Source of the DNA: a bacterium
GTDB lineage: Bacteria > Orphanbacterota > Orphanbacteria > Orphanbacterales > Orphanbacteraceae
NCBI GenBank assembly: GCA_025782575.1
Contig: JALGYY010000017.1
Location: 485,892 to 549,891 of the forward strand
Reading direction: 5' to 3'
Length of the DNA stretch: 64,000 bases
Shown here piece by piece: positions 1-64,000 of this stretch; within the stretch, counting starts at the first letter, position 1; every line of letters begins with the position of its first letter. The translations under genes were made by a program, and so were the position numbers. Under the pieces are notes generated by a model that did not search any database, had not been told where the DNA came from, and was given only the letters and a program-made list of their open reading frames with translations.

Positions 1-384
1 GTGCTTCAGACGAATGGAATAAAAGATATTGAGAACGAAATAGATTGATACGGCGATGCCGAAACCGGGCCAGAGAAGATACCCTCCCCCGATGGCGATC
101 CCTGCGAGAAACACGATGCCGATCCAGGCAGCGGGGACGGGAAGAGCGCCCGAAGCGATCGGTCTGTTGCGCTTGACCGGATGGCGGCGATCCTTCTCTC
201 TGTCCATCAGATCGTTGAACAGATAGATGCTGGACGCGATCGCGCAGAAGAGCGCGAATCCGATGACCGCCCGATAGACGAACTCTGCTTCGAAAAAGTG
301 GTGGGAGAAGACGACGCCCGCGAAGAGAAGTACGTTTTTCGTCCATTCACGAGGCCGGATCGAGCGGATGAAGGGACCGATCAC
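1..384 (-). CDS. UbiA-family decaprenyl-phosphate phosphoribosyltransferase-like protein (partial)
   Basis: The gene runs off the left edge; the first 128 residues are present, read from a GTG start. The N-terminus has the RPREWTKN motif, and near residue 55 there is FNDLMDREKDRRHP followed by RPIASG. This is the Asp-rich Mg/prenyl-diphosphate motif of the UbiA superfamily in the form typical of 5-phosphoribosyl-1-diphosphate:decaprenyl-phosphate transferases. Such enzymes make polyprenyl-phosphoryl-ribose, a precursor of lipid-linked arabinose or ribose, in the inner membrane. Several hydrophobic segments fit an integral membrane protein. The start overlaps the stop of the preceding kinase gene by three bases, so the two are translationally coupled. 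Other UbiA branches (menaquinone, digeranylgeranylglyceryl phosphate) are less likely given the motif. Confidence 0.8.
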   Translation of the reverse strand, partial: MIGPFIRSIRPREWTKNVLLFAGVVFSHHFFEAEFVYRAVIGFALFCAIASSIYLFNDLMDREKDRRHPVKRNRPIASGALPVPAAWIGIVFLAGIAIGGGYLLWPGFGIAVSIYFVLNIFYSIRLKH

Positions 385-1013
385 GCCTCCCCCCCACCCG
401 ACAGGATCGATCGAATGCGGGCGAGGATCATGTCGATCGCTACCTGATTCCGCCCTCCCCGGGGAACGATGACATCGGCATAGCGTTTTGATGGCTCCAC
501 AAACTGCTGGTGCATCGGTTTGACTGTCTTCAGATACTGCTCGATAGCGGCCGGTATCGTCCTTCCCCGGTCACGGATATCACGCTTCAACCGTCGAATC
601 AGCCGCTCATCTTCGTCGCAATCCACGTAGATTCTGATGTTCATGCGATTCCGGAGCTCCGGATGATCGAGTACCAGTATCCCCTCCAGAAGAATGATGA
701 GGGCAGGAGCGATTTTGACGGTTTTTTCGGTTCTCGTGTGTGTGACGAAGCTGTAAACGGGCCGTTCCACGCCTTTCGCATTGCGCAGGTCGTCCAGGTG
801 CTGGATCAGAAGGCGATTATCGAATGCCGAAGGATGATCGTAGTTGATATCAGCCCGCTCTTCTAATGAGAGAGTACCCTGATCCCGATAATAGGCATCG
901 TGACTCAGGCAGGAAACGCTCTCTCCTGCGAGTTCCCGGGCGAGACGGGCGGCGAGTGTGGTCTTGCCTGACCCGGTGCCCCCGGCGATTCCGATAACCA
1001 CAGGGCTAGGCAC
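381..1013 (-). CDS. udk: Uridine kinase
   Basis: This 210-residue protein has the usual length of bacterial Udk. The P-loop GGTGSGKT lies at residues 11-18 and is followed by the HDAYYRDQ motif near residue 38 and YDHPSAFDN near 58, both uridine-kinase/phosphoribulokinase family signatures. It would phosphorylate uridine or cytidine to UMP or CMP in the cytosol for pyrimidine salvage. It sits between an SMR-type transporter gene upstream and the UbiA phosphoribosyltransferase gene downstream on the same strand. A role in supplying nucleotide for the sugar pathway is possible but only inferred from position. Confidence 0.88.
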   Translation of the reverse strand: MPSPVVIGIAGGTGSGKTTLAARLARELAGESVSCLSHDAYYRDQGTLSLEERADINYDHPSAFDNRLLIQHLDDLRNAKGVERPVYSFVTHTRTEKTVKIAPALIILLEGILVLDHPELRNRMNIRIYVDCDEDERLIRRLKRDIRDRGRTIPAAIEQYLKTVKPMHQQFVEPSKRYADVIVPRGGRNQVAIDMILARIRSILSGGGEA

Positions 1014-1026
1014 GGTGCCACTCTCC

Positions 1027-1383
1027 TCAGGAACGGGATACGAGGAAAACGCCGACGCAGATTACGAGCGTACCCAGAATCCTGTTGAAATCGACATCCT
1101 CCTGAAAGAGGAATCGGGATGCCACGACCACGACCACATAGCTGATCGAGACCATGGGGTAGGCCCAGCTCACTTCCACCCGGGAGAGAACGATCATCCA
1201 GACGAGCGCGGAGAGGCCATACAGAATGAATCCGGCAAGCACATAAGGATTCGTGAAAGCATTGACCAGACTGCTGAGATTCTGCATCCGAATCGGGCCG
1301 AATGAGTTCATGCCATGTTTCAAAGTGAGTTGGCCGATCGAGCCCAGGGAGACACAGAAGAGGATCATGATCAGATTCTTCAC
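1027..1383 (-). CDS. Small DMT/SMR-type transporter, ArnE-like flippase candidate
   Basis: This 118-residue protein has four predicted membrane helices and little else, which is the size and shape of the small multidrug resistance / ArnE-ArnF branch of the drug/metabolite transporter superfamily. The segment VSWAYPMVSISYVVVVV matches the conserved third helix of that branch. The gene lies in a minus-strand cluster with a polyprenyl glycosylphosphotransferase upstream and a polyprenyl-phosphate phosphoribosyltransferase downstream. A job in flipping a polyprenyl-phosphate-linked sugar is therefore a reasonable inference; drug efflux is the alternative. ArnE and ArnF work as a pair, and no second small subunit is visible here, so this one may act as a homodimer. 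Confidence 0.72.
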   Translation of the reverse strand: MKNLIMILFCVSLGSIGQLTLKHGMNSFGPIRMQNLSSLVNAFTNPYVLAGFILYGLSALVWMIVLSRVEVSWAYPMVSISYVVVVVASRFLFQEDVDFNRILGTLVICVGVFLVSRS

Positions 1384-1486
1384 GGGCGATCTTCCTTTCG
1401 TCGATCAATATCAGACCGGCACCATACCAACTATAGATTGGTGATGGTAACGGACGTCCGGCGAAGGGCGCAAGCGTGAATATCGC

Positions 1487-2893
1487 CTAATGTTCGTTAC
1501 CTGCGGAGTGGCGGATCACATGACGGAATGTAAGCGCGAGGATCCGGACGTCGAACAGAATAGACCAGTTTTCGACGTAGAAGACATCATAGCGCGTACG
1601 TTCTTCGATCGAAGTGTCTCCCCGGAGGCCGTTCACCTGTGCCCAGCCGGTCATGCCGGACTTCACCCGATGTCGGTCGAAGTAGCGGGGCACTCTCTCC
1701 TCGAACTGTTTGACGAAGTAGGGACGTTCCGGCCTCGGACCGACGAGAGACATCTGACCGGCGACGACATTGACGAGTTGAGGGAGTTCATCCAGGCTCG
1801 TCCGTCTCAGAAAACCGCCCACTCTGGTGAGCCGCGTGTCTCCCTTGCCCGACCAGACCGGACCCGAGGCCGCCTCAGCGTTCACGATCATAGAGCGAAA
1901 CTTCAGGATTCGAAAGACGCGACCATCCCGGCCGATCCGGGTCTGCACATAGAAGACCGGTCCGCGGGAATCGATACGGATCAAGAGCCCGATCAGGAGA
2001 AGAAGGGGCGCAAACAGGACGAGCAGGAGAGACGCGACGACAATATCGAATGAGCGCTTCAGGAAGCGGTTCCACGACTCCAGCGGGTAGCCCTTTACAC
2101 CGAGAAGGGGAATGCCGTCGATCTCGGACAGTCTCATTCTCTCCCCCATTCGGCTGAAGAGATCGGGGACGATCTCGAAGTCGAGGGGGAGTTTTTCGCA
2201 GGCCTTGACAACCTCGACCGCACGATCGCGATGATCTTCGGGGAGGGCGAGAAAGAGCCGATCGATTCGATTGTTCCGGCAGATCGCCTCGATTTCGTCG
2301 ATCGAACCGACAAGGGGAAGTCCCTCCGGGGCGTCCAGTCTGTCCGGCGTGACAATACCCATCAGACGGTAGCCGAGGTCAGGCCGGCGCTCGATCCGGC
2401 GGCGCACCTCTTCCGCAATCCTGCCGCCGCCGACGAGAAGAACGCGCTGGACACCGAAGCCACGATTTCTCATGTGGGCCCGAAAGCGGCGCAGCCCGAG
2501 CCTCACAAGAGTGACGATTACGAATGCGAATGGAATCGCGATCGTCAGATAGAGCCTGGAGAACGACACGCCCCGGTAGAGAAACCCGGCTGACATGGTA
2601 AAAAGGGTGCCGAGCACCGTTCCCTTCAGGACAAGGAGAATCTCGTCAGCCCGCGTGAGCCCGCGGCGGGTGTCGTAGAGCCCCATAAACGCGAAAAGTG
2701 CCACCCAGCCGACGGAAGCGATAAGGAGCCCGATCACGTAAGTCCGAAACGGGGGGATTCCGAGAGGCACGGCGATCAGACCCGACTGGAAGCGGAGCCA
2801 GAAGGAAAGAAACAGGGCGGCGAGGAGAGCGCCCCAGTCCGCTATCAGGGAGAGAAACGCGAATGTTATCGGACCTTTGCTGTGCACGATCAA
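1487..2893 (-). CDS. Polyprenyl glycosylphosphotransferase (WbaP/WcaJ family)
   Basis: This 468-residue enzyme has about five N-terminal membrane helices (residues 10-130) and a nucleotide-binding-like middle domain (around 145-260, with VLLVGGGRIAEEV). Its C-terminal bacterial sugar transferase domain (about 275-465) has KRSFDIVVASLLLV, TRIGRDGRVFRILKFRSM, SLDELPQLVNV and SLVGPRPERP. The last motifs are diagnostic of phosphoglycosyl transferases that load the first sugar phosphate from a UDP-sugar onto undecaprenyl phosphate. It probably starts exopolysaccharide or O-antigen repeat synthesis. Neighbours upstream are two glycosyltransferase genes and sugar-nucleotide genes, which fits. The exact sugar cannot be read from sequence. 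Confidence 0.9.
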   Translation of the reverse strand: MIVHSKGPITFAFLSLIADWGALLAALFLSFWLRFQSGLIAVPLGIPPFRTYVIGLLIASVGWVALFAFMGLYDTRRGLTRADEILLVLKGTVLGTLFTMSAGFLYRGVSFSRLYLTIAIPFAFVIVTLVRLGLRRFRAHMRNRGFGVQRVLLVGGGRIAEEVRRRIERRPDLGYRLMGIVTPDRLDAPEGLPLVGSIDEIEAICRNNRIDRLFLALPEDHRDRAVEVVKACEKLPLDFEIVPDLFSRMGERMRLSEIDGIPLLGVKGYPLESWNRFLKRSFDIVVASLLLVLFAPLLLLIGLLIRIDSRGPVFYVQTRIGRDGRVFRILKFRSMIVNAEAASGPVWSGKGDTRLTRVGGFLRRTSLDELPQLVNVVAGQMSLVGPRPERPYFVKQFEERVPRYFDRHRVKSGMTGWAQVNGLRGDTSIEERTRYDVFYVENWSILFDVRILALTFRHVIRHSAGNEH

Positions 2894-2983
2894 GAACCCT
2901 CCGGAAGCAACCAGAGATTATAACCGATCGAATTCATTGTCGGGACCGTTTTCGTGGAGTAATTCGATCTTCCCCTGGACAGG

Positions 2984-4138
2984 TCATTCTCCGACCAACC
3001 GGCGCTCTTCGGAAAAGAGTATCTGCTTGAGGCGATCTCGAAATATCGGGCGATCGAACCGGGAGGCATGGCGCCGAAGTGCTTCTGTCGAGAATTCAAT
3101 TTTCTCTAATCGTCGCACCGCATCGATCAGGTGCTCGACCGAAGGCTCGTCGAAAAAAACTCCGGTCGGTTGCCGGTCCGGGTCTGTCGGATCGGGAGAA
3201 ACAACGGTTTCGAGAGCACCCCCTACGCGAAGAGCGATGACCGGGCATCCGCTCGCCTGGGCTTCGAGAGGTACAATCCCGAAATCCTCTTCACCGGGGA
3301 AAAGGAGCGCACGAGCAGTGGAGTAGAGTCTTGCAACCTCTTCGTCGTTTGCCCAGCCGATGAATCGCGTCTTCGGCCCCGCGATCCGCTCGAGATGAAT
3401 CCTCTCGGGACCACGGCCGACGATAACCAGTTCCCGATCGAGCTTGCGGAATGCCTCTACTGCGATTTCGACCTGCTTATAAGGGACGAGCGCCGACACG
3501 ATCAGAAAGAAATTCTCCCGCGGCCGGTCAGAACGGAATCGGGCGATGTCAACGGGCGGATAGAGAACCTCGGAGGATCGCCCGTAGATCGATCGGATGC
3601 GGCCGGCTACGTTTCGGGAGTTCGCGAGGTACCGGTCAACCCGATCGGCCGTATTTTTGTCCCACCGCCTGAGGTAGCGAGCCACTCCCGGCATGACCGC
3701 GCGGGTCAGCAGACCAGTCTCTTTATTGTTGAAATAGGAATCGAAGAACTTCCAGACATAACGCATGGGAGTGTGGCAATAGCAGACGTGGCGGGCGGGA
3801 GGGGAAGCGGCCGCCCCCTTCGCCACACAGTGACTCGTCGAAAAAATGAAATCGAAATCACTGAAATCGAACTGCTCCAAGGCACGAGGAAAGAGGGGCA
3901 GATATCGCTGATGCATGCGGTGGGCACCGGGGAGCCGGTCGACAAACGATGTTTTGATCCTCATTCGTTCGATGCGGGGACCAAGCCGCCCCGGGATATG
4001 GACGAGAGTAAACAGTGTCGCATCGGGCAAAAGCTCGCAGACAACGTCGAGCACCCATTCACCGCCACGCATCCCGGTAAGCCAGTCATGAACGATGGCG
4101 ACCCTTCGCCCCGCGAAAGGTAGTCTGCTGCTAACCAT
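2984..4138 (-). CDS. GT4-family glycosyltransferase
   Basis: This 384-residue GT-B enzyme has the N-terminal VAIVHDWLTGMRGGE motif and CYCHTPMRYVWKF near residue 125, both typical of the WbaZ/mannosyltransferase-like group of family GT4. The C-terminal donor domain has FIGWANDEEVARLY and FPGEEDFGIVPLEAQASG, with the EX7E donor-binding motif. It would add a hexose, often mannose, to a lipid-linked glycan at the cytoplasmic face. Its start overlaps the stop of the double glycosyltransferase gene by eight bases, so they are coupled. Sugar and linkage are not predictable. Confidence 0.86.
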   Translation of the reverse strand: MVSSRLPFAGRRVAIVHDWLTGMRGGEWVLDVVCELLPDATLFTLVHIPGRLGPRIERMRIKTSFVDRLPGAHRMHQRYLPLFPRALEQFDFSDFDFIFSTSHCVAKGAAASPPARHVCYCHTPMRYVWKFFDSYFNNKETGLLTRAVMPGVARYLRRWDKNTADRVDRYLANSRNVAGRIRSIYGRSSEVLYPPVDIARFRSDRPRENFFLIVSALVPYKQVEIAVEAFRKLDRELVIVGRGPERIHLERIAGPKTRFIGWANDEEVARLYSTARALLFPGEEDFGIVPLEAQASGCPVIALRVGGALETVVSPDPTDPDRQPTGVFFDEPSVEHLIDAVRRLEKIEFSTEALRRHASRFDRPIFRDRLKQILFSEERRLVGE

Positions 4139-6452
4139 CCATCACCGCCAGATACACATCCAGAGTTCTCTCTGCAGCTGTGCGCCAGGAAAATCGAGCC
4201 GCCCGTTCGATTCCTCTTTGTGAATAGTCCGCATGTAGATCGTCATCTTCGAGAAACCTCAAAATCCCATTGGCGATTTCAGCCGGGCTTTCCGGATCGA
4301 CATGAATTCCCGCCTTGCCTACGACTTCGTTGATGGCGGGTGTGTGAGAAACGACAACTGGAATTCCGCAGGCCATCGCCTCGAGAGGAGGCAATCCGAA
4401 TCCTTCATAGAGTGAAGGAAACACGAAAGCGCGACATCCGCTATAGAGGGCCGGCAGATGCTCGGCAGAGACGAACCCCGGGAACGATACCGATCCGCCC
4501 AGTCTCAGTCGCTCTACGGCTGCTACGATCTCCGGCCGCTCCCTCATCTCGGATCCGGCCAGAACAAGCTTCCCGCCAAATCCTCTGTCCCGCACCTGGC
4601 GGAAAGCTGCCAGAAGGTTTTCGATGTTCTTATGAGGCAGAAAGTTGCTTACACAGAGCAGATACTCCCCCTGCAGACCGAATTCCCGGGCCGTTATCAC
4701 ACGGGCATCATCCGCGGCGATCGGATGAAATCGACGGTCCACCGCGTTGTAGATCACCACGATCTTCTCTCGCGGCACACCCAGATTTCGGACGATGTCG
4801 TCTCGTGATGATCGAGAGACGGTAATGATCTTCGCCGCACTTCTTGCGGCTGCAAACATCATCGCTCTCGCATAGACAGCGGCTGCGCGAGACGGAGGAT
4901 AAAAGAGGTGAATGAGGTCGTGGATCGTAACCACCGCGCGGCACGGCCGTATCGCCGGTAGCACATAGTGAGGGGAATGAAATAGATCGATCCGCGTCCG
5001 GCGCATCTGAATCGGCAGCGTAATCAATTCTCGAACCGAATATTTTGGAGATCGGTTCTCGACGTGTGTGAAGTTCTTGCTCCCCACATTCGGTTCATCA
5101 CCCGCCTGAAAAAGAACATACTCCCTCGTTGAATCGATATGACCAAGCTCGGTAACCAGGTTTCTTATGTAAGTTCCGATGCCGAAATCGTCTATTTTGC
5201 GAATATCGATTCCGATGCGACCTCGCACTGTGCGCCGGACCATCGGCCCCCGGCCACGTTCCGAATCCCGGATGATCCGGGAAATCTGTTCGATACGAGC
5301 GTCCCACGTATTGTTCTTCGCCACGCCAAGCGTCTCTTCCCTGCTCCGCGGCTCGTCTTCCAGGGCCTTCTGAATCTCCACTACGAACGACTCTTTATCG
5401 ATCGCCATACGACAGTGTTTCCGATACTCATAGACTGACGGAAGATCGACGACGACAATCGGCTTGCCCGTAGCGATATACTCATGAAATTTCATGGGAA
5501 ATACATTCATGGTCGTATCATTCAAGGCAAACGGAATCATACAGACATCGAATCCCTTGAGGTAGCCGGGCAGATCTTCGTAAGAACGGGTTCCCAGAAA
5601 GTGAACCTGGGGAAACGCCTGAAGCGCCTCGATCTCTTCACGCTTGTCGCCCGGCCAGACCGGCCCGATGAGCACGATCGACCAATCGGGCCGAGTCTCC
5701 GCAATATGTCTCAATAGCTCGAAATCAATCTTGTAGCCGGAAATCGCCCCTATGAATCCGATCACGGGACCGGATAGCCCGCTGACATCATCGGGCACGA
5801 CGGTCTCTTCCAATGTCGCCTTGTGAAAGTGATCGTAGTCCGCCACGTTCGGCAGGTAGAACGTGTTTTCGTTATGGGGTCGCTTCGATTCGTAGAGTCC
5901 TTTCGATGTCGTGAAGACCAGGTCGGCTTTGGACATCAGTAGCCGTTCAAGTTCGTGAATCACTTTGGCTGGAACTCCCGGGTTCGCCCCGTATTCGTCG
6001 ACACAGTGATAAATGCAGAGTCGTTCTCCAAGATGACCGACCAACCCGCTCGATGTCGGGAGAAATGTCCAGAGGATCGGGTTTTTGAAACCGATCTTTC
6101 GGGCATGTCGATTCAGGCTCGACCGGAGGTGCCAGTAGTTGAGATGGCGAACCCAGGTCAGCTTATAGAGGGGAAGGACCAGAGGTGAATAGACATGGAG
6201 GTTTTCAGAAACAGGCTTAACACCATGTGCCCAGCTCGACAGACGGCCCAGTACACGATGAATGTCCCGCCATCGAGCAGTCGGTGTCCGGAGGCCGAGC
6301 GATTCCACGAACAGCACTCGATTGTTTCTGGCCAGGCGCGACATGATGTGCTGGGAATTCGTCCAGAGTTCGGCATCCCAGTTCGCGGAGGCCATGCAGA
6401 TGATGTCCGCCCCCTCGAGGAGAGGGGGCTTTTCTTTTGGGGAGTCCTTCAT
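4131..6452 (-). CDS. Two-domain glycosyltransferase fusion (GT-B plus GT4)
   Basis: This 773-residue protein is two complete GT-B enzymes in one chain. Residues 1 to about 400 resemble TuaH-like family 1/4 transferases (IICMASANWDAELWTNSQH near the start; FHEYIATGKPIVVVDLPSV near 330). Residues about 410 to 773 form a GT4 enzyme beginning RIGIDIRKIDDFGIGTY, with TIHDLIHLFYP in the middle and FPSLYEGFGLPPLEAMACG in the donor site. The two halves are joined by a short linker rich in R and G around residues 395-408. No stop or frame break separates them, so fusion is a real property of this sequence. Two successive sugars of one repeat could be added by a single polypeptide. Its stop overlaps the next GT gene. 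Confidence 0.85.
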   Translation of the reverse strand: MKDSPKEKPPLLEGADIICMASANWDAELWTNSQHIMSRLARNNRVLFVESLGLRTPTARWRDIHRVLGRLSSWAHGVKPVSENLHVYSPLVLPLYKLTWVRHLNYWHLRSSLNRHARKIGFKNPILWTFLPTSSGLVGHLGERLCIYHCVDEYGANPGVPAKVIHELERLLMSKADLVFTTSKGLYESKRPHNENTFYLPNVADYDHFHKATLEETVVPDDVSGLSGPVIGFIGAISGYKIDFELLRHIAETRPDWSIVLIGPVWPGDKREEIEALQAFPQVHFLGTRSYEDLPGYLKGFDVCMIPFALNDTTMNVFPMKFHEYIATGKPIVVVDLPSVYEYRKHCRMAIDKESFVVEIQKALEDEPRSREETLGVAKNNTWDARIEQISRIIRDSERGRGPMVRRTVRGRIGIDIRKIDDFGIGTYIRNLVTELGHIDSTREYVLFQAGDEPNVGSKNFTHVENRSPKYSVRELITLPIQMRRTRIDLFHSPHYVLPAIRPCRAVVTIHDLIHLFYPPSRAAAVYARAMMFAAARSAAKIITVSRSSRDDIVRNLGVPREKIVVIYNAVDRRFHPIAADDARVITAREFGLQGEYLLCVSNFLPHKNIENLLAAFRQVRDRGFGGKLVLAGSEMRERPEIVAAVERLRLGGSVSFPGFVSAEHLPALYSGCRAFVFPSLYEGFGLPPLEAMACGIPVVVSHTPAINEVVGKAGIHVDPESPAEIANGILRFLEDDDLHADYSQRGIERAARFSWRTAAERTLDVYLAVMDG

Positions 6453-6454
6453 GA

Positions 6455-7024
6455 TCAGGAAGCGAAGAGTCGTTCTTCAATCACATGGCAGAGGAGGTGG
6501 CCGAGAGCGATGTGAACCTCCTGAATAAGCTGAGTGTCTTCGGAGGGAACTGCGAGAGTGTGGTCCACGAGTTCCGGGTCTTTCCAGCCGCGGGCGCCGG
6601 TGAAGCCGACGTTCATGGTGCCGATTCGCCGGCCTTCCCGGAACGCCTCGAGTACATTAGGGGACCCGCCGCTCGTCGAGATACCGAGGAGGATGTCACC
6701 CTTACCGGCATAAGCCTCGACCTGGCGAGAGAAGATATGAATAAAGTCTTTATCATTGGAAATCGCCGTGAGAAGTGAAGCGTTTGTCGTAAGAGCCAGC
6801 GCCGGTACGGGATCACGCGTTCGAACAAGCCGGTCGATCAGTTCCGTTGCGAGATGCTGGGCATCCGCCGCGCTTCCCCCATTCCCGAAGAAGTAGATCT
6901 TACGACCGGCAGCAAGAGCCGCTACCACTTTCTCACATGTCTCATCGAACGGAACAGCCAGTTCTCCGCGCACGCGAGCGAGAACCGCTTCCCTCTCCCG
7001 AATGCTTTCCTCAAACATGCCCAT
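6455..7024 (-). CDS. gmhA: D-sedoheptulose-7-phosphate isomerase
   Basis: This 189-residue SIS-domain protein has GNGGSAADAQH at residues 47-57, followed by E61 (equivalent to the catalytic Glu of GmhA), and ISTSGGSPNVLEAF in the middle. QEVHIALGH near the C-terminus contains the conserved His. It converts sedoheptulose 7-phosphate to D-glycero-D-manno-heptose 7-phosphate, the first step to ADP- or GDP-heptose for LPS core or S-layer glycan. The start lies inside the end of rfbD, and the stop is two bases before the double glycosyltransferase start. A heptose bisphosphatase-like domain also occurs in this window, but far away in the island (53617-55029). Confidence 0.9.
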   Translation of the reverse strand: MGMFEESIREREAVLARVRGELAVPFDETCEKVVAALAAGRKIYFFGNGGSAADAQHLATELIDRLVRTRDPVPALALTTNASLLTAISNDKDFIHIFSRQVEAYAGKGDILLGISTSGGSPNVLEAFREGRRIGTMNVGFTGARGWKDPELVDHTLAVPSEDTQLIQEVHIALGHLLCHVIEERLFAS

Positions 7025-7871
7025 CCCCTTCCTGTGCGAGAAACGCCTTCAGGGCGAGATCCCAGTGGCGGAGTGGTTCGAGACCGAGATCGCCCCACCG
7101 CTCACTCCCGAGCACCGAATAGGCCGGACGCTTCGCCGGACGATTCGATTCGGTCGAGCTGACCGGCTCGACTGCCACGCTTTCGAGGCCGCTGAGATCC
7201 AGGATGCGGCGCGCGAGTTCGTACCGACTCACTTCGCCTCCATTTGTGACATGGTAGACGCCCCGGCCTCGACTTTCCACCAGGGATCGGAGCGCAGCCG
7301 CCAGATCGGATGACCATGTCGGAGCTCCGACTTGATCGTCAACCACCAGGAGCGGTCCTTCCGCGACAGCACCCGCTTTCCGGATCGCCCGGACAAAGTC
7401 GCCTTTTCCTGCCGCACCATACACCCATGCTGTCCTGACGATCGAGGCGCGCGGGCACTCTTCGAGTACCGACTGCTCCCCTTCCAGTTTCGATAGACCA
7501 TAAACCGAGACGGGGCTCGTCGGGTCGCTCTCAATATACTGAGTCCGCTTTTCACCGTCGAAGACGAAGTCGGTACTGATCGCCACGAGATAGGCTCCGG
7601 TTCCTTCCGCCTCCCTGGCGACGTGGGCCGCGGCGTCCCGATTTACGAGGAACGCTCTTCTGCTATCCCCTTCGCATCCATCGACGTCTGTCCAGGCTGC
7701 GCTGTGAATGACTACGTCAGGCCGAAATGAATCAAACGCCAAGTGGACGCTTCCGGCATCGGTAATGTCCAGTTCATCCCGGCCGGCTGCCCAGACTTCG
7801 CCGGACGACAGGAATACACGGCCGAGTTCGGTCCCCAGCATTCCCTTTCCACCGGTAATCAGAACACGCAA
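7011..7871 (-). CDS. rfbD: dTDP-4-dehydrorhamnose reductase
   Basis: This 286-residue RmlD/RfbD-type short-chain dehydrogenase has the NAD(P)-binding GGKGMLG at residues 7-13, STDFVFDG at 99-106 and the catalytic YGLSK (Y124, K128). It makes the last reduction to dTDP-L-rhamnose in the cytosol. The other rml genes are not visible in the window, so they must lie elsewhere. It is part of the minus-strand glycan cluster and overlaps the gmhA start by 14 bases. Confidence 0.9.
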   Translation of the reverse strand: MRVLITGGKGMLGTELGRVFLSSGEVWAAGRDELDITDAGSVHLAFDSFRPDVVIHSAAWTDVDGCEGDSRRAFLVNRDAAAHVAREAEGTGAYLVAISTDFVFDGEKRTQYIESDPTSPVSVYGLSKLEGEQSVLEECPRASIVRTAWVYGAAGKGDFVRAIRKAGAVAEGPLLVVDDQVGAPTWSSDLAAALRSLVESRGRGVYHVTNGGEVSRYELARRILDLSGLESVAVEPVSSTESNRPAKRPAYSVLGSERWGDLGLEPLRHWDLALKAFLAQEGDGHV

Positions 7872-7894
7872 TGACCCAACTCCATCGGGGGCTG

Positions 7895-8719
7895 CTAGCT
7901 TCCCGTCCGCACTGATTCGCCATGGATCGCATCGGCAAAATCGCGAATGTGGCCGGCCGAACCGTCTCTTTCCAGTACATCACCGACCACGATGATATTC
8001 GCTCCGGAATCCCGTGCATTGGCCGCCTGCCGGGGGGTACGGATTCCGCCGCCGACAATCAGCGGTACGGATACATAGTCGCGCACCTTGCGGATCAGCG
8101 GGGCTGGAACGGGTCGTGAAGCGCCGCTCCCTGCTTCGAGATACACGACACGCATGCCCATGTACTCGGCGGCGAGCGCGTGGGCCATGGCGATCTCCGG
8201 GCGATCATCGGGAATGGGCGTCGTGCCGGAAACGAAGTGCACGGTCCTCGTTTCTCCGGATCCGATCAGAAGATAGCCGGTCGATATCGCCTCCAGCTCC
8301 GCCTCACGAACCCGGGGGGCCGCACGAACCTGCTCCTCTGCAAGGAACATGGGGTTCCGGCCGGACAAAAGGGTAAGAAAGAGAATCCCGTCAGCATGAC
8401 GTGATATGTGATTCGCGTTTCCGGGGAAGAGAAAGACCGGCAGATCGGTCCCTTTTTTCAACTCTCTCACTACCGAATCGAGCCTATCGCTCAGAGTGAA
8501 ACTGGAACCGACAAGAATGCCGTCCGCGCCGCATTTCTCCAGAAGCGCCGCCCGGGCCAAGCAGGTCGCGGGATCGATTCGCTCCTGATCGATCAGGGGG
8601 AGGAATGCCGCACCCGAGCGTCGACCGGCATCGAGCAGACGATCAAAATGGCTGCTGATTTTCCTATCCTCCGGGTGTGAGCGAACGGACGATCTCAGGG
8701 ACGGCCTGAATCGCCGCAT
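7895..8719 (-). CDS. Geranylgeranylglyceryl/heptaprenylglyceryl phosphate synthase-like protein
   Basis: This TIM-barrel protein has GADGILVGSSF, LFPGNANHIS, the family hallmark YLEAGSGA and a C-terminal phosphate site VGGGIRTPRQA. These match the GGGP synthase/PcrB family, which joins a polyprenyl diphosphate to sn-glycerol-1-phosphate as the first ether-lipid step. Group II members occur in archaea and in FCB bacteria. The start is uncertain. An ATG at 8719 has no clear ribosome site and overlaps the end of alaS. In contrast, a strong GGAGG lies eight bases before an in-frame ATC at 8659, which would give 254 residues, the usual family length, five bases after the alaS stop. An upstream ATG at 8785 would add a basic, unconserved leader. 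Function is known for the family, not shown here. Confidence 0.82.
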   Translation of the reverse strand: MRRFRPSLRSSVRSHPEDRKISSHFDRLLDAGRRSGAAFLPLIDQERIDPATCLARAALLEKCGADGILVGSSFTLSDRLDSVVRELKKGTDLPVFLFPGNANHISRHADGILFLTLLSGRNPMFLAEEQVRAAPRVREAELEAISTGYLLIGSGETRTVHFVSGTTPIPDDRPEIAMAHALAAEYMGMRVVYLEAGSGASRPVPAPLIRKVRDYVSVPLIVGGGIRTPRQAANARDSGANIIVVGDVLERDGSAGHIRDFADAIHGESVRTGS

Positions 8720-11300
8720 CGAGTCCGGCGCCGTCTTTCGCGCCCGCCTGGGCGAACGTCTGTTTTCCGCCTCCCCGTCCGCCAAGTTTCGCCGCTACAC
8801 GCCCGACAAGATCGCCGGCGGCGTAACCCCGATCGAGAAGGTCATCCGTAACACCCGCCACGAGAAAGGCCTTATCCCCGGTCCGTATCCCGAGAACCAC
8901 AATTACCTTTTCGGTCTCGTTCCTGTACCGATCGACCAGGCTCTTCAGTCCGGGCGGGTCACTCCCTTTAAGAACAGCAGCCACGATGCGCACATCGCCC
9001 AGGCTCTCCGCATCCTGCAACAACTCCCCGAACTGGTCACCGGCCACACTCTGCCGCGCCTCGAGCAGCTCTTTCTCCAGTTCATGCGTACGCGCTTGAA
9101 GCGCAGCCAGACGATCGGACGCCTCCTCCGGTGTTGTTCGAAGCTGCTCCGCGATCGAGGCAAGCTGCATGCGTCCGTTTCTAATACGATCGAGTGCGGC
9201 GTGGCCCGTGATCGCCTCGATCCGACGATTGCCCGACCCGACCGCGCTCTCTGTCGTGATGAGAAACGGCCCGATTTCGCCCGTACCGCTCACGTGCAAA
9301 CCGCCGCAAAGCTCGCGACTCCAGTCATCCACGCTCACCATCCGGACTCGGTCACCGTACTTCACGCCGAACAGGGCCATCGCGCCTGCCTTCTTCGCCT
9401 CGTCGAACCCGACTTCCCGGATATCGACATTCACGTTCTCCAGTATTTTCTCATTGACCATCCGTTCGATCCGGTCGATCTCTTCTGCGGTCGTTTTCGA
9501 ATGGTGAACGAAGTCGAATCGTAACCGGTCGGGAGCGACCAGTGATCCGGCCTGATGCACATGATCACCGAGAACCGTGCGAAGAGCCTTGTGTAGTAGA
9601 TGGGTAGCGGTGTGGTTCTTTTCGATTCTCTTGCGGCGGGCACTCTCGACCTGGGCGCGGACCCGGTCGCCCACTCCGAACGAAATCTTCGCCACTCCGA
9701 TAAGGAGCGGATGGTCCCCTTCCGATTTGCGGGTATCGTTCACTTGAAAAACGGGATCCTCGCCTTCTCCGGCCAGGCTTCCCCTGTCCCCGACCTGGCC
9801 GCCTGACTCGGCGTAGAACGGAGACTCCGCCAGTACAGCCACACCCTCATCACCCCGGTCGAGCGACTCGACTCGCGCACCACCGCGATAAAGAGCGACG
9901 ATCTCAGTTTCACATCGGTCGTGGTCATACCCGACGAATCGAGACTCGATTCCGGTGAGATCGAGCACGCTCTCTTCTTCGTCCCCCACGGTCCATCGGG
10001 AACGGCTTCGCTGCTCTTCCATCTCGGCACGATAACTATCCGTGTCGAGCGTGAAGCCTTCCGCCACGGCCAGTTCCTCTGTCAGTTCGACCGGGAACCC
10101 GTATGTATCATAGAGCCGGAAAATATCCTGGCCGGATAGAGAGGTCTCCTCGTTTTCGCGCAACCTGAAAGTCACCCGGCGAAAGACCTCGAGACCGTTC
10201 TCCAGCGTCTTCCGGAACCGTTCCTCTTCCGCACGAATCGTCCCGACTATGCGAGCACGATTCTTTTCGAGATCGGGGTACGCGCCTCGCATTTTGTCGA
10301 TTACCGCTTCCCCGATGCGATCGAAAACAAGATCCTGAATCCCGAGTCGGTTGGCCCGCAAGAGCGCTCTTCGAAGCAGACGCCGGAGCACGTAGCCACG
10401 CCCCTCGTTCCCGGGAAGAACGCCTTCGTTCACCGAGAAGACGAGAGCACGTGTGTGATCGGCGATCACCCGAACAGCCTCGAGCCCGTCACCTCTCTCC
10501 GTGTCGATCCCTTTGGAATAGCCTCTGACGGTTTCGATGATCGGCACGAAAAGGTCGGTTTCGTAATTGGTCGCGACACCCTGCATGATCTGGCAGAGCC
10601 GTTCGAGCCCCATCCCGGTATCAATGCCTCGATTGGGAAGGGGAAGCTTCTCCCCTTCCGGTGTCTGATCGAACTGAGGGAAAACAAGATTCCAGTACTC
10701 CAGAATGCTGTCTCCCTCGGCGTCGAGATCGTAAGTGTCACCTCCGTTTTCCCGCATGTCGAGATGAAGTTCGGAACAGGGACCGCACGGGCCGCTGTTG
10801 CCCGCCGGTCCCCAGTAGTTGTCCTTCTTACCCCGCCGTAAGATTTTCCGGGAATCGATGCCGACCTTCTTCTCCCAGATCTCCGCCGCCTCATCGTCAT
10901 CCTGATAGACGCTGACAATGATCTTGTCGGCCGGAAGGCCAAGTCGATCGACGGAAAACTCCCACGCCCAGAGAATTGCTTCTTCTTTGAAGTAATCTCC
11001 GAAGGAGAAGTTGCCGAGCATCTCGAAAAAGGTGTGATGCCTTGCCGTCCGCCCCACGCTTTCGAGATCCGAGGCGCGGAGACAGGGCTGCACGGTGGCA
11101 GCCCTTCGATAAGGGATGGCCCCTTTCGCGACATAGTACGGCTTGAACTGCACCATACCGGCCGTATTGAACAGCAACGTCGGATCGTCGTGGGGCGCCA
11201 GAGGCGATCCCGGCAGGATCGGATGGTCCTTCTCACGAAAGAAGTCGAGAAAGAGCTGCCTCAGTTCGTCACTCGACAGGCGATTCTTCTTTCTCATCAT
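8664..11300 (-). CDS. alaS: Alanyl-tRNA synthetase
   Basis: This 878-residue class II synthetase has full length. The N-terminal catalytic part carries [11 protein letters not shown] and [17 protein letters not shown] (motif 1 region) and [13 protein letters not shown] (motif 3 region). The editing domain has [11 protein letters not shown] near residue 563 and the zinc/editing site [13 protein letters not shown] near 666. The C-terminal DHHA1 domain ends with [14 protein letters not shown]. It charges tRNA-Ala; a tRNA-Ala(CGC) gene lies at 20.5 kb. Its first 32 bases overlap the 3' end of recA. No recX gene lies between the two genes. Confidence 0.96.
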
Positions 11301-12363
11301 CTTCCGATTTGTCCTCGGTGACCGAGGTTAGTCCCATCAATTCGCGGACCTGGTTCTCGATGTTCTCCGCTACTTCCGGGTACTCCTTCAGGAAGCGTTT
11401 GGCGTTTTCCCGGCCCTGGCCAATTCTCTCGTCGCCGAAGGAAATCCAGGTACCCGCCTTCGTCAGCACTTCACACTCCACGCCGAGATCGATGAGGTCG
11501 CCCTCACGAGAGATCCCTTCGCCATACATGATATCGAACTCGGCGATCCGGAACGGCGGAGCGATTTTGTTCTTGACTACTTTTACCTTTGTCCGATTGC
11601 CGACGATCTGATCGCCGTTCTTAATCGAAGCGATCCGCCGGATATCCATGCGGATTGATGCGTAGAACTTCAGCGCGTTGCCGCCTGTCGTTGTCTCCGG
11701 GTTACCGAACATGACACCGATTTTCATGCGGATCTGATTGGAGAAGAGAACACTCGTCTTCGACTTGGAGCAGATCCCCGCCAGTTTCCTCAGCGCCTGG
11801 GACATGAGACGAGCCTGGAGCCCTACGTGGGAATCGCCCATCTCTCCTTCGATTTCAGCGCGCGGCACGAGGGCAGCCACTGAATCGATCGCCACAATGT
11901 CGATCGCGCCGGAACGAACGAGCATTTCACAGATTTCGAGAGCCTGCTCGCCGGTATCGGGTTGAGAGACGAGCAGTGAATCAATGTCGACTCCGAGGGC
12001 GCGCGCATAGATCGGATCGAGCGCGTGCTCCGCGTCGATGAACGCAGCCATGCCGCCCGCCTTCTGCGCCTCCGCAATAATATGGAGAATGAGCGTCGTC
12101 TTGCCTGACGATTCGGGGCCGTATACTTCCAGAATCCGGCCACGCGGCACACCGCCCGCCCCAAGGGCGATATCGAGGGAGAGCGAACCTGTAGGAATCA
12201 CTTCCACCTGCTGGAGGACTCCCTCATCACCGAGTCGCATGATCGAACCCTTGCCGAACTGCTTCTCGATTTGAGAGAGGGTGGTGTCAAGAGCGCCGGA
12301 ACCGGCCTCCCGGGGCGCTAACGTCTTTGGTTCTTTCTTGGTCTTTTTCGTCCTCATTGCCAT
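11269..12363 (-). CDS. recA: Recombinase RecA
   Basis: This 364-residue protein has Walker [10 protein letters not shown] at 82-90, the RecA signature [14 protein letters not shown] and an acidic C-terminal tail ([10 protein letters not shown]). It forms filaments on single-stranded DNA, drives strand exchange and triggers LexA cleavage. The N-terminus is about 20 residues longer than in E. coli and rich in Lys. Two closely spaced ATG codons (12363 and 12357) could serve as start; the second has a GAG six bases before it. No convincing LexA box was found by eye in the upstream region. The gene ends inside alaS, so the pair is probably one transcript. Confidence 0.96.
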
Positions 12364-12912
12364 CTCACACGATTCCTTTCAATCAACTGATCCACCCATC
12401 CGGCGAGCCCCCGTCGGACGGCCGCAGTATAGCAGCAGTATCCCTCTCACGATACCCCAGAAATGCCTCCGGAGTCCCTCATGAGCCGAATTGTCCCCAT
12501 TTCCGGCTAATCCTTCCCCTTTTCAACCGGTTCTTCTACTCCATGAGTGGATCATGAGAAAGATCCGGGGGATTTCCTGGATACGCAAAAAAAGCGATTT
12601 ACATGGAAAATGGGGTGGACCGACGCCGGATAATAGTGGTACTATATCAGGGCTCCCACAACACGCTAGCGGCTTCTCCCACCGGGCTAGTGCCGACTCT
12701 CCGAGCAGTGGCATTGTTCTGCGCGTGATGGTAAGCAGTCCGGCGTGGGTTTACCGCGTGGAGTATTAGGCTGGCTCCGTTCACCGCCCCTTATGGTTTG
12801 AGGTTTTCCTCACATGATCGTAAGGGGTGTTAGTAGGGCGGTTACCTGAAGTTTGGAGCCAATCGACCGATTCAATCTAGAGGTGACCGAACCCTCAAGA
12901 AGGAGAAGATGA
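12364..12912. other. Divergent intergenic region between recA and a secreted-protein gene
   Basis: This 549-base stretch holds no credible gene on either strand. Minus-strand reading shows TATACT about 60 bases upstream of recA, a possible -10 element without a clear -35. On the plus strand a nested hairpin lies at 12787-12827, just upstream of the secreted-protein start. There is also a short inverted repeat with GATAATAGT and ACTATATC arms near 12630. Nothing matching a known riboswitch was recognised. Confidence 0.5.
12787..12827 (+). promoter_or_regulatory. Nested hairpin in the leader of the secreted protein gene
   Basis: CCCCTTA (12787-12793) pairs with TAAGGGG (12821-12827), and inside it TGAGG pairs with CCTCA around a TTTT loop. 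The structure lies about 85 bases before the ATG at 12913 and is not followed by a T-run, so it is not a simple terminator. It could stabilise the mRNA or be an operator. This is direct reading of sequence symmetry; function is unknown. Confidence 0.35.
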
Positions 12913-13599
12913 ATGAGGAAGCTATCGATCCTGTTGGGAGTGGCGACCGGATGCCTGCTCATCGCCTCGTCCGCCATGGCCACGATCCCGTCGCCGAGTA
13001 ACTCGAGTTGTGTCTTTGAAGTGAAGACATCCAGTCCGTGTGCTGACGCCGATGCAGTCTGGTCGCCGGACGGCACCCTCGACACGCTTTGCATCCGCGT
13101 AACTGTCCGGAACGCCCTGGGCGGCGCGCTCGACACTTGCGCTGTCCGTCTCGATCTGAGTGCCACAGCGGATCCGGATCCGATCGTGGGTGCCAACATC
13201 GGCATTTGCGGCTCGACCGCGGGTGCGTTGACACTGTTCGACACAACCGACGCCAATGGCGCAGCCGAATTCAAAATTACCGGTGGTGGCTGCGGCCGGC
13301 TCGAACTGCAATGGACTGCAACAGCTCTCTGTGCCATTCCGGAAGTGGAGCTTTGCTCCGACACGACTCAAGTCTGTGTGAAGTCACCCGACTTTACCGG
13401 CGACTTGACGGTGAACTTCTTCGACACATTCAAGTATTTGCCGCAGTTGAGCTCGGGATCCGGGTACTGCGGGGACCTGAATTGCAGTGCCGGAGTCGTG
13501 AACTTCTTCGACACGTTCAAGTACCTGCCGGCGCTGAGCTCCGGCGCGAGCTGCACGGGTGCCATTGTCCCGATCGCCGTTCTGGGTGCCTGCCCGTAA
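12913..13599 (+). CDS. Secreted protein with tandem dockerin-like repeats
   Basis: This 228-residue protein has a signal peptide (residues 1-23, cleavage after AMA) and a beta-rich middle with an even number of cysteines. Two C-terminal repeats at about 158-180 and 185-209 share the exact decamer NFFDTFKYLP. The second begins CGDLNCSAGVVNFFD, which lines up with the dockerin/EF-hand pattern GDxNxDGxVNxxD, though several calcium-ligand positions are changed to C, S or A. In cellulosome-type or cell-surface proteins such repeats act as C-terminal adhesion modules. Here they probably anchor or pair the protein outside the cell. A strong GGAG lies seven bases before the ATG, and a terminator follows. 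The middle domain was not recognised; its function is unknown. Confidence 0.78.
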   Translation: MRKLSILLGVATGCLLIASSAMATIPSPSNSSCVFEVKTSSPCADADAVWSPDGTLDTLCIRVTVRNALGGALDTCAVRLDLSATADPDPIVGANIGICGSTAGALTLFDTTDANGAAEFKITGGGCGRLELQWTATALCAIPEVELCSDTTQVCVKSPDFTGDLTVNFFDTFKYLPQLSSGSGYCGDLNCSAGVVNFFDTFKYLPALSSGASCTGAIVPIAVLGACP

Positions 13600-13624
13600 G
13601 AAACAACGTTTCGATTCATCTGGG

Positions 13625-13655
13625 GGGCGGTTCTTCGGAACCGCCCTCTTTTTTT
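13625..13655 (+). terminator. Rho-independent terminator
   Basis: A perfect 9-base stem (GGGCGGTTC with GAACCGCCC) closes a TTCG tetraloop and is followed by TC and a run of seven T. It lies 26 bases after the stop of the dockerin-like gene and ends that transcript. Confidence 0.93.
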
Positions 13656-13743
13656 GTGCCGGCATGCCTCCGCCACTGCTGACATTCCGCTGGAACAGTC
13701 CGGCTGTTGACTGGGCGAAAACGGGATGGTACATTCCGGCGTC

Positions 13744-14238
13744 ATGAGCCGCGCACTGATTCTCATACCGGTCGTTCTCTTCCTCGCCTCGTGCGGAGGG
13801 GAAGAACGGAAGAAATCAGTTACGGCCGGCAGCTCGTCCGGCTCAGAATCACGCCGTCCGGAAGTCATCGACCTCTCCCCCCCCAATCCACCCTCAATCG
13901 ATCCGGACAGAGAAGAATCGATCCGGACCGGGTCGCAGGTGGAGCAGCTCCTCGCCAGCTACGAACTCCTTGTCGAAAGGGTGAAGAGGGAGAAGGAACT
14001 CGGTAACTTTGATGCCAACCGGGCTATCAACAAGGGGTTATTGCCGATTGCGGCCGATCACCATGACCTGTTCGAACGGAAACTGATCGACGAAGAGCTG
14101 CATTCCCGAATCAGTTTTCTCGCGGCTCATGTCCTTACCGATCATATTTACCAGCCTAAAGATGGTGCAACCGAGGACTTCCAAATCAAGTTGGCGGAGA
14201 TACGCGCCATGCTTCCCGAACATTCAACCAGCGAATAA
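13744..14238 (+). CDS. Putative lipoprotein of unknown function
   Basis: This is a 164-residue protein starting MSRALILIPVV. Residues 1-16 form a lipoprotein signal peptide and the lipobox LASC puts the lipidated Cys at 17. A disordered Ser/Pro/Glu stretch (about 18-60) is followed by a helical domain with many Glu, Lys and His residues. An upstream in-frame start at 13726 would add six residues before the signal and is less likely. No family was recognised. It has its own position between a terminator upstream and a REP-like palindrome downstream, so it is probably a single-gene unit. Confidence 0.7.
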   Translation: MSRALILIPVVLFLASCGGEERKKSVTAGSSSGSESRRPEVIDLSPPNPPSIDPDREESIRTGSQVEQLLASYELLVERVKREKELGNFDANRAINKGLLPIAADHHDLFERKLIDEELHSRISFLAAHVLTDHIYQPKDGATEDFQIKLAEIRAMLPEHSTSE

Positions 14239-14267
14239 TCCGAACCTCACCCAGGCTCTACGATTCT

Positions 14268-14445
14268 GCTCCCAGGCCGGGCTCCCCTCCTCCCGGGAGA
14301 ATTAGCGAGACGAGGCCGGTGGGACCCGTTTAGTTCCGGGGTAAGTTCCGGGGACAAAATACTTAACTCCGCCAAACGGGGGAACTAAACGGCCCGGCCG
14401 AACGAGCCAGCGCTCCTCTGGAGAAGGGGAGCTCGGCCTGGGAGC
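14268..14445. repeat. REP/MITE-like palindromic element
   Basis: The outer arms at 14268-14287 and 14426-14445 are 20-base inverted repeats with one mismatch. The inner arms CCGTTTAGTTCC (14326-14337) and GGAACTAAACGG (14381-14392) are perfect. The centre has a 10-base direct repeat AGTTCCGGGG (14332 and 14344) and a TAAGT...ACTTA symmetry around GGGGACAAAATA. Similar intergenic palindromes are usually moved by REP-associated tyrosine transposases (established for that class). No transposase gene is present in this window. It fills the gap between the convergent lipoprotein and thpR genes. Confidence 0.7.
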
Positions 14446-14465
14446 GGTAGTGCAGGAGTCGGGCG

Positions 14466-15020
14466 TTATGCCAGCGGGAAGCGCCGAAGCACCTCGTACT
14501 TCGCGCCTTGGGGAGTCAGTCTGCTTTTGATGAGGGCGACATGATCGGTTCGCATGGTCAGGGGCTCGAGCGAAAGAGTCTCCCACTTTTCTAGAAATCG
14601 GCGATCAAGTCGAGATTTCACTCGGCCCACCGTGATGTGGGGATGAAACCGCTTCTCCGGTTTGAATTCCAGCGGGGCAATCGCATCTTCGATACAGGAG
14701 GCGAGATGCCGTGCCTCGGTATCACCTGCCTCGAGGCCGACCCAGAGCACGCGGGCCCGCGCCAGGTTGGGGAAGGCACCCGTCCCGCCGAGCTGGAGAG
14801 AGAAAGACTCTACCTGACCGGCCGCCTCTTCGATCACCGGTTCGAGCTTGCTCTTGAGCGCGGGGCCGACATCGCCGAAGAAGCGGAGCGTAAAATGCAG
14901 ATGTTCGCTGGGGATCCAGCGCACGGGTGAAGGTAATCGCCGGCCGAGAGGTTCCAGATTGTCAGCAATCTCGTTCCGCCATTCCTCGGTGATGGAGAGA
15001 GCGAGAAAGAGACGCATCCA
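14466..15020 (-). CDS. thpR: RNA 2',3'-cyclic phosphodiesterase
   Basis: This 184-residue 2H-phosphoesterase starts MRLFLALSI, has the first catalytic motif HFTL at 41-44, and has a second H-x-T-x motif in HPHITVGRVK near 130. ThpR/LigT enzymes open 2',3'-cyclic phosphates on RNA. The start at 15020 is chosen because it gives the usual family length and lies 11 bases after the cinA stop; a longer frame from 15131 would overlap cinA by about 100 bases. It is the last gene of the dnaX-to-thpR run. Confidence 0.88.
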   Translation of the reverse strand, partial: WMRLFLALSITEEWRNEIADNLEPLGRRLPSPVRWIPSEHLHFTLRFFGDVGPALKSKLEPVIEEAAGQVESFSLQLGGTGAFPNLARARVLWVGLEAGDTEARHLASCIEDAIAPLEFKPEKRFHPHITVGRVKSRLDRRFLEKWETLSLEPLTMRTDHVALIKSRLTPQGAKYEVLRRFPLA

Positions 15021-15031
15021 CCCAGGTTCGC

Positions 15032-16321
15032 TCACCGACCACCACCCCGGATCAGATGGAGTCTGAGCAGATTGAGCGCGCTTCGGGCAGCGCGGTCCCG
15101 GATACGGGCTCGATTGCCGATCACGTTCCACTCGAATACCGCAGTTTCTTTGCTCGTCGCGAGCGCGCAGTAGACGAGACCGACCGGCTTATCTTCGACC
15201 GAATCCGGCCCGGCAATCCCGGTCAACCCGATCCCGAAGTCGGCGCCGGTCTGCTCTCTCGCCCCTTCGGCCAGGCCCCGGGCGACCTCTTCCGACACTG
15301 TCCCCTTCTCCGAGATGATCTCCGGAGAAATTCCGAAGGAGCTGATTTTTGTTTCGGCATGGTACGGCACGAAACCGCCCCTGAAATAAGCACTGCTCCC
15401 GGGAACGGAAGTCAAATAAGCGGCAATCTTTCCCCCCGTGCAGGACTCGGCCACGGCAACAGTCTTCCTGTAGAGAACGAGAAGATATCCGACTACTTCC
15501 TCCAGCTCTTCACGTCGAGTGGAGTAGACGGCATCACCGAGAAGGTCCGCTGCAGAGTCCGACCACCGATCGAGATCCTCCCTGAAACTCTCCGGATCAA
15601 ATCGGCTCGTTCGCGGCCGTCCACCCGACTTGAATCGAATTGTCACCCCCCTGTCCTCAGGCAAATAGGAGATCGAAAGCCGGGGCTCGCCCTCTTCGAG
15701 TTCCTTCAGGATCTCAGCAACCCGCGTCTCCCCTCGGCCCCACGTACGGAGCTCTCTTTCGAGCGATGGCAGTTCGCCATTCCGACTCTTCAGAAATGGG
15801 ACAATGCCATCCTCGGTCAAAGCATGAAGCTCAACAGGAACGCCGGGAAACGAGAAGAGGAGAGAGCCGCGCACTTCCATGCGTATGCCGGGTGCGAGAC
15901 CGACCCGGTTTGCGATTTTTCTCGCTCCTTTCGGCAGCAGCGCCTGGGCGATATTCAGGGAGGGCATGCGAATTTTTCTGTCCCGGAAGAATACTTCGAT
16001 TTCCCTCAGTAGTTCGTGATCGGGAACGAGAGGGACACCGGCGAGGCGGGCGAGTGCCGCGCGCGTCCGATCATCGGGAGTCACTCCGAGCCCCCCCGTG
16101 ACGATAATCAGCTTCTCCCGCCGCACCGCCTCTCGGAGAGCGGTGACGATCTCATCTTCCCCGTCACCAACCGTGACATGCCGAACCACACGTACACCGA
16201 AATCCCGGAGACGTTTCGCCAGATGAATGAAATTGGTATCCGCCGTCTGTCCGCCGAGGAGTTCGTCGCCGATCGTGATGATTTCGGCGGTGTGGACCGG
16301 CGCCTTGTTCGTGTGTTTCAT
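15032..16321 (-). CDS. cinA: CinA: competence/damage-inducible protein with nicotinamide-nucleotide amidase domain
   Basis: This 429-residue protein has both CinA parts. An N-terminal MoaB/MogA-like domain (about 8-180, with EIITIGDELLGG and TGGLGVTPDD) acts in related proteins as an ADP-ribose or NMN-linked pyrophosphatase. A C-terminal PncC amidase domain (about 270-425) has AVAESCTGGKIAAYL, GTVSEEVARGLAEGA and GLTGIAGPD. The amidase turns NMN to nicotinic acid mononucleotide in pyridine-nucleotide recycling. It lies 13 bases after pgpA and 11 bases before thpR. The cinA-recA adjacency seen in many bacteria is only partly kept: recA lies 3 kb away in the same direction. Confidence 0.93.
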   Translation of the reverse strand: MKHTNKAPVHTAEIITIGDELLGGQTADTNFIHLAKRLRDFGVRVVRHVTVGDGEDEIVTALREAVRREKLIIVTGGLGVTPDDRTRAALARLAGVPLVPDHELLREIEVFFRDRKIRMPSLNIAQALLPKGARKIANRVGLAPGIRMEVRGSLLFSFPGVPVELHALTEDGIVPFLKSRNGELPSLERELRTWGRGETRVAEILKELEEGEPRLSISYLPEDRGVTIRFKSGGRPRTSRFDPESFREDLDRWSDSAADLLGDAVYSTRREELEEVVGYLLVLYRKTVAVAESCTGGKIAAYLTSVPGSSAYFRGGFVPYHAETKISSFGISPEIISEKGTVSEEVARGLAEGAREQTGADFGIGLTGIAGPDSVEDKPVGLVYCALATSKETAVFEWNVIGNRARIRDRAARSALNLLRLHLIRGGGR

Positions 16322-16334
16322 GATTCAGCTGCCC

Positions 16335-16826
16335 TTAGAACCAGGCGGCCCACGCCAGAAGTGCGCCCCGAAGAAGGATATTGGAATAGATACCGGCCAC
16401 CACATCGTCGAGCATGACACCCCAGCTGCCGGGGACTTTCTCGGCACTTCGCGCCGGCCACGGTTTGACTATGTCGGTGGCCCGAAAGAGAAAGAAACCC
16501 ATGATCAGCGCAGGCACTGAGTTTGGAATCGCGATCAATGTGACGATCATCCCGGCGACCTCATCAATCACGACAATCCCAGGATCTTTGCCGTGCCGGA
16601 ATTCAGCGATCCGCGCCGACCAGACTCCGAGAAAGAAGACGACCACCAGGGCGACGATTGCGAACATCGGTGTCCATGGAGGAATGCCGGGTACGCGCCC
16701 GGGGAGAAACAGGAGGATTGCAGCAGTAAATGAACCGAACGTCCCCGGTGCGACAGGCGCGAGCCCGGAGGGGCCTGCGGCGTAGATCCAGCGCGCCAGC
16801 CGCTCGACAAATGTTTCTCTCTCCAT
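16335..16826 (-). CDS. pgpA: Phosphatidylglycerophosphatase A
   Basis: This 163-residue membrane protein has the PgpA pattern: PVAPGTFGSFTAA near the N-terminus, DPGIVVIDEVAGM (the catalytic D/E motif) near residue 83, and FRATDIVKPWP near 115. It removes phosphate from phosphatidylglycerophosphate to give phosphatidylglycerol in the inner membrane. The enzyme for the preceding step, pgsA, is the next gene upstream (19 bases away), so the two steps are co-transcribed. Confidence 0.92.
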   Translation of the reverse strand: MERETFVERLARWIYAAGPSGLAPVAPGTFGSFTAAILLFLPGRVPGIPPWTPMFAIVALVVVFFLGVWSARIAEFRHGKDPGIVVIDEVAGMIVTLIAIPNSVPALIMGFFLFRATDIVKPWPARSAEKVPGSWGVMLDDVVAGIYSNILLRGALLAWAAWF

Positions 16827-16845
16827 GTTGCCCCGCGTCCTTCCG

Positions 16846-17439
16846 TCAGCTAAGCGCTCGCTTGATGAACTCGCGATGGGCGAGCAGATAATAGAGCCCC
16901 GTGGCGAGCGACTGAATCATGGTGATGATCAGGATCCCCAGAATAAGCGTTTCGATCCAGGGATCCGCCAGTACGGGAATCGCCGTCCCCCCGCGACCCT
17001 CCGTCATCTGAGCCAGAATATGAATCTGGGTCAGGATGACGAGCACCATCTGGAATGCGGTTTTCCATTTCGCCGCACCGCTTGAAGGAATCACGAGTCC
17101 CCGGTAGGCCGCGACAGTGCGGAGACCTGTAATGAGAAACTCCCGTCCGACGATCACCACGACCATCCACCCGACGATATATTGAAGACCGATGGCAAGA
17201 AACGAGAGCAGAGCCATGCTGATCAGCAGCTTATCTGCGAGGGGATCCATGAACTTGCCGAAGCTCGTGATGATACCGGTCTTTCGCGCCAGGTAACCGT
17301 CGTAAGCATCGGTCAGTGAAGCGATCACGAAGACGATGAATGCAACCCACCGGCTGTAGAAGTTATCATAGAGAAAGAGAGCCATGAAAACCGGGGAGAG
17401 AAAAATCCTCGTAACCGTGAGTTTGTTCGGAAGATTCAT
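16846..17439 (-). CDS. pgsA: CDP-diacylglycerol--glycerol-3-phosphate 3-phosphatidyltransferase
   Basis: This 197-residue membrane enzyme has the complete CDP-alcohol phosphotransferase motif: D44, D47, G48, A51, R52, G61, D65 and D69. The N-terminal NLPNKLTVTRIFLSP is typical of PgsA. It makes phosphatidylglycerophosphate from CDP-diacylglycerol and glycerol-3-phosphate. It sits between recR (13 bases upstream) and pgpA. Presence of ordinary PgsA and PgpA shows that standard bacterial ester phospholipids are made here, even though a GGGP synthase-like gene is also present. Confidence 0.93.
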   Translation of the reverse strand: MNLPNKLTVTRIFLSPVFMALFLYDNFYSRWVAFIVFVIASLTDAYDGYLARKTGIITSFGKFMDPLADKLLISMALLSFLAIGLQYIVGWMVVVIVGREFLITGLRTVAAYRGLVIPSSGAAKWKTAFQMVLVILTQIHILAQMTEGRGGTAIPVLADPWIETLILGILIITMIQSLATGLYYLLAHREFIKRALS

Positions 17440-17452
17440 GAATCAAGCAGGT

Positions 17453-18052
17453 TCATTCAATACCCCGTCGTCCGCGAAAAGCACGGGCCAGGGTGAGCTG
17501 ATCGGCAAATTCGAGCTCACCCCCGACCGGAACCCCCCGTGCGATCCGGCTGATAATCACATCAGTCTCTTTAAGCAGATCCGCAATATAGAATCCGGTG
17601 GCATCCCCCTCGACATTCGGATTGGTGGCGAGAATCACTTCTTTTACGACCCCCCTGGCAACACGCTCGACGAGTTCGCCGATCCGAATCGATTCGGGCC
17701 GCACCCCTTCGAGTGGCGAGAGCGCTCCATGAAGGACATGATAGTGTCCGCGATACTCGCCTGTCGACTCCACCAGATAGATATCGCTCGGCTGCTCCAC
17801 AACACAGATCAGCGACTCATCGCGCCGCGCATCCAGACAAAGCGCGCAGGTCTCCTCTTCGGTGTAATTGCCGCAGACAACGCAGAGCCTCACCCGTTCC
17901 TTAACGCGCACCAGCCACTTGGCAAGTGCCTCCGCCTCTTCACGGGGGGCCCGGAGAAGATGAAACGCCATCCGGAGGGCCGACTTGTTGCCCACACCGG
18001 GGAGTTTCTTCAGCTCCTGAACAAGCGCTTCGAGAGATGGGGATTGAAACAC
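17453..18052 (-). CDS. recR: Recombination mediator RecR
   Basis: This 199-residue protein has the usual length. It has the N-terminal helix-hairpin-helix LKKLPGVGNKSALRMAF, the zinc finger with C57, C60, C69 and C72, and the Toprim domain starting LICVVEQPSDIYLVE. RecR works with RecO and RecF to load RecA at gaps. It follows ybaB by 24 bases, in the classic dnaX-ybaB-recR order. Confidence 0.95.
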   Translation of the reverse strand: MFQSPSLEALVQELKKLPGVGNKSALRMAFHLLRAPREEAEALAKWLVRVKERVRLCVVCGNYTEEETCALCLDARRDESLICVVEQPSDIYLVESTGEYRGHYHVLHGALSPLEGVRPESIRIGELVERVARGVVKEVILATNPNVEGDATGFYIADLLKETDVIISRIARGVPVGGELEFADQLTLARAFRGRRGIE

Positions 18053-18076
18053 GAAGGGTAATCCTTAAAAAGGCGG

Positions 18077-18391
18077 CTAGAACAACCCGCCCATTCCGGC
18101 CAGTCCGCCAGTCGCCTTGTTCATCTCGTCTTTCGCCACGTCCCCGGCCTTTCGGAGTGCCTCGTTCACCGCCGCGGTCACTAGATCCTGAAGCATTTCC
18201 ACATCTTCCGGATCAACAACCTCGGGATCGATACGAATCTCCACGATCTCCTGCTTGCCGGTAACCACGACCGATACCTTGCCCCCTCCGGCCGAAGCCT
18301 CGACGGTCAAGTTCGCGAGCCCTTCCTGCACTTCGGCCATCTTGGCCTGCATTTGTTTAGCCTGCTTCATCAGGCTGCCTATGTTCTTCAC
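18077..18391 (-). CDS. ybaB: YbaB/EbfC nucleoid-associated protein
   Basis: This 104-residue protein has the family core MKQAKQMQAKMAEVQEGL, and ends in a Gly/Met-rich tail. It binds DNA as a tweezer-shaped dimer. The GTG start at 18391 is chosen because an AAGGAG lies seven bases before it; the frame is open further upstream but those residues are not conserved. It lies between dnaX and recR. Confidence 0.92.
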   Translation of the reverse strand: MKNIGSLMKQAKQMQAKMAEVQEGLANLTVEASAGGGKVSVVVTGKQEIVEIRIDPEVVDPEDVEMLQDLVTAAVNEALRKAGDVAKDEMNKATGGLAGMGGLF

Positions 18392-18454
18392 TGAGCATCT
18401 CCTTGTTCTTAGAACCCCGACCGAAGGGATCCGGGTATCAATGATCACAGTTGA

Positions 18455-20152
18455 TCAGGTTATGATTTCACCATCAAGCATTTCGAGGATGCGGCCGATT
18501 CGGGGATCGCTCTTGAGAGCTTCCTTTTTCTTCCGATCCCCTTCGGCGAACTGATCTCCAATGGATGCCCGGAAGCGGGGCGAGTATTGGAAGAATGTCT
18601 TGAATGCGGATTGAATGGCGCTCTTGTTGTCGTCGTCAAGGGCCTGCTCCATCTGGAACGAGTGCCCTCTGGGGAAGACGATCTCGACAAGCTCTTTCGA
18701 CCGGGCACGAGCCGATGAGCCGTGGAGCAATGAGGCGGCCATGGCGTTCTGCTGGCTCAGGTGCGTCAGAAACGGTTTCCATTTGCGTGCGACGAGACGG
18801 GGGTTCCATTCCTGATCGGGCATGGCCGGCGAGGGCTCAGGAGCCGGAGTCGGTTCAGATACCGGGACAGGCTCGACCGCCCGTGGTGAAGGAGGAGCCG
18901 TGGTCTTTATCGGCGCGGGCGGAGCTACGGGCGCCGTCTCGGGTCGCCCGGCCGTAACGCTATTTTTTTTTTTGTTCCCCGGAGTAATAGGGCGCGGAGC
19001 AGGCGCTCCTGCACCGGCCATTCCGGACTCGAGACGTTGCATGAGAGCACCGATCGTCACCGTGGAGTCCATACGAATCAGCCGGAGAAGAAGCATTTCC
19101 AGAACGAGCCGGGGCCGAGGTGAGTTCCGGAGGTCCCTCGCACCCTCGCCAAGCAATGTCAGTGAGCGAATGAGATCATCAGCTTCGAACGCCGCCGCGT
19201 CAGACTTGTAACGCTCGATCGTCTCTTCCGGCGCGTCGATCTGCTCGCCCACGTTATCGGACACGAGCGCGACGAGCAGGTTGCGATAGTGCTCCTCCAG
19301 TGCGAGCAGAAAGTCTCCCGGATCCCGTCCACGATCGACGAGCTGCTGGACGGCGCTGAGCGCACCTGCGGGCGACGATTCGCGCGCGGCTTCTGATACG
19401 GAGAACAGGAGTTCCTCATCCACCACGCCGAGTGCCTCTTCCACTTCGGTCGCATCGAGTTTGTTACCGGAGAATGCGCGTACCTGTTCCAAGAGCGATA
19501 GAGCATCCCGCATGCCGCCATCTGCAGCGCGGGCCACGAGATGGAGAGAGCGCTCATCCGCCTCGAACCCCTCTCCCTTGATCACTTCCCGGAGCCGCTC
19601 CATGATGTCTTTTGTGGAAATTCGCTTGAAATCAAAACGAATGCAGCGAGATAGAATCGTTGCGGGGAGCTTGGTCGCTCTCGTAGTTGCAAATATGAAA
19701 AGCACGTGGGCTGGTGGTTCTTCGAGCGTCTTCAGGAGTGCATTGAACGCTTCGGTGGTGAGCATGTGCACTTCATCGATGATATAGATCTTACGTTTGC
19801 CGGCGGAGGCCATGTAACGAACGTTCTGTCGGAGATCGCGGATCTCGTCGATTCCACGGTTCGATGCGCCGTCGATTTCGATCACGTCAAGACTGCGGCC
19901 GGAAGCGACGTCCTGACACGGTTCGCACTTCCCGCACGGCTCGGCGGTCGGCCCCTTTTCGCAGTTCATGGCAGCGGCGAGAATTCGCGCTGTCGATGTC
20001 TTGCCCACTCCCCGGGGCCCCGAGAAGAGGTAGGCGTGGGCGACGCGATCCTGCTTGATAGCGTTTTCCAGAGTGCGGCCGACATGGGACTGCCCGACAA
20101 GATCGGAAAACCTGGAGGGACGCCACTTGCGGGCAAGTACTAGGTAGCTCAC
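18455..20152 (-). CDS. dnaX: DNA polymerase III subunits gamma and tau
   Basis: This 565-residue tau-type protein starts at a GTG preceded by GGAG, with the conserved N-terminus SYLVLARKWRPSRFSDLVG. Walker A GPRGVGKT is at 45-52, zinc ligands are C64, C73, C76 and C79, IYIIDEVHML is Walker B, and FATTRATKLPATILSRC includes sensor 1 and the Arg finger. A Pro/Ala-rich linker (about 405-455) leads to the tau C-terminal domain. Codons 394-397 are AAA AAA AAA AAT, part of an A11 run. One extra A, or a -1 ribosome slip, gives a stop at once, predicting a gamma form of about 397 residues with the clamp-loader domains only. An SRP RNA gene lies directly upstream. Confidence 0.95.
   Translation of the reverse strand: MSYLVLARKWRPSRFSDLVGQSHVGRTLENAIKQDRVAHAYLFSGPRGVGKTSTARILAAAMNCEKGPTAEPCGKCEPCQDVASGRSLDVIEIDGASNRGIDEIRDLRQNVRYMASAGKRKIYIIDEVHMLTTEAFNALLKTLEEPPAHVLFIFATTRATKLPATILSRCIRFDFKRISTKDIMERLREVIKGEGFEADERSLHLVARAADGGMRDALSLLEQVRAFSGNKLDATEVEEALGVVDEELLFSVSEAARESSPAGALSAVQQLVDRGRDPGDFLLALEEHYRNLLVALVSDNVGEQIDAPEETIERYKSDAAAFEADDLIRSLTLLGEGARDLRNSPRPRLVLEMLLLRLIRMDSTVTIGALMQRLESGMAGAGAPAPRPITPGNKKKNSVTAGRPETAPVAPPAPIKTTAPPSPRAVEPVPVSEPTPAPEPSPAMPDQEWNPRLVARKWKPFLTHLSQQNAMAASLLHGSSARARSKELVEIVFPRGHSFQMEQALDDDNKSAIQSAFKTFFQYSPRFRASIGDQFAEGDRKKKEALKSDPRIGRILEMLDGEIIT
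18963..18973 (-). promoter_or_regulatory. A11 slippage site in dnaX
   Basis: The coding strand has eleven A between AAC and TAGC. In frame it reads Lys-Lys-Lys-Asn. With one added A, or after a -1 shift, the next codon is TAG. Homopolymer slippage of this kind makes gamma from dnaX in Thermus thermophilus (established). A strong RNA stem after the run was not evident, which favours transcriptional slippage over a stem-stimulated ribosomal shift. Confidence 0.7.
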
Positions 20153-20307
20153 CGGTTTCTCCTTCCCTGACAGCCGATCGTCGATCTCGGTCCGGCCCTG
20201 ATCTGATTCACCCGGCTCCGCAAAAAAGCCGGAGCCGGGCAAATCAAGAAAGGCCGTGCACCCCTCTTCGACTCCACCCGAAATGAGCATTGAACGAGGA
20301 GCAAACT

Positions 20308-20522
20308 CAGGCCAAGTGTACCCGCGGCGCTCGACAAAGTCTGCTTACCGCTGCTACCTCCCGGTCCTGACGGGGTTCACAGGAAGCCGTCGCGCGGGAC
20401 CTGACCATCGACGCCGCTCCCTATCGCAGCATCATCCGTGTTGAGCCTCGGAGAGGAATTCGACCCCGCTACAGCGGATTGCGGGTACAGGGCACCGCTA
20501 ACTCCCCGTCTAGCACGGCCCG
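20308..20522 (-). ncRNA. ffs: Signal recognition particle RNA (bacterial large type)
   Basis: The minus strand carries the conserved SRP domain IV hairpin at about 20343-20380: GTCAGGACCGG, the GGAGGTAGCAGCGG asymmetric loop and the GTAAGC closing side. The 5' part has GTGCTAGACGGGGAGTTAGC and GGTGCCCTGTACCCGC, as in long Alu-containing SRP RNAs of actinobacteria and relatives. The length is about 215 bases; both ends are estimates from pairing of GGGCC with GGCC. It acts with Ffh in membrane targeting. It lies 155 bases upstream of dnaX, the arrangement seen in Firmicutes (scr-dnaX). Confidence 0.88.
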
Positions 20523-20534
20523 TTTCTTACGAAG

Positions 20535-20610
20535 TGGTGGAGATGAGCGGGCTCGAACCGCCGACCTCTGCCTTGCGAAGGCAGCGCTCTCCCAGCTGAG
20601 CTACATCCCC
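20535..20610 (-). tRNA. tRNA-Ala(CGC)
   Basis: This 76-base gene includes an encoded CCA. The 7-base acceptor stem pairs GGGGATG with CATCTCC, the D-arm is TAGCTCAGCTGGGAGAGC, and the anticodon loop TTCGCAA (anticodon CGC) is closed by CTGCC/GGCAG. A GGTTCGAGCC T-arm is present. It reads GCG. Confidence 0.96.
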
Positions 20611-20630
20611 GGAATCGCTAATAACCAGCT

Positions 20631-20720
20631 TGGCGGAGAGAGAGGGATTCGAACCCTCGGTAGAGTTACCCCTACACGTGATTTCCAATCACGCCGATTC
20701 AGCCGCTCTCGCATCTCTCC
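20631..20720 (-). tRNA. tRNA-Ser(GGA)
   Basis: This 90-base class II tRNA includes encoded CCA. The acceptor stem is GGAGAGA/TCTCTCC, the anticodon loop TTGGAAA has anticodon GGA, a long variable arm is present, and the T-loop is TTCGAAT. It reads TCC and TCT. Confidence 0.96.
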
Positions 20721-20762
20721 GTCGTGCCGGTCGAAACGGCACTCTCAAAGTCCTGACTCCGG

Positions 20763-20849
20763 CGGAGAGAGAGGGATTCGAACCCTCGGACGAGTTGCCC
20801 CGTCAACGGTTTTCGAGACCGCCCCGTTCGACCACTCCGGCATCTCTCC
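20763..20849 (-). tRNA. tRNA-Ser(CGA)
   Basis: This is an 87-base class II tRNA. The acceptor stem is GGAGAGA/TCTCTCC, the anticodon loop CTCGAAA gives CGA (codon TCG), and the variable arm is long. The 3' bases read CCG rather than CCA, so the tail must be corrected or added by CCA-adding enzyme. It is adjacent to tRNA-Ser(GGA) with the same acceptor sequence, suggesting duplication. Confidence 0.95.
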
Positions 20850-21495
20850 GTGGCATAATTTACAATGGGTTACGCGGTTCGGTCAACCCCTCAATATGGG
20901 CGGCAGCTACGCCTTCCGGGCGCTCTTTAACGGTCCGGTTTTGCTCCTGACAGATACTTACCATCCTTCCTACACGTGCGCGGACTTCCCCTTTGAATGC
21001 GAGTGGCAGGGAAACGCGACGGACTTATCCGTTCTTGTTGTTGCGGGTTATGAGCATTCCGCTCTTCACATCTCCGGCTTGAGCCCGCGGGAGCTCCCTC
21101 CAGCGGAGTCACCTGCACAGCCCCAACCGAATCGCCTGTTCAGTGCAATCCGGCGTTAACTTCATTCCGTATAAACAGTTGGAACCTTCATCTCATCGGG
21201 AGCTCCGAATCCTGAAGTCATGGCTTTTTCGACGGGTTGCCGGCCAAGTTATGATCTTCACAGCGGAGGAACCTGTCTTGACAATCTGTCGATCGGTGTT
21301 ACCTTCGACTACTGAAGTATAGAGCAGAGGATACGAGAAGATCGCCTATCAGTCGGGACCTAGACAGTCCCCCCCGCGCGAAACCCTCGAAGCTAGGCCG
21401 TAGCGTCTTCTGATGGAATCCCCGGCATCAATGTTGGTGGACTTCCCGGTCAGCAGGTCATCGATCAAATAGAACTATCCGCGTCCGGCGGATGT
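20850..21495. other. Gene-poor stretch upstream of the inositol-phosphate fusion gene
   Basis: These 646 bases between the tRNA cluster and the next gene show no convincing coding sequence; the long open frame that crosses the tRNAs has no codon-usage or family support. The distal part contains a good -35 element with a weaker -10 (21278-21305). The rest is unassigned. Confidence 0.5.
21278..21305 (+). promoter_or_regulatory. Possible sigma-70-type promoter
   Basis: TTGACA at 21278-21283 is a consensus -35 box. A 16-base spacer leads to TACCTT at 21300-21305. It lies about 190 bases before the start of the inositol-phosphate fusion gene and is the only recognisable promoter in this gap. Whether this host uses such elements is assumed. 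Confidence 0.35.
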
Positions 21496-23772
21496 ATGTT
21501 AGGGGGCTCAGTGTCTATAATTCAGGCCGATCTCTCCTCGACCCTGGTTCGACTACACCAGGAAACTTTTCGGGCCGCAATAACCGAAGCCGATGTTGCC
21601 TCCCCGGTAGTCGGCACGAACCGAAAGGGCGACGGGCAGCGCGCCTTCGATATTGCCGCTGACCTTGCTGTGCGGCGGTTTCTCGAACGAGATTTTATAT
21701 CTGGGATCATCCTTTCCGAAGAATCGGATACCTTCAGTTTTGGTCAGGTTGAGCCAGCCTACCGTTTCATTGTTGATCCCGTGGACGGTTCAGACAACTG
21801 GGCTCGTGGCCTGGCCTACTCGTCCTTGAGTGTGGCTGTGCTTCCCGCGCAGGGACCAATCGCCCTTGACCGGGTCGTCGGGGCTTTGGTTGGAAACTTG
21901 ACCGAAGGAGCTCCTGTTGTCGCTATCCGAGGTGAGGGAGCCCACTGCGGCACCGACCTGCTTCAGGCCTCCGCGACAAGAAAGCTGGAGGACGCTTTCA
22001 TATCCTGCGAACTCAATCACTTCTCGCCGACACCCCCGCTGGGTAACCTCTTTGCCCGGGCCCGTGCCGTCCGTTCTTACGGCTGTGCCTCCCAAGCCAT
22101 CCTGCTTGTGGCTCGCGGAAGCATCGACGCCCATATAGATGTCCGGTCGAGGCTGACTCCCGAGAGCTTCCTTGCGGCCGCGGCGGTTTTGCAGGAAGCC
22201 GGTGGATGTGTGCTCGATGCAGAAGGTAAACCGCTTGGTGATTTTTCGAGGATCAATGAGAAGGCGACTCTTATCGCTGCTGCAACAAAGGAACTTGCCC
22301 GGGAAATTGTCGACGCGCTCGCCGAGAACAGAGGCGGGACCTACCTGGACGATCCGCCAGCCGCCGTCATCCTCGCGGCTGGCAACGGCTCCCGGTTGAC
22401 ATCAGAGCAGAACGGAGCGCCCAAGCCCGTCCTGAATCTGCTCGGCATGTCTCTGGCGGAGCGCGCAATCACCTCCTGTGTCGCCGCCGGGATTCGCCGT
22501 TTCATCATCGTACTTGGATACCGTGCCGATCAGGTTCAAGCGCATTATGAGAAGATAGCCGCCCGCCGGAATTGCAGCGTCGAGTTCGTCACTGCCCAAG
22601 ACTGGAAGCTCGGCAACGGTGTCAGCGCATTGGCCGCCGCGGACAAGGTTGGAAGGGCTCCCTTCCTGCTCATCATGTCCGACCATCTGATCGCCCCGTC
22701 GTTGGTGGAGACTGTCCTTGGCAGCGACCTGCGAGAGCGCGGAATCTGTCTCGCCGTGGACCGTCATAAGGACGGGGTTTTTGATTTAGAGGATGTCACC
22801 AAGGTAGTACTGAAAGATAATCTTGTGACCCGGGTCGGGAAGGATCTAGAAGAATGGGATGCGGCTGATACGGGAGTATTCCTTTGCACAGACGCTCTCT
22901 TCGGCGCGATCAAAACGGTCATGGTGCGGGGACGATACTCCTTGTCCGATGGGGTGATTGAGCTTGCTGCGGACGATCGCGTTAGTGCCGTTGATGTCAC
23001 CGGTGAAGTCTGGATCGATGTGGATACCCCGGAGGCCTTACAGGAGGCACGAAGACGAATTCTTGCCTCCCTTACGAAGGGGGGAGCGGACGGTTTCGTG
23101 TCTACCTGGTTGAACCGGCCTGTCTCCAGGCGCCTCTCTGAAAAGCTAGCCATGACGGCAATCACGCCCAACCAGATCACCGTCATCAGCTTCCTGATCT
23201 GCCTGATCGGAGCGGGCTTGCTCTCGGCAAGCCAGTATACCGCCTGGCTTATCGGCGGGCTGCTGGTCCAGCTGGCTTCCATCGTCGATGGCTGCGATGG
23301 GGAGATTGCTCGATTGAAACATCTGAGTTCTCCTCGCGGGGCATGGCTCGACACCATTTTGGATCGATACGGAGATGTAGCTGTTGCTCTGGCCGTCACG
23401 TACGCTTACGCAGCGGTCCATCCCGGTCCGGCACCTTGGATTGCCGGATTTCTTGCGGCCTTCGGATTTATTCTGGCCAGCTATGTAACGAAGGAGTACG
23501 CCATCCGGCATGGTCAGCCGTATCCGGATGACGTGCTTAATCGTATCAAACGCCGGGACCTGAGACTACTTCTTATCAGCGTCGGGGCGGTCGCCGGCCA
23601 CCCATTCGAGGCCCTTATGCTCGGAGGCATTCTCTCGCACATTTCGGTGATCGGCATTCTTATCAAGACGTGGAGGAAAAAGCCGGACGGAAGACGGCCG
23701 CGAGGGGAGGATTCGATCTCTCCTCTAGTTCCAATTGTTAGCCAGACTTCCACATCGCCCCTGGGTCCCTGA
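21496..23772 (+). CDS. Triple fusion: inositol monophosphatase-like, nucleotidyltransferase and CDP-alcohol phosphatidyltransferase
   Basis: This 758-residue protein has three enzyme domains. Residues 1-280 are an IMPase-family phosphatase with SEES at 74-77 and the metal motif DPVDGSDN at 94-101. Residues about 287-520 are a sugar-phosphate nucleotidyltransferase with AVILAAGNGSRL near 288 and MSDHLIAP (catalytic Asp). Residues about 540-740 are a membrane CDP-alcohol phosphotransferase with DGCDGEIARL near 598 followed by G and two Asp in GAWLDTILDRYGD. The last two domains in this order form the known IPCT-DIPPS enzyme, which makes CDP-inositol and joins it to inositol-1-phosphate giving di-myo-inositol-phosphate phosphate. 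The phosphatase would finish that solute or recycle inositol phosphate. A phosphoinositol lipid is an alternative product. GTG at 21511 is a second possible start. Confidence 0.85.
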   Translation: MLGGSVSIIQADLSSTLVRLHQETFRAAITEADVASPVVGTNRKGDGQRAFDIAADLAVRRFLERDFISGIILSEESDTFSFGQVEPAYRFIVDPVDGSDNWARGLAYSSLSVAVLPAQGPIALDRVVGALVGNLTEGAPVVAIRGEGAHCGTDLLQASATRKLEDAFISCELNHFSPTPPLGNLFARARAVRSYGCASQAILLVARGSIDAHIDVRSRLTPESFLAAAAVLQEAGGCVLDAEGKPLGDFSRINEKATLIAAATKELAREIVDALAENRGGTYLDDPPAAVILAAGNGSRLTSEQNGAPKPVLNLLGMSLAERAITSCVAAGIRRFIIVLGYRADQVQAHYEKIAARRNCSVEFVTAQDWKLGNGVSALAAADKVGRAPFLLIMSDHLIAPSLVETVLGSDLRERGICLAVDRHKDGVFDLEDVTKVVLKDNLVTRVGKDLEEWDAADTGVFLCTDALFGAIKTVMVRGRYSLSDGVIELAADDRVSAVDVTGEVWIDVDTPEALQEARRRILASLTKGGADGFVSTWLNRPVSRRLSEKLAMTAITPNQITVISFLICLIGAGLLSASQYTAWLIGGLLVQLASIVDGCDGEIARLKHLSSPRGAWLDTILDRYGDVAVALAVTYAYAAVHPGPAPWIAGFLAAFGFILASYVTKEYAIRHGQPYPDDVLNRIKRRDLRLLLISVGAVAGHPFEALMLGGILSHISVIGILIKTWRKKPDGRRPRGEDSISPLVPIVSQTSTSPLGP

Positions 23773-23939
23773 CCAGTTGATCGAAAAGAAATGCCAGAAG
23801 GCGATTCGTGTGGGAAAGCATGGATGAGATCAATTGGAAAAACGGTATCTTTCCCGAGGGCGCACGTTCATCATAATAAGTGGCAAGTTTGATAGGTTCT
23901 TAGTTGTTTATGGTCTTGGATTGGCAAGAGGGTGGGAGA

Positions 23940-24131
23940 ATGACACAGAGAGATATCTGCCTTAATCGGAATCACGGTCTTGCGAATGCGCCGGTGCGCT
24001 GTTGCCCGATGTGTGGTGAAGTCGTGAATCAAAACATCCCGAACAGGAACTGCAAGGCAGAGGAACACGCGAGATACAGACTTGAGAGGAGTACTTATTG
24101 CTTGCATTGCGGCGAACAACTAATCAAGTAG
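23940..24131 (+). CDS. Small zinc-ribbon protein of unknown function
   Basis: This 63-residue protein, starting MTQRDICLNRNHG, has a GGTGGGAGA just before the ATG. It has CCPMCGE and CLHCGE, two CxxC knuckles about 40 residues apart that would bind one zinc ion, and extra Cys and His residues at the N-terminus. Similar short proteins occur in many uncultured bacteria, with no known role. An upstream in-frame ATG at 23904 is possible but lacks a ribosome site. It stands alone between the fusion enzyme and a pseudogene. Confidence 0.68.
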   Translation: MTQRDICLNRNHGLANAPVRCCPMCGEVVNQNIPNRNCKAEEHARYRLERSTYCLHCGEQLIK

Positions 24132-24147
24132 CGATAGCAAGCAGAGA

Positions 24148-24818
24148 ATGCCCCCGCTGTACGGTCCGCTCCTCCTAGCGTCGGAATCTGCGAAGACCGT
24201 CGCCGTTTCAGGCTATCGCTACACTTGGCCGCCGACAGAAGTAAACGGCGCCATGGTCACTCAGATACTGGGCGCCAAAAAGAAGAACTGGAATCCGACT
24301 ACCTACCCCGCCGACCGGCTCGTCGACACTCCCCTTGCCGATCTGGGATTCAATCGCTGCAAAGTGGAAAAGGCGAACTACCAGTTGAACCGGGATCTCA
24401 AGCTGACTGCTGCCTGCCGCGTTCTCCTCGACTCGCTCTGACCAGTATCGATGCAAGCGAGCATGTGTACATTGTGGAGTACGTTCTCGGCGACGAGGAG
24501 ACCATCGAAGATCTCAAGGAGACGATTCCTGAATTGTACGCCATCACCGATAGCCTGATCGGTGTTGTCACGCGAGACGCGGCCGAGGAGGACATCGTGA
24601 TGGTCATCTCAGATCATGGCCACGACAGGGATGGGAGCGGCCACCGTTTCGGCGCGGAGGGGATCATAGTTATGGCCGAAGGCCCGGTGCAACAGGGGGG
24701 AAAAATCGAATCCGCCACGGTCTTCGACGTTCTCCCCACTGTCTTTCATACCATGGGAGTACCGGTCCCCGTCGGGATCAAGGGACGAGTGCTCACTGAT
24801 ATCTTCAAGAGTGACTGA
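24148..24818 (+). pseudogene. Decayed type I phosphodiesterase/alkaline phosphatase-superfamily protein
   Basis: Two frames together give one broken protein. The first frame (24148-24441) has VAVSGYRYTWPPTEVNGAM and RDLKLTAACRVLLDSL, then stops. The second frame takes over near 24430 with SIDASEHVYIVEYVLG, VISDHGHDRDGSGHRFG (metal-binding D and H residues), FDVLPTVFHTMGVPVP and the end. This matches the C-terminal half of nucleotide pyrophosphatase-like phosphodiesterases. The N-terminal part with the catalytic Thr is missing, and a single-base shift breaks the rest. Sequencing error could explain the shift but not the missing N-terminus. Confidence 0.75.
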
Positions 24819-24834
24819 TCGACCGGCATGAAAC

Positions 24835-26247
24835 TCAACCGATCGGCTCACACCCGGGATCAATCGGAAGTCGGATTAGCATGACCGAGCCCTCTCCCTC
24901 CCTGCTTTCCAGGTTCAGCGTGCCGCCGTTTACTTCAACCGCCCAGCGGGCAATCGGGAGGCCGAGGCCCGTCCCGCCGATCTCGCGTGACCGGGACTTG
25001 TCGACACGATAGAAGCGCTCGAATACCTGCTCCTGTTGACCGAGGGGAATACCACATCCCTTGTCTATTACCTGCACGGTCGCAGCCTCCTGCTCCCGTC
25101 TGACGACGACACGAATGGAAGAGCCGTCCGGGCTGTACTTGATCGCATTATCTACCAGATTCACGAACGCCCGTCGTAGCACTTCACGGTCCGCTGTGGC
25201 GACGATACCATCGGCACTCTCGACGGAGAGAGATTGCTCTTTTTCCTCTGCAAGAACGCTCATGTCATCGACGACTTCACGGGCGAGCAGTCCGAAATCA
25301 ACACACTCTCGCTTGAGCGCCACCCGTCCGTCATCGAGCCGACTCAGTGTCAGAAGAGTGTCCACCATCTGGGCCAGTCTGTCCGACTCCTCCAGCATGC
25401 TACCGATCGCCTCGCGGTATGCGCCTTCGTCTCGACTTCCACGCAGGGCAACCTCGCCGACACTTCTGATACTGGTCAACGGGGTCCGTAGTTCGTGCGA
25501 AGCATCCGCCGAGAATCTTCGCAATTCCTGGAACGATCGATCGAGTCTGGCGAAGGTCCGGTTGAACACCTCGGCAAGCTGGCCCAGCTCATCATCGGGA
25601 TTGTCTACCGGTAGACGCTCGAACAGGCGCTCCGCAGTAATTGCATCGGCTCGATCCGCCATATGGGCTAGTGGAGCCAGGAGCCGCTTCGCCAACGCGT
25701 AGCCCCCGAAGCCCGCAAGCACAGCCCCGAGTGGAAGGGCGAGAAGCTCGATCAGCGCAAGCTTTTTCACCATACCGCGCATACGTTCTTCCGAGCGGAT
25801 GACACGGACCACCACGCGAAGCCCGTCGATCGAAGAGGGTCGCTGGAGATACCGAGCCTTCATCCCATTCGGCAAGAACAGGTGGCCGGTCGCTCCTCCT
25901 CCCGCTCCCGGCCTTCCCGTCATCGCTCCCATCCACTCGGCCGCATCGCTCCGAAAGAGCAATTCGCCATCGGGGCTCCACGCCTCGGCCGACACCTGAT
26001 CCTCGAGCTCTTCACCTTCATGATGAGAATCTACGCGCCAGCTGACCTCACCGCGGGCGCTCCTCTCCAACATCAACTCGGCCACCTCGTAATCCTCGCG
26101 CAACCGCTGATCCAGCTCGGCGGACAGGCTTCGCCACACAAAAGCCAGGACTCCGCCCCCATAGATAAGCAACAGCACCAGCAGCGCACCCGCATACCAT
26201 ATGGTCAGGCGTACGCGGAGGTCCTGCCGTCGCCATCGATCCGTCAT
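24835..26247 (-). CDS. Sensor histidine kinase
   Basis: This 470-residue inner-membrane kinase has two membrane helices (about 12-32 and 160-182) bracketing a periplasmic sensor domain. A HAMP domain (LAKRLLAPLAHMADRADAI) follows, then HisKA with the phospho-acceptor in FSADASHELRTPLTSI, and an HATPase with LVDNAIKYSPDGS, DKGCGIP and GGTGLGL. It resembles the CusS/QseC type. Its start overlaps the stop of the response regulator gene, so it is co-translated with it. The signal is unknown; a haem-motif lipoprotein gene lies just upstream of the pair. Confidence 0.93.
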   Translation of the reverse strand: MTDRWRRQDLRVRLTIWYAGALLVLLLIYGGGVLAFVWRSLSAELDQRLREDYEVAELMLERSARGEVSWRVDSHHEGEELEDQVSAEAWSPDGELLFRSDAAEWMGAMTGRPGAGGGATGHLFLPNGMKARYLQRPSSIDGLRVVVRVIRSEERMRGMVKKLALIELLALPLGAVLAGFGGYALAKRLLAPLAHMADRADAITAERLFERLPVDNPDDELGQLAEVFNRTFARLDRSFQELRRFSADASHELRTPLTSIRSVGEVALRGSRDEGAYREAIGSMLEESDRLAQMVDTLLTLSRLDDGRVALKRECVDFGLLAREVVDDMSVLAEEKEQSLSVESADGIVATADREVLRRAFVNLVDNAIKYSPDGSSIRVVVRREQEAATVQVIDKGCGIPLGQQEQVFERFYRVDKSRSREIGGTGLGLPIARWAVEVNGGTLNLESREGEGSVMLIRLPIDPGCEPIG

Positions 26248-26927
26248 GGTGCGTCATCCTTAAGTAGAAAGCCGACGCCGCGAACTGTGTTGATCAGTCT
26301 ACCGGTGGAACCCTGATCCACCTTCTTTCGAAGCCGCGACATGTGAACATCAATCACGTTATCGAGAGGGGTGGTGCGCTCCGGCGTCTTCCACACATCC
26401 CGCGCCAGCATCTCGCGCGACACGGTGTGTCCTTCATGGCGGAGGAGGTATTCGAGAAGCTCCATTTCGCGAGCCGTGAGATCAAGTAATCGGTCACCTC
26501 TTGTGACTGTGTGAGTGACCAGATCCATCTTGAGATCGCCCGTCTGGAGTTTCAGCACCTGATCCGGGCGACCTCGTCTGAGCAGTGCACGAATACGCGC
26601 CAGCAGTTCAGAAAACGCAAACGGTTTCACCAGGTAGTCGTCTGCGCCGCTGTTCAGCCCGAGCACACGATCTTCTACGGTATCACGCGCCGTAAGAATG
26701 AGGACAGGTGTCTGGATTCCCTGTTTTCGCGCTGTCTTCAGAATCTCGATGCCGTTCCGACCGGGAAGCATCAGGTCAAGGATGACTACATCGAAGATTT
26801 CAGCACTCAGCTGGAAGAATCCCTCTTCGCCGGTCGCGGCCACTACGACATCGTAGTGCTCTTCCTTCAGGCCTTTTTCCAATGCTCTGGCTACTTTTGC
26901 TTCGTCTTCTACCAGAAGGATTCGCAC
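26244..26927 (-). CDS. OmpR-family response regulator
   Basis: This 227-residue protein has a receiver domain with D51 in VVILDLMLPGRNG and the conserved Lys in DYLVKPFAF, plus a C-terminal winged helix (about 125-222) with LDLTAREMELLEYLLRH and VDVHMSRLRKKVD-like recognition helix. It is the partner of the histidine kinase that overlaps its stop by four bases. Likely targets are nearby membrane or envelope genes, but no operator was identified. Confidence 0.94.
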   Translation of the reverse strand: MRILLVEDEAKVARALEKGLKEEHYDVVVAATGEEGFFQLSAEIFDVVILDLMLPGRNGIEILKTARKQGIQTPVLILTARDTVEDRVLGLNSGADDYLVKPFAFSELLARIRALLRRGRPDQVLKLQTGDLKMDLVTHTVTRGDRLLDLTAREMELLEYLLRHEGHTVSREMLARDVWKTPERTTPLDNVIDVHMSRLRKKVDQGSTGRLINTVRGVGFLLKDDAP

Positions 26928-27036
26928 TTTCAGAATCTCCTCGGAGCCCCTGACTGACCAACGGTGGGATCGATTCCCTGCCCCATGATACTACACTGAA
27001 TTCCTGGAGCCGGACCGTTCATGTCCCTTACGGCAG

Positions 27037-27065
27037 TGGGGCGCACCTTCGGAAGGCGCGCCCCA
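27037..27065 (-). terminator. Strong hairpin after the haem-motif lipoprotein gene
   Basis: TGGGGCGC (27037-27044) pairs with GCGCCCCA (27058-27065) and an inner CCTT pairs with AAGG around CGG. It lies 34 bases past the lipoprotein stop and before the response regulator. It lacks a T-run, so it may be a processing or weak termination signal that separates the two units. Confidence 0.5.
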
Positions 27066-27098
27066 CACACTACGAACCGATAGAGCTTGCCGTTTTCG

Positions 27099-28265
27099 TT
27101 ATTCGCCCAGGATCAACTGGTACGCCGTTCCGGCGAATCCACCAGGTGTCGCATGAGCGATGGCCGCATTGTTCATGATTCCTACGGAGAACCAGTACGG
27201 CTCGCCGGTCATCGTGTACTGTACATCGTCGGTATTACCTGTGTCCCGGGCACGCTTGATCTTCAGCGACCATTCGCCGTTGGACCAGTTGTGCCACGCG
27301 GAGACGTCACCGCGGCTACCCGTGCCCGGCTTGATGCCCATCAGGCTCGGAATCACGATGTCGCTGTCGTATCCGAACAGAGACTTGTCGAGAACGGTGC
27401 CATCTTCGTCCACCCAGTTGCCGTCGTCGTTCAGGTCGACAATCAGTCTGGCCACACCGGCATCGATTTCGGTCTGCATGATCCAGTGATAATCGGTACG
27501 GCCGGGAATCCAGTACATGGGAGCCGTAACAGTCGGACCGGCGCTGGTCACCAGTTCCTGGTTATTGCTGCTGTAGGCACCGGTACCTTCGTCACCATGC
27601 CGACCGTTCTCGTCGTTGTTCAGCCACTTGTCGTCGATCTGGTTGACCGGGCCGGTCCGGTCGCGCTTCCAATGCCAGATGTCGGCGAGCTCGCCGGGGG
27701 CATTGGTAGCCATGTTCTTGCCATGGCAGAGCACCGCGCATCCGGTGTTCTCGAAATTGTTCATCGAGATGTTCCAGAACATGGTGAACTTGTCTTCGTA
27801 AGCAGGTGGATTACCGAATTCGTCGGGGTACTTCTTCCCCATCTGCAGCCACTTGCCGCCTGTTTGATTGTAGTACCAGGCCTGGCGCGTCTTTGAGTCT
27901 TCCGCATCATTCCAGGTTGCAAGGAAATAGATATCGTTGTCGGTATAGACCGACTTCATTGTCAGGTTGATCTCCATTCCTTCGTAGTCATCCCACCAGA
28001 TATCGTGCCCGTCAACTTCGACGTCATACGGTGTCACGATGGTGGCGATGCTCACCCCTTCAACATCAGCCCAGAGAGCGTCAACCGTGGCATTCTCGGC
28101 CGGCGCTGTTGAGACTTTCTCCGATACGAGCGCTCCATCCGGATACTCGGGGGCCACCGGACCTGGGGTATCATTGTCGTCGCTCGAACTGCAGGACACC
28201 AAGCCCAAGCCGATCACGCCAATCAGCGCACCCAATAAGGGTCTAAACTGCAAGAGTCGCCTCAT
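27099..28265 (-). CDS. Ethylbenzene-dehydrogenase-related haem-binding domain lipoprotein
   Basis: This 388-residue protein starts MRRLLQFRPLLGALIG, with GGAGGAG upstream of the ATG; a longer frame upstream is not needed. The lipobox LVSC puts a lipidated Cys near residue 22. The rest resembles the EB_dh domain, the haem b-binding gamma subunit fold of ethylbenzene dehydrogenase and related DMSO-reductase-family enzymes, with WWDDYEGMEINL and the central CAVLCHGKN (a CxxxCH motif). Aromatic and Asp-rich stretches suggest a periplasmic or surface beta-sandwich. The expected molybdopterin catalytic subunit is not nearby, so it may be a stand-alone electron-transfer or haem-binding lipoprotein. 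A two-component system lies downstream. Confidence 0.75.
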   Translation of the reverse strand: MRRLLQFRPLLGALIGVIGLGLVSCSSSDDNDTPGPVAPEYPDGALVSEKVSTAPAENATVDALWADVEGVSIATIVTPYDVEVDGHDIWWDDYEGMEINLTMKSVYTDNDIYFLATWNDAEDSKTRQAWYYNQTGGKWLQMGKKYPDEFGNPPAYEDKFTMFWNISMNNFENTGCAVLCHGKNMATNAPGELADIWHWKRDRTGPVNQIDDKWLNNDENGRHGDEGTGAYSSNNQELVTSAGPTVTAPMYWIPGRTDYHWIMQTEIDAGVARLIVDLNDDGNWVDEDGTVLDKSLFGYDSDIVIPSLMGIKPGTGSRGDVSAWHNWSNGEWSLKIKRARDTGNTDDVQYTMTGEPYWFSVGIMNNAAIAHATPGGFAGTAYQLILGE

Positions 28266-28524
28266 TTTAGGGTTCTCCTCCTGTTCTGGCTTGCGCCCAC
28301 ATTTACTTGTGCGAGCCCCAGCCGCCACAATTTCTATCTCCGGTGCGGAGATGCCGCACGGCGAAGATACAAAGACCGCGCCACCCGGTCCTGCCAGGCA
28401 GCACACACAATCTAGGTGGCAGCTAAATTTTCACAAGTGAACATTTTCTTACATTTCGTTAAGAATCGGCGGGGGCACTCGAAATTCTGTAAGTCGTTGA
28501 AATAATTAAGATTGATCGAGATTT

Positions 28525-29013
28525 TCAGTGAGGAATATCTCCGTCTGCCCGCTTCCGTTTCCCCTGGAAGAATGAGGCAAGCAGTCCGGCTGCTTCCTGC
28601 TCGGCGATTCCATGGATTACTTCGACAGTATGGTTGAGACGGGGATCCCGGACGACGTCGGCCAGGGAGAGGCAGGCACCCGCTTTGGGGTCGGTCGCGG
28701 CAAAAACGAGACGATCGAGGCGGGCGAGCACGATCGCGCCAGCGCACATGTGACACGGCTCCAACGTGACGTAGAGAGTCGCGCCGCTCAGGCGCCAGTT
28801 ATCGAGGGCCTGTGCTGCCGCGCCGATCGCGATGATCTCGGCGTGGGCGGTCGGATCGCTGGTCCCCTCGGTCCGGTTGTGCCCCCGCCCGATGATGTGC
28901 GCTTCGTGAACGATCACGGCGCCGACAGGAACTTCGCCTTCTTCCGCCGCCCGCTCCGCTTCGCGCAGGGCAACGGCCATCCAGCTCTCATGATCGTCGT
29001 GCTCGATTAACAT
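28525..29013 (-). CDS. tadA: tRNA-specific adenosine-34 deaminase
   Basis: This 162-residue cytidine-deaminase-fold enzyme has the zinc and catalytic residues H57-A-E59 and P-C87-H-M-C90. EVPVGAVIV near 27 is conserved in TadA. It converts A34 to inosine in tRNA-Arg(ACG). A tRNA-Arg with anticodon ACG is present at 35.1 kb in this same window, so enzyme and substrate agree. Confidence 0.94.
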   Translation of the reverse strand: MLIEHDDHESWMAVALREAERAAEEGEVPVGAVIVHEAHIIGRGHNRTEGTSDPTAHAEIIAIGAAAQALDNWRLSGATLYVTLEPCHMCAGAIVLARLDRLVFAATDPKAGACLSLADVVRDPRLNHTVEVIHGIAEQEAAGLLASFFQGKRKRADGDIPH

Positions 29014-29045
29014 GGATTCAGAATAACGGATGCAGGGGATGAGGC

Positions 29046-30794
29046 CTATCTCGGATTCTGTTTCTTCAATTCCCGGCGGGCGGCGGCAAGAAGAGCATCA
29101 CCGTTCTTGGCGTTCGGGGCATAAGGGGCGGCTGTAGTGAGTGCGGATTCCGCGTCAACCTGGCGGCCGGATTCTATGAGCGCGAGGGCCGCGCGAATAT
29201 AGAACGCGAATACGATTTCACGCTCCGCGGGATCAATCCGCCCTTCGTGGCGGGCGCGAATAGTGAGGGGATACTTGTCGAAGTCGTAGATCGGCACGTA
29301 CGAATCCAAGGGCGGGTTAACGGTATGCATGATTCCGTAGGGGTAGACATGTGGCGCCCCAATGGGGGGGTCAGGCGGGCGAGTCAGGTCATTGGGCTCT
29401 TTCGAATAGAACTTGCGAGACCGACTCCCTTCGCCGTACTCGTTACCCGCCATCTGATAAATTCCCTTCGGTTCACGAATCCAGACGTCTCCCCCCACAC
29501 CCTCCACCTGCTGCAGATAGATGATCGGCATGAGGACTTGACCCTCAGCGACATTCAGTTCTGCCCTTCCGGGAAGCGGATCCAGATAGAGCCGGCCCAG
29601 GTCGGACGCAGCATAGTTGTCTCGCTGATTCTGGGTCGGCCAGCCGCGAGCAGCACCCAGAACCGGAATGAGAAGAAGCACCAGCGGCGCCCAGCGGAGT
29701 CTCGCCAGATTACCCAGCACTGCCGCGCCGAGCCCGGCGAACGTGCAAACCGCGACCGTTACAGGGAGAAAGAAGATGCGATTACTCGAGAACGATTGCA
29801 CGTTGTCACGAAGATCGATGAGCGCGGGCAACAGCAGAATCCCAAGCGCGATCGCCCCGAAGAGCGCCCGGCCCGCACGAGGCCACCGTGCGGGCGAGAG
29901 CGCGAACCCGATAAGAGCAAGCCCGAGCAATGGAAGGCCGATCTCCCCCTTCAGGATCGTCGCCACCAGCCCTAGTTTTTCTCCCCACGCCAGGTCAGCC
30001 ACGCCGCCCCCCCCAGACAGAACGTCACTGTACCGCGCCCGGGAGACATGCTCCCAGAGGCCGGACCATGTCGCCGGGTCTCCCCACCGGAGCGCCACGT
30101 CGCTGTTCGCCCGGATCATCAGATAGCAATGGACCGTCATGGGGAGAAGAAAAATGGCGACCGCAATAAGAGCCTTCTTCTGCCAGCCAGTCGACACCGA
30201 TTCGACATCACTTTCGACATCAATCGACCTCTTCTCCCCGAACGGAATCAGGAGCAGAATCGCCGGGAGATAGAAGAGTCCGATCGGATGATGGGCGACT
30301 CCCGTACCCGCGATGTACGCCGCAAGATAGAGACCGCGCGCACCAAGGCCCCCTCTCGACTCCCTTCGTACAGCGAACGGAATGAGCAGAAGCAGCAGCA
30401 ATGCCGTCGCGTAAACTTCGGCGATGAGTGCCTGGCTCCAGAACGTCGGGGAGACGCCGAGCAGTAACCCCGCCAGCATGCCGGATGACAAGCTTCCCGA
30501 TACCCGCCGCACCAGAACGGCGAGAACGCCGCAGGCGAGCGCCGCGCTGATCGCCGAGAGCAGGTTCATTCGAACGGCGGGCAGCTCGCCGACCGGAAGG
30601 CGGAGAGCGAGATTTCCGGCAAGAGAGTAAAGCGCGTAACCGGGAGGATGGGCGACGCCCAGTGTTTTCGCAGCCGCGACGAGTTCACCAGAATCGCCGA
30701 ACAGAATCGTCGGTGCCAGAGTGGACGCATAGAGGGCGAAGAGAATGATCGTGACGATCACGCCCTCCAGGGAAAGGCGCGCTCCCCCGCTCAT
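29046..30794 (-). CDS. DUF2723-family membrane protein (protein O-mannosyltransferase-like)
   Basis: This is a 582-residue polytopic protein with about 10-11 helices. The start motif TLAPTILFGDSGELVAAAK and AHPPGYALYSLAG are the signature of DUF2723, a GT-C fold family related to protein O-mannosyltransferases. The Asp in FGDSGE is the likely catalytic or metal residue. The ATG at 30794 overlaps the stop of the TPR-glycosyltransferase gene (ATGA), which fixes the start; a long upstream frame is not used. The soluble C-terminal part has helical repeats. It would transfer a sugar from a polyprenyl carrier to a protein or glycan outside the membrane. Confidence 0.85.
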   Translation of the reverse strand: MSGGARLSLEGVIVTIILFALYASTLAPTILFGDSGELVAAAKTLGVAHPPGYALYSLAGNLALRLPVGELPAVRMNLLSAISAALACGVLAVLVRRVSGSLSSGMLAGLLLGVSPTFWSQALIAEVYATALLLLLLIPFAVRRESRGGLGARGLYLAAYIAGTGVAHHPIGLFYLPAILLLIPFGEKRSIDVESDVESVSTGWQKKALIAVAIFLLPMTVHCYLMIRANSDVALRWGDPATWSGLWEHVSRARYSDVLSGGGGVADLAWGEKLGLVATILKGEIGLPLLGLALIGFALSPARWPRAGRALFGAIALGILLLPALIDLRDNVQSFSSNRIFFLPVTVAVCTFAGLGAAVLGNLARLRWAPLVLLLIPVLGAARGWPTQNQRDNYAASDLGRLYLDPLPGRAELNVAEGQVLMPIIYLQQVEGVGGDVWIREPKGIYQMAGNEYGEGSRSRKFYSKEPNDLTRPPDPPIGAPHVYPYGIMHTVNPPLDSYVPIYDFDKYPLTIRARHEGRIDPAEREIVFAFYIRAALALIESGRQVDAESALTTAAPYAPNAKNGDALLAAARRELKKQNPR

Positions 30795-32827
30795 GACCCC
30801 CGCCCCATCCCGCCGGGAAGATCCGTGGTGAGAGGATACCTTCCGGTTAGCTGACGGAACCGGCTCCGCGCATCCTGTGCCAACGCCCCGTTTCCCGATC
30901 GATCTGCGAGATCTGCCAGCAGCGCCCACCCCATCGGCTCGATGGGAAATCGAACTGTAAGCTCGCGGCACTCCACGATCGCCTCTTCCTGCCTGCCTAT
31001 ATCGAAAAGCGCCGCCGCCCGGCCGAACCGGGTCTCGGGAACAAGGGTCGTCCCTCGCCTGAGCGCCTCTTCAAATCGAGCGAGCGCTCCTTCACCATCT
31101 CCGAGCGCGAGTAGTACGTTCCCATAGTTGGTATAGACATCCGGATCGTTCGGATCGGATTCGATCGCCCTGTCGAGCCCCTCCCGCGCCCCCTCCAGGT
31201 CGCCCGTCATAGTTCGAATACCCGCCACGTTGTTCCAGACGAATGAACCGTAACCGGGATCGATTCTCCATGCTTCAAGCAACATGTCTTCCGCCTGCTG
31301 GAATCTCCCCTGCCGGGCAAGTAAGCCGCCCAGGTTGATCCGTGTTCGGGGACTCGCCGGATCGATCGCCAGCGAACGCCTGTACTCCCGCTCGGCCGGC
31401 CTCACCTTCCCCACTTCAGCGAAAGCAAATCCCCGCGCGAAGGCAAGTTCCGCTTCATCACCGGCAACTTTCACATCCCGAAAACCGCTGAATGAAATCC
31501 CGCCGACTATGACAAGCACAGGGATCGCCCAGCGCCAGGGGAAGCGCGCCTCTCCACTCCCCTTCCCGGCGCGCCACGAACTCCACGCACTCGAAACTGT
31601 ATGGCCGGCAAATAATATGAAGAGCGGCACAATGGGTAGCCGAAAGCGGGCACAGACGAAAAACGCGATTACAAGCCCGGTCTGGATGATAAGAAAGATC
31701 AGGATCAGCTCTTTGCCCGGCCGATTCGCCCCTGGCAAAAACATCCCGATGATTGCGAGCGGCAGAATCAGCCCGAAGCCGATGTTCACGAAGTAGAGAA
31801 GAGGGGCGTAGTCCCGCACATAGGAGGCGACCGGCCGGTTGTTCGGGATCTCATGATTGTTAAGAAAAAAGTACACTTTGTCGGCGAACAGCCGGAGTGC
31901 CCCGGCCGGGTTCGATCGCATCCACTTCACCGTGCGACCGGTCCAGTATCGCGACACTTCCGACGGCGACAATATTCTTCCTGTTTCCCGTTCCGCCATC
32001 AACTTGGCGGCGAGCCAGACGTTGTCCTGATATTCTTTCGTCTCATAGGCGACATCCGCCCAGCCCGGTATGGTCGCGGTCTTGCCGTCCGAATCGGAGT
32101 TATTTCCGATATAAAGATTGATCCCCCCCTGAGACGCTACGACAACCGGATCACCGGAAAGCGCGACATTCCGATAGGTCGCCCACGCCGGGAACAGAGC
32201 AAGGCCGGCGACAAAGAGCCCCAGGACAACTGGAAACCGAGAACGCCCGCGAATGTGGCGCACCATCCAAAGAAGTAAGAAGGGTATGAGCGGGAGGAGT
32301 GTCGGCCGGGTTACGGCAGCGGCTCCGAGTACGAGCCCGGCGATCGGCCATCCGACCGCTGTTCGCCCTTTCATTGCTCGGAGTAACATCCAGATACCGA
32401 AAAGCGAAAGAAAGAGAAAGAGCGACGTTACGAGCAGTTCTCCTTCGAAGTAGACCAATGGATAGTATAGGAGAGCGATTCCCGCTGCGATGGGCCCTGT
32501 GGGAGGTCGAAAAAGACGGTTGCCGATCGCCGAAAGCAGAACGAGCGAGCCCAATCCCATGAGAAATTGGAAGATACGGGGCCCGAGGGGCCAGGAGGCA
32601 CCCGCACGGTAAAGAGACCCGATCACCCGCTGGTAGGCGGGCGCCCGAAAGACGTCGAGCTCGTTCTCCGGACGGCCCTCCGCCCACGCAGTGGCTCGAT
32701 CGTGATACCATCGGGCATCGAGCAGCGGGACATCATACTCGGGAGAATTGACTATCCCCACGAGGTAATAGACGCGGATTCCGATGCCGATAAGTAGGAG
32801 GAGTGGGAGGATCCACCCGGTACGCAC
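30791..32827 (-). CDS. GT-C family glycosyltransferase with C-terminal TPR repeats
   Basis: This 678-residue protein has about 10 membrane helices in the first 430 residues. YDVPLLDARWYHDRATAW in the first periplasmic loop carries the acidic residues typical of ArnT/PMT-type GT-C enzymes. Residues about 450-670 form five or six TPR units (AEREYRRSLAIDPASPR; DRAIESDPNDPDVYTNYG) probably outside the membrane. Its stop overlaps the start of the DUF2723 gene, so the two GT-C enzymes are made together. TPR domains may recruit the target. Sugar and target are unknown. Confidence 0.82.
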   Translation of the reverse strand: MRTGWILPLLLLIGIGIRVYYLVGIVNSPEYDVPLLDARWYHDRATAWAEGRPENELDVFRAPAYQRVIGSLYRAGASWPLGPRIFQFLMGLGSLVLLSAIGNRLFRPPTGPIAAGIALLYYPLVYFEGELLVTSLFLFLSLFGIWMLLRAMKGRTAVGWPIAGLVLGAAAVTRPTLLPLIPFLLLWMVRHIRGRSRFPVVLGLFVAGLALFPAWATYRNVALSGDPVVVASQGGINLYIGNNSDSDGKTATIPGWADVAYETKEYQDNVWLAAKLMAERETGRILSPSEVSRYWTGRTVKWMRSNPAGALRLFADKVYFFLNNHEIPNNRPVASYVRDYAPLLYFVNIGFGLILPLAIIGMFLPGANRPGKELILIFLIIQTGLVIAFFVCARFRLPIVPLFILFAGHTVSSAWSSWRAGKGSGEARFPWRWAIPVLVIVGGISFSGFRDVKVAGDEAELAFARGFAFAEVGKVRPAEREYRRSLAIDPASPRTRINLGGLLARQGRFQQAEDMLLEAWRIDPGYGSFVWNNVAGIRTMTGDLEGAREGLDRAIESDPNDPDVYTNYGNVLLALGDGEGALARFEEALRRGTTLVPETRFGRAAALFDIGRQEEAIVECRELTVRFPIEPMGWALLADLADRSGNGALAQDARSRFRQLTGRYPLTTDLPGGMGRGS

Positions 32828-32904
32828 GCTCTCACTTCCTCCCGGGGTTCGAGGATTCCCGACTCCGGCACCGTATCATCTGAAGCCGATGGAAGGAAGG
32901 ATTG

Positions 32905-34131
32905 ATGAAAGAGAGACTCTTCTGCGCCCTTCGCCCGTTCATCTGGGCATCGGTAGTCACGCTCGTCGCCATTACGCTTCTGCTCACCTCCTCGTGCGGA
33001 TCGGGCAATAATCCGACCGAGGTGCCCGGAGGCGAACCATCCGTGCTCATTACATCCCCCTCGGACGGTGGCTCCGCCTCGGGAATCGGTTTTTTCGTAA
33101 CCGGGAGCGTAGCCGACGACAGCCTCGTCACGAAAATCAGGCTTGTTGCCGGGGGAACGCCGTTCGACAGCGTAGTTACCAATACTCGAAGCCTTCAATA
33201 CTCCCTCTTCCTGCCGGCATGTCTCTTCAGTACCGACGACAATCTGGAAATTACAATTGAAGCGATCGATAACGATGGCAGGAAAGGGTCACGGTCGATC
33301 ACGGTCGATCTCCTCCAGAGGACGAGCTTCGCTATCGGCGTCTCCTCGGACAACGAGAGAGAACCGAGCTGGTCACCCGACGGCCAGAGCATTGCTTACC
33401 ACTCAGAGGGGACGACTGGTAACCAGGATATTTTTGCGGTCGACGCGACTGTCGAAGGCGTCCCGCTTCAGCTCACCACCTCGTCCAGTGATGACGTCTC
33501 ACCCAGCTGGTCACCGAACGGCTCCCACATCGCCTATGCTTCGGACAGTTCGGGAAACTGGGACATCTGGACCGTCCCCGCTGCCGGTGGTCAACCGGTA
33601 CGCATCACGACGAACGGCGCCGATGATGTAGCTCCCGCCTGGTCTCCCCGGGCGCTCGACATTGCGTTTCAATCGGATCGGGGACTGAGCGAGAACATCT
33701 ATTCGGTTCCGGTGTCCGGCGGGGCGGCGGCCGGAGAGCCGGTACAGCTGACAGCACTGAATTCATTCGAAGGGGAACCGTCCTGGAACGGTGATGCGAG
33801 CTCTCTCATTTTCGAAACTAACGTGAACGGCAGCCTCGACATCGGTCGGGTCAACCCGCCGAGTAATGAGATCGCCACTGTGGGGGGCGCCAACTCTCCC
33901 TCATTCCTTCAAACCGATCCGCACTGGTCCATCCTGGGAGACTACATATTGTTCGCTGATGATCTGCCAGGACTACCGGCGATCTACGTACTCCACCCAC
34001 CGTCTGGTCTCGTAAATCTGCTGGTCAATACAGGTGTGCCGGATGTGGAACCGGTCTGGTCGCCCAATGGGGACAGGATCGCGTACTCATCCCGGACGGG
34101 CGGCACGTATGACATATGGGTGCTGGAGTAA
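32905..34131 (+). CDS. Lipoprotein with PD40/TolB-like beta-propeller repeats
   Basis: This is a 408-residue protein. The signal peptide ends in LLTSSC, so it is a lipoprotein. An Ig-like domain (about 45-130: ITSPSDGGSASGIGFF) is followed by a propeller built of PD40 repeats with the repeated cores EPSWSPDGQSIAYHS, SPSWSPNGSHIAYAS, APAWSPRALDIAFQS and EPVWSPNGDRIAYSS. It resembles the TolB propeller but has no N-terminal TolB domain. It is probably an envelope protein that binds other proteins or peptidoglycan. The gene is convergent with the REC-XRE regulator gene. Confidence 0.85.
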   Translation: MKERLFCALRPFIWASVVTLVAITLLLTSSCGSGNNPTEVPGGEPSVLITSPSDGGSASGIGFFVTGSVADDSLVTKIRLVAGGTPFDSVVTNTRSLQYSLFLPACLFSTDDNLEITIEAIDNDGRKGSRSITVDLLQRTSFAIGVSSDNEREPSWSPDGQSIAYHSEGTTGNQDIFAVDATVEGVPLQLTTSSSDDVSPSWSPNGSHIAYASDSSGNWDIWTVPAAGGQPVRITTNGADDVAPAWSPRALDIAFQSDRGLSENIYSVPVSGGAAAGEPVQLTALNSFEGEPSWNGDASSLIFETNVNGSLDIGRVNPPSNEIATVGGANSPSFLQTDPHWSILGDYILFADDLPGLPAIYVLHPPSGLVNLLVNTGVPDVEPVWSPNGDRIAYSSRTGGTYDIWVLE

Positions 34132-34152
34132 AGCGGGCGGCAGCGCCCCGGC

Positions 34153-34761
34153 CTAAAACCCCTCGAAGAGCTGGTGGAGCGGCTTCGCCAGCGCGACCGA
34201 TACCTTGTAGAGTGTTGGAATGGACGGCGAACTTTCGCCTCGCTCGATCTGGGAAATCAGGCTCGTAGAGAGCCCGATCCGCTTGGAAAGCTGCCTGAGA
34301 GTCAGATTGAGTTCTTTCCGTTCGTGCCGGATTCGGCGTCCCACTTCCCGTGTAATGAACTCCACCGGATCACTCGCGAGGCCATGTTTATTGATGGCGG
34401 TCTGTATAACGCTTCTCAGGTAATCGAGACGAATCGGTTTCGTCAGATAGTCGATGGCGCCGTAGTTCTTCATTCCTTCGATCGCTCCGCTCATAGACGG
34501 CTGCCCGGTCAACATGATGACGCAGACATCGGAGTCGAGTTCGCGGAGCTCACCGAGGAGATCGATGCCGTTCTCCCCCGGCAGGATCACATCGATGACC
34601 ACGATCTGGTATTGAGCTTCTTTGAATGCCTTCCGGGCGGAAGGCGCATCGTTCACTGTCTTTACCCGGAACCCGTCCCGCTCCAGATACTTTCGGCAGA
34701 TGTCGCAGATCGCCTGGTCATCATCGACCACCAGAATCCCGACCGGACTGGCGTGGTTCAT
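34153..34761 (-). CDS. Response regulator with C-terminal XRE-type HTH domain
   Basis: This 202-residue protein starts at MNHASPVGIL, with GGAAGGGAA before the ATG. The receiver domain (about 7-125) has D57 in VVIDVILPGENG and K in DYLTKPIRL. A helix-turn-helix of the Cro/C1 type fills the C-terminus (about 140-202: LTLRQLSKRIGLSTSLISQI). Fusion of REC with XRE, rather than OmpR or NarL, is uncommon. No kinase gene is adjacent, so it is an orphan regulator. It probably represses or activates as a dimer; targets are unknown. Confidence 0.87.
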   Translation of the reverse strand: MNHASPVGILVVDDDQAICDICRKYLERDGFRVKTVNDAPSARKAFKEAQYQIVVIDVILPGENGIDLLGELRELDSDVCVIMLTGQPSMSGAIEGMKNYGAIDYLTKPIRLDYLRSVIQTAINKHGLASDPVEFITREVGRRIRHERKELNLTLRQLSKRIGLSTSLISQIERGESSPSIPTLYKVSVALAKPLHQLFEGF

Positions 34762-35059
34762 TCTTTTCCCTTCCGTCGCATAGTGGGCCCTGCTTCTTGG
34801 GACTGCTCTAGTCACAATCTTCTCCCTGTTTGGAAACGGGGCACCTCAACTTGCCGGGGAAGGCCGGCATCATTCCCTCGAGGGCGATCTACTCCCCCCA
34901 GGGATGGCGGCACACACCTGACCGTGGACGGTTCGGTCCGGCATTGTGCGGCAACTCGGCTGTCGCTAGCCTACCAGACACATCAACGAAGAGCAAGATC
35001 GTTTGATGGAGGGTAAAACGGAAACGCCCCCCCGACCAGGGCCGGAGGGGCAGAGAAAA

Positions 35060-35133
35060 TACGCCCAGCAGGATTTGAACCCGCAACCTCCTGGTCCGTA
35101 GCCAGACGCTCTATCCAATTGAGCTATGGGCGC
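35060..35133 (-). tRNA. tRNA-Arg(ACG)
   Basis: This is a 74-base gene. The acceptor stem pairs GCGCCCA with TGGGCGT, with a terminal G-T pair. The D-arm is TAGCTCAATTGGATAGAGC, the anticodon loop CTACGGA gives ACG and the T-arm is GGGTTCAAATCC. The CCA is not encoded. A34 needs deamination by TadA, whose gene is at 28.5 kb. Confidence 0.95.
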
Positions 35134-35212
35134 ATAAAAGACTGCTAGGATGTTAAGAAATCGGGGACCTCAAAGCAAGGAGAAAAGGCTTGAATCGGGC
35201 GGGCCGCCCCAC

Positions 35213-36235
35213 TCAGCCGACTCCCCAGCCCATGTTTCCGCCGGCATAGTCGAACAGCGAACTGAGTTGATCCCTGTTTCCAAGCACCAGCAGAATATCC
35301 CCATCCTTGAGAATCATGTCGACAGGCGGGTTGATGGTGTAGTCCATGTCCCGCCGGATCGCGACTACCATAGCGTTCGATTTCTCACGGATCTTCGACT
35401 CCCTGAGAGGCTTCCCTTTCAGGGGGGATTCGGCGCCGATAAAGAGATCATCCAGGATGAGCTGCATATCGGCGTCCCTCGTCACCACGTCGAGGAAATC
35501 GACAACAGAAGGGTTCAGTGCAAACCGGGCCATCCGCGCGCCGGCAATCTCTTCGGGCAGGATCACATGATTTGCCCCGGCGCGGTTCAGCTTTCCAACG
35601 CCCTCCTGGTTCGTTCCTCGCGCGACGATCACCATCTTACTGTTCATGCTCCGCGCGGTAAGCACACCCACGATATTATCGGTCTCGGTGGAAAGCTCAT
35701 ACGTAATCACGCCGGCCCGCCGGATCCCTGCGGCATCCAGATCGGCCTCCTGGGTGCAGTCACCGGCAATGCAATAGTCCCGTGGATTGTCCAGGAGGTA
35801 TTGGCGGACCAGTGCCTCGTCCCGGTCGATCGCTACGAAAGTGACGCCGTGACGCTTCAGTTCTTGAATGATCTGCGCCCCGGTCATGCCGATCCCGCAG
35901 ACAATATAGTGCCCGTCCAGCGACTTGATTCTCTTTTCCATCCACCGCCTCCGAATCTCGGTTCCGAGATGACCTTCCACAATATATCCAAAAATGAGAC
36001 TGATGCCGTATGCCCCGAATGTCACACTCGTGGCGATCAACCCGATCGTAAAAAGCCGCCCCCCGATTGAAAAAGAGTGATCCAACTCGCCGAAACCGAC
36101 TGTAGTCGCTGTAATGACGGTCATGTAGAGGGCGTCAATAAATGCGAGCTTTTCGATCAGCATGAAGCCGGTCGTCCCGGAGGCCAGAATCCAGGCGATC
36201 AGCGCAAATGGAGTGAGAAGTGAGCGGATCTTCAT
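35213..36235 (-). CDS. RCK-domain potassium channel protein
   Basis: This 340-residue protein has two membrane helices around the selectivity filter TTVGFGE near residue 44, then an RCK/TrkA-N domain starting YIVCGIGMTGAQIIQEL and a TrkA-C domain at about 255-330 with VDMILKDGDILLVLGN. This is the MthK/GsuK-like layout of ligand-gated K+ channels. The start at 36235 (MKIRSLLTP) is preferred to a frame eight residues longer. It lies alone between tRNA-Arg and tRNA-Ser(GCT). Confidence 0.92.
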   Translation of the reverse strand: MKIRSLLTPFALIAWILASGTTGFMLIEKLAFIDALYMTVITATTVGFGELDHSFSIGGRLFTIGLIATSVTFGAYGISLIFGYIVEGHLGTEIRRRWMEKRIKSLDGHYIVCGIGMTGAQIIQELKRHGVTFVAIDRDEALVRQYLLDNPRDYCIAGDCTQEADLDAAGIRRAGVITYELSTETDNIVGVLTARSMNSKMVIVARGTNQEGVGKLNRAGANHVILPEEIAGARMARFALNPSVVDFLDVVTRDADMQLILDDLFIGAESPLKGKPLRESKIREKSNAMVVAIRRDMDYTINPPVDMILKDGDILLVLGNRDQLSSLFDYAGGNMGWGVG

Positions 36236-36271
36236 AGCTGTGATCCGGTCTGTTCGCAAGTGGATAATGTG

Positions 36272-36366
<95 letters not shown>

Positions 36367-36441
36367 GTTTTCATGCAGTCAGACCCAGAAAGATACAGGA
36401 AGGGAACCGGAGTGGCAAGAGGGATGAGTGGAAGATGGCGA

Positions 36442-36527
36442 TGGCGGAGGGAGTAGGATTCGAACCCACGAACCTTTCGGTTAACGGTTTTCAAGACCGC
36501 CGCCTTAAACCACTCGGCCATCCCTCC
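36442..36527 (-). tRNA. tRNA-Ser(TGA)
   Basis: This 86-base class II tRNA includes encoded CCA. The anticodon loop CTTGAAA gives TGA (codons TCA and TCG). Its 5' end lies only 13 bases from the integrase stop, so this gene marks the border of the island. The island is on the 5' side of the tRNA, which is unusual for tRNA-directed integration. Confidence 0.95.
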
Positions 36528-36540
36528 GTGGATGGTTAAG

Positions 36541-37581
36541 CTACTCGGTGACAGGCGGTTGTGTCAATCTTATTGAACCCACATTCACACATGAACTATT
36601 TTTTGCTACGGTCTTTGCTACGGTTTGCACTGAAAACACCCTTCCCACCTCCCTCTCCACGGCATCATCAGATAGCTTACCGTAGCGCTGTGTCGTCACG
36701 ATCGTCGAGTGACCTAGGATTTGCTGGAGGGCAGCGATGCCTCCTCCCTGCTCCAACCAGCGGCACGCATAGGTATGGCGAAGGCGATGGCAACGAAAGT
36801 CCCTGATGCCGCTCAGACGTCGAACCATCCTCGCGAAGGCACCCGAGCTCTTCTCCCCAAACGGAATCACCTTCCCGATCCTCCCGCGCAGCTCAGCGCA
36901 AATCTCGACCGGCAAAGGAACCCTACGCACCTTACCGGTCTTAGTCTGGCTCACCGTGAGCTTCCCCTTCTGGATATCCGCTACCTGAGCTCGTGCCATC
37001 TCCCCCCAGCGAAGGCCAGTCGATAGGCCAAAGCGGATCACGAAACCATATGGCTCTTGAAGCAGAATCAAGGTCTCGACCTCTTCATCCGACAGCCTAG
37101 CAGGAGGCTTCTCTTGGATTCGCGGCATCATCTTCCGACGGAATGGTGTCTTGTCGATCAAGCCGGAGTCCTCGCACCACAGAAAGAAGCATCGGCAATC
37201 GCTCAGAATATGGGCCACTGTTTGGATACTCACTCCTTGCTTCTCGAGCCAGATCCGATAGAGCCGAATATCGTCTGGCCTTACACTCGACAGCAGTTTG
37301 TACCCCAGTTTCTTTCCGAGGTATCGCTCGACCCGGTACTTAGCTGTTCCCACATTCTTGTCACTCCGGGCAACAGCTATGTACGTTTCAAGCCAGCGAA
37401 CTGCCGCCTGATTGACTGAGAGACCAGAAGCCGGTTGATCACCTCGCTTGATGCGACGGAATCTCCGACACGCTTCTCCAAGATCTGGCCCTAGGCAAAT
37501 CCATCGTTCCTGCCCCCCATCATAGAGGCGCGAATACCATGAACGTCCGCGACGAAACATCCCCTTCAGTGGTCGCGGCAT
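36541..37581 (-). CDS. Tyrosine-type site-specific integrase
   Basis: This 346-residue phage-type integrase has an N-terminal SAM-like core-binding domain (about 55-150). Its C-terminal catalytic domain carries R191 (in TGLRWGEM), H266 and R269 (in HRLRHTYACRW), H291 (LGHST) and the nucleophile Y300 (TTQRYGKL). All catalytic residues are present, so it is likely active. It cuts and joins DNA at the att site, probably in or next to tRNA-Ser(TGA). It follows the HTH gene by six bases and is the last gene of the long minus-strand unit. Confidence 0.93.
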   Translation of the reverse strand: MPRPLKGMFRRGRSWYSRLYDGGQERWICLGPDLGEACRRFRRIKRGDQPASGLSVNQAAVRWLETYIAVARSDKNVGTAKYRVERYLGKKLGYKLLSSVRPDDIRLYRIWLEKQGVSIQTVAHILSDCRCFFLWCEDSGLIDKTPFRRKMMPRIQEKPPARLSDEEVETLILLQEPYGFVIRFGLSTGLRWGEMARAQVADIQKGKLTVSQTKTGKVRRVPLPVEICAELRGRIGKVIPFGEKSSGAFARMVRRLSGIRDFRCHRLRHTYACRWLEQGGGIAALQQILGHSTIVTTQRYGKLSDDAVEREVGRVFSVQTVAKTVAKNSSCVNVGSIRLTQPPVTE

Positions 37582-37587
37582 ACAGCA

Positions 37588-37794
37588 TCACTCCCTTCGA
37601 GCCGCCAACCACCGAGTGATTGTCTTTCGCTCGAATCGTATGACGGAGCTGATTCGAACGCAAGGGAGCTTTCCCGCGGCTGCCCAGGCATAGATCGTGG
37701 ACGGTCGAACTCGGAGCCATTCTGCGACCTCTAGAACGGTCAAGAGAGCTTCCTTCTGAGCCTGGGTGGATTCATTCTCAGTTCCTGGACTCAT
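37588..37794 (-). CDS. Excisionase-like HTH protein
   Basis: This 68-residue protein has a MerR/Xis-type winged helix: LLTVLEVAEWLRVRPSTIY followed by AWAAAGKLPCVRISSVIRF. Such proteins bend DNA at att sites to bias excision or regulate the integrase gene. It lies six bases upstream of the integrase gene. Confidence 0.82.
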   Translation of the reverse strand: MSPGTENESTQAQKEALLTVLEVAEWLRVRPSTIYAWAAAGKLPCVRISSVIRFERKTITRWLAARRE

Positions 37795-37857
37795 TTCCGC
37801 TCCACCTTAATTGCCAATACCGACCTTAATTGCATGCTCTGCTTTGATGTCTTCTTG

Positions 37858-38259
37858 TCATTTCTGGTATTTCACGTCGGACTTATTTGGAAACAATTCG
37901 CTAATCCGTTGCAACATTTGACCTAAGGGTAGAACACATATTTCAGGTGGCCCTAGCTCCGCCGGCCTTTGTGCCAGCTTCCGCTTGACCCTTCGTTCGA
38001 TGTGGGATTCTGGGACGATGATGAAGAGATAGTGAGCTTTCAGCTGTCTCGCCTTTTCGACGTCACGCAAAACTCGATCCGGTGATAGCTCAGCCTCGAA
38101 CGCAATCCGAACTGATCCATGGAGAACAAATCCGTCGATGAATCCACCTTGTGTTCCCGGACCTACTGGGTACTCCCTATAGACAGTCGCACTGAGATAC
38201 TGGAAGTACTGCATGAATGGGCCAAGAAGCACTTCGTTATGGACAAAGCCGCCTTTCAT
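37858..38259 (-). CDS. Predicted PD-(D/E)xK-like nuclease partner of the ATPase
   Basis: This 133-residue protein of unknown family has E29, then D42 in GGFIDGFV and E55-x-E57 in IAFEAELSP. This spacing of E, D and ExE(K) resembles the restriction-endonuclease fold, followed by an alpha/beta ending in AHYLFIIVPE. The last catalytic Lys is replaced by Glu, so activity is uncertain. Its ATG overlaps the stop of the ATPase gene by four bases, so the two are co-translated. The second island ATPase (46062-48002) has a similar domain fused at its C-terminus, which supports a functional link. This is inference from motif and context. Confidence 0.6.
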   Translation of the reverse strand: MKGGFVHNEVLLGPFMQYFQYLSATVYREYPVGPGTQGGFIDGFVLHGSVRIAFEAELSPDRVLRDVEKARQLKAHYLFIIVPESHIERRVKRKLAQRPAELGPPEICVLPLGQMLQRISELFPNKSDVKYQK

Positions 38260-39950
38260 AACTCCCTATCCTCGTTGAGGTCGCGGGCGGGTTTGAGGGG
38301 TTCGAGAACAATTGCAGTGCGACCTCGTTTACCGGTGGCGATTCTGTGCTCTCGAATGAGTCCCTTCTTGACGAGTACTTTGCGCGCGTCAACGGCACGC
38401 TGACCATTCAGTTTGGCCAGTTTGGAGTAAGTGCTTGACGGTTTTCCGGGGTGCTTCAGTATCGCTTTGAGAAATCGTACCTCTGCTTCTGTCAGGTTTA
38501 GGGTTTTCGAATTCGATCGCTCCTTCGCCCTTGACTGAGATACGGTCTCGATTGGTCGGGGACGCCAGTTTGCATATTTCTCTGCTGGAATCACTGGGAG
38601 AGAAGAAAGGGGCTTCTGACTCTCAACTACTGCCTTCTCATTGACTCGATCAGGAATTTGGATATTGGGCGCACGGAAAATAAATGGTTCTCGCCAGTCA
38701 GAAGTCGCGATTTGGCCGGCGAACATACCAGTTTTGAGATGCTTACGTACCCAGGAGAGTTGTTTCTGGCTCATTCCTAGGTGGCCTGCCATGGCGCGGT
38801 AATCATCGTCTGATCCCAGACGACCAAAAAGCTTGATACTGAGATTTGGAATCAAGGATTTCGACAATGAGTGGACGCTCTGAACGAGAATTCCTAGACC
38901 AAGCCCCGCACCTCGGATGACACCCGCCAATTCTGTTAGCGGCGTGATTGATCCACTGACAGCCTGATCTTCGTTTAAGAACCGTTGACCATCCTCGAGG
39001 AGGGTAAACAAGGATAGAGGAGCGTTCGGGATCCCGTGCTCGACGCGACTCTGCATAACGCTGAACATGGCAGGCTCCAGGAGGAGCTGCTTGATGTTCT
39101 CTGCGGCTCCCCGCATCTCAAACACTATTGAATGATGTGCAAGATCCAGATAGTCCCAACCCCGCGAATAGGCTGCTACTTGTGGTGTTAACGACAGTAG
39201 CAGAGAGGCCATTCGGTCTAGGATTGAGTCCCGCGCGGCAGCGTTGAGGCCTTGTTTCGTGCGCACCCATTCATACAGGTCAAAGAGACATGGATACTCC
39301 TTCTTGCTCTCGCTCTCCCAGATGCCGAACCGATCATAGAGAGACTGGCATCCTTGGTTTAGGATCATCCGTGCACGGGGAGGTACTCCTAGGATCCGGG
39401 CCAATAGGTCTACGATCGTGTTGAGGTGCGTGCGAGGGTGAACGCCGGAAGGCTGCAGAGGATTGATCCTCCAATCGCTTGGGCGAAGAATCACAATTGA
39501 GCTGCTTTGCCTAGCCAACGCATACTGAAGCGATCGGATCTGGGCTTTGTACATATCGCAGATCCATACGTTGCAACCAGCCACAATCAGCTGGAAAGCC
39601 AGAAAATGAACAAATGTTGTCTTTCCACCCCCTGACTGGGATACCAGCAGCAGGCCACTTGCAAAGTCCTGCATGGGAATCCGAACATCGCCCCCCGGAA
39701 TTGCCGTTCCCAAATGAATCTCTCCTGAGTTTAAGCGAGGCTTTCGAAACGGAATGGAATCGCCAAGTAGTTCGCGGATCCGAAATCTATTCACTCGATT
39801 CTGGATCAAGTTAGTGACAATCTTGTCTGCAGCTCCAGCCGACCACGCCCGAACGAGACCCTGGCCAACCTCATCGTCGAAGAGATCGCGCTCCAAACCC
39901 CAGACTATCTCGCTGAGCAATGGATCCTTCGAGTCCCTGGATTGACTCAC
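38256..39950 (-). CDS. HerA/VirD4-type AAA+ ATPase with C-terminal winged helix
   Basis: This 564-residue protein has Walker A SQSGGGKTT at 104-112, IWDMYKAQ-like strand 2 at about 128, and Walker B FTLLEDGQRF near 322. A Thr/Gln-rich sensor region (GLGILVQSVHSLS) follows, then a tail (about 490-550) with LTEAEVRFLKAILKHPG that looks like a winged helix. This is the layout of hexameric DNA-pumping ATPases (HerA, VirD4/TraG). It overlaps both neighbours by four bases: the zinc-finger gene upstream and the nuclease-like gene downstream. It probably translocates DNA or loads the nuclease. No membrane helices are evident, unlike TraG. Confidence 0.8.
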   Translation of the reverse strand: MSQSRDSKDPLLSEIVWGLERDLFDDEVGQGLVRAWSAGAADKIVTNLIQNRVNRFRIRELLGDSIPFRKPRLNSGEIHLGTAIPGGDVRIPMQDFASGLLLVSQSGGGKTTFVHFLAFQLIVAGCNVWICDMYKAQIRSLQYALARQSSSIVILRPSDWRINPLQPSGVHPRTHLNTIVDLLARILGVPPRARMILNQGCQSLYDRFGIWESESKKEYPCLFDLYEWVRTKQGLNAAARDSILDRMASLLLSLTPQVAAYSRGWDYLDLAHHSIVFEMRGAAENIKQLLLEPAMFSVMQSRVEHGIPNAPLSLFTLLEDGQRFLNEDQAVSGSITPLTELAGVIRGAGLGLGILVQSVHSLSKSLIPNLSIKLFGRLGSDDDYRAMAGHLGMSQKQLSWVRKHLKTGMFAGQIATSDWREPFIFRAPNIQIPDRVNEKAVVESQKPLSSLPVIPAEKYANWRPRPIETVSQSRAKERSNSKTLNLTEAEVRFLKAILKHPGKPSSTYSKLAKLNGQRAVDARKVLVKKGLIREHRIATGKRGRTAIVLEPLKPARDLNEDREL

Positions 39951-40396
39951 TTCTTGCCCCTCCGAAACGAGTCAATCGGATGAAGCAGGGCGCTTGCTAG
40001 AGCCTTTCTCTTGCGTTGGCGAGTCACGCCATCATTGCAATACGAACAAAGACGGGCAGGTCTTCCGTGATCAAAAAGAAAATACTTTGAACAGCGAAGG
40101 CAAAGAGGTTTTTGGCAGAGGGTACAGCGACCAAAGCAGCCGCTGCAGGAAATATCTTCGCAGTGGGGTTCCCCACACTGACCGCCAATTTGGTATTGTG
40201 CGCTGCATCCGCAGTCGTAGAATTTCTCTGGCACCACACGAACGCTGTCAATGGAGCCTTCGACAGATAAGCTTACTAGTTCTCCTTGTACAGGTTCAAT
40301 GCGGGCCTTCCCCTTCTTGTCTTTGCCGATCTTCACTTCGACCGTGCGGCGAACCGGCTTACCGGAGTTGCCGAAAATTAGGTCAAGAATCTCCAT
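39947..40396 (-). CDS. Zinc-finger protein of the ubiquitin-like cassette
   Basis: This 149-residue protein has twelve Cys (62, 64, 74, 79, 84, 87, 91, 94, 99, 102, 117, 120) and His 78 and 110 in its second half. The part CTLCQKPLCLRC then CSYC gives paired zinc knuckles like a B-box, FYVE or other treble-clef fold. The N-terminal 55 residues include a Lys-rich strand. Bacterial RING-like fingers are known beside Ubl/E2/E1 genes, so an E3 or adaptor role is possible, but no RING cross-brace is clear. It overlaps the ATPase gene by four bases. Confidence 0.65.
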   Translation of the reverse strand: MEILDLIFGNSGKPVRRTVEVKIGKDKKGKARIEPVQGELVSLSVEGSIDSVRVVPEKFYDCGCSAQYQIGGQCGEPHCEDISCSGCFGRCTLCQKPLCLRCSKYFLFDHGRPARLCSYCNDGVTRQRKRKALASALLHPIDSFRRGKK

Positions 40397-40408
40397 AGCT
40401 ATTCCTTT

Positions 40409-40585
40409 CTACCAAGGCTTCTCGAAAGCGGTCTTGTTTAGATACTGGGCCGCAAACCAGCAGCCTTTTGTGATGACGTAGACCCACAACAGGCTGATCG
40501 AGATCGTGCTGACGATCAGAACGGAGCGCCATATGAATCGCAGATACTCAACAATCTGTTGAGTTAGCGTAAGCCCCCAAACCAT
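40409..40585 (-). CDS. Small single-pass membrane protein
   Basis: This is a 58-residue protein starting MVWGLTLTQQIVEYL, with a strong GGGAGG a few bases before the ATG. One long hydrophobic helix (about 17-45) is flanked by charged or aromatic ends. It lies 12 bases before the zinc-finger gene in the cassette. No family was recognised. It could anchor or link cassette proteins at the membrane. Confidence 0.65.
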   Translation of the reverse strand: MVWGLTLTQQIVEYLRFIWRSVLIVSTISISLLWVYVITKGCWFAAQYLNKTAFEKPW

Positions 40586-40688
40586 GGTTACCTCCCTTCT
40601 CGGTTGAATGCCGAGGAACGATCTCAGAAATACTTGCGTTGCTAATCCGTCGCGTGATCTCGCTCTACTGAGTCTCAAACGATCAATC

Positions 40689-41093
40689 TCAATGTTGCTG
40701 AAGGGACTCTCCGTATTCGAGATGGAGACTTCCACCCTGAAGCCGTTGCAGTGGACCATCTTGAAAGAGGATCTCTAGCCCAAGCAACAAAGCAAAGAGG
40801 AGGATAGTGATGACGACAGTGGCGCCAACACCTCTCGCTGATTCGAAACATCGAGTCAGCCGTCGTCGCGTAAAGCTAAGATCTGGTTGATCCTCTTCGC
40901 GTTTACTCGAATGGGTTGTATCTCCTCGCGGCCGGGAATGCTCTCCCCTAATCGACTGACCATTTCGATTCTTGCTGAGCTTCCTCTGAAGTGAGGTTCG
41001 AAGCCAGCGATAGCCTCGAATGAGCTCCATAAGAATCAGGAGTGCGACGAGGCTCTGTAACATCGCTCTTACATCCACGAGTGCGTCCAGCAT
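40689..41093 (-). CDS. Two-helix membrane protein
   Basis: This is a 134-residue protein, starting MLDALVDVRAML, with GGAG seven bases before the ATG. Helices lie at about 8-26 and 94-112, separated by a basic, polar loop of some 65 residues rich in Arg, Lys and Ser that faces one side. No family was recognised. It lies 35 bases after the E1 gene and upstream of the small membrane protein, so the cassette has at least three membrane components counting the E2-like protein. Confidence 0.65.
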   Translation of the reverse strand: MLDALVDVRAMLQSLVALLILMELIRGYRWLRTSLQRKLSKNRNGQSIRGEHSRPRGDTTHSSKREEDQPDLSFTRRRLTRCFESARGVGATVVITILLFALLLGLEILFQDGPLQRLQGGSLHLEYGESLQQH

Positions 41094-41128
41094 ATCCAAT
41101 CTCCTTTCCTGTGAACCTTCGGCGAACT

Positions 41129-41938
41129 TCAAGAGCCACAAACTGGGCAGCCTTGCCGAGGCGGCACGAGTTTCGAAGAGCCAAAGTCGGATCGGCTCAA
41201 TGAGATGACGCGATAGTTCCAGTCACGTTTCCGATCCATCAGCAATGTGTCGATGGCATACAAAGCGACTCCGCCAAGAGTCTTCAGAATGTCGCCGCAA
41301 GCAGGGACGCCAGGACAGCGTTCCTGCGATTCAGCATCGCGATTCTTGTATTCTGGCTTTTGAACGCAAGCCCAGCACGCTGAGTCAGGTTCCTGAACAA
41401 AGATGTAGCCATAGTCGGCATCCAGACTTACTGCAAAAAAGATGCAGGCTATTCTGAGTGAATGGCATGTACGACAAATACTGAGACGTTCTTCTGGATA
41501 CTGGTTGTCTATGCTGCAGACCACGAAATCTGGGTTGAGACGAGCTATGTCAATCTCTTCAGACGAACATGGGTGAGCGATCAGCCTAGTGCCGAGAAAC
41601 CCTCTCGCGCTGAGGTTCTTGCATAGCCTGATTGCCTTATTCTTGTAGATATCTCGGTCTAAGAATTTCTGGCGGTTCAAATTCGACGGGCTCACTAGGT
41701 CATGGTCTACGATGTGAGCTTTTCCGATACCTTTCTGAATCACGCCCTCGCAGACTTCTCCATTAGCACCGCCTGCACCTATGAAGAGGCCTGTCGACGT
41801 GGCTAGCCGAGCTTGATCCCAACCCGGAATCCGTTCCTGTCGGTCAGAGACCTTTACGGCGGTATTAATGTGCTTACACTTCCAGTGGCGCTTCTTCCGG
41901 TACATTCCGGAAAAGCCGCTTCTCAATTTGCTCAACAT
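41129..41938 (-). CDS. E1-like ThiF/MoeB-family adenylating enzyme
   Basis: This 269-residue protein has the nucleotide-binding GAGGANG at 54-60, D78 and NRQ at 88-90 (R finger), K101 and D144, all hallmark ThiF residues. Zinc is bound by C188, C191, C264 and C267 (CWAC and CPVC). C208 and C214 in RCPGVPACGD lie in the usual place of the thioester loop. It would adenylate the C-terminal Gly of the ubiquitin-like protein and pass it on to the E2. Start 41938 lies inside the JAMM gene; a second ATG at 41905 is possible, and the first 45 residues are not conserved. Known relatives are the E1 enzymes of Bil and Bub systems. Confidence 0.85.
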   Translation of the reverse strand: MLSKLRSGFSGMYRKKRHWKCKHINTAVKVSDRQERIPGWDQARLATSTGLFIGAGGANGEVCEGVIQKGIGKAHIVDHDLVSPSNLNRQKFLDRDIYKNKAIRLCKNLSARGFLGTRLIAHPCSSEEIDIARLNPDFVVCSIDNQYPEERLSICRTCHSLRIACIFFAVSLDADYGYIFVQEPDSACWACVQKPEYKNRDAESQERCPGVPACGDILKTLGGVALYAIDTLLMDRKRDWNYRVISLSRSDFGSSKLVPPRQGCPVCGS

Positions 41939-42620
41939 GGTTTCCTATCACTTTGACGTTAAAGTCAAGCCCTGAGCTGAAGAAACGGAGATAACCATCA
42001 CGCGACCAAATTCCTCCTACAAGTGCTCTCTGGGACTCCCACCGGGCGTGAGTACGTAAATCAACCGACGACGGTATGTTCGCGTGCGCCCCACTGCCTG
42101 GGTGGGCATGTATCAAGGCGAGTAGCCGGTGCCCAGCCTCGTGCATCTCAATACAGATTCTGTGTGTTGAGAGATGATCTCCGGAAGCTGACGCTATCGA
42201 GCGGGTAGCGTACGGAAACTGTACAAGCTTGGTTGCTACCAAAGCGCCATCGACTTCTATCCCGGCGAAGAAGTGCATCCCTTCCTCGGCAGATTCGGTG
42301 CAGATGGAGAAGGATTCTTTTAGCAGTAGAGACGAGAAGACGAACTCGCGCGGGGCTTGACTTGTTAGAGGAGTCAGTTGTTTCAGCCACTGGAGCTCTT
42401 CTTGAATCTGGTTGAGCTGGCCAGCAGCCGCCAGAATGCCACTCACGTTTCCTTCCCCGGCGTGGCGAGCAATGGCTTTCCTGAGCCGATTGGCTTCTAT
42501 AGCTGTTCTGCTAAGGAGCCGTTGATGGTTCCTCAGCAGCTTTCGAGCGAGAAGGGTTCTTGCCGTCTGTTTGAACTTATAGGTCCCAAACCAGGCTTTG
42601 AATTCTTCTGAAAGGTTCAT
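41874..42620 (-). CDS. JAMM/MPN+ metalloprotease (deubiquitinase-like)
   Basis: This 248-residue protein has a helical N-terminus (1-90) and a JAB domain with the zinc motif HAHPGS (H171, H173) and S184-x-x-D187; E122 is a candidate catalytic Glu. The motif is complete, so peptidase activity is expected. In ubiquitin-like cassettes this enzyme trims the Ubl tail to expose Gly-Gly or removes Ubl from targets. ATG 42620 sits in TGATG overlapping the E2 stop; a longer frame from 42701 would overlap the E2 gene and is not preferred. Confidence 0.85.
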   Translation of the reverse strand: MNLSEEFKAWFGTYKFKQTARTLLARKLLRNHQRLLSRTAIEANRLRKAIARHAGEGNVSGILAAAGQLNQIQEELQWLKQLTPLTSQAPREFVFSSLLLKESFSICTESAEEGMHFFAGIEVDGALVATKLVQFPYATRSIASASGDHLSTHRICIEMHEAGHRLLALIHAHPGSGAHANIPSSVDLRTHARWESQRALVGGIWSRDGYLRFFSSGLDFNVKVIGNHVEQIEKRLFRNVPEEAPLEV

Positions 42621-43045
42621 CAGACGGTCTCGCTGAGGCAGTTCTCTACGCTCTTTATGCCGACGTTCAAGCTTTCTGGCTTTGGAGAGATGTGAATCCA
42701 ATAGACGTTCTTTCCTCTAGGAACAAAGCAAACGCCGTGAGGACCTTGAAGAATCTCCTCGGGAGGTTTCAAGATGTAGAATCTCGGGCGTTCAGAGAAG
42801 GGGTTCCGAATCTTCCCCTCATAGGCTCGGTGATTCACCCTGTAGTAGCCGTGAAGCTCTTCCTTCTTTCGAAGCCAGCCCCTTTCCTTCCAAAAAGGAA
42901 TGGAATTCCTGCGGATCACTTTCCTGCCGTTGCTGCAGGTGCGCCCTTTAAGAGTCTTGGTTTTGCCTGATTCCTTCTTCTTGCTCTTCTTACCGAACAG
43001 AGCTAGACAAGCGAGAGCCAAGAGTAGGAGAATCGCAACTTCCAT
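42620..43045 (-). CDS. E2-like protein with N-terminal membrane anchor
   Basis: This 141-residue protein has a membrane helix at about 3-18, a Lys-rich linker (19-45) and a soluble domain with GYYRVNHRAYEGKI near 66-79, FYILKPPEE near 89 and the candidate catalytic C106 in GPHGVCFVPR. The pattern of a HP-like turn, then G-x-C, then IKSVENCLSE resembles the UBC fold of prokaryotic E2 families. C136 is a second Cys. GGAGG five bases before the ATG is formed by the Gly-Gly codons of the Ubl gene. It would carry the Ubl as a thioester at the membrane. Fold assignment is by pattern, not by search. Confidence 0.68.
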   Translation of the reverse strand: MEVAILLLLALACLALFGKKSKKKESGKTKTLKGRTCSNGRKVIRRNSIPFWKERGWLRKKEELHGYYRVNHRAYEGKIRNPFSERPRFYILKPPEEILQGPHGVCFVPRGKNVYWIHISPKPESLNVGIKSVENCLSETV

Positions 43046-43292
43046 TTTCGCCTCCAGTATTTCGTTTGGTTAGAATCGCAACGCTAGCCTCCGGCGATGC
43101 ATAAATTTTGTCCCCGTCTTTGACCAGCGCAAACACTGATTCGTTGTCCCCGAATGGCTGACCATCCCTGGTGCTGACCCAGTAGCTCTGTGGCAGGCTA
43201 AGGTCGTTACGGATATCATTCGGGGTTGTTCCCGGATAAACAATGATGTCATGAATTGCGTCACCGGCGATCACTGCGAGTCTCTTGGCCAT
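42990..43292 (-). CDS. Ubiquitin-like protein with internal Gly-Gly and C-terminal tail
   Basis: This 100-residue protein has a beta-grasp pattern: KRLAVIAGDAIHDIIVYPG, a helix in TPNDIRNDLSLP, then YWVSTRDGQPFG and SVFALVKDGDKIYASP. The core ends with Gly80-Gly81, followed by a 19-residue tail ending SSSVR. The tail would have to be cut off for the Gly to be activated, and a JAMM peptidase is encoded two genes on. Residues 78-81 are NTGG, compared with LRGG in ubiquitin. The gene lies four bases after the coiled-coil gene and overlaps the E2 start. Confidence 0.8.
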   Translation of the reverse strand: MAKRLAVIAGDAIHDIIVYPGTTPNDIRNDLSLPQSYWVSTRDGQPFGDNESVFALVKDGDKIYASPEASVAILTKRNTGGENGSCDSPTLGSRLSSSVR

Positions 43293-43296
43293 TGTT

Positions 43297-43527
43297 CTAC
43301 TCCTTTCTATCCTGTTTATGTCTTGCTAGCAGATACTCGAGGAATTCCTCTCTGTCCGGCACATCCAAGCTGAACTGGGTCTCCCACTGAACGATTTCGT
43401 CACACGTTGCGCGTGCCCTGTCGTAAGCCTCCTTTGCTCTTTGGAATTCGCCCTCAGCTATTTCTAGTTGCTCGAATGCTGCTTTTAGTCTTGTCATGCT
43501 AAATGCATGAACCTCTTTGGATCTCAT
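43297..43527 (-). CDS. Short coiled-coil protein
   Basis: This is a 76-residue, highly charged protein. Residues 12-50 (LKAAFEQLEIAEGEFQRA and on) form a likely coiled coil, and the end (EEFLEYLLARHKQ) another helix. A GGGGAG lies a few bases before the ATG at 43527. It is the first gene of the cassette, four bases before the Ubl gene. No family was recognised; it may be a target, regulator or scaffold. Confidence 0.62.
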   Translation of the reverse strand: MRSKEVHAFSMTRLKAAFEQLEIAEGEFQRAKEAYDRARATCDEIVQWETQFSLDVPDREEFLEYLLARHKQDRKE

Positions 43528-44195
43528 ATCGTCTCCCCAACGATCTCAATGGTGCATGCTCCAGTGGTTGTCGCATCGTTTGAGCCAAATCCATCCCTAT
43601 CCTTTGATCAAATCGCGAGCTAGATCATTCGTAGGTTTCCGTTCGGTCTTCATGTTGTTAAAGACCACTAAAGTTTCTCAGCATGCCGATCGTCGATACA
43701 CGAAGTCGTGGGGCGATTCTGACCCGCACTCCCTGTAGGAATCGACGACCATTTGTACGAGATTTCCGCACGTGTCCATTAGGAGCCCCCCATCTTGACG
43801 GATCCGTCCTTTGGCGCTGGGTTCTTCGAAAGCATTCAGCTACAGTCGGCGTATCCGGTTGGTAGCAGAAACTCCTCGGCCTAGTACCGCACTTGGCAAA
43901 AGCGTGACGGGGATGCATTCCAAACGGGCGCTGTGAACAGGTTGGCAGGGTGTTAGACAAGACAGCGGTTCCTCCTTCGGAACTCAAAAGCGTCTCATAG
44001 CTTACGACTTGAATATATCTGAGATATTGGGAATTACACGCGACAGTTAGCGACATGTTATTGAGGCACCAACACCAAGGAAGTGATCACCCACGGGAGG
44101 AGAAGTCGCTTGATTTTGCGCGGGTTAGCTGAAAAGCGACAGAGAGCGACAGTTAAGATCGTACAGTATGGCCAAGCCCTGAAAGGAGGGAGAGA
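43528..44195. other. Divergent control region of the ubiquitin-like cassette
   Basis: This 668-base region separates the cassette (minus strand) from the methyltransferase-like gene (plus strand). It has ATATC-TGA-GATAT symmetry near 44014-44026 and four GCGACA copies (44040-44151). Short frames such as the 18-codon one at 43597-43653 (minus) may be leader peptides but have no ribosome site. No long gene here has family support. It likely holds both promoters. Confidence 0.55.
44040..44151 (+). promoter_or_regulatory. Paired GCGACA direct repeats (operator or iteron-like)
   Basis: GCGACA occurs at 44040, 44050, 44136 and 44146. Each pair has a period of 10 bases (one helical turn) and the pairs are 96 bases apart. 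An inverted AGTCGCT lies at 44104. The sites lie 45-155 bases before the start of the HTH-methyltransferase-like gene, so they may be its operators or bind a partitioning or replication protein. Repeat spacing is read directly; the role is inferred. Confidence 0.5.
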
Positions 44196-45581
44196 GTGCA
44201 AAACAGGGTAAAGCGAAATAGGGATACGATGTGGCTTTCCACTTCACAAAAGGAACGAATTCGACATAGACTGTCCGAACTTAGCCTCACCACCGAGCAG
44301 GCCACAGAGAAGATGATGATTGATGGTGCTCGCGTGCGCTCAAGATGGCTTCAGCGGGTGCTCGATCCCGCAAGAAGCAAGAACTATGAACGCCGCTATC
44401 TTTTTGAGCTTGCGCGCATCCTGGGAATGGAGCTCAAACAGTTATTGGGCGCCCGAAACCTCCAAAACCGGCCATCCTCGGACTTAGTTGTTCTTTTGGA
44501 TGAGCTTCATTACATCGACATTGAGCTCCTGACTGAGTACGCGATGCAGGGGCCACAGGATTGGACGGATCGGCGCTGGAATGAGTATGTACATGACAAG
44601 CATTCAAACGTTGGCTACCACACCCACCTTATGTCCCACGCTTCGGATCTACTTAATCAGTTTGAAAGAATGGGGGATGAGAGGTGGAAAAGATACCCCC
44701 CGGTTAGCTTAGAAATTTTTCTAGACAAAATGGACTCTGTTACAGGAGAAGGGTGCTTCCTCTCCTACTATGGAGACGGGCTTCTTGTCGGTGGAATCAC
44801 AAATCGCCTCGATAAGATCGATAATATTGCAAGGATATCTCATCGAACAATTCTCCCCCGACTCTCGTACGCGCACATTAAATACAGAGGTTTAGACCTA
44901 CACACCCAGTTCATGCCTGGACTCTGGCCAAGTCTCTTCATTGATGTACGCACGCTTCATATTCTCGAGGAATTAGAAATATTGCCTAGCAGTGCAGAGA
45001 GGGTTTTAAACATAGGATCGGGAACAGGCTTTCAATTCATCGTGACATTTGCCCACTCCACAAGCTGTAAGGTGCTCGCGTTTTCTGAATTCTTGCCGCG
45101 AATGCAGCACCTCATTGGAATGAATATTCTCAAGAATGATGAACAGTTTCGCCATATAGATCGATACTCACAGCTGTTTTATCTTGGACGCTTATATGCA
45201 CAGTTGAAAGAGGAAAGATTTGACCTGGTGCTCTGCAATCCGCCATTGAGTATTCTTCTTGACGACGAACTCCTAAGTTCACCCTCCAGTGAATACGTAG
45301 TTCCTACGGAGATGATTCTGCGGGAGGTCGTGCGATTTCCGTCCGCAATGGCAGAACGGATCTATGTCCTAATACCTGAGTTATTTGTCAGATCGTGTAG
45401 GCAGGCCGCCGATTCGGTGGGCAATGTTTTAAAGAAAGTCGGACCACCAATTAACGCTCCGCTTCTCCCACCCTTCGGCGTTGAGGTTGGATATCCCGAT
45501 GCTTGGGATCAATTCTTCAAAGAGGATTCGGACGGGTTTAAGAAATATGTACTGCAACTCTTTGAAATTCTTCGTCCATGA
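44196..45581 (+). CDS. SAM-dependent methyltransferase-like protein with N-terminal HTH-like region
   Basis: This 461-residue protein begins at a GTG with AAAGGAGGG upstream. Residues 15-85 contain helices like a DNA-binding region (RIRHRLSELSLTTEQATEKM) and a charged linker follows. The C-terminal Rossmann domain has motif I NIGSGTGFQ near 271-279 and motif IV CNPPLSI near 348, the N-P-P signature of N6-adenine or protein-glutamine methyltransferases. The fourth motif residue is Leu instead of Tyr or Phe, which may change or remove activity. It is divergent to the cassette and next to the GCGACA repeats, so it could be a regulator or modification enzyme of the island. Confidence 0.72.
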   Translation: MQNRVKRNRDTMWLSTSQKERIRHRLSELSLTTEQATEKMMIDGARVRSRWLQRVLDPARSKNYERRYLFELARILGMELKQLLGARNLQNRPSSDLVVLLDELHYIDIELLTEYAMQGPQDWTDRRWNEYVHDKHSNVGYHTHLMSHASDLLNQFERMGDERWKRYPPVSLEIFLDKMDSVTGEGCFLSYYGDGLLVGGITNRLDKIDNIARISHRTILPRLSYAHIKYRGLDLHTQFMPGLWPSLFIDVRTLHILEELEILPSSAERVLNIGSGTGFQFIVTFAHSTSCKVLAFSEFLPRMQHLIGMNILKNDEQFRHIDRYSQLFYLGRLYAQLKEERFDLVLCNPPLSILLDDELLSSPSSEYVVPTEMILREVVRFPSAMAERIYVLIPELFVRSCRQAADSVGNVLKKVGPPINAPLLPPFGVEVGYPDAWDQFFKEDSDGFKKYVLQLFEILRP

Positions 45582-45978
45582 CTGGGGGGAAAGCCTTATT
45601 AGATTTTCTGTATTCCGTCTCTACATGGAAGACGATGTACTTTACATTGGATACAATGTAGAGCTTCCTCAAGTTGGTGATAGATACATGATCAGGCATC
45701 ACGTGTATCTAAGCGGAGCTCTCGAGCCAATTGTCAACATAGTCGAGAATGCATCCAAGAGTTTCATCCACGGATACTTGAGTGGAATTCTCTCTTACAA
45801 AGCTATGCATCTAAGGTTGATCAATGGGATTCTGGATGATGGAATGGGGACCGGTCAAACCACGGCTGCCCACCCGATTCCGAAGGAGGATTTGGAATCA
45901 ATTGTGAATCGTTTTGGAAGAGCAGCGTTTAGTTCTATTGATACATTTGAAACGGGAGGGGAAATCCGTGAGTCCTGA
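45547..45978 (+). CDS. Hypothetical protein following the methyltransferase-like gene
   Basis: This frame overlaps the end of the methyltransferase-like gene by 35 bases and codes for about 143 residues starting MYCNSLKFF. An in-frame ATG at 45625 (MEDDVLYIGYNVELPQ) is another start; neither has a good ribosome site. The protein is mixed alpha/beta with SFIHGYLSGILSYKAMHLR in the middle. No family was recognised. It is probably translated with the preceding gene. Confidence 0.5.
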   Translation: MYCNSLKFFVHDWGESLIRFSVFRLYMEDDVLYIGYNVELPQVGDRYMIRHHVYLSGALEPIVNIVENASKSFIHGYLSGILSYKAMHLRLINGILDDGMGTGQTTAAHPIPKEDLESIVNRFGRAAFSSIDTFETGGEIRES

Positions 45979-46061
45979 CAAGATCGATACTTGCCATCTC
46001 TGGTCGCCATATTCTCGTAGTTGCAGAGTGGTCTCCTTCCCCATGTGGCTTTCTTGTCGAT

Positions 46062-48002
46062 TCAGCCCTTGTCACGGAATCTGATTTCCACTCGGATCGG
46101 AATCAGCAATCCACTTTCCGCAAGTTCCTTCTCGACCTTTACCATAGCTGCCTGATCAGTCGCCACAACTACGACCTTAGAAAAGCCCGACAACAAGCTT
46201 TTCTTCACATTTCCAATCACATCGCTCATTCCAGTCTCAATCTCAACAGAAACGCTCTCATCGGCTCTCGTAGCCAATACATCAACCCTACCGCCGACTC
46301 GAGGAGCTTCAATCTGGACCTTGTAACCTTCTTCCCTGAGTTTCTCAGCCCAGTGATGCTTCCAGAACTCGTGCGCGATTGACTCACGAGTGAACTCACC
46401 CTTGATACCAAGGATTTTCCTCGCCCTTGTCGACAATCTCAGAAGATTCTTCCTGGTTCGCCCGATGGTAACGAGCTGCTCATCCAGCCATCCATTCCGG
46501 ACAAGCATCGATTTAATCCGATGGCCCTTGTCAACCGACCATCTCAAACGTTTGTATCGAGCGTCTACACCATCATTCCTATTCCGTAGAATATCCTGGA
46601 TAAGAACGAATTCATCGCCTTGAAGGCCTTTATCTCCAACCCGAGACCGTCCCAGGACCCCAGAGTCCCTTCCTACAGCCTTTCTCAGTCCCGAGAGTGT
46701 CATAGAACCGCTCATGTAGCTCTCTAGGAGCTGATCTGTTACAGACCCCTTGGGGACTTGCATGTGAGGAATGTTTAACAATACTGGAAAAGTCCAGCGA
46801 TCTTGAAGTTGGCAAATTGCTTGACCAACTGGCAGTCGCGCAAGGTGACCTTTATCATCCGCATCCAGCCGGCAAATATTGGAAGCAACATTTACGTCAG
46901 CAGGGTCCTTCTGATTCATGAACAGCGTGGCGAATGCATTGCCAAGGCCAGCCCGGCTGATCATGGAGCAATTCTGATCCACAATAATGATTCCGAGCCC
47001 AACCTCTCTAGCTTCCCGTAACAACCGCTCGAGGATTGACTCCTTTTGATTCCTGCCTCGATAAAGAACGTGGTGTGCCTCCTCAATAATCAGGACAAGA
47101 TCAAGTCTCTCGCGAGCTCTCGCAGACAATTTTGTGTAGAAGATCCAGAGTGCCAATGCCTGAGTCAGCACCTTCTTAGACGCGTGATCCAAACCATTCA
47201 ATTCTATCATGCTAAAACCGTTAAGTAGCTTGTCAATCGTTGTTTCTTGTGAGCTTCTAGTTCCTGAATCTAGATTGGCGAATGCAAGACTCTCAAGTGC
47301 TCGAATCGCTGATGTCTTCCACCCAAGCTTACGACCTTTTTCGTCGTGCTTCTCAACTTCCAGTAGCACATCATTAACTGTCGGGCTCAGAATGCCATGA
47401 TTGTAGCAGCTCACAATCCCCTTCTGTAGAATGCGCTGAGCACCCTCTCCAAGCTGGTAGGCTTCAGCGAAAATATCTACAATCAGGTTGATGTAGATGT
47501 GAGGCTCAAGATAAGGTGGCGAGACAAATGGATTGAAAGGTATCGGCGACAGTTTCTTTCCAGGAGTATAAACTGCAGCTTTCTTATTGAGAAGGGGGAG
47601 CATATGTCTGCCAGTGCGTTTCCAGTCAAGGAAAACCCATGCAATTCCTTTCTCAGTGAGCTGATCGAGGATATGAAAGACAAGATTTGTCTTACCGCTT
47701 CCACTCCGCCCAAACACTCCAAGATGTTGAAGCAGCTCTGATTTTGAAATTCCAAAATCCCACTTCTCCTTGTCGTAGAGAACCGTACCTAGATGTATGG
47801 GTCCTCTTGCTCGGTTTTTGGGAGGGAGACTCAAGAGAGGTTGCTTACGGAAATCTCCGAGAGTTCTATAGGCAAGCTGGATCAGGTGCTTGTCAAGAAG
47901 ATCTCTCAACTCAGAATCGGCAATGTCTCTAGTTCTTCTCCAGTGAGCTACCGCCTTGGGTTTGAGCGGTTCCAGTTTCCGGGCTAGTTTCTCAATTTCC
48001 AT
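46062..48002 (-). CDS. HerA-type ATPase with C-terminal nuclease-like domain
   Basis: This 646-residue protein has Walker A GRSGSGKT at 98-105, Walker B LVLIIEEAHHVLYRG near 300, and the HerA-like stretch LLREAREVGLGIIIVDQN. A DNA-binding-like middle (about 470-540) leads to a C-terminal domain with D in GRVDVLAT and E-x-E in VEIETG, then VKKSLLSGFSKVVVVA, like a PD-(D/E)xK nuclease or its inactive relative. In contrast, the first ATPase of the island has this domain as a separate gene. It overlaps the next upstream gene by 11 bases. HerA with nuclease partners acts in DNA end processing and in phage defence (established for the family). Confidence 0.8.
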   Translation of the reverse strand: MEIEKLARKLEPLKPKAVAHWRRTRDIADSELRDLLDKHLIQLAYRTLGDFRKQPLLSLPPKNRARGPIHLGTVLYDKEKWDFGISKSELLQHLGVFGRSGSGKTNLVFHILDQLTEKGIAWVFLDWKRTGRHMLPLLNKKAAVYTPGKKLSPIPFNPFVSPPYLEPHIYINLIVDIFAEAYQLGEGAQRILQKGIVSCYNHGILSPTVNDVLLEVEKHDEKGRKLGWKTSAIRALESLAFANLDSGTRSSQETTIDKLLNGFSMIELNGLDHASKKVLTQALALWIFYTKLSARARERLDLVLIIEEAHHVLYRGRNQKESILERLLREAREVGLGIIIVDQNCSMISRAGLGNAFATLFMNQKDPADVNVASNICRLDADDKGHLARLPVGQAICQLQDRWTFPVLLNIPHMQVPKGSVTDQLLESYMSGSMTLSGLRKAVGRDSGVLGRSRVGDKGLQGDEFVLIQDILRNRNDGVDARYKRLRWSVDKGHRIKSMLVRNGWLDEQLVTIGRTRKNLLRLSTRARKILGIKGEFTRESIAHEFWKHHWAEKLREEGYKVQIEAPRVGGRVDVLATRADESVSVEIETGMSDVIGNVKKSLLSGFSKVVVVATDQAAMVKVEKELAESGLLIPIRVEIRFRDKG

Positions 48003-48393
48003 CCTCGGGTGTGAGGTGTCTGTGCTTGTTCAGAAGCGCTAGAAGTCGATCTTGCAGATTAAGCAGCTTCTCCTCATAGCTTGATGTATTCCTGCGTCGT
48101 TCTTGGTCTATCTTCAGCAAGCGACCAATGAACCTCTCGCGTTCAGGAAACATCTCAGGAGAGTATCGGCGAGTTCTTCGTTCGATCCCAAGCAATTCCG
48201 TGCCAATCACGCATTCAGCTTCTAACAATGTCATCAGTTGATTCTTGTGGAGCCATCGAAGGCTCTGAAGATGATCCAGAGTGAGTTCCAATTCGCTTTC
48301 AATTATTGCTGTAATCGATGTTCTATCCTCATTTGATTTGGATCCAGTGACAACATCCCTTGCCTTGTCTTCCAGCTTCTTACTTATGCGCAT
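47992..48393 (-). CDS. Coiled-coil protein upstream of the HerA-type ATPase
   Basis: This is a 133-residue, mostly helical and charged protein (TSITAIIESELELTLDHL; RRRNTSSYEEKLLNLQDRLLALL) with heptad-like leucines at the end. It overlaps the ATPase start by 11 bases, so it is translationally coupled and perhaps a subunit. No family was recognised. The ribosome site is weak. Confidence 0.6.
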   Translation of the reverse strand: MRISKKLEDKARDVVTGSKSNEDRTSITAIIESELELTLDHLQSLRWLHKNQLMTLLEAECVIGTELLGIERRTRRYSPEMFPERERFIGRLLKIDQERRRNTSSYEEKLLNLQDRLLALLNKHRHLTPEDGN

Positions 48394-48527
48394 TTCAGTG
48401 TTTTGGATTTGATTCTTCTAAGGATTTGAACTGATCCAGTCTGAGAGTTTGGGCGTGTTGCACTTTCGATATTGGCACCGTGGTATGATTCATTGGTAGG
48501 CGAATGAACTCTAACTGGAGGTTTGTA

Positions 48528-48797
48528 ATGATCGTCAAGTACCTAGAGCGACTTTTGAAGTCAGCCCGAGTACAATTCCCAAGTGAGCTTAGTCTGGTAA
48601 TCCCCGAATTCAAGAATGCGAGCTGGGCTCGGCAGCTCGAAGTGATGGACTGGGATTTCAATCGACACTTGAGGATCGTCGCAGAACTAAGCGATGGGAC
48701 CCAGACTGAGAAGATCCTGGTATCGATTTATGATCTCAAGAGATTCTCGGCCAAGGAATTCGTAGACAGGGTTAGGTATTCGTTGGGCGTAACTTGA
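48528..48797 (+). CDS. Small protein, first of a paralogous pair
   Basis: This is an 89-residue protein, starting MIVKYLERLL, with GGAGG six bases before the ATG. It has the segment ASWARQLEVMDWDFNRHL, and SIYDLKRFSAKEFVDRVR at the C-terminus. Both match the paralogue at 49955-50248 (EKWAEKLTILDHDSNRSL; SVYNLKRLTVAEMIRLVR). It is alpha/beta with a short basic end. Function is unknown; two copies in one island suggest antitoxin, immunity or adaptor roles. Confidence 0.68.
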   Translation: MIVKYLERLLKSARVQFPSELSLVIPEFKNASWARQLEVMDWDFNRHLRIVAELSDGTQTEKILVSIYDLKRFSAKEFVDRVRYSLGVT

Positions 48798-48983
48798 TTC
48801 GTCCTACTTATCTAGTTGTCTGGTCGACCCTGGAGCAACGGTGAGGGGCTCAGGAATCCTCTCTGGGAGGTCTTCTGGCTGACACATGTTCATTGCTCTT
48901 CTTTGTCATCGAAATCCGATCCTGGGTGATTATCTATGACTGGCCGATATTTGGTGAATTGCTGTTTGGGACATCAGGGGACA

Positions 48984-49583
48984 TCACTGCAACGAATTTG
49001 TTTCTAGCAGGTTAGTTTCTGCTCGCCTAAGCAGATCCATAAACTTTTCACCCGTTTCTGTCAGTCTATACTTGGGATGAACATTCTTGTGATCCCAGAC
49101 CAGCTCGACGATTTCTCGCTCCAGGAAGAGCTTGATGATGTCCCGGACATTGTTGGAGCTCATTCTTAGAGTTGGATCTTGAAATCTGACTGCTCGCCAG
49201 GCTATCTGAAACGGTTGCCGAGCTTGAACGAGTTCTTTGATTACTGCTGATCTATGGGAGAAGCAAACCCATCCGTACAATTCCCAGTCAACTTCAGGGA
49301 AGTCGAGAATGCTAACTGGTAGTCCCCGTTCTTGCAGGAGCTTATGCTGACATTCTTTTCCTAGCTCTGTAAGCCAGTACAGGCGACTCTGCCTGGATTT
49401 TGGATTTAGACACTCAACTAGCTCATAGATTCGAAGCTCCCAGAGCACATCACTACATCGATCTCGAGACATATCAATGTGCTTGGAAAGCTGATTAGCA
49501 GTCATCGGTTGTTTGAGCTGCAGCAAGATCTGCTGCCGTCGCAATCCTTGCTCTAGCCAATGATAGGCTTCGCTAAGTTGCAT
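48984..49583 (-). CDS. Tandem winged-helix transcription factor
   Basis: This 199-residue protein contains two similar winged-helix units. The first (about 14-80) includes MTANQLSKHIDMSRDRCSD and RLYWLTELGKECQ. The second (about 110-185) includes MSSNNVRDIIKLFLERE and YRLTETGEKF. Duplicated MarR/ArsR-like folds of this kind are more usual in archaea. It lies divergent to the second small paralogue and may regulate it. Effector and targets are unknown. Confidence 0.68.
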   Translation of the reverse strand: MQLSEAYHWLEQGLRRQQILLQLKQPMTANQLSKHIDMSRDRCSDVLWELRIYELVECLNPKSRQSRLYWLTELGKECQHKLLQERGLPVSILDFPEVDWELYGWVCFSHRSAVIKELVQARQPFQIAWRAVRFQDPTLRMSSNNVRDIIKLFLEREIVELVWDHKNVHPKYRLTETGEKFMDLLRRAETNLLETNSLQ

Positions 49584-49954
49584 CTACAAAACTTCGCCGG
49601 CTACTTTACCTCCTTGCAGAATCTTCAATGAGATCTGCTTGTCTGACCAATTGGCAGTATGAAAGAATGAGCAAACCAGTCTTATGTTTTCAACTGATTG
49701 ACTCCTGTTTCATAAATCGAAACTATTATATAGAAAGAGACATCGACAATTAGTTCGCGGAGAGTCGATGGCTCTTTCGGGCTGCTCCTCTCTGGTGGAG
49801 GGGCGGCAATCTCAATTTTATTCTAGCTACCTAAGTAGCAACAAGTTGTTACAATTATTTGATAGTACCCAGAAAGAGGTGTGTTCTACTGATTCAAATA
49901 TTTTGTGGCGGTGCTCTATAATCTATGGGTGCTCTAGTTTTTGGAGATTCAGTC
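49584..49954. other. Intergenic control region upstream of the second paralogue
   Basis: This A+T-rich region has no gene that I can support. It includes TTATATAGAAAGAG near 49725 and a promoter-like pair at 49893-49922. Both flanking genes, the winged-helix protein and the small paralogue, are transcribed away from it. Confidence 0.45.
49893..49922 (+). promoter_or_regulatory. Promoter candidate for the second paralogue
   Basis: TATAAT at 49917-49922 is a perfect -10 box. TTCAAA at 49893-49898 is a weak -35 with an 18-base spacer. The start codon at 49955 follows 33 bases later with GGAG before it. Confidence 0.45.
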
Positions 49955-50248
49955 ATGGAAATTGTGTATGAACCAGATGGAAGCCGACCAGTTTGCGAAC
50001 AGTTTCCTGTCGAGTTCTTGATTTTCACAGAGCAGCTCAAGAGCGAGAAGTGGGCTGAGAAACTGACTATTCTTGATCATGACTCCAATCGGAGTTTGAC
50101 GTTTCTTGCTTTTGATGATGATGCAGTGCTTCGAAAGACAGATCCAATTAGTGTTTACAATCTAAAGCGGTTGACTGTAGCTGAAATGATTAGACTTGTG
50201 AGAACCTCTCTAAGGTTCCCTACAATCAAACCAGAACAGGATAGCTAG
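49955..50248 (+). CDS. Small protein, second of a paralogous pair
   Basis: This is a 97-residue protein starting MEIVYEPDGSRPV, with GGAG nine bases before the ATG. It is similar over its full length to the protein at 48528-48797, with shared patterns W-A-x-x-L and DxxNR and the C-terminal VYNLKRLT. The sequence is less basic and lacks the MIVKYLER start. It has its own promoter-like element. Function is unknown. Confidence 0.66.
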   Translation: MEIVYEPDGSRPVCEQFPVEFLIFTEQLKSEKWAEKLTILDHDSNRSLTFLAFDDDAVLRKTDPISVYNLKRLTVAEMIRLVRTSLRFPTIKPEQDS

Positions 50249-50289
50249 CATTTATACTTAGATCGCGGAAACTAGAGCGGAGATTTTCT

Positions 50290-50631
50290 ATGCGAACCAT
50301 CAATCGAGCGGCAATCATCGTGAAGCCAAAGCGGCCATACTTGGAATGGGCATTTAGCTTGGAAGAGAATCCACCAGAGTCCCTTGAATACATGCAACCT
50401 AAAACGTCAGTCTATCTGGTAGGTGAGGATCCTGAGAGGAGAGAGGAGTCAGCTCCTATTAAGAACTATTTTCAGGAGATTTTTCGCCTCGAGCTGGAAG
50501 GCTGGGATACTCGTGAGGATTTATGGCCAGACACGACCGATTTTCGTCTCTTCGAGCATTGGTTCGAGGTGGAGGCTGAGTCGGTAGTTGTGGACCTTGA
50601 GGGATCAAAGCTAGAAATTGAGGAGCTATAG
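50290..50631 (+). CDS. Small acidic hypothetical protein
   Basis: This 113-residue protein starts MRTINRAAIIVKPKRPYLEWA. It is acidic, with Trp in KRPYLEWAF and W-D-T-R-E-D-L-W-P-D, and a conserved-looking end FEHWFEVEAESVVVDLEG. Proteins of this type are found singly in many bacteria and have no assigned role. It follows the second paralogue by 41 bases on the same strand. Confidence 0.62.
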   Translation: MRTINRAAIIVKPKRPYLEWAFSLEENPPESLEYMQPKTSVYLVGEDPERREESAPIKNYFQEIFRLELEGWDTREDLWPDTTDFRLFEHWFEVEAESVVVDLEGSKLEIEEL

Positions 50632-50705
50632 CTGCTCGTGGGGCTATGCGGACCGTAATTAGCTGCAAATAATCATGTTATGGCTTTGGGGGTGTTTTAG
50701 CAAGC

Positions 50706-50735
50706 TTGAGCAATCAGCGAAAGTTATTGTAATAT
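50706..50735 (+). promoter_or_regulatory. Promoter candidate before tcmP
   Basis: TTGAGC at 50706-50711 and TAATAT at 50730-50735 are separated by 18 bases. A GCCGC-TGA-GCGGC palindrome lies at 50813-50825 between this element and the tcmP start. The palindrome is not followed by T, so it may be an operator or leader hairpin. Confidence 0.4.
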
Positions 50736-50861
50736 AATGGATTACTCACATTTCTCTGATTCTGAGCTTAGGGAGATAGTACTAGACATATGGTTAGGTC
50801 TGGTGCCACAATGCCGCTGAGCGGCTATTAGCTCGTTCTGCGCGCTCAAAGGGGGGAGAGA

Positions 50862-51965
50862 GTGGCTAGCCCAAAAGAAACCATTTGGGAGCTAGAACCG
50901 CACACTGCTGCCAAGCACCTAATCCTCAGACACTATCTGGAAGCCTGGTTCCCGATTCTATCTAAGTACCACAATCGATTAGTTTACTACGATGGCTTTG
51001 CTGGACCGGGCCGATACAAGCAGGGTGAAGAAGGATCCCCGATCGTTGCTCTCCGCGTTGCAATGGAACATAGCGCGGGCCTGGACTCTGAGCTTGTTTT
51101 CCGTTTCGTTGAGGAAAGGGAGGATCGCGCAAAGCATCTTGAGGACGAAATCGGGCGCCTTGACCCCCCTAATAACTTCAAATGGAAGGTTATCCCAGGA
51201 GAATTTAAGACCGCTCTTTCGGAAACCTTAGACTATCTCGATAACAAAAGGCTCGCAATCGCCCCAACGTTTGCATTCATAGATCCCTTTGGGATCAAGG
51301 GACTTCCGTTTTCTCTTATTAAGCGGCTGCTTTCACGAAAGCGATGCGAGGTTCTTATCACATTTATGACGACGCCTATGCAGAGGTTCATTGAAAAACT
51401 GCCCAACCAAGTGAATGTTCTGATCGGCAACGACAACGCAGCTGAGCAGATAGGCAGACTTGCCACTGCTAGGGAACGCAGCCTTGAGGCCCGCCAGTTG
51501 TATCAAGAATCACTTCGACGCGTAGCTAGTTTTGTTCGTTTCTTTAGAATGAGTGACGAAACCGGGCGTCCGATTTACGACCTATTCTTCGCGACAAACA
51601 ATGCCCAGGGTCACTACAAGATGAAGGAGGCTATGTGGAAGGCTGACGCATTAGGTGAGTACTCTTTCTGTGACGGCGTTGATCCAAACCAGATAACACT
51701 ATTTACGCCTGATCCCGGTTGTGATTACGCTCCAGTTCTCTGGAGAAGTTACAAAGGGAAGACAGTTTACTCTGACGATGTACTTAAGCATACTCGCGAT
51801 AAAACTCCTTTTCTGGAAAAGCATACTAGGGCAGCCCTCAAATTGCTCGAAGCCAAAGACGGGCTGAAAAACATGTCGATCGACGTTAGCAATAAGAAGC
51901 GTGATGGGTTACATCGTATAAAAGGTGCCTTTGCAGCAGGTACTCATATGACCTTCTCAAAGTAG
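50862..51965 (+). CDS. tcmP: Three-Cys-motif partner protein
   Basis: This 367-residue protein starts at a GTG with AAAGGGGGG upstream. It has ETIWELEPHTAAKHLILRHY at the start, YYDGFAGPGRYKQGEEGSP near 43-61, and FAFIDPFGIKGLPF near 137. These are hallmarks of the TcmP family, which looks like a Rossmann methyltransferase. It is always found next to a three-Cys protein, here the next gene 11 bases on. The biochemical role of the pair is not known; the family often lies in mobile or defence islands. Confidence 0.9.
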   Translation: MASPKETIWELEPHTAAKHLILRHYLEAWFPILSKYHNRLVYYDGFAGPGRYKQGEEGSPIVALRVAMEHSAGLDSELVFRFVEEREDRAKHLEDEIGRLDPPNNFKWKVIPGEFKTALSETLDYLDNKRLAIAPTFAFIDPFGIKGLPFSLIKRLLSRKRCEVLITFMTTPMQRFIEKLPNQVNVLIGNDNAAEQIGRLATARERSLEARQLYQESLRRVASFVRFFRMSDETGRPIYDLFFATNNAQGHYKMKEAMWKADALGEYSFCDGVDPNQITLFTPDPGCDYAPVLWRSYKGKTVYSDDVLKHTRDKTPFLEKHTRAALKLLEAKDGLKNMSIDVSNKKRDGLHRIKGAFAAGTHMTFSK

Positions 51966-51976
51966 GATTTAGGAGT

Positions 51977-52798
51977 ATGACTCAGAGATCCTCAATCGAG
52001 TGGACTGACTCGACTTGGAATCCAGTTCGTGGCTGCACCAAAATCAGCACCGGATGCAAGCACTGCTATGCTGAGAGGTTTGCCGAACGTTGGCGCGGAA
52101 TAGAGGGCCATCCATATGAGCGGGGGTTCGATCTCCGACTGGTCCCCGAGAGACTCTTTGATCCGCTACTATGGTCGCAATCGAGAACCATCTTTGTCAA
52201 TTCGATGAGTGATTTGTTCCACGAATCAGTCCCGGAAGAATATATCCGCGCAGTTTTCGAGATTATGGCTCTTGCTGATTGGCATGTTTATCAGGTTCTC
52301 ACAAAACGATCAACTAGGATGCGGAAAATAGTTTCCTCTCTGCCATCTCATCTGCAGTCGTTACCCCATATCTGGCTCGGCGTTAGCGTGGAAAACAAGA
52401 AACACGGCGTTCCTCGAATTAACGTTCTTCGTCAAACACCAGCATCTGTCCGATTTCTCTCAGTCGAACCACTTCTTGCGGATGTTGGGCAACTCAATCT
52501 AAGGGGCATTCATTGGGTGATCGTAGGTGGGGAAAGTGGACCAGGTGCACGGCCAATGCAACGGTCATGGGTTGTGTCAGTTCGCCGACAATGTCGCGCG
52601 GCAAAGGTCCCATTCTTCTTCAAGCAGTGGGGCGGGATTCATAAGAAGCATGCTGGACGGACATTAGACGGTCGCACTTATAGTGGGATGCCTCCCCTTT
52701 GCTCCACCACTCCTCCCGACGGCAAGGGGCGGATAGAATTACTTAAAGAAGCCAGGGATAGTTTCATCTGTTCCCTAGCCCATCAACTCACTGCGTGA
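51977..52798 (+). CDS. Three-Cys-motif protein (DUF5131, phage Gp37/Gp68-like)
   Basis: This 273-residue protein begins SSIEWTDSTWNPVRGCTKI. Three Cys in CTKISTGCKHCYAERF (C-x6-C-x2-C) form an iron-sulfur-like site similar to radical SAM enzymes. VNSMSDLFHE, VLTKRSTRM, WLGVSVENKK and VGGESGPGARPM are typical of the DUF5131/Gp37-Gp68 family. It pairs with TcmP, and both are probably one enzyme system. Substrate is unknown. Confidence 0.9.
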   Translation: MTQRSSIEWTDSTWNPVRGCTKISTGCKHCYAERFAERWRGIEGHPYERGFDLRLVPERLFDPLLWSQSRTIFVNSMSDLFHESVPEEYIRAVFEIMALADWHVYQVLTKRSTRMRKIVSSLPSHLQSLPHIWLGVSVENKKHGVPRINVLRQTPASVRFLSVEPLLADVGQLNLRGIHWVIVGGESGPGARPMQRSWVVSVRRQCRAAKVPFFFKQWGGIHKKHAGRTLDGRTYSGMPPLCSTTPPDGKGRIELLKEARDSFICSLAHQLTA

Positions 52799-52856
52799 GC
52801 CTTCGACGGTGCAACTCAGGACAAACCTAATAAGTCGAGTCAGCCTCCTTCCCACT

Positions 52857-53198
52857 ATGTGGAACGAACCAACAGCCAGGATGCTCGCAAAACTTCCAAA
52901 ACTCTACGAGACGGAAAGAACGAAGCTAGAGGACAAGCTCATCCACTTTCACTTTTTCTTAGGTGGATGTGACTGGTACGCTGCCGAGTACGGGCCTGAA
53001 GGTCGGATCTTCTTTGGATATGCGATTCTGAACAACGATTTGCAAAATTCTGAATGGGGTTATTTTGGATTTGACGATCTAAGGTCGCTGAGAACAAAAC
53101 AGGGAATTGAAGTTGATCGAGATCTACACTGGAAGACGACAAGAGCCTCGGGTGTTGAGAGAATCAAGCGGACGTACGAAGCTCGGGGACTCAGATAG
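52857..53198 (+). CDS. DUF2958-family protein
   Basis: This is a 113-residue protein starting MWNEPTARMLAKLPKL. It has KLIHFHFFLGGCDWYAAEY, FFGYAILNNDLQNSEWGYF and a basic C-terminus. This is the core of DUF2958, a small domain common in plasmids and integrative elements. The ribosome site is weak and a start 16 codons upstream is possible. Function is unknown. Confidence 0.75.
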   Translation: MWNEPTARMLAKLPKLYETERTKLEDKLIHFHFFLGGCDWYAAEYGPEGRIFFGYAILNNDLQNSEWGYFGFDDLRSLRTKQGIEVDRDLHWKTTRASGVERIKRTYEARGLR

Positions 53199-53263
53199 AC
53201 GAACACGATCCGGGAATCTAAATATTCGAAACCCTTAAGTACAAGGGCTGTCTACCACTTTCT

Positions 53264-53605
53264 GTGGTACAATACGACCTTATTCAGGAACTCCCAAGTG
53301 GACAGCTTGAGATCTTAGATAGAGTTAGTGCTCCAAATTCTGACATTCCGTCTCAAGGCGATGTGGTAGCATATGCCCATCAAGAACATCATGGACTGGA
53401 GCAGGCGTATGAGGTCAAGGTAGTTGTTCGAATGTACAAGAGGATAGAGTTATCAGAATTAGAATGCCGCAAGCAACTTGCGTTTCATGGCAAGTCCACT
53501 GCCCTCGAGACCTCCCTCTCGTCTCCATTGGTAATCGTGCGAAAGCTCATTGTTGAAGACCTTGTCGACAGGCTCTTTGAGCAATACTCTTGTCGCGACG
53601 AATAG
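53264..53605 (+). CDS. Hypothetical protein
   Basis: This frame codes for 113 residues from a GTG, with no clear ribosome site. It shows mixed strands and helices (VQYDLIQELPSGQLEIL; YEVKVVVRMYKRIELSELE) without recognisable motifs. It lies between the DUF2958 and HAD-fusion genes on the same strand. A -10-like TACAAT overlaps the start, so the true start may be further in. Confidence 0.5.
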   Translation: MVQYDLIQELPSGQLEILDRVSAPNSDIPSQGDVVAYAHQEHHGLEQAYEVKVVVRMYKRIELSELECRKQLAFHGKSTALETSLSSPLVIVRKLIVEDLVDRLFEQYSCRDE

Positions 53606-53616
53606 CTAGGTGATAA

Positions 53617-55029
53617 GTGGCCTTGATGTCCAAGACGAATGGTAGCTATCCAATTGGCCGTGAACGTCCGTTTCCGAAATGGTTGTTAATCTTTTGTGGC
53701 TACATTGTTGCGAGTGCCTCTACAATAGCTACAGTCATTGGTCTGTTTGAGGGCAATGAAAACCTAGGAGGGGCTAGGTCACTCGTATGGGCTCTTGAGT
53801 GCATTACTATTATTCTCACTGCCGCAATTGTGACGTTGGGTCATGTCGCAGTGTATTACCGTCGGCGCTACAAGGTACATCGCCGGAGAGGACTTATTCA
53901 TGAGCTGTACCCTAACCGTGTATGGCTCCAGGGCAATTATGAGGAATTCCTCCGGGGAGCAGAAAGCGAGTTCATAGCTTGCGGCATTTCACTACACACC
54001 TTAGTGACTACTTCGAACCTACAGAGTCTCCTACACAGTGCCCTTCAGAGCCACCAAGATCTGCACATATATTTCGTGTTTCAAGAACCATACTCTGCCG
54101 TTGTCAAGCAACGAGAAAGCGAGGAAGACCGTCCTCGCGATCGGATTTCCTCTGATTGCCACTCAAATATCAATGCTGTTCTCAGTATAAAGTCGAAGCT
54201 CGGCGAGCTAGGAAGCCGTTTCCACGTTCATACATCAGATCAATTCGCACCGGTTGGGTTCTTCTTAGTAAGCGACCATCGGCTCTTTCTAGAGCCGTAT
54301 CTCCATAAGGAAATAGGCCGGAATTGTCCGACGATTCGGATGGAGCGGAACAAGAATAACAAAGCTGTATGGGATAAGCTACGTAATCATCTTCGGGCTC
54401 TCATAAGGGCCACGAATGAATTGGAATCGGAAGGTGTTTCGTTTCCGCATCTGACGCCGCTTACGGGACGAATCGATCGTGCGCATCTGAGGCGAGCGAT
54501 CTTTCTTGATAGAGATGGGGTCTTAATTGAAGACAAAAACTATCTAAGTACTCCGGATGATATTCGGCTTCTGCCGGGAGTTGACGACGCTCTTAGGACT
54601 TTATTCCACCGATACCGATTGATCGTAATCACGAACCAGAGTGGAGTTGCCCGCGGATATTTCACGGAGAAAGAGTTAATTCGGATCCATTCGCGATTGC
54701 TTGAAACACTGGAAGAGCGGTCGGCATTGGTTGACGCTATCTACTACTGTCCTCATCTTCCAGAGGGAGGTGTTCCTGATTATCGGCGGATCTGTAGTTG
54801 CAGAAAACCGTCGCCGGGTCTATTGCTTGCTGCCATAGAACGCTTTAATTTGCAGCCGGAAATCTCCTATATGGTGGGGGACAAGGTGTCAGACGTTGAG
54901 GCTGGGCGGGCGGCAGGCACAAAAACCGTTCTGATCACTGGAACTGAATCAGCGAGGGGCTACGCAAAGGCCGATTTGGAGTCGTCATCACTTTCGGAGG
55001 CCGTCGACTTGATAATGAGTCGGGCTTAG
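53617..55029 (+). CDS. Membrane-anchored sensor-like protein fused to a GmhB/HisB-type HAD phosphatase
   Basis: This 470-residue fusion has two membrane helices (about 21-43 and 56-80), a cytosolic region (about 85-270) with YEEFLRGAESEFIACGISL that resembles a phospholipase-D-like or DUF5919 fold, and a C-terminal HAD phosphatase. The phosphatase has nucleophile D298 and D300 in IFLDRDGV, ITNQSGVARGYF, a Cys/His zinc loop YYCPHLPEGG and CSCRKPSPG, and VGDKVSDVEAG. This C-terminal domain is like heptose-1,7-bisphosphate 7-phosphatase. No heptose genes are near it in the island; gmhA is 47 kb away. The fusion suggests signalling or defence instead. Start TTG/ATG ambiguity is small. Confidence 0.8.
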   Translation: MALMSKTNGSYPIGRERPFPKWLLIFCGYIVASASTIATVIGLFEGNENLGGARSLVWALECITIILTAAIVTLGHVAVYYRRRYKVHRRRGLIHELYPNRVWLQGNYEEFLRGAESEFIACGISLHTLVTTSNLQSLLHSALQSHQDLHIYFVFQEPYSAVVKQRESEEDRPRDRISSDCHSNINAVLSIKSKLGELGSRFHVHTSDQFAPVGFFLVSDHRLFLEPYLHKEIGRNCPTIRMERNKNNKAVWDKLRNHLRALIRATNELESEGVSFPHLTPLTGRIDRAHLRRAIFLDRDGVLIEDKNYLSTPDDIRLLPGVDDALRTLFHRYRLIVITNQSGVARGYFTEKELIRIHSRLLETLEERSALVDAIYYCPHLPEGGVPDYRRICSCRKPSPGLLLAAIERFNLQPEISYMVGDKVSDVEAGRAAGTKTVLITGTESARGYAKADLESSSLSEAVDLIMSRA

Positions 55030-55098
55030 GACAATGCTCAATAGTAAGAGAATAGTATGGTCAGTTAGACAACGTGGCCTCTAGTGCGCGGCCTGTAG

Positions 55099-55115
55099 GA
55101 CCCGCGGGGTCTTTT
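55099..55115 (+). terminator. Short terminator after the HAD fusion gene
   Basis: GACCC (55099-55103), loop GCG, GGGTC (55107-55111) and TTTT form a small rho-independent terminator about 70 bases after the HAD-fusion stop. Confidence 0.55.
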
Positions 55116-55267
55116 ACTTCTCTCATACGATCTGTGACTCTTCCAGCTTCAGTGGAACGACCTGAAGAGTGGGGAGCCATGGGACGGAGCCGGACTTGGC
55201 CCGCCGAAGTCCAATTGGGCGAAAATCCAGCAAGTACTTGTAGAAGATCCTCCTAGCGGTTTCGACA

Positions 55268-56050
55268 CTAGAGCCTGGAAGTAGTTCTCCCGACTTCATA
55301 CATGACTAGCGCAGTTTGAAATACGGCGCGTCGAGCATCCTCCCATTTGAGTTCGTCTCCTTCCTTCAGCGCCCCGTGCTCTTGCCGTTGAACCAAGTCA
55401 CTTACAGTTCCCCAGTACTGGAGGAGTGCTTTGAGGAAGGAGGTTTCCTTCTCTCCGACATCGGTACCAAGAGAATCCAAGACAGACCGAACCCTCGCTA
55501 CGGTATGTGCCGGATTCGGGGCCGCATTTGGAGGGTTGAGAGTATCGATCAGTTCGGTGGCAAATTCCTGAAGCGCCTCTCGACAAAGGTGCCCAATCGT
55601 CGTCAGTTGCTTTTCCGAATCGCTTTCCCATAACATTGAATCGGCCTTAACGAGCTTCTCGTGGGCCCTAAAAAACCTGCCTTTGAAATCATCAGCGTGC
55701 AAGTAAGCACTTATGTGATTCTCTACTTTCTCAGTCACCAGCCCCTCGGCCCCCTTCATCTCCTTGTAGTACTGATAGCCCTCCGGGGTTACATCATAGA
55801 TTCGTGAAGTCCTGTCCCCAGATTTTTCCGTAAGAAGACCCGCTCTTGCCAAGACCTCTAAATCCCCAGGAAAGGCCTCTTGTCGGCCACCAGGAAGGCC
55901 TGCGTGGATCATCGTCCGGTTCGAAGACGAGATTCCCATAGAGGTAAGAAACTGTCTGCGCTGATCTCGAGGCACGTTCCGAGCTGCCTCCACCATCGCT
56001 ACCAGAAGCTCCTTCTGCTCCATCTCAAGCAATATATCGCTATACAACAC
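55268..56050 (-). CDS. Winged-helix and helical-domain protein
   Basis: This 260-residue protein has an N-terminal helical part, a winged-helix-like centre (about 60-110: LEVLARAGLLTEKSGDRTSR and YDVTPEGYQYYKEM) and a C-terminal helical bundle (HLCREALQEFATELIDTL). The bundle resembles HEPN-like or abortive-infection-associated domains but lacks an obvious R-x4-H. It is convergent with the HAD-fusion gene. Likely a regulator or toxin-associated protein; not assigned to a family. Confidence 0.6.
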   Translation of the reverse strand: MLYSDILLEMEQKELLVAMVEAARNVPRDQRRQFLTSMGISSSNRTMIHAGLPGGRQEAFPGDLEVLARAGLLTEKSGDRTSRIYDVTPEGYQYYKEMKGAEGLVTEKVENHISAYLHADDFKGRFFRAHEKLVKADSMLWESDSEKQLTTIGHLCREALQEFATELIDTLNPPNAAPNPAHTVARVRSVLDSLGTDVGEKETSFLKALLQYWGTVSDLVQRQEHGALKEGDELKWEDARRAVFQTALVMYEVGRTTSRL

Positions 56051-56213
56051 TATCGTTCCTCCTTCTAGATAGCTGAGAATATATCAGAATTCACCTGAGA
56101 AGAGTAAGGACTAGGAAAGCAATAAGGCCCCACCGCCAAGGGCGGTTTGTCTGAAGCTCCAGCACCAAATCAGGACATCTATTAAGTATCAAACTTGCCA
56201 AAGTTAACTCAGA

Positions 56214-56402
56214 ATGAAGAAATGCATAAAATGCCAAAAACCAATCAGCATGGGGGAGAACATCATTGGAGTTCAATTTGGAGTTCTAGGTTCAAGAGGT
56301 TTTGTTCCTTTAGAAGAGACAGAAATCTTCTGCTCGGATGATTGTGTAATACAAAATTTCAAAGATATGGAATTACCGAAAGAGAAGGAACGCATTCCGT
56401 AA
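56214..56402 (+). CDS. Small zinc-finger protein
   Basis: This 62-residue protein has CIKCQKPI and CSDDCV, two CxxC/CxxxC units 36 residues apart that could bind zinc. The coding region is more A+T-rich than its neighbours. The stop lies 12 bases before the SymE-RadC start, so they are probably co-transcribed. Function unknown. Confidence 0.6.
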   Translation: MKKCIKCQKPISMGENIIGVQFGVLGSRGFVPLEETEIFCSDDCVIQNFKDMELPKEKERIP

Positions 56403-56413
56403 GAAGAAAAACA

Positions 56414-57031
56414 ATGAACAAGAGATATAGACAGATAGCTGTGAGAGAAGGAAGAAGAAATGGAAAAAGCCATCCTTCAATCTCATTATCAGGCAAATGG
56501 TTACAGGAGCTAGGCTATGAGATAGGAGCAACGGCTACTGTTACCACTAGCTATGATGGAAGCTTGGCAATCAGACCGGAAAGAGAACGAGCACCTCCTT
56601 TACCAAAATGTTTTGTAGAGATCTACTTGAGCAGAGTTCCATCTGGAGGAAATCAAGGAGCATTGATTAGCAGCCCGGATGATATCTATAAGGTTTTGAA
56701 ATTCCTTTCAGAATCTGATCGAGAGAGATTTGTAGGAGTTTACTTAGATGCCAAGAATAGAATCAATTGCTTGGATGAAATCAGCAAGGGAACTTTAACA
56801 GCATCTCTAGTTCATCCTCGAGAAGTCTATAAGGCAGCAATTCTTACGAATGCAGCATCGGTTATTATTGCGCACAACCACCCAAGTGGCGATCCAAGAC
56901 CGAGTAGGGAAGATATTGAGCTAACCGAGCGACTGATAGATGCAGGAAAGATGATTGGGATTGAGTTGTTAGATCATGTGATTGTTGGAAATGGGAATTT
57001 TGAGAGCTTGCGAGAGACTGGGTATCTTTGA
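56414..57031 (+). CDS. SymE-like/RadC JAB-domain fusion
   Basis: This 205-residue protein starts at MNKRYRQIAVREG. Residues about 20-55 (HPSISLSGKWLQELGYEIG, then AIRP) match the SymE toxin/AbrB-like fold. The remainder is a RadC-type JAB domain with H154 and H156 in HNHPSGD and S164-x-x-D167. The usual RadC helix-hairpin-helix is missing, as in phage-type RadC, and SymE is in its place. RadC-like proteins often move with islands; their biochemical role is uncertain. A longer frame upstream (56342) overlaps the small zinc-finger gene. Confidence 0.78.
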   Translation: MNKRYRQIAVREGRRNGKSHPSISLSGKWLQELGYEIGATATVTTSYDGSLAIRPERERAPPLPKCFVEIYLSRVPSGGNQGALISSPDDIYKVLKFLSESDRERFVGVYLDAKNRINCLDEISKGTLTASLVHPREVYKAAILTNAASVIIAHNHPSGDPRPSREDIELTERLIDAGKMIGIELLDHVIVGNGNFESLRETGYL

Positions 57032-57134
57032 ATCCTAATGAATCGCGACATAGTGGTTGTCAATCAAATTGGATAACGGTATAGGTATATAGCCCTGTTT
57101 GAAGTTCTACTTGATTTGGGGAGCCCGCAATTCA

Positions 57135-58688
57135 ATGTCCATACGGTTTAAGGGATTATCATCATTTGTCAACAAGCTACTTCCTATGGGCGGGCTGGTC
57201 CGTCGTATAGTCAAGGTTCTGTACACTGTGGTGGCCGGCGGCTCAGTCATCGCTATACTGACATTTTGCATTGGAATCAAAGATCACGTCGAGGCTTGGG
57301 ACCGTGCTCGTGATGGTGACGAAAGCCTGAGGGTTCTTGATTTTGATGGTGCGGACTCGCTTTACACGTTGGCGGCTCGAACTGCACCATGGCCCCTATT
57401 TGGAGCCGCGTTCGACAAAAGGGCTAACCGGATACAAATCCTGGGAGGCATGTCGACCGGAGGCTACCTCGCAGACTTGGACCGGTTGAAGAACGGATTC
57501 TATGGAGATTTACTGAGACGAAGCATCAGAATACACACTAATCGGTTTGGGAACGATCCGTTTTTGGACTACCTAGCTGTACTTTCATTGCTCGGATATG
57601 GTGACCGTTTGTCTCTAATGTCCATTCGAGATCGCATAGCTAAAAAGCAGAGCCATTGTGCATGGGATTGTGCTTCATTAATCGCCATCCGAGCCCAATT
57701 TATAGCTTCAGATTTCACTCCACAGAGCGACATTCTTGACTCATTGGTTGCCCTAAGGTCCATGCAATGCTGGAACTCTAATGAGTTTGTTGTCATGGAC
57801 GCTAAGTCAGCGAGTCTTTGGTCATTGAATGATTACACGGGTGCTCTCCATATTCTGACATCCTTAAATCTTAAGTACCCCCAAAGCCAGACCAATCAAT
57901 GGACTTATGCTCAGCGATTGTTAGACATTGATTCCTTGGACGCTGCACAGACCTTGATAAACAGCATGATTATCAACGCCAAAGAACCGTTTATTGCTTT
58001 CCGCCTTCAAGGCGATCTTTTTGATGATAGACAGAAGAAGCTAGATCGCCAGGCTGCACGCGGTGTGATCGTCCAAGCGCTTACGAGCTATGAGAAATCA
58101 TTGAAGGCACACCCAAACTTTCCAGCGCAACTCAATCGTCACGTCGTCGAGTATAAATATGCAAGCGAACTTGGAAATTGGGGTCGTCTGGCCGCCTTGA
58201 CAGATTCCTTGCTTAAGCTTTCTGTTCTTATCCCGCCTGATCATCGTTTCGGAAAAACGATCTCCTTCTTTCTTGGTTCTTGCTTGAGTGATCCTCAAAA
58301 CCCAATAATGTCATACGAGGCGGCGCTCTCCTATTACGCTTCTGCATGCCGCCACTCAACCCCTGTAGAATCAACTATATACTGCGGTGACTATATTTGG
58401 ACATTTGCTGATTACCTGTCGAGCACCCCCTATCGCGGTCCAAGCCAGATAAGAATAGATTCCCTTGTTCGTCTGGCCAAGAAAGTGATCGATCTAAACC
58501 CTAGGAATATTGAAAACAGGAAAGCCCACATCAAGCTCCTAATAGCTGATTGCAGGCTTGATGCGGTAAGGGCCGCACTACATGATTTCAAGCCCCAGCT
58601 ACCAGATTCAACTCTCAAACAAGTTTCCGCTGCTCTGGAGATGGCAGCAAGAGGCGATTGCGCATTCGCGGCGCTTATGGTTAGGTAG
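57135..58688 (+). CDS. Membrane-anchored helical-repeat protein
   Basis: This 517-residue protein starts MSIRFKGLSSFVNKLLP. One membrane helix (about 30-50) is followed by a large helical region with TPR-like repeats (VLDFDGADSLYTLAARTAP; YEKSLKAHPNFPAQLNR; KVIDLNPRNIENRKAHIK). It probably faces the periplasm and works as a scaffold. A GGGGAG lies 10 bases before the chosen ATG; a TTG 36 bases upstream is possible. No enzyme motif was found. Confidence 0.65.
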   Translation: MSIRFKGLSSFVNKLLPMGGLVRRIVKVLYTVVAGGSVIAILTFCIGIKDHVEAWDRARDGDESLRVLDFDGADSLYTLAARTAPWPLFGAAFDKRANRIQILGGMSTGGYLADLDRLKNGFYGDLLRRSIRIHTNRFGNDPFLDYLAVLSLLGYGDRLSLMSIRDRIAKKQSHCAWDCASLIAIRAQFIASDFTPQSDILDSLVALRSMQCWNSNEFVVMDAKSASLWSLNDYTGALHILTSLNLKYPQSQTNQWTYAQRLLDIDSLDAAQTLINSMIINAKEPFIAFRLQGDLFDDRQKKLDRQAARGVIVQALTSYEKSLKAHPNFPAQLNRHVVEYKYASELGNWGRLAALTDSLLKLSVLIPPDHRFGKTISFFLGSCLSDPQNPIMSYEAALSYYASACRHSTPVESTIYCGDYIWTFADYLSSTPYRGPSQIRIDSLVRLAKKVIDLNPRNIENRKAHIKLLIADCRLDAVRAALHDFKPQLPDSTLKQVSAALEMAARGDCAFAALMVR

Positions 58689-58722
58689 AAATGTTTATAA
58701 GGAACCAACGCTTTGCTGTGGT

Positions 58723-59040
58723 ATGACAATTGTTCGATCGCTGAAATGTGGTACGCTCGCAATCTGGCTATGTTTCTCGATAAATGGATGTACTGGTGAT
58801 AACCAAACGAGAGCTCGTGCCCCTCCATTGGAAACTATGACAGAGGAAATGAAGCATCCGGGGTCGATTTTCTCCGATCCTTCCCCCCAAACAATGATGA
58901 GGGACAATTTTGAATTTGGCCTTCTGTGCAAAGGATACTCTAATTCAGATGCTCATCAAATGGTGGAAAAGTATTTCCCACGCGTTGACTGCTCGAAGGA
59001 TCAATATGGAAGGATTAATGATTCTAGCGTTGAAGACTGA
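58723..59040 (+). CDS. Putative small lipoprotein
   Basis: This is a 105-residue protein starting MTIVRSLKCGTLAIWLCF. A hydrophobic segment ends in SINGC, a possible lipobox, then a polar domain with PQTMMRDNFEFGLLCKGYS. It follows the TPR-like gene by 34 bases. Start is uncertain and the ribosome site is weak. Confidence 0.5.
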   Translation: MTIVRSLKCGTLAIWLCFSINGCTGDNQTRARAPPLETMTEEMKHPGSIFSDPSPQTMMRDNFEFGLLCKGYSNSDAHQMVEKYFPRVDCSKDQYGRINDSSVED

Positions 59041-59338
59041 TGAATGTATTACGAGACTACCCGGCTGGATATGCACATCTATTTAGTTGCAGTGAAACTA
59101 TTCCTTGAACAATATTAACGCAACTCTTTAGCTCTTCCCAATCGTGAGCATTGCCTCATTGATATGTGTTAAAGGCATCTCTGAAAGCATTACGCGGCTC
59201 GATTTCTCCAGCGCCATTATACGACCATCAATTTCAGCCTCAACCCCCTAGGTGATACAGTATGATGTGTAAGTCGTTATCGAGAAACGCCTTTAGTATC
59301 TATTATACCGCCTCGATTCTAGGTCGAAAGGGAAGTGA
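59041..59338. other. Intergenic region before the HEPN gene
   Basis: These 298 bases have no gene that I can support. TATTATA near 59298 may be a -10 element for the HEPN gene. Several short inverted sequences occur but none is convincing. Confidence 0.4.
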
Positions 59339-60571
59339 ATGTGTGCTCAATGGATTATTCGCGACGACAATATCACTCAGATAATTGTTCAGCTAAATCG
59401 AGCAAAACGAGTTAGCAAAGGTAAGGTCCGCTATGATGGTCAACGCTTCATGTTTCTGGACGCGATTGTTGCCAATGCTCTACATCCGGAACCAAGAATA
59501 GTGGATGCAGAGAGACTGCGAATCGCGCGTGAGGCTCTTTTCTCAGAGAAATTTGCAACTAGCCCCATCGGCAAGAGGTCTTTGTTGGCAGAGATAACTC
59601 GAAGGGAGAAAAACTATCTCATTCGATCACCGCAAGAATATGTTCTCATTACTAATATATCTTCGCGACCGCTGCCTTCGTTAAGGAGAAGATCACTCCA
59701 GAAATGCACACTTATCTTCTCTCCGGCGATTTTACCTAAACTGGCCAACCTTAGAAACGAAAGTCTACCAGACTCTCTAAAGAACCTAGAGTTACCACGA
59801 TACAATCACTTCCTCCGCCTTCACTTAAAAGCGCGCACACCCCAGGAAGCGATACATCGGGGGATAGACACAATCGACTACTTGCGAAGCCTATGGTGTT
59901 TTTCTATTAATTACCAACGTTATCGTTTCCCCGGGGGTGATCCTGGGCCGTTTAACGATCTAATCCTAGGGCCGGTTCATTCACTTCATGATTCGAATGG
60001 AAAACTAAAAGGCCTTTGGTCACCGCATATGTACAAGGCGCCGAGTGGAGATTATCATGTATTGCGAAATTGGAAGCGTGCGCTGGCTTTCGAGCGATGG
60101 GCAAGAAAGAGAATTGAGAAATGTAGCGATCCTGATTGGGTAATACTTCAATTCAAGCGGTATGTTACCGCTCTAGATTCTTACGATTACGACTCTGTAT
60201 TTCTTCACCTCTGGAGCTTACTTGAATCTTTGACTGGTACAAAGCCCAACGAACCTCACACGGTTACTGTACGCCGTGCGGCATTCCCCTTTACCGACAA
60301 TGAATTCGACATGTCGATCCTAAATACTTTGAGGAGCGCCAGAAACAGACTAGTTCACAGAAGAGAGTCTCCGGCTGATAGTGAATCACTTGTATTTCAA
60401 ACCAAGGCCTATGTTGAAGAGCTATTAAGAATCTATCTTGATCTTTGTATGCGATGGGACGTTTCGGAAATTCCTGAACTTCTGGATAAACCTAGAAATC
60501 TCAATATATTGAAAAAGGAAATTCGGCAGTTGCGGATGGTACAGAAATGGCTAACACTAAATCGCAGATAG
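59339..60571 (+). CDS. Apea-like HEPN-domain protein
   Basis: This 410-residue protein has GGGAAG before the ATG. The N-terminal 200 residues carry helices and an LRLHLKARTPQEAIHRG stretch. A C-terminal HEPN domain (about 270-400) has LLESLTGTKPNEPHT and the R-x4-H motif R-N-R-L-V-H near 335 in SARNRLVHRRE. This is the layout of Apea/AbiA-CTD-like proteins, many of them RNases in abortive infection (established for HEPN). No antitoxin is adjacent. It could be a stand-alone defence effector. Confidence 0.72.
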   Translation: MCAQWIIRDDNITQIIVQLNRAKRVSKGKVRYDGQRFMFLDAIVANALHPEPRIVDAERLRIAREALFSEKFATSPIGKRSLLAEITRREKNYLIRSPQEYVLITNISSRPLPSLRRRSLQKCTLIFSPAILPKLANLRNESLPDSLKNLELPRYNHFLRLHLKARTPQEAIHRGIDTIDYLRSLWCFSINYQRYRFPGGDPGPFNDLILGPVHSLHDSNGKLKGLWSPHMYKAPSGDYHVLRNWKRALAFERWARKRIEKCSDPDWVILQFKRYVTALDSYDYDSVFLHLWSLLESLTGTKPNEPHTVTVRRAAFPFTDNEFDMSILNTLRSARNRLVHRRESPADSESLVFQTKAYVEELLRIYLDLCMRWDVSEIPELLDKPRNLNILKKEIRQLRMVQKWLTLNRR

Positions 60572-60810
60572 GATTTGATAGGCTTGCCGATAGAATTAGC
60601 CTTTCCGTCTTGGGGCCAAACGGGTATGCCCCCTCCTGGAGATTATTGTAGCAGTCCGCCCGAGCAACTGAACGGCAGTTGTGCAGCATTCTCCCTCCGC
60701 CTAGTTAGGAAGGACATACTGAGCATCCCCTTTCCTTGGAATCCTCCCTTCCACAGGGGGATAGGTGTGCAGAAGTGGCATGCATGCGCCCCTACACTAG
60801 TCGATCCAAC

Positions 60811-61509
60811 TCAGAGAGACCGGAATCTCACACTCTCAATGCGACAAGAAAGTAGTGATCTGAGACTTCGCCATGCCCCACTCGCTTCCTTCGCCGACCG
60901 AAGTTCACGGCCCGCTCCCAATACAGCGCTAGTACCCTTAGTGGGTCTAATCTCAACGAATCTTGAGAAATCCGGTTTGAGCCTTGAAATGGCTCTGTTG
61001 AACTCTCCCGATTCCTCCGATCGCCCATTTAGCGTTATTGCATATAATCCGTTTGAGTGGAGCCTTCTCGTGATAAGCGCAGCCCACCGCTCATGGGCGA
61101 ATATTGGCCGGGTTCCTGCTCTATCGATCGGCCACATATCGTCAATAATTACGTCGAAGCGCGGGCCTCCTCCTTTGAGGTATGATCTAGAGTCCATGCA
61201 CTCCACGTCAACATTCAAACTCTCCAGGTCAAACTCTATTCGTGCCACCTGGAGAATACTTCGATCCAGCTCGATGCCCACAATGGCAACATCTGGGTAT
61301 ACTTCACGACACTGGCGAGCTACAGACGCGCCGGCCAGTCCAAGTATTAGGATCCTTTGGATTCGTCGCACGCAAAGAAAACTACTCGCCGTCAGGGCAT
61401 CCCAGATTGAGCCAGTAAATATCCTCTCTGGGTGATAGTAACTATAGTCGCCATATGGCCCCACTATCCACCTTGCCCTACCCCGCTTGACGAGCTTCCA
61501 GTTCTTCAC
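60811..61509 (-). CDS. Spermidine-synthase-like aminopropyltransferase/methyltransferase
   Basis: This 232-residue Rossmann protein has ILILGLAGASVARQC (motif I, with G-L-A-G instead of G-G-G-x-G), VGIELDRSILQVAR, DSRSYLKGGGPRFDVIIDD and YAITLNG. It is similar to spermidine-synthase-like methyltransferases, often with an unrelated role. Its start overlaps the stop of the EamA transporter by four bases, so the pair is probably an export system for a small product. The N-terminal beta-strand part of true SpeE is reduced. Confidence 0.72.
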   Translation of the reverse strand: MKNWKLVKRGRARWIVGPYGDYSYYHPERIFTGSIWDALTASSFLCVRRIQRILILGLAGASVARQCREVYPDVAIVGIELDRSILQVARIEFDLESLNVDVECMDSRSYLKGGGPRFDVIIDDMWPIDRAGTRPIFAHERWAALITRRLHSNGLYAITLNGRSEESGEFNRAISRLKPDFSRFVEIRPTKGTSAVLGAGRELRSAKEASGAWRSLRSLLSCRIESVRFRSL

Positions 61510-62573
61510 TCGCGAAATTCACGCGGGCTACTAGATTCAGTGTGGGGGGAAAGTTCATCAACAAGGAGGGTTACTACTCCCATTACAATGAGAAAAGCTC
61601 CTATCATAAGAGGGCGGGGCATTGGCGTACCCAAGAATCTTGCATCCCAGAACATCGTCAGCGGAACTTGTAGAACTACGATGGTAGCAGGGATCAAAAC
61701 GCCCGCTCTTCGAACGGCTTCATGGTATATTACATAAACGAGCGCCACTCGAAAGCCATTTGCCACTAGAATAGCCAAGTCAGCACTAGCGGAAATGGGC
61801 TCACTTATCGATACATGCGCAACTGTAAGCACCGTTGCAAAAGCTCCACAGAATACCATCGCCAAGAACCGCATTCGAGTCGAGACGTTTTCAATTATTT
61901 TCTCAACCTTGCCAACCTGGTACGCGTAGAATGCGAACGAAAGACCTGCGACAACTGCGACAAAGGAGCCGATCAATTCGCTTTCGCGTTTCAGATAGAG
62001 CCCCTCGTCAAGATTTGTAATCAAAGTACCAGTAGCTACGAGGAGTACAGTCGAAATTGTGACATTCGACCAAGACATTTCTTGTCTAACTAGCATAATT
62101 AGAACCAAGAACAGTGGGAAGAGATTTGTTAGGGTCATTGTCTGAGAAATGGAGATGTAGTATAGGGCGTAAACGGACAGAACGAAGTTTCCGACAGTCG
62201 CGAATAGAAGTACTATTCCGTGAGGGGAGGATAGATGCAATGCTGAAGCCGTAGTTGCAGGCTCCTTCTTTTCAAACATCCGAACGACAAAGGAACCGAG
62301 AAAAAGAAAAATGGTGGCCGATCCCAAGATTACAGCGTTGATGGCCCACACAGAGTGATTGGGAGTAGTTAGACCAATTGAAAAGAAACCAAGACTCCAG
62401 AGGAAAGCGCATACTATTGCAAGCCCAGCCCCAGTTAGATTCTCAGCCTTTGATCTGCTTGGCGCTGAGCGGCTGCTCTCCCTTTTCAGGAGCCATTGGC
62501 GGAATTGCTTATAGCGCTCATAGAAGAACCACACCAATGGTAACACGCCGAGCCATTGGATCCATCCAGGCAT
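61506..62573 (-). CDS. EamA/DMT-family transporter
   Basis: This 355-residue protein has about ten membrane helices in two EamA repeats (about 45-190 and 210-340), preceded by a longer N-terminal helix with WIQWLGVLPLVWFFYERY. It is likely an exporter of amino acids or other metabolites. It is upstream of the spermidine-synthase-like gene with a four-base overlap, suggesting that one makes what the other exports. Confidence 0.82.
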   Translation of the reverse strand: MPGWIQWLGVLPLVWFFYERYKQFRQWLLKRESSRSAPSRSKAENLTGAGLAIVCAFLWSLGFFSIGLTTPNHSVWAINAVILGSATIFLFLGSFVVRMFEKKEPATTASALHLSSPHGIVLLFATVGNFVLSVYALYYISISQTMTLTNLFPLFLVLIMLVRQEMSWSNVTISTVLLVATGTLITNLDEGLYLKRESELIGSFVAVVAGLSFAFYAYQVGKVEKIIENVSTRMRFLAMVFCGAFATVLTVAHVSISEPISASADLAILVANGFRVALVYVIYHEAVRRAGVLIPATIVVLQVPLTMFWDARFLGTPMPRPLMIGAFLIVMGVVTLLVDELSPHTESSSPREFRE

Positions 62574-62927
62574 TGCACCTCCCAGTCAACCAATAGGCTG
62601 TGCCATCTCCCACGCAATTCGAACTGGACTAGTCGCACGAATAATTGGGTCGAACTCATGCCAATTTGAACAGAAGGCCTCCTGTTAGTCAAGATCAAAC
62701 CGTTAGGTTTCAAGAGAGTGTGGCCCGCAGCCTTTGTCCACGGTAGACGCTTGCACTGACTCTCCACACCGTCGGGCATGACGGCGGCTCAATACCGAGA
62801 TTGAGGCATATTCTCAGGAGTTGATATTCAACGCTGCTACGTAGTAATCGGATCGAGCGGAAAGTATCACCGCCAAAGCCACTATGCTGCTTTTCGAATG
62901 TGTTTGTGAAATTGGGGGATAACCCGT
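62574..62927. other. Gene-free stretch between the transporter and RHH genes
   Basis: These 354 bases show no credible coding region, repeat or terminator. The ATG of the transporter gene is at its left edge, so its promoter should lie here on the minus strand, but no clear element was seen. Confidence 0.4.
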
Positions 62928-63056
62928 CTAGGGTAGGTGCTTTCGTAGAATCCTTCTCACGATCTCAGCCTGAGGAGCTCCAGTTTTCTTTGATTCTCTC
63001 TCGAGCTTCTTCGCAAGTGCCAGATCCAGTCTAAAAGTTTTTTCTACAAATGCCAT
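62928..63056 (-). CDS. Ribbon-helix-helix (CopG-like) protein
   Basis: This is a 42-residue protein starting MAFVEKTFRLDLAL, found by reading the minus strand directly. An alternating strand (VEKTFRLD) leads to helix 1 (LALAKKLERESKKT) and helix 2 (APQAEIVRRILRKHL), the minimal RHH dimer fold of antitoxins and small repressors. No partner toxin gene was found on either side. It is small, but the pattern is specific. Confidence 0.65.
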   Translation of the reverse strand: MAFVEKTFRLDLALAKKLERESKKTGAPQAEIVRRILRKHLP

Positions 63057-63242
63057 GAAACATCACCATGTATCTACGGGCGATGATGGTAGATAAGAGT
63101 TTCGGATGGCTCGCTGAGAGCTATGTCAAGAATCACGCCCGGAAAGAAAATTTATGTTCCCCATGTTCCACCATCCTTAGCAAATTTCATTTTGTCGCCT
63201 TGAGGGAGATCCCCCTCATCCCCCTCATAGCCTTTTCTCCAA

Positions 63243-63605
63243 TTACTCTCGCGGAAACATTGCGACTACGTTGTCCTCGAACACAGGGCCAGAATTGTAG
63301 TAGCCGGGGTCTACGACAGACACCATTCTTACTGTCCCGTCAGCTGCCTGGAACCAGAGAAAGTGAATATCCGGGCTACCCCACTTCATACTAACCGTAA
63401 CCAGATTACCCCAAGATCCAGGAAGGGAGATCTCTTGAAATTCAGTCATGTTCCGTTTTGTGGGCACAAGGGCCTTCGCTTCCACGAAACCGGTACTCTG
63501 ACCAGCTCCCCGATCAACAAGAAATCCGTTGCCGGCTAGCGCGCCACCAACGGCGCTCACTAGTATCAAAACTGACACGAGGAGGAGAGAACGAGAGAGA
63601 TTCAT
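63243..63605 (-). CDS. Small secreted protein
   Basis: This is a 120-residue protein starting MNLSRSLLLVSVLILVSAV. A signal peptide is likely cleaved near residue 24 after ALA. The mature part has aromatic and Gly residues (GSWGNLVTVSMKWGSPDIHF) and a DPGYYNSGPVFEDNV end, suggesting a beta-rich fold. No family was recognised. Its promoter lies in the A+T-rich region to the right. Confidence 0.65.
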   Translation of the reverse strand: MNLSRSLLLVSVLILVSAVGGALAGNGFLVDRGAGQSTGFVEAKALVPTKRNMTEFQEISLPGSWGNLVTVSMKWGSPDIHFLWFQAADGTVRMVSVVDPGYYNSGPVFEDNVVAMFPRE

Positions 63606-64000
63606 TGTATTTCTCCCATCTGGTTAACAGTTGCTGAGCAATAAGGCTGCGATCGGTCACACTAGGTACTTCTAAACTACAGAAATACTTATATAGAAGT
63701 ATTACTTTACAGCTTTGGACATACAGAGCAAATCAGTTGTCGTCGGTGATTGAACTGAATCACACCTCACAGCGTCGTCGAATGGAAGTTGCGATGTGGC
63801 ACTCCCGCATTGTGATTCCTGCCCACAAGCGTGACATGAACCCTGCTATCCAGGAGAAGGCTTAAGAAGGCCATTCTCTTGAGAATTGACACGGCTTGGG
63901 CTAGCTGAGCTGCCCAAAATTGCCACAAATCTAAGCGCGGTGTCACCGCACTACACAATTCGACCACATATTTAAACTTTACGATCAGAATGGAGACTGG
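63606..64000. other. Right end of the window without a recognised gene
   Basis: These 395 bases show no supported gene. An inverted repeat with AATACTT and AGTATT arms near 63687-63705 is A+T-rich. No tRNA-like end or integrase was seen, so the island's right border is not here. Confidence 0.4.

Follow-up and report, generated by a model that had tools for sequence, protein, structure and literature searches.

A three-domain protein of an Orphanbacterota genome as a candidate single-chain di-myo-inositol-phosphate synthase, and its overlapping-operon relatives in bacteria

A single unbroken reading frame in a genome of the phylum Orphanbacterota joins a phosphatase of the inositol monophosphatase (IMPase) fold to a CTP:inositol-1-phosphate cytidylyltransferase (IPCT) type domain and a DIPPS-type CDP-alcohol phosphotransferase. 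Judged from sequence and predicted fold, the encoded protein is fairly probably a trifunctional synthase of di-myo-inositol phosphate (DIP), derived from an operon of other bacteria and acquired by transfer. While the chemistry itself is not new, the overlapping phosphatase/IPCT-DIPPS operon in bacteria and its fusion appear to be; neither an IMPase fused to IPCT-DIPPS in the open-access PMC literature nor a description of the wider bacterial phosphatase and IPCT-DIPPS operon was found.

In the scheme proposed here, of which we infer the substrates, the order of steps, the product and the direction of transfer, inositol-1-phosphate synthase (IPS), encoded elsewhere in the genome, would make L-myo-inositol-1-phosphate, which domain B of the fusion would convert with CTP into CDP-inositol. 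The membrane domain C would then use CDP-inositol to place phospho-inositol on another molecule of inositol-1-phosphate, giving DIP-phosphate (DIPP), and domain A, as the last step, would remove the terminal phosphate to yield the soluble compatible solute DIP. The gene source would have been an IPS-phosphatase-IPCT/DIPPS operon of marine bacteria, transferred into a site at the side of tRNA genes with IPS left behind, whereby the two overlapping genes would have been joined through loss of one base and loss of a stop.

Domain composition and closest relatives of the fusion protein

The window, the whole analysed stretch of 64,000 nucleotides, lies on contig C2 of a 4.88 Mb genome that is 95% complete. 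The fusion gene runs from ATG to TGA with zero internal stops (Table 1) and Pfam families cover it in succession, all above their gathering scores: Inositol_P (PF00459) at residues 50-276 (E 8.8e-21, 75 bits versus a gathering score of 27), the NTP transferase families PF12804/PF00483 at residues 290-521 (E 1.8e-12 and 7.8e-9) and CDP-OH_P_transf (PF01066) at residues 556-686 (E 2.6e-13). An AlphaFold model built from 28 aligned rows has a mean pLDDT of 88.9 and a pTM of 0.65. Searched against PDB folds, this model retrieved the IPCT-DIPPS of Archaeoglobus fulgidus (4mnd) first (TMt 0.82, 31% identity) and, with its N-terminal part, IMPases (6b64, TMt 0.88); by score and by fold, domain A is thus a member of the inositol monophosphatase family.

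Table 1. Coordinates of the fusion gene, its parts and its surroundings in the window, and of HAD-type fusions at other loci
Feature	Position	Strand	Evidence or remark
Whole fusion gene	21496..23772	+	758 aa plus stop; ORF, Pfam, NCBIfam, PDB matches
Domain A, IMPase-fold phosphatase, residues 1-280	21496..22335	+	PF00459 E 8.8e-21; PH1897 1vdw E 3.4e-16; fold 6b64 TMt 0.88
Phosphatase motif DPVDGS, residues 94-99	21775..21792	+	D94, D97, G98, S99 invariant in 27/27 sequences
E223-S224, usual position of the third metal-ligand Asp	22162..22167	+	Ser 25/27, Asn 2/27; preceding Glu invariant; paired with 1vdw Asp
Linker, residues 281-286, site of stop and other-frame restart in relatives	22336..22353	+	junction alignments; model pLDDT
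Domain B, CTP:inositol-1-phosphate cytidylyltransferase (IPCT) type, residues 287-527	22354..23076	+	2xme E 2.5e-22; folds 4jd0 and 2xme
Domain C, DIPPS/AF2299-type CDP-alcohol phosphotransferase, helical membrane-type, residues 528-735	23077..23700	+	PF01066; 4mnd and 4o6m; 16 aligned rows
CDP-alcohol motif D598-GCD-G-EIAR ... G615-AWLD-TILD623	23287..23364	+	alignment, residues 598-623
tRNA-Ala(cgc), tRNA-Ser(gga), tRNA-Ser(cga) beside insert	20535..20849	-	tRNA scan; order same in G001, G002, G004
Lineage-specific insert, tRNA-Ser to tadA, holding the fusion, 7.7 kb	20850..28524	.	comparison with G001
IPCT-DIPPS with C-terminal HAD phosphatase, one chain of ~700 aa	L182:1450-3546, L183:539-2602, L175:5731-7836		domain search

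The best NCBIfam match for residues 290-727 is the bifunctional IPCT/DIPPS model NF041135 (268.3 bits, E 1.2e-79), whose curated cut-off of 580 bits is not reached and whose short name indicates Thermococcales; domains B and C are classed, on sequence, as IPCT/DIPPS-like and outside the NF041135 equivalog. Equally, the closest PDB sequence is 4mnd (residues 290-697, E 1.1e-54), followed by AF2299. The architecture is that of a bifunctional IPCT/DIPPS, with an NTP-transferase ahead of a CDP-alcohol transferase in one chain and IPCT-DIPPS as the best match. The consensus of class I CDP-alcohol phosphotransferases, D-xx-DG-xx-AR-x8-G-xxx-D-xxx-D, is present at residues 598-623, PF01066 scores above its cut-off and the model shows the helices, which places domain C in this class. 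Catalytic-type motifs of both the NTP-transferase and the CDP-alcohol transferase are kept across 16 aligned rows, of which L047 is the most divergent. The Archaeoglobus enzyme shares with the window protein the two domains, their order and both motifs at 31% identity in the structural alignment, but stems from a hyperthermophile and has no phosphatase domain, and the window protein scores below the NF041135 cut-off.

The sequence-only reading had named the three domains in this order, which Pfam, NCBIfam, the sequence match to 4mnd and the predicted fold bear out. A closer similarity of the last two domains to lipid or choline enzymes, which would have spoken against that reading, was not found: against the 268 bits of NF041135, archaetidylinositol-phosphate synthase reaches 82.5 bits (cut-off 180), the BT1523-type 47.8 and PIP synthase 45.3 (cut-off 170), so that neither PIP synthase nor archaetidylinositol-phosphate synthase is the best family match or attains its cut-off. 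On family, sequence and fold scores a lipid or choline identity was ruled out as first choice for domains B and C, and was retained as a rival, which is weighed below.

The phosphatase domain and the order of steps

Residues K44, E75, E76, D94, D97 and E223 of domain A are invariant in all 27 aligned sequences. The metal-ligand roles of the aligned residues we take to be those of IMPases; under this assumption the full set of ligands is incomplete in the domain A family, and because the third Asp, which would precede the EAGG helix, is replaced by Ser or Asn throughout the 27 sequences, the family may bind metal somewhat differently from canonical IMPases. The same substitution would fit a degenerate or changed IMPase with a structural or regulatory role and no phosphatase activity. 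This we regard as quite improbable, given that the six residues named above, including E223 adjacent to the substituted position, are invariant, that the IMPase fold is intact in the predicted model and that a second phosphatase fold has been joined to IPCT-DIPPS elsewhere.

The latter chains, found at three loci (Table 1), resemble the window protein in carrying a phosphatase and IPCT-DIPPS in one polypeptide, but their HAD phosphatase is unrelated in fold to IMPase and sits at the C-terminus; at L182, a short-type IPS gene lies directly upstream. Because two unrelated phosphatases are joined to the same enzyme pair, a phosphatase step is suggested to belong to the IPCT-DIPPS pathway. On the other hand, Bacteroidetes clusters of NTP-transferase, CDP-alcohol transferase and HAD genes are thought to make inositol lipids (PMC9246714), so that association with HAD alone cannot separate DIP from lipid synthesis.

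The phosphatase might also act first. In such an order, domain A would release free myo-inositol, which domain C would join straight to CDP-inositol as in a scheme of 1998, leading to the same product. IMPases typically act on inositol-1-phosphate, which agrees with this order, whereas later work on IPCT/DIPPS, ascribed to Rodrigues in 2007, reportedly has inositol-1-phosphate as the acceptor. A 2005 review contains the scheme in which a phosphatase makes free inositol, and equally considers, as speculation, a multifunctional 'DIP synthase' with dephosphorylating activity, acting on inositol-1-phosphate without releasing inositol (PMC1224877). Overall, the free-inositol order seems unlikely, and the phosphatase is placed last in the proposed scheme.

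Inositol enzymes of the host genome and the lipid alternative

As the sequence-only reading had remarked, IPS is not encoded in the window. A search of the genome, the absence of an inositol synthase from which would have weakened the assignment, located IPS (PF01658, 116.3 bits) at G000:C2:306140-306478, on the same contig and 201 kb from the fusion, so inositol-1-phosphate should be available in the host. With domains B and C best matching IPCT-DIPPS and IPS in the same genome, the pathway originally proposed gains support as a predicted activity. The host IPS is, though, of the long type and shares 73-82% identity with its counterparts in kin genomes without the fusion; IPS occurs in five of six kin genomes, all of them non-carriers. 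As genomes have the long IPS whether or not they carry the fusion, finding it in the host says little by itself in favour of the pathway. Besides the fusion, the genome holds two IMPase-family genes and three further CDP-alcohol transferases, two of them PgsA-type and the third (L145) resembling PIP and archaetidylinositol-phosphate synthases. L145 scores 166.4 bits against archaetidylinositol-phosphate synthase and 126.6 bits against PIP synthase, just below the cut-offs and much closer than the fusion; an inositol lipid thus likely has another, more typical candidate enzyme in this genome.

CDP-inositol-dependent lipid synthesis does exist: in Rhodothermus marinus, work ascribed to Jorge in 2015, which PMC9246714 cites, is said to have CDP-inositol passed to a lipid acceptor, a pathway that shares the CDP-inositol intermediate with the present scheme but differs in the lipid acceptor and the separate transferase. 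By analogy, domain C might pass the CDP-inositol of domain B to diacyl- or dialkylglycerol, while domain A would perform some other dephosphorylation. The Bacteroidetes clusters mentioned above are in line with this possibility, as are related loci in which a CDP-alcohol transferase is encoded apart from IPCT (L031, L078, L191, L193 and L194). Among 385 genomes sampled from the class of G155, four have IPS fused to IPCT in chains of ~630-700 aa (L194, L195, L196 and L198), and in L194 and L195, which possibly represent a lipid route, the separate CDP-alcohol transferase is encoded on the opposite strand. In the window protein, however, domains B and C form one chain, as they do in DIPPS, domain C is nearer to AfDIPPS and AF2299 than to the PIP-synthase families, L145 provides the genome with another PIP-synthase-like enzyme, and CDP-inositol lipid synthesis yields no phosphorylated product on which an IMPase could act. 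According to one study, neither AF2299 nor AfDIPPS processes lipids (PMC4634129). A lipid product is therefore held to be improbable, and synthesis of DIP remains the preferred reading.

A conserved overlapping operon in other bacteria

A scan of bacterial and archaeal genomes gave 79 related loci, 30 of which contain a phosphatase of the window type. In 26 of the 30, the phosphatase is followed by all or part of an IPCT/DIPPS gene; at two more, L035 and L036, the first IPCT residues are visible ahead of the contig end. L029, included among the 26, has domain C alone after the phosphatase, looks damaged and was set aside, as were L020 and L039, whose contigs stop ahead of IPCT. Of the 30 phosphatase loci, 25 are preceded by a short-type IPS gene; none is present at L011, L012, L029 and L030, and L023 is without upstream DNA. 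By sequence comparison, the conserved unit is an overlapping operon of phosphatase and IPCT-DIPPS, usually behind an IPS gene, carried by metagenome-assembled genomes (MAGs) named as Planctomycetota, Krumholzibacteriota, Verrucomicrobia and Alphaproteobacteria. Those operons (L005, L006, L008, L009, L015-L019 and others) and the window gene have in common the phosphatase family, an IPCT-DIPPS of up to 70% identity and the adjacent, overlapping arrangement; they differ in that the operon genes are separate, in different frames and accompanied by IPS inside the operon.

The association is not universal. Among 18 other bacterial IPCT-DIPPS loci, none has the window-type phosphatase, while a short-type IPS adjoins at eight and a distant IPS is found at two; equally, the phosphatase is missing beside the IPS and IPCT-DIPPS of L007, a closely related Planctomycetota locus. 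So either the window-type phosphatase would be dispensable in some carriers, or a different phosphatase takes its place. IPCT-DIPPS occurs in five of 392 genomes (E <= 1e-60) of the phylum to which G145, the genome of L005, belongs, twice with a separate phosphatase, twice as HAD fusion and once plain. A sample of 385 genomes of the class of G155 gave 13 matches at E <= 1e-40, of which five have IPCT and DIPPS joined; the phosphatase is present in all five and fused in none, the fifth (G795) being a truncated gene that starts at a contig edge.

A further arrangement was observed in Myxococcales/Deltaproteobacteria, where L050 (9704-11668) and similar loci among L046-L083 encode an IPCT-like domain within a chain of ~650 aa, in L050 joined to an aminotransferase domain of class I/II; these loci often have a long-type IPS and genes of CDP-alcohol transferases close by.

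The junction between phosphatase and IPCT

In relatives, the linker of the window protein corresponds to the place where one gene stops and the next restarts (Table 1), and the model has its lowest internal confidence there (pLDDT <50 at residues 280-284). Phosphatase and IPCT lie in separate frames at all 26 junctions compared, a set with L035 but not L029; the phosphatase stop comes first, with a shift of one step at 25 junctions and of two at L027. The window linker is one base shorter than the junctions of five Planctomycetota loci (L005, L006, L008, L009 and L024), and the aligned stop position is a sense codon. Furthermore, codon indices 253 to 300 of the window junction are free of stops in all three frames.

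These observations bear on whether the fusion might have arisen from faulty sequencing or assembly, with two separate genes in the actual organism as in its relatives. The separate frames in 26 of 26 relatives, the linker one base short and the occurrence of the fusion in one genome, known as assembled sequence alone, would all agree with an error. With no stop nearby in any frame, though, a single insertion or deletion would not restore the separate terminator of the relatives, and the rest of the fusion gene is intact; a simple frameshift artefact is thereby made unlikely, and an error of any such kind appears very improbable. On the assembled sequence alone, an evolved fusion through stop loss and a one-base deletion is a better fit than one sequencing slip, and the window gene would be a local fusion, an exception to the conserved overlapping operon. 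A second IMPase-type fused form was seen neither in 145 relatives and 7 genomes of the phylum, nor in the 392 genomes of the phylum of G145 (E <= 1e-60), the 385 genomes of the class of G155 (E <= 1e-40) or at the 26 named-locus junctions. The view that known enzymes keep the phosphatase separate consequently stands for the IMPase type, which is out of frame at all 26 junctions, but not for phosphatases in general, as three genomes fuse a HAD phosphatase to IPCT-DIPPS.

A lineage-specific insert and the probable acquisition of the gene

The fusion gene lies in an insert between tRNA-Ser and tadA (Table 1). In G001, the order dnaX - tRNA-Ala - tRNA-Ser - tRNA-Ser - tadA with ~120 bases between the last two genes represents the empty site, and the same gap measures 1.6 kb in G004 and 11.8 kb in G002, which indicates a variable site. 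No strong match to the fusion was detected in the six kin genomes of the same family, which are all the others compared from the phylum. Since the gene is absent from these six, it was probably acquired, and horizontal gain is the simplest reading of the sequence comparisons. Phylogenetic analysis of 45 IPCT-DIPPS rows placed the window sequence among those of Planctomycetota, Krumholzibacteriota and Verrucomicrobia, a ten-row set with support of 100/100; without Verrucomicrobia its group has 99/92, the sister row being uncertain (82/25). RecA of the window genome matches family kin at 80-82% versus 59-70% for the named phyla compared (full-length matches; one partial match reaches 72%). A search for att-like ends or repeats of the insert gave only chance-level repeats besides the two tRNA-Ser genes, promoter scan scores were near those of shuffles, and in base composition the insert does not stand out.

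The insert equally contains genes for a histidine kinase, a response regulator and an ethylbenzene-dehydrogenase-like (EB_dh) protein (24835-26927 and 27099-28406, minus strand) and, just downstream of the fusion, a possible remnant of the alkaline phosphatase superfamily with a weak phosphopentomutase match (24225-24818, plus strand; E 0.0026). Elsewhere in the window, a phage-type integrase adjoining tRNA-Ser(tga) (36442-37581, minus strand) likely marks a second insertion site. Reading frames across the tRNA genes (20479-21159, plus strand) are probably spurious, the 'GERGIRTLGR'-type peptides being an opposite-strand read of the tRNA-Ser genes.

Biological meaning

DIP has long been regarded as special to heat-loving microbes and as a marker of hot marine life, and the sequence-only reading had placed the pathway in hyperthermophiles and Rubrobacter. 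This range is too narrow, as published studies report IPCT-DIPPS genes in deep-sea Thaumarchaeota, including one with a nearby IMPase gene and transcripts measured in cold deep water (PMC8397731, PMC7265257, PMC10773090), and claim DIP genes for SAR116 (PMC12262181). By its published description, the MTA1 island of hadal Thaumarchaeota resembles the present case in its one-ORF IPCT-DIPPS, the additional inositol-monophosphatase gene nearby, the location on a genomic island and the cold deep-sea cells, but has an unfused phosphatase and an archaeal host (PMC7265257).

In its full form, the proposal states that one polypeptide performs every step from inositol-1-phosphate to DIP, that its phosphatase represents a family of its own, dedicated to DIPP and altered at the metal site, which travels with IPCT-DIPPS in marine bacteria presumed to be mesophilic on the basis of the marine origin of the MAGs, and that HAD phosphatases were joined independently; for this combination we see about even chances. 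If true, this would put a gene to the final reaction of the pathway, and the range of the solute would reach into many bacterial phyla that are not thermophilic. A chain possibly making DIP from one precursor, outside the known carrier lineages, is a compact test object, as one gene together with an IPS would suffice to probe whether DIP is made and at which point the phosphatase acts. For the closing dephosphorylation, both this phosphatase family and the HAD fusions offer candidates, which opens that reaction to direct testing.

Follow-up and report, generated by a model that had tools for sequence, protein, structure and literature searches.

A double glycine in a bacterial ubiquitin-like protein as the probable out-of-register reading of a Shine-Dalgarno sequence

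Described ubiquitin-like cascades and the operon of the window

The closest described relatives of the locus examined here are the bacterial ISG15-like (BIL) anti-phage operon BilABCD, the operon of the archaeon Caldiarchaeum subterraneum, and the bacterial operon types 6d and 6e of Iyer et al. 2006 (PMC1779556). The operon found in the 64,000-nucleotide stretch of DNA that we analysed as a whole (the window) belongs to a family that is a variant of these cascades. BIL likewise unites a ubiquitin-like protein (Ubl), a separate E2, a JAMM peptidase and an E1 in one operon. In structure comparison, BilA (8tyx_A, 8tyz_B) ranks among the best matches to the window Ubl, BilC (8tyx_B) resembles the window JAMM weakly in sequence, and the E2 cysteine is followed at approximately +12/13 by a histidine, in likeness to C138/H151 of BilB (PMC11354881). 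In contrast, the BIL Ubl has two domains, as against the one beta-grasp domain of the window protein, and the BIL E1, BilD, is also of two domains, whereas the E1s of the present family span 260-290 residues (269 in the window) with a single adenylation domain (PMC11354881). The family further departs from BIL in that its Ubl is often fused to the E2 and that it brings along an extra ATPase, nuclease-like and zinc proteins and an integrase.

The Caldiarchaeum operon codes for the ubiquitin homolog CsUb, an E1, an E2, a RING protein and Rpn11. Here, the window Ubl finds its best structural match in CsUb (6fno_D) and the JAMM its best profile match in Rpn11, and in both systems a zinc protein and a JAMM stand beside the cascade. 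The family differs in being bacterial and probably carried on integrative elements, in its one-domain E1, in having no Gly-Gly, and in an E2-like domain for which no similarity to known E2s was detected. Type 6d combines a separate small Ubl with a C-terminal Gly, an E2-like Cys with a downstream His, a JAB and an E1, while in type 6e some species have the Ubl joined to an E2-like domain, and a treble-clef zinc protein is present (PMC1779556). The fused E2-like domain of type 6e is inactive (PMC1779556), whereas the Cys is kept in the fusions of the present family. Both types are distinguished from the family by the latter's single Ubl domain, separate E1 and JAMM, HerA-like ATPase and integrase.

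MoaD and ThiS with MoeB and ThiF offer a similar E1 length and a single adenylation domain. The family's Ubl end, ...V-x-G, lies near the ThiS/MoaD position. The family differs in its JAMM and E2-like genes and in having no sulfur-transfer partners, and its E1 falls clearly outside MoeB/ThiF, with NCBIfam scores far below the cut-offs.

The features of the window are collected in Table 1; that the Ubl, E2-like, JAMM and E1 genes form one operon, as the preliminary description of this DNA had held, is borne out. The AF2 model predicts a beta-grasp fold for the Ubl, with block means of pLDDT at 88-96 up to approximately residue 70 and 55-61 thereafter. A structure search with this model recovered 88 PDB matches at E <= 0.001, of which the 50 listed are largely ubiquitin- or SUMO-like, with Caldiarchaeum ubiquitin (6fno/6fj7), bacterial BilA (8tyx) and SUMO at the top. 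Pfam scans of the Ubl family returned no significant family.

Table 1. Features of the operon and its flanks, in window coordinates
Feature	Position	Strand	Basis or remark
Ubl ORF as printed, 100 aa	42990..43292	-	beta-grasp model, 13 relatives
Conserved Ubl core, residues 1-71	43080..43292	-	pLDDT, codon score
Ala72, usual Ubl end of the family (V-G column)	43077..43079	-	alignment of 14 members
TAA in the +1 frame	43070..43072	-	one-base shift near codon 72 would give a 73-residue Ubl
Tail codons 73-100, probable out-of-frame spacer and E2 gene	42993..43076	-	codon statistics
Shine-Dalgarno core GGAGG of the E2-like gene, inside Ubl codons 80-81	43051..43055	-	
11-nt direct repeat GTTGCGATTCT	43072..43082 (Ubl, break point) and 43029-43039 (E2 start)	-	
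E2-like protein, 141 aa	42620..43045	-	Cys106 conservation
JAMM/JAB peptidase	41874..42701	-	invariant catalytic residues
E1-like adenylating enzyme, 269 aa	41129..41938	-	Pfam ThiF 6.1e-18
Predicted membrane protein, 150 aa	40689..41141	-	sequence; no clear family
Predicted membrane protein, 116 aa	40409..40759	-	sequence; no clear family
Cys-rich zinc-binding protein	39947..40396	-	12 Cys, four CxxC
HerA/TraD-like ATPase, 564 aa	38256..39950	-	homologues in most relatives
Small nuclease-like protein	37858..38259	-	homologous to L028 5825-6250
Excisionase-type helix-turn-helix protein	37588..37794	-	homologues in three relatives
Tyrosine integrase	36541..37581	-	adjoins two tRNA-Ser genes (36273-36366, 36442-36527)

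The E1 shows the GxGGxG, D-x-D and N-L-x-R-Q motifs and the catalytic Cys of the ThiF superfamily, with G54/56/57, D78, D80, R89, Q90 and Cys208 invariant; in profile comparisons, eukaryotic UBA1 is its best match with ThiF close behind. In the JAMM, which probably begins with the ATG at 42620, in a TGATG overlapping the E2 stop, the residues of the E...H-x-H...S-x-x-D motif (E140, H198-x-H200, S211 and D214) are invariant in 15 sequences. Pfam Prok-JAB stays below its cut-off for the window protein, and the match to Rpn11 reaches E 2e-4. The third enzyme is a putative E2 on the strength of gene order, an invariant Cys and predicted topology, the model showing a strand meander, a Cys loop and a C-terminal helix. 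Its Cys106 is invariant in 16 of 16 sequences, and His103 and His118 are nearly so. No PDB entry matched this model at E <= 0.001, with CdnG-E2 (8yjy) and FANCL as weak matches, and neither Pfam nor NCBIfam scans of the E2-like family gave a significant family. A search of the window's own genome for Prok-E2_B found no match, as was also the case for the control. In the window E2-like protein, residues 3-17 are predicted to form a hydrophobic helix at the N-terminus, with KKSKKK behind it (42980-43045); the relatives do not have this segment, and the protein may be membrane-anchored.

Where the ubiquitin-like protein ends

According to the preliminary description, the Ubl core ends in Gly80-Gly81, and these glycines are encoded by the ribosome-binding site of the next gene. 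The positions agree with the sequence: codons 80 (GGA, 43055-43053) and 81 (GGC, 43052-43050) of the 100-residue Ubl are also the Shine-Dalgarno of the E2-like gene, whose ATG lies at 43045-43043 in the frame +1 relative to that of the Ubl. The 19 residues behind the doublet, E82-R100, do extend into the beginning of the E2 gene, in the other frame. The spacing of five nucleotides to the ATG is right for the GGAGG core, and it is four for the six-base GGAGGC.

That activation or cleavage takes place at Gly80-Gly81, on the other hand, is not supported by the alignment of relatives, which had been proposed as a check with glycine-free relatives counting against it. In this small alignment (14 rows: the window and 13 relatives), the conserved end is a Val-Gly. 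The column of Val71 holds Val in 13 of the 14 members, and that of Ala72 holds Gly in 12 (binomial p ~1e-11 at background Gly frequency), with Ala in the window copy; L020, a member of the window's clade, is also without the conserved Gly. Two consecutive glycines occur at this site in only 4/14. Positions 80-81, which lie 8-9 residues past this end, carry Gly in none of the 13 relatives, being a gap in 12 and Asp in the remaining one. The Ubls encoded by separate genes close with VGVV*, VGF*, VSRP* or WGL*, the stop coming 1-2 residues past the V-G site. A clade of the E1 tree (support 100/99) unites the window with L028 and L020, whose Ubls are separate and have no tail.

Codon usage points the same way. 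When the codon usage of 282 long genes from this genome serves as the reference, Ubl codons 1-71 reach +0.37 bits/codon. Codons 73-100 score -0.43 bits/codon, which is below all 282 sampled in-frame 28-codon segments and resembles out-of-frame ones. The DNA that this tail shares with E2 codons 1-19 scores +0.22 bits/codon in the E2 frame, a value attained by just 0.7% of the segments read out of frame. At the break, the +1 frame reads R-F-stop and closes the protein at 73 residues, the usual length in the family; this stop is weak evidence by itself, because a chance stop nearby is to be had in one of the two other frames about 1/3 of the time. One single-base deletion around codon 72 yields V-G-F-stop, the ending of the L029 protein.

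Hence, the tail probably consists of spacer and E2 sequence that a one-base shift close to codon 72 has put into the Ubl frame, and the claim that it arises from overlapping frames stands, in that the Ubl frame runs on into both. Behind approximately codon 72, the reading frame would cross a 24-nt spacer, the Shine-Dalgarno and the E2 start one base out of its ancestral register. We therefore consider it likely that the double glycine is the E2 Shine-Dalgarno read out of register by one base, that the family's Ubl ends at Val-Gly, and that JAMM, E1 and E2 would act on this end in the manner proposed below. The register shift may reflect a genuine mutation or a mistake in the assembly, both being compatible with the printed sequence. 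The 11-nt direct repeat GTTGCGATTCT has one copy at the break point and a second at the E2 start; it was weighed as a possible template of the shift and is only noted here, given that repeats of at least this length occur in ~1% of comparable stretches.

A different reading takes the tail for a genuine, recent read-through extension, with the JAMM still maturing the Ubl at the old site behind Ala72. The expected catalytic residues of the conjugation cascade are all retained in the window E1, E2-like protein and JAMM. A cut after Ala72 could still occur, since archaeal CsRpn11 accepts Ala at the last position and processes a Gly78Ala precursor (PMC6043591). Ala is nevertheless an unusual end for a Ubl, and the tail is without codon adaptation; we regard such an extension as improbable.

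Slightly less credible is the reading of the preliminary description itself, by which the JAMM cuts the 100-residue precursor behind Gly80-Gly81, the diglycine doubling as ribosome-binding site being the activated end. It draws on the presence of both a Gly-Gly and a JAMM gene, and on CsRpn11, which cleaves the CsUb precursor behind Gly-Gly and so removes a short tail (PMC6043591). Against it stand the family alignment and codons 73-100, which as a whole are not coding-like. Moreover, the coincidence of Gly-Gly and Shine-Dalgarno does not go beyond chance, because an internal GGAGG spells Gly-Gly in one of three frames and the coincidence is thus expected in 1/3 of such overlaps. A sample of 464 kb of the genome (20 stretches of 20 kb and the window) bears this out: a GGAGG lies inside the upstream gene before the ATG in 7 overlapping gene pairs, and in 3 of the 7, the Ubl/E2 pair included, it is in the Gly-Gly frame. 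Shine-Dalgarno motifs are in use in this genome, being present before 72 of 152 ATG genes as compared to 12 of 152 internal controls. The attractive idea that a ribosome-binding site gave rise to an activation motif is thus likely wrong.

Ubl-E2 fusions and the proposed maturation

We counted fusions over the 14 loci at which both the Ubl and the E2 parts are readable, the window included. The two lie in one open frame at 8 of these (L017, L021, L023, L024, L027, L030, L032 and L033) and are separate genes in the window, L020, L026, L028 and L029. In all 8 fused proteins, the Val-Gly is kept directly before linkers without obvious mutual similarity, and the next gene has an intact JAMM motif. 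A conserved Val-Gly at every fusion junction, before unrelated linkers, favours the JAMM as the maturing peptidase, with a cut at Val-Gly. Together with the precedents of CsRpn11 and of BilC, which uncovers the Gly at the C-terminus of BilA (PMC11354881), it makes the idea of a JAMM maturase reasonable for the family. The part of the preliminary description that saw the JAMM as a processing peptidase is thus plausible for the family; the site it had assigned, Gly80-Gly81, gives way to Val-Gly. We propose that the JAMM would cut behind Val-Gly, either trimming a free Ubl or freeing the Ubl from a Ubl-E2 fusion. The E1 would then adenylate the exposed Gly and carry the Ubl on Cys208, from where it could move to the E2-like Cys and on to a target, perhaps via the zinc protein. 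These natural fusions with a conserved junction Gly make maturation by the JAMM directly testable with small purified proteins.

At L025, a run of nine A (4847-4855) splits the Ubl-linker from the E2, and a -1 reading restores a typical linker (KKKS-VQLVRTRSM); this split may reflect slippage, phase variation or an assembly error. It could be cited, along with the +1 position of the window E2 frame relative to the Ubl frame, for a programmed or phase-variable frameshift that joins and separates Ubl and E2, so that the free and the fused form are both made, but we give this very little credence, as the window has no slippery run, its E2 has its own Shine-Dalgarno and ATG, and the stop in the E2 frame at 43072-43070 means that a shift near codon 72 would terminate the Ubl instead of fusing it.

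Breaks are also seen in other relatives, namely in the E1 of L028 (2900-3010), the JAMM of L029 (2440-2600) and the Ubl/E2 of L031 (4800-5060). Among those inspected at the base level (L025, L028 and L029), only that of L025 falls at a homopolymer. Gene breakage seems frequent in this Ubl/E2-like/JAMM/E1 system.

Distribution and mobile setting

The Ubl is absent from the other genomes of the window's phylum, which comprises 7 genomes, and the gene set was found in 3 of 386 sampled genomes besides that of the window. The E1 search gave three true relatives, G140, G234 (locus L021) and G272 (locus L017). A scan of GTDB contigs with an alignment of the E1 relatives gave 14 loci (L020-L033), two of which are the G140 and G234 records. 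The hosts comprise Planctomycetaceae, Phycisphaerae, WOR-3, Lentisphaerae/Victivallaceae, a deltaproteobacterium, Omnitrophota and Terriglobia, with a further copy (L026) on a contig filed under Micrarchaeota, an archaeal candidate phylum; the latter is either a binning error or a cross-domain transfer. Other E1 matches were set aside: the 30% identical protein of Acinetobacter NZ_CP077849 is an ordinary MoeB-like gene without partners, and those in G302 and G064 are MoaD/MoeB beside an aldehyde ferredoxin oxidoreductase. Viral contigs yielded no match to single-protein searches or to an exact search with the E2 gene start, and one remote match to a profile search.

The loci of the family carry a tyrosine or serine integrase beside the Ubl cascade genes. 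With integrases adjoining it, the set is probably cargo of integrative elements, and its distribution is scattered; a search for a long direct repeat at the ends of the element found none. The Cys-rich protein has a homologue in L028 and Cys-rich counterparts in other loci, and is a possible E3-like adaptor. The ATPase of one relative matches Pfam DUF87 (HerA) at 3.2e-6, and the L032 counterpart of the small nuclease-like protein scores above the Pfam cut-off for CoiA_nuc.

With PADLOC, weak matches were obtained only for the E1 (to E1-E2 profiles) and the ATPase, and none for the Ubl, E2-like protein or JAMM. In our searches, Pfam, NCBIfam and PADLOC had no entry for the operon family as such; the literature compared was that under open licence, and an earlier description is possible. 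These complete Ubl cascades, scattered over bacterial phyla and the Micrarchaeota-filed contig, are thus barely visible to the three resources. Tentatively, and at well under even chances, the family could be an uncatalogued class of mobile Ubl cascade in which the JAMM liberates both parts of a Ubl-E2 polyprotein at Val-Gly, acting with a zinc-finger adaptor, a HerA-like ATPase and a small nuclease in defence or in competition between elements.

A second HerA/TraD-like ATPase of 646 aa (window 46062-48002, minus strand) belongs to the same homology cluster as the first, has an apparent nuclease-like C-terminal part, and may be part of a neighbouring related module.
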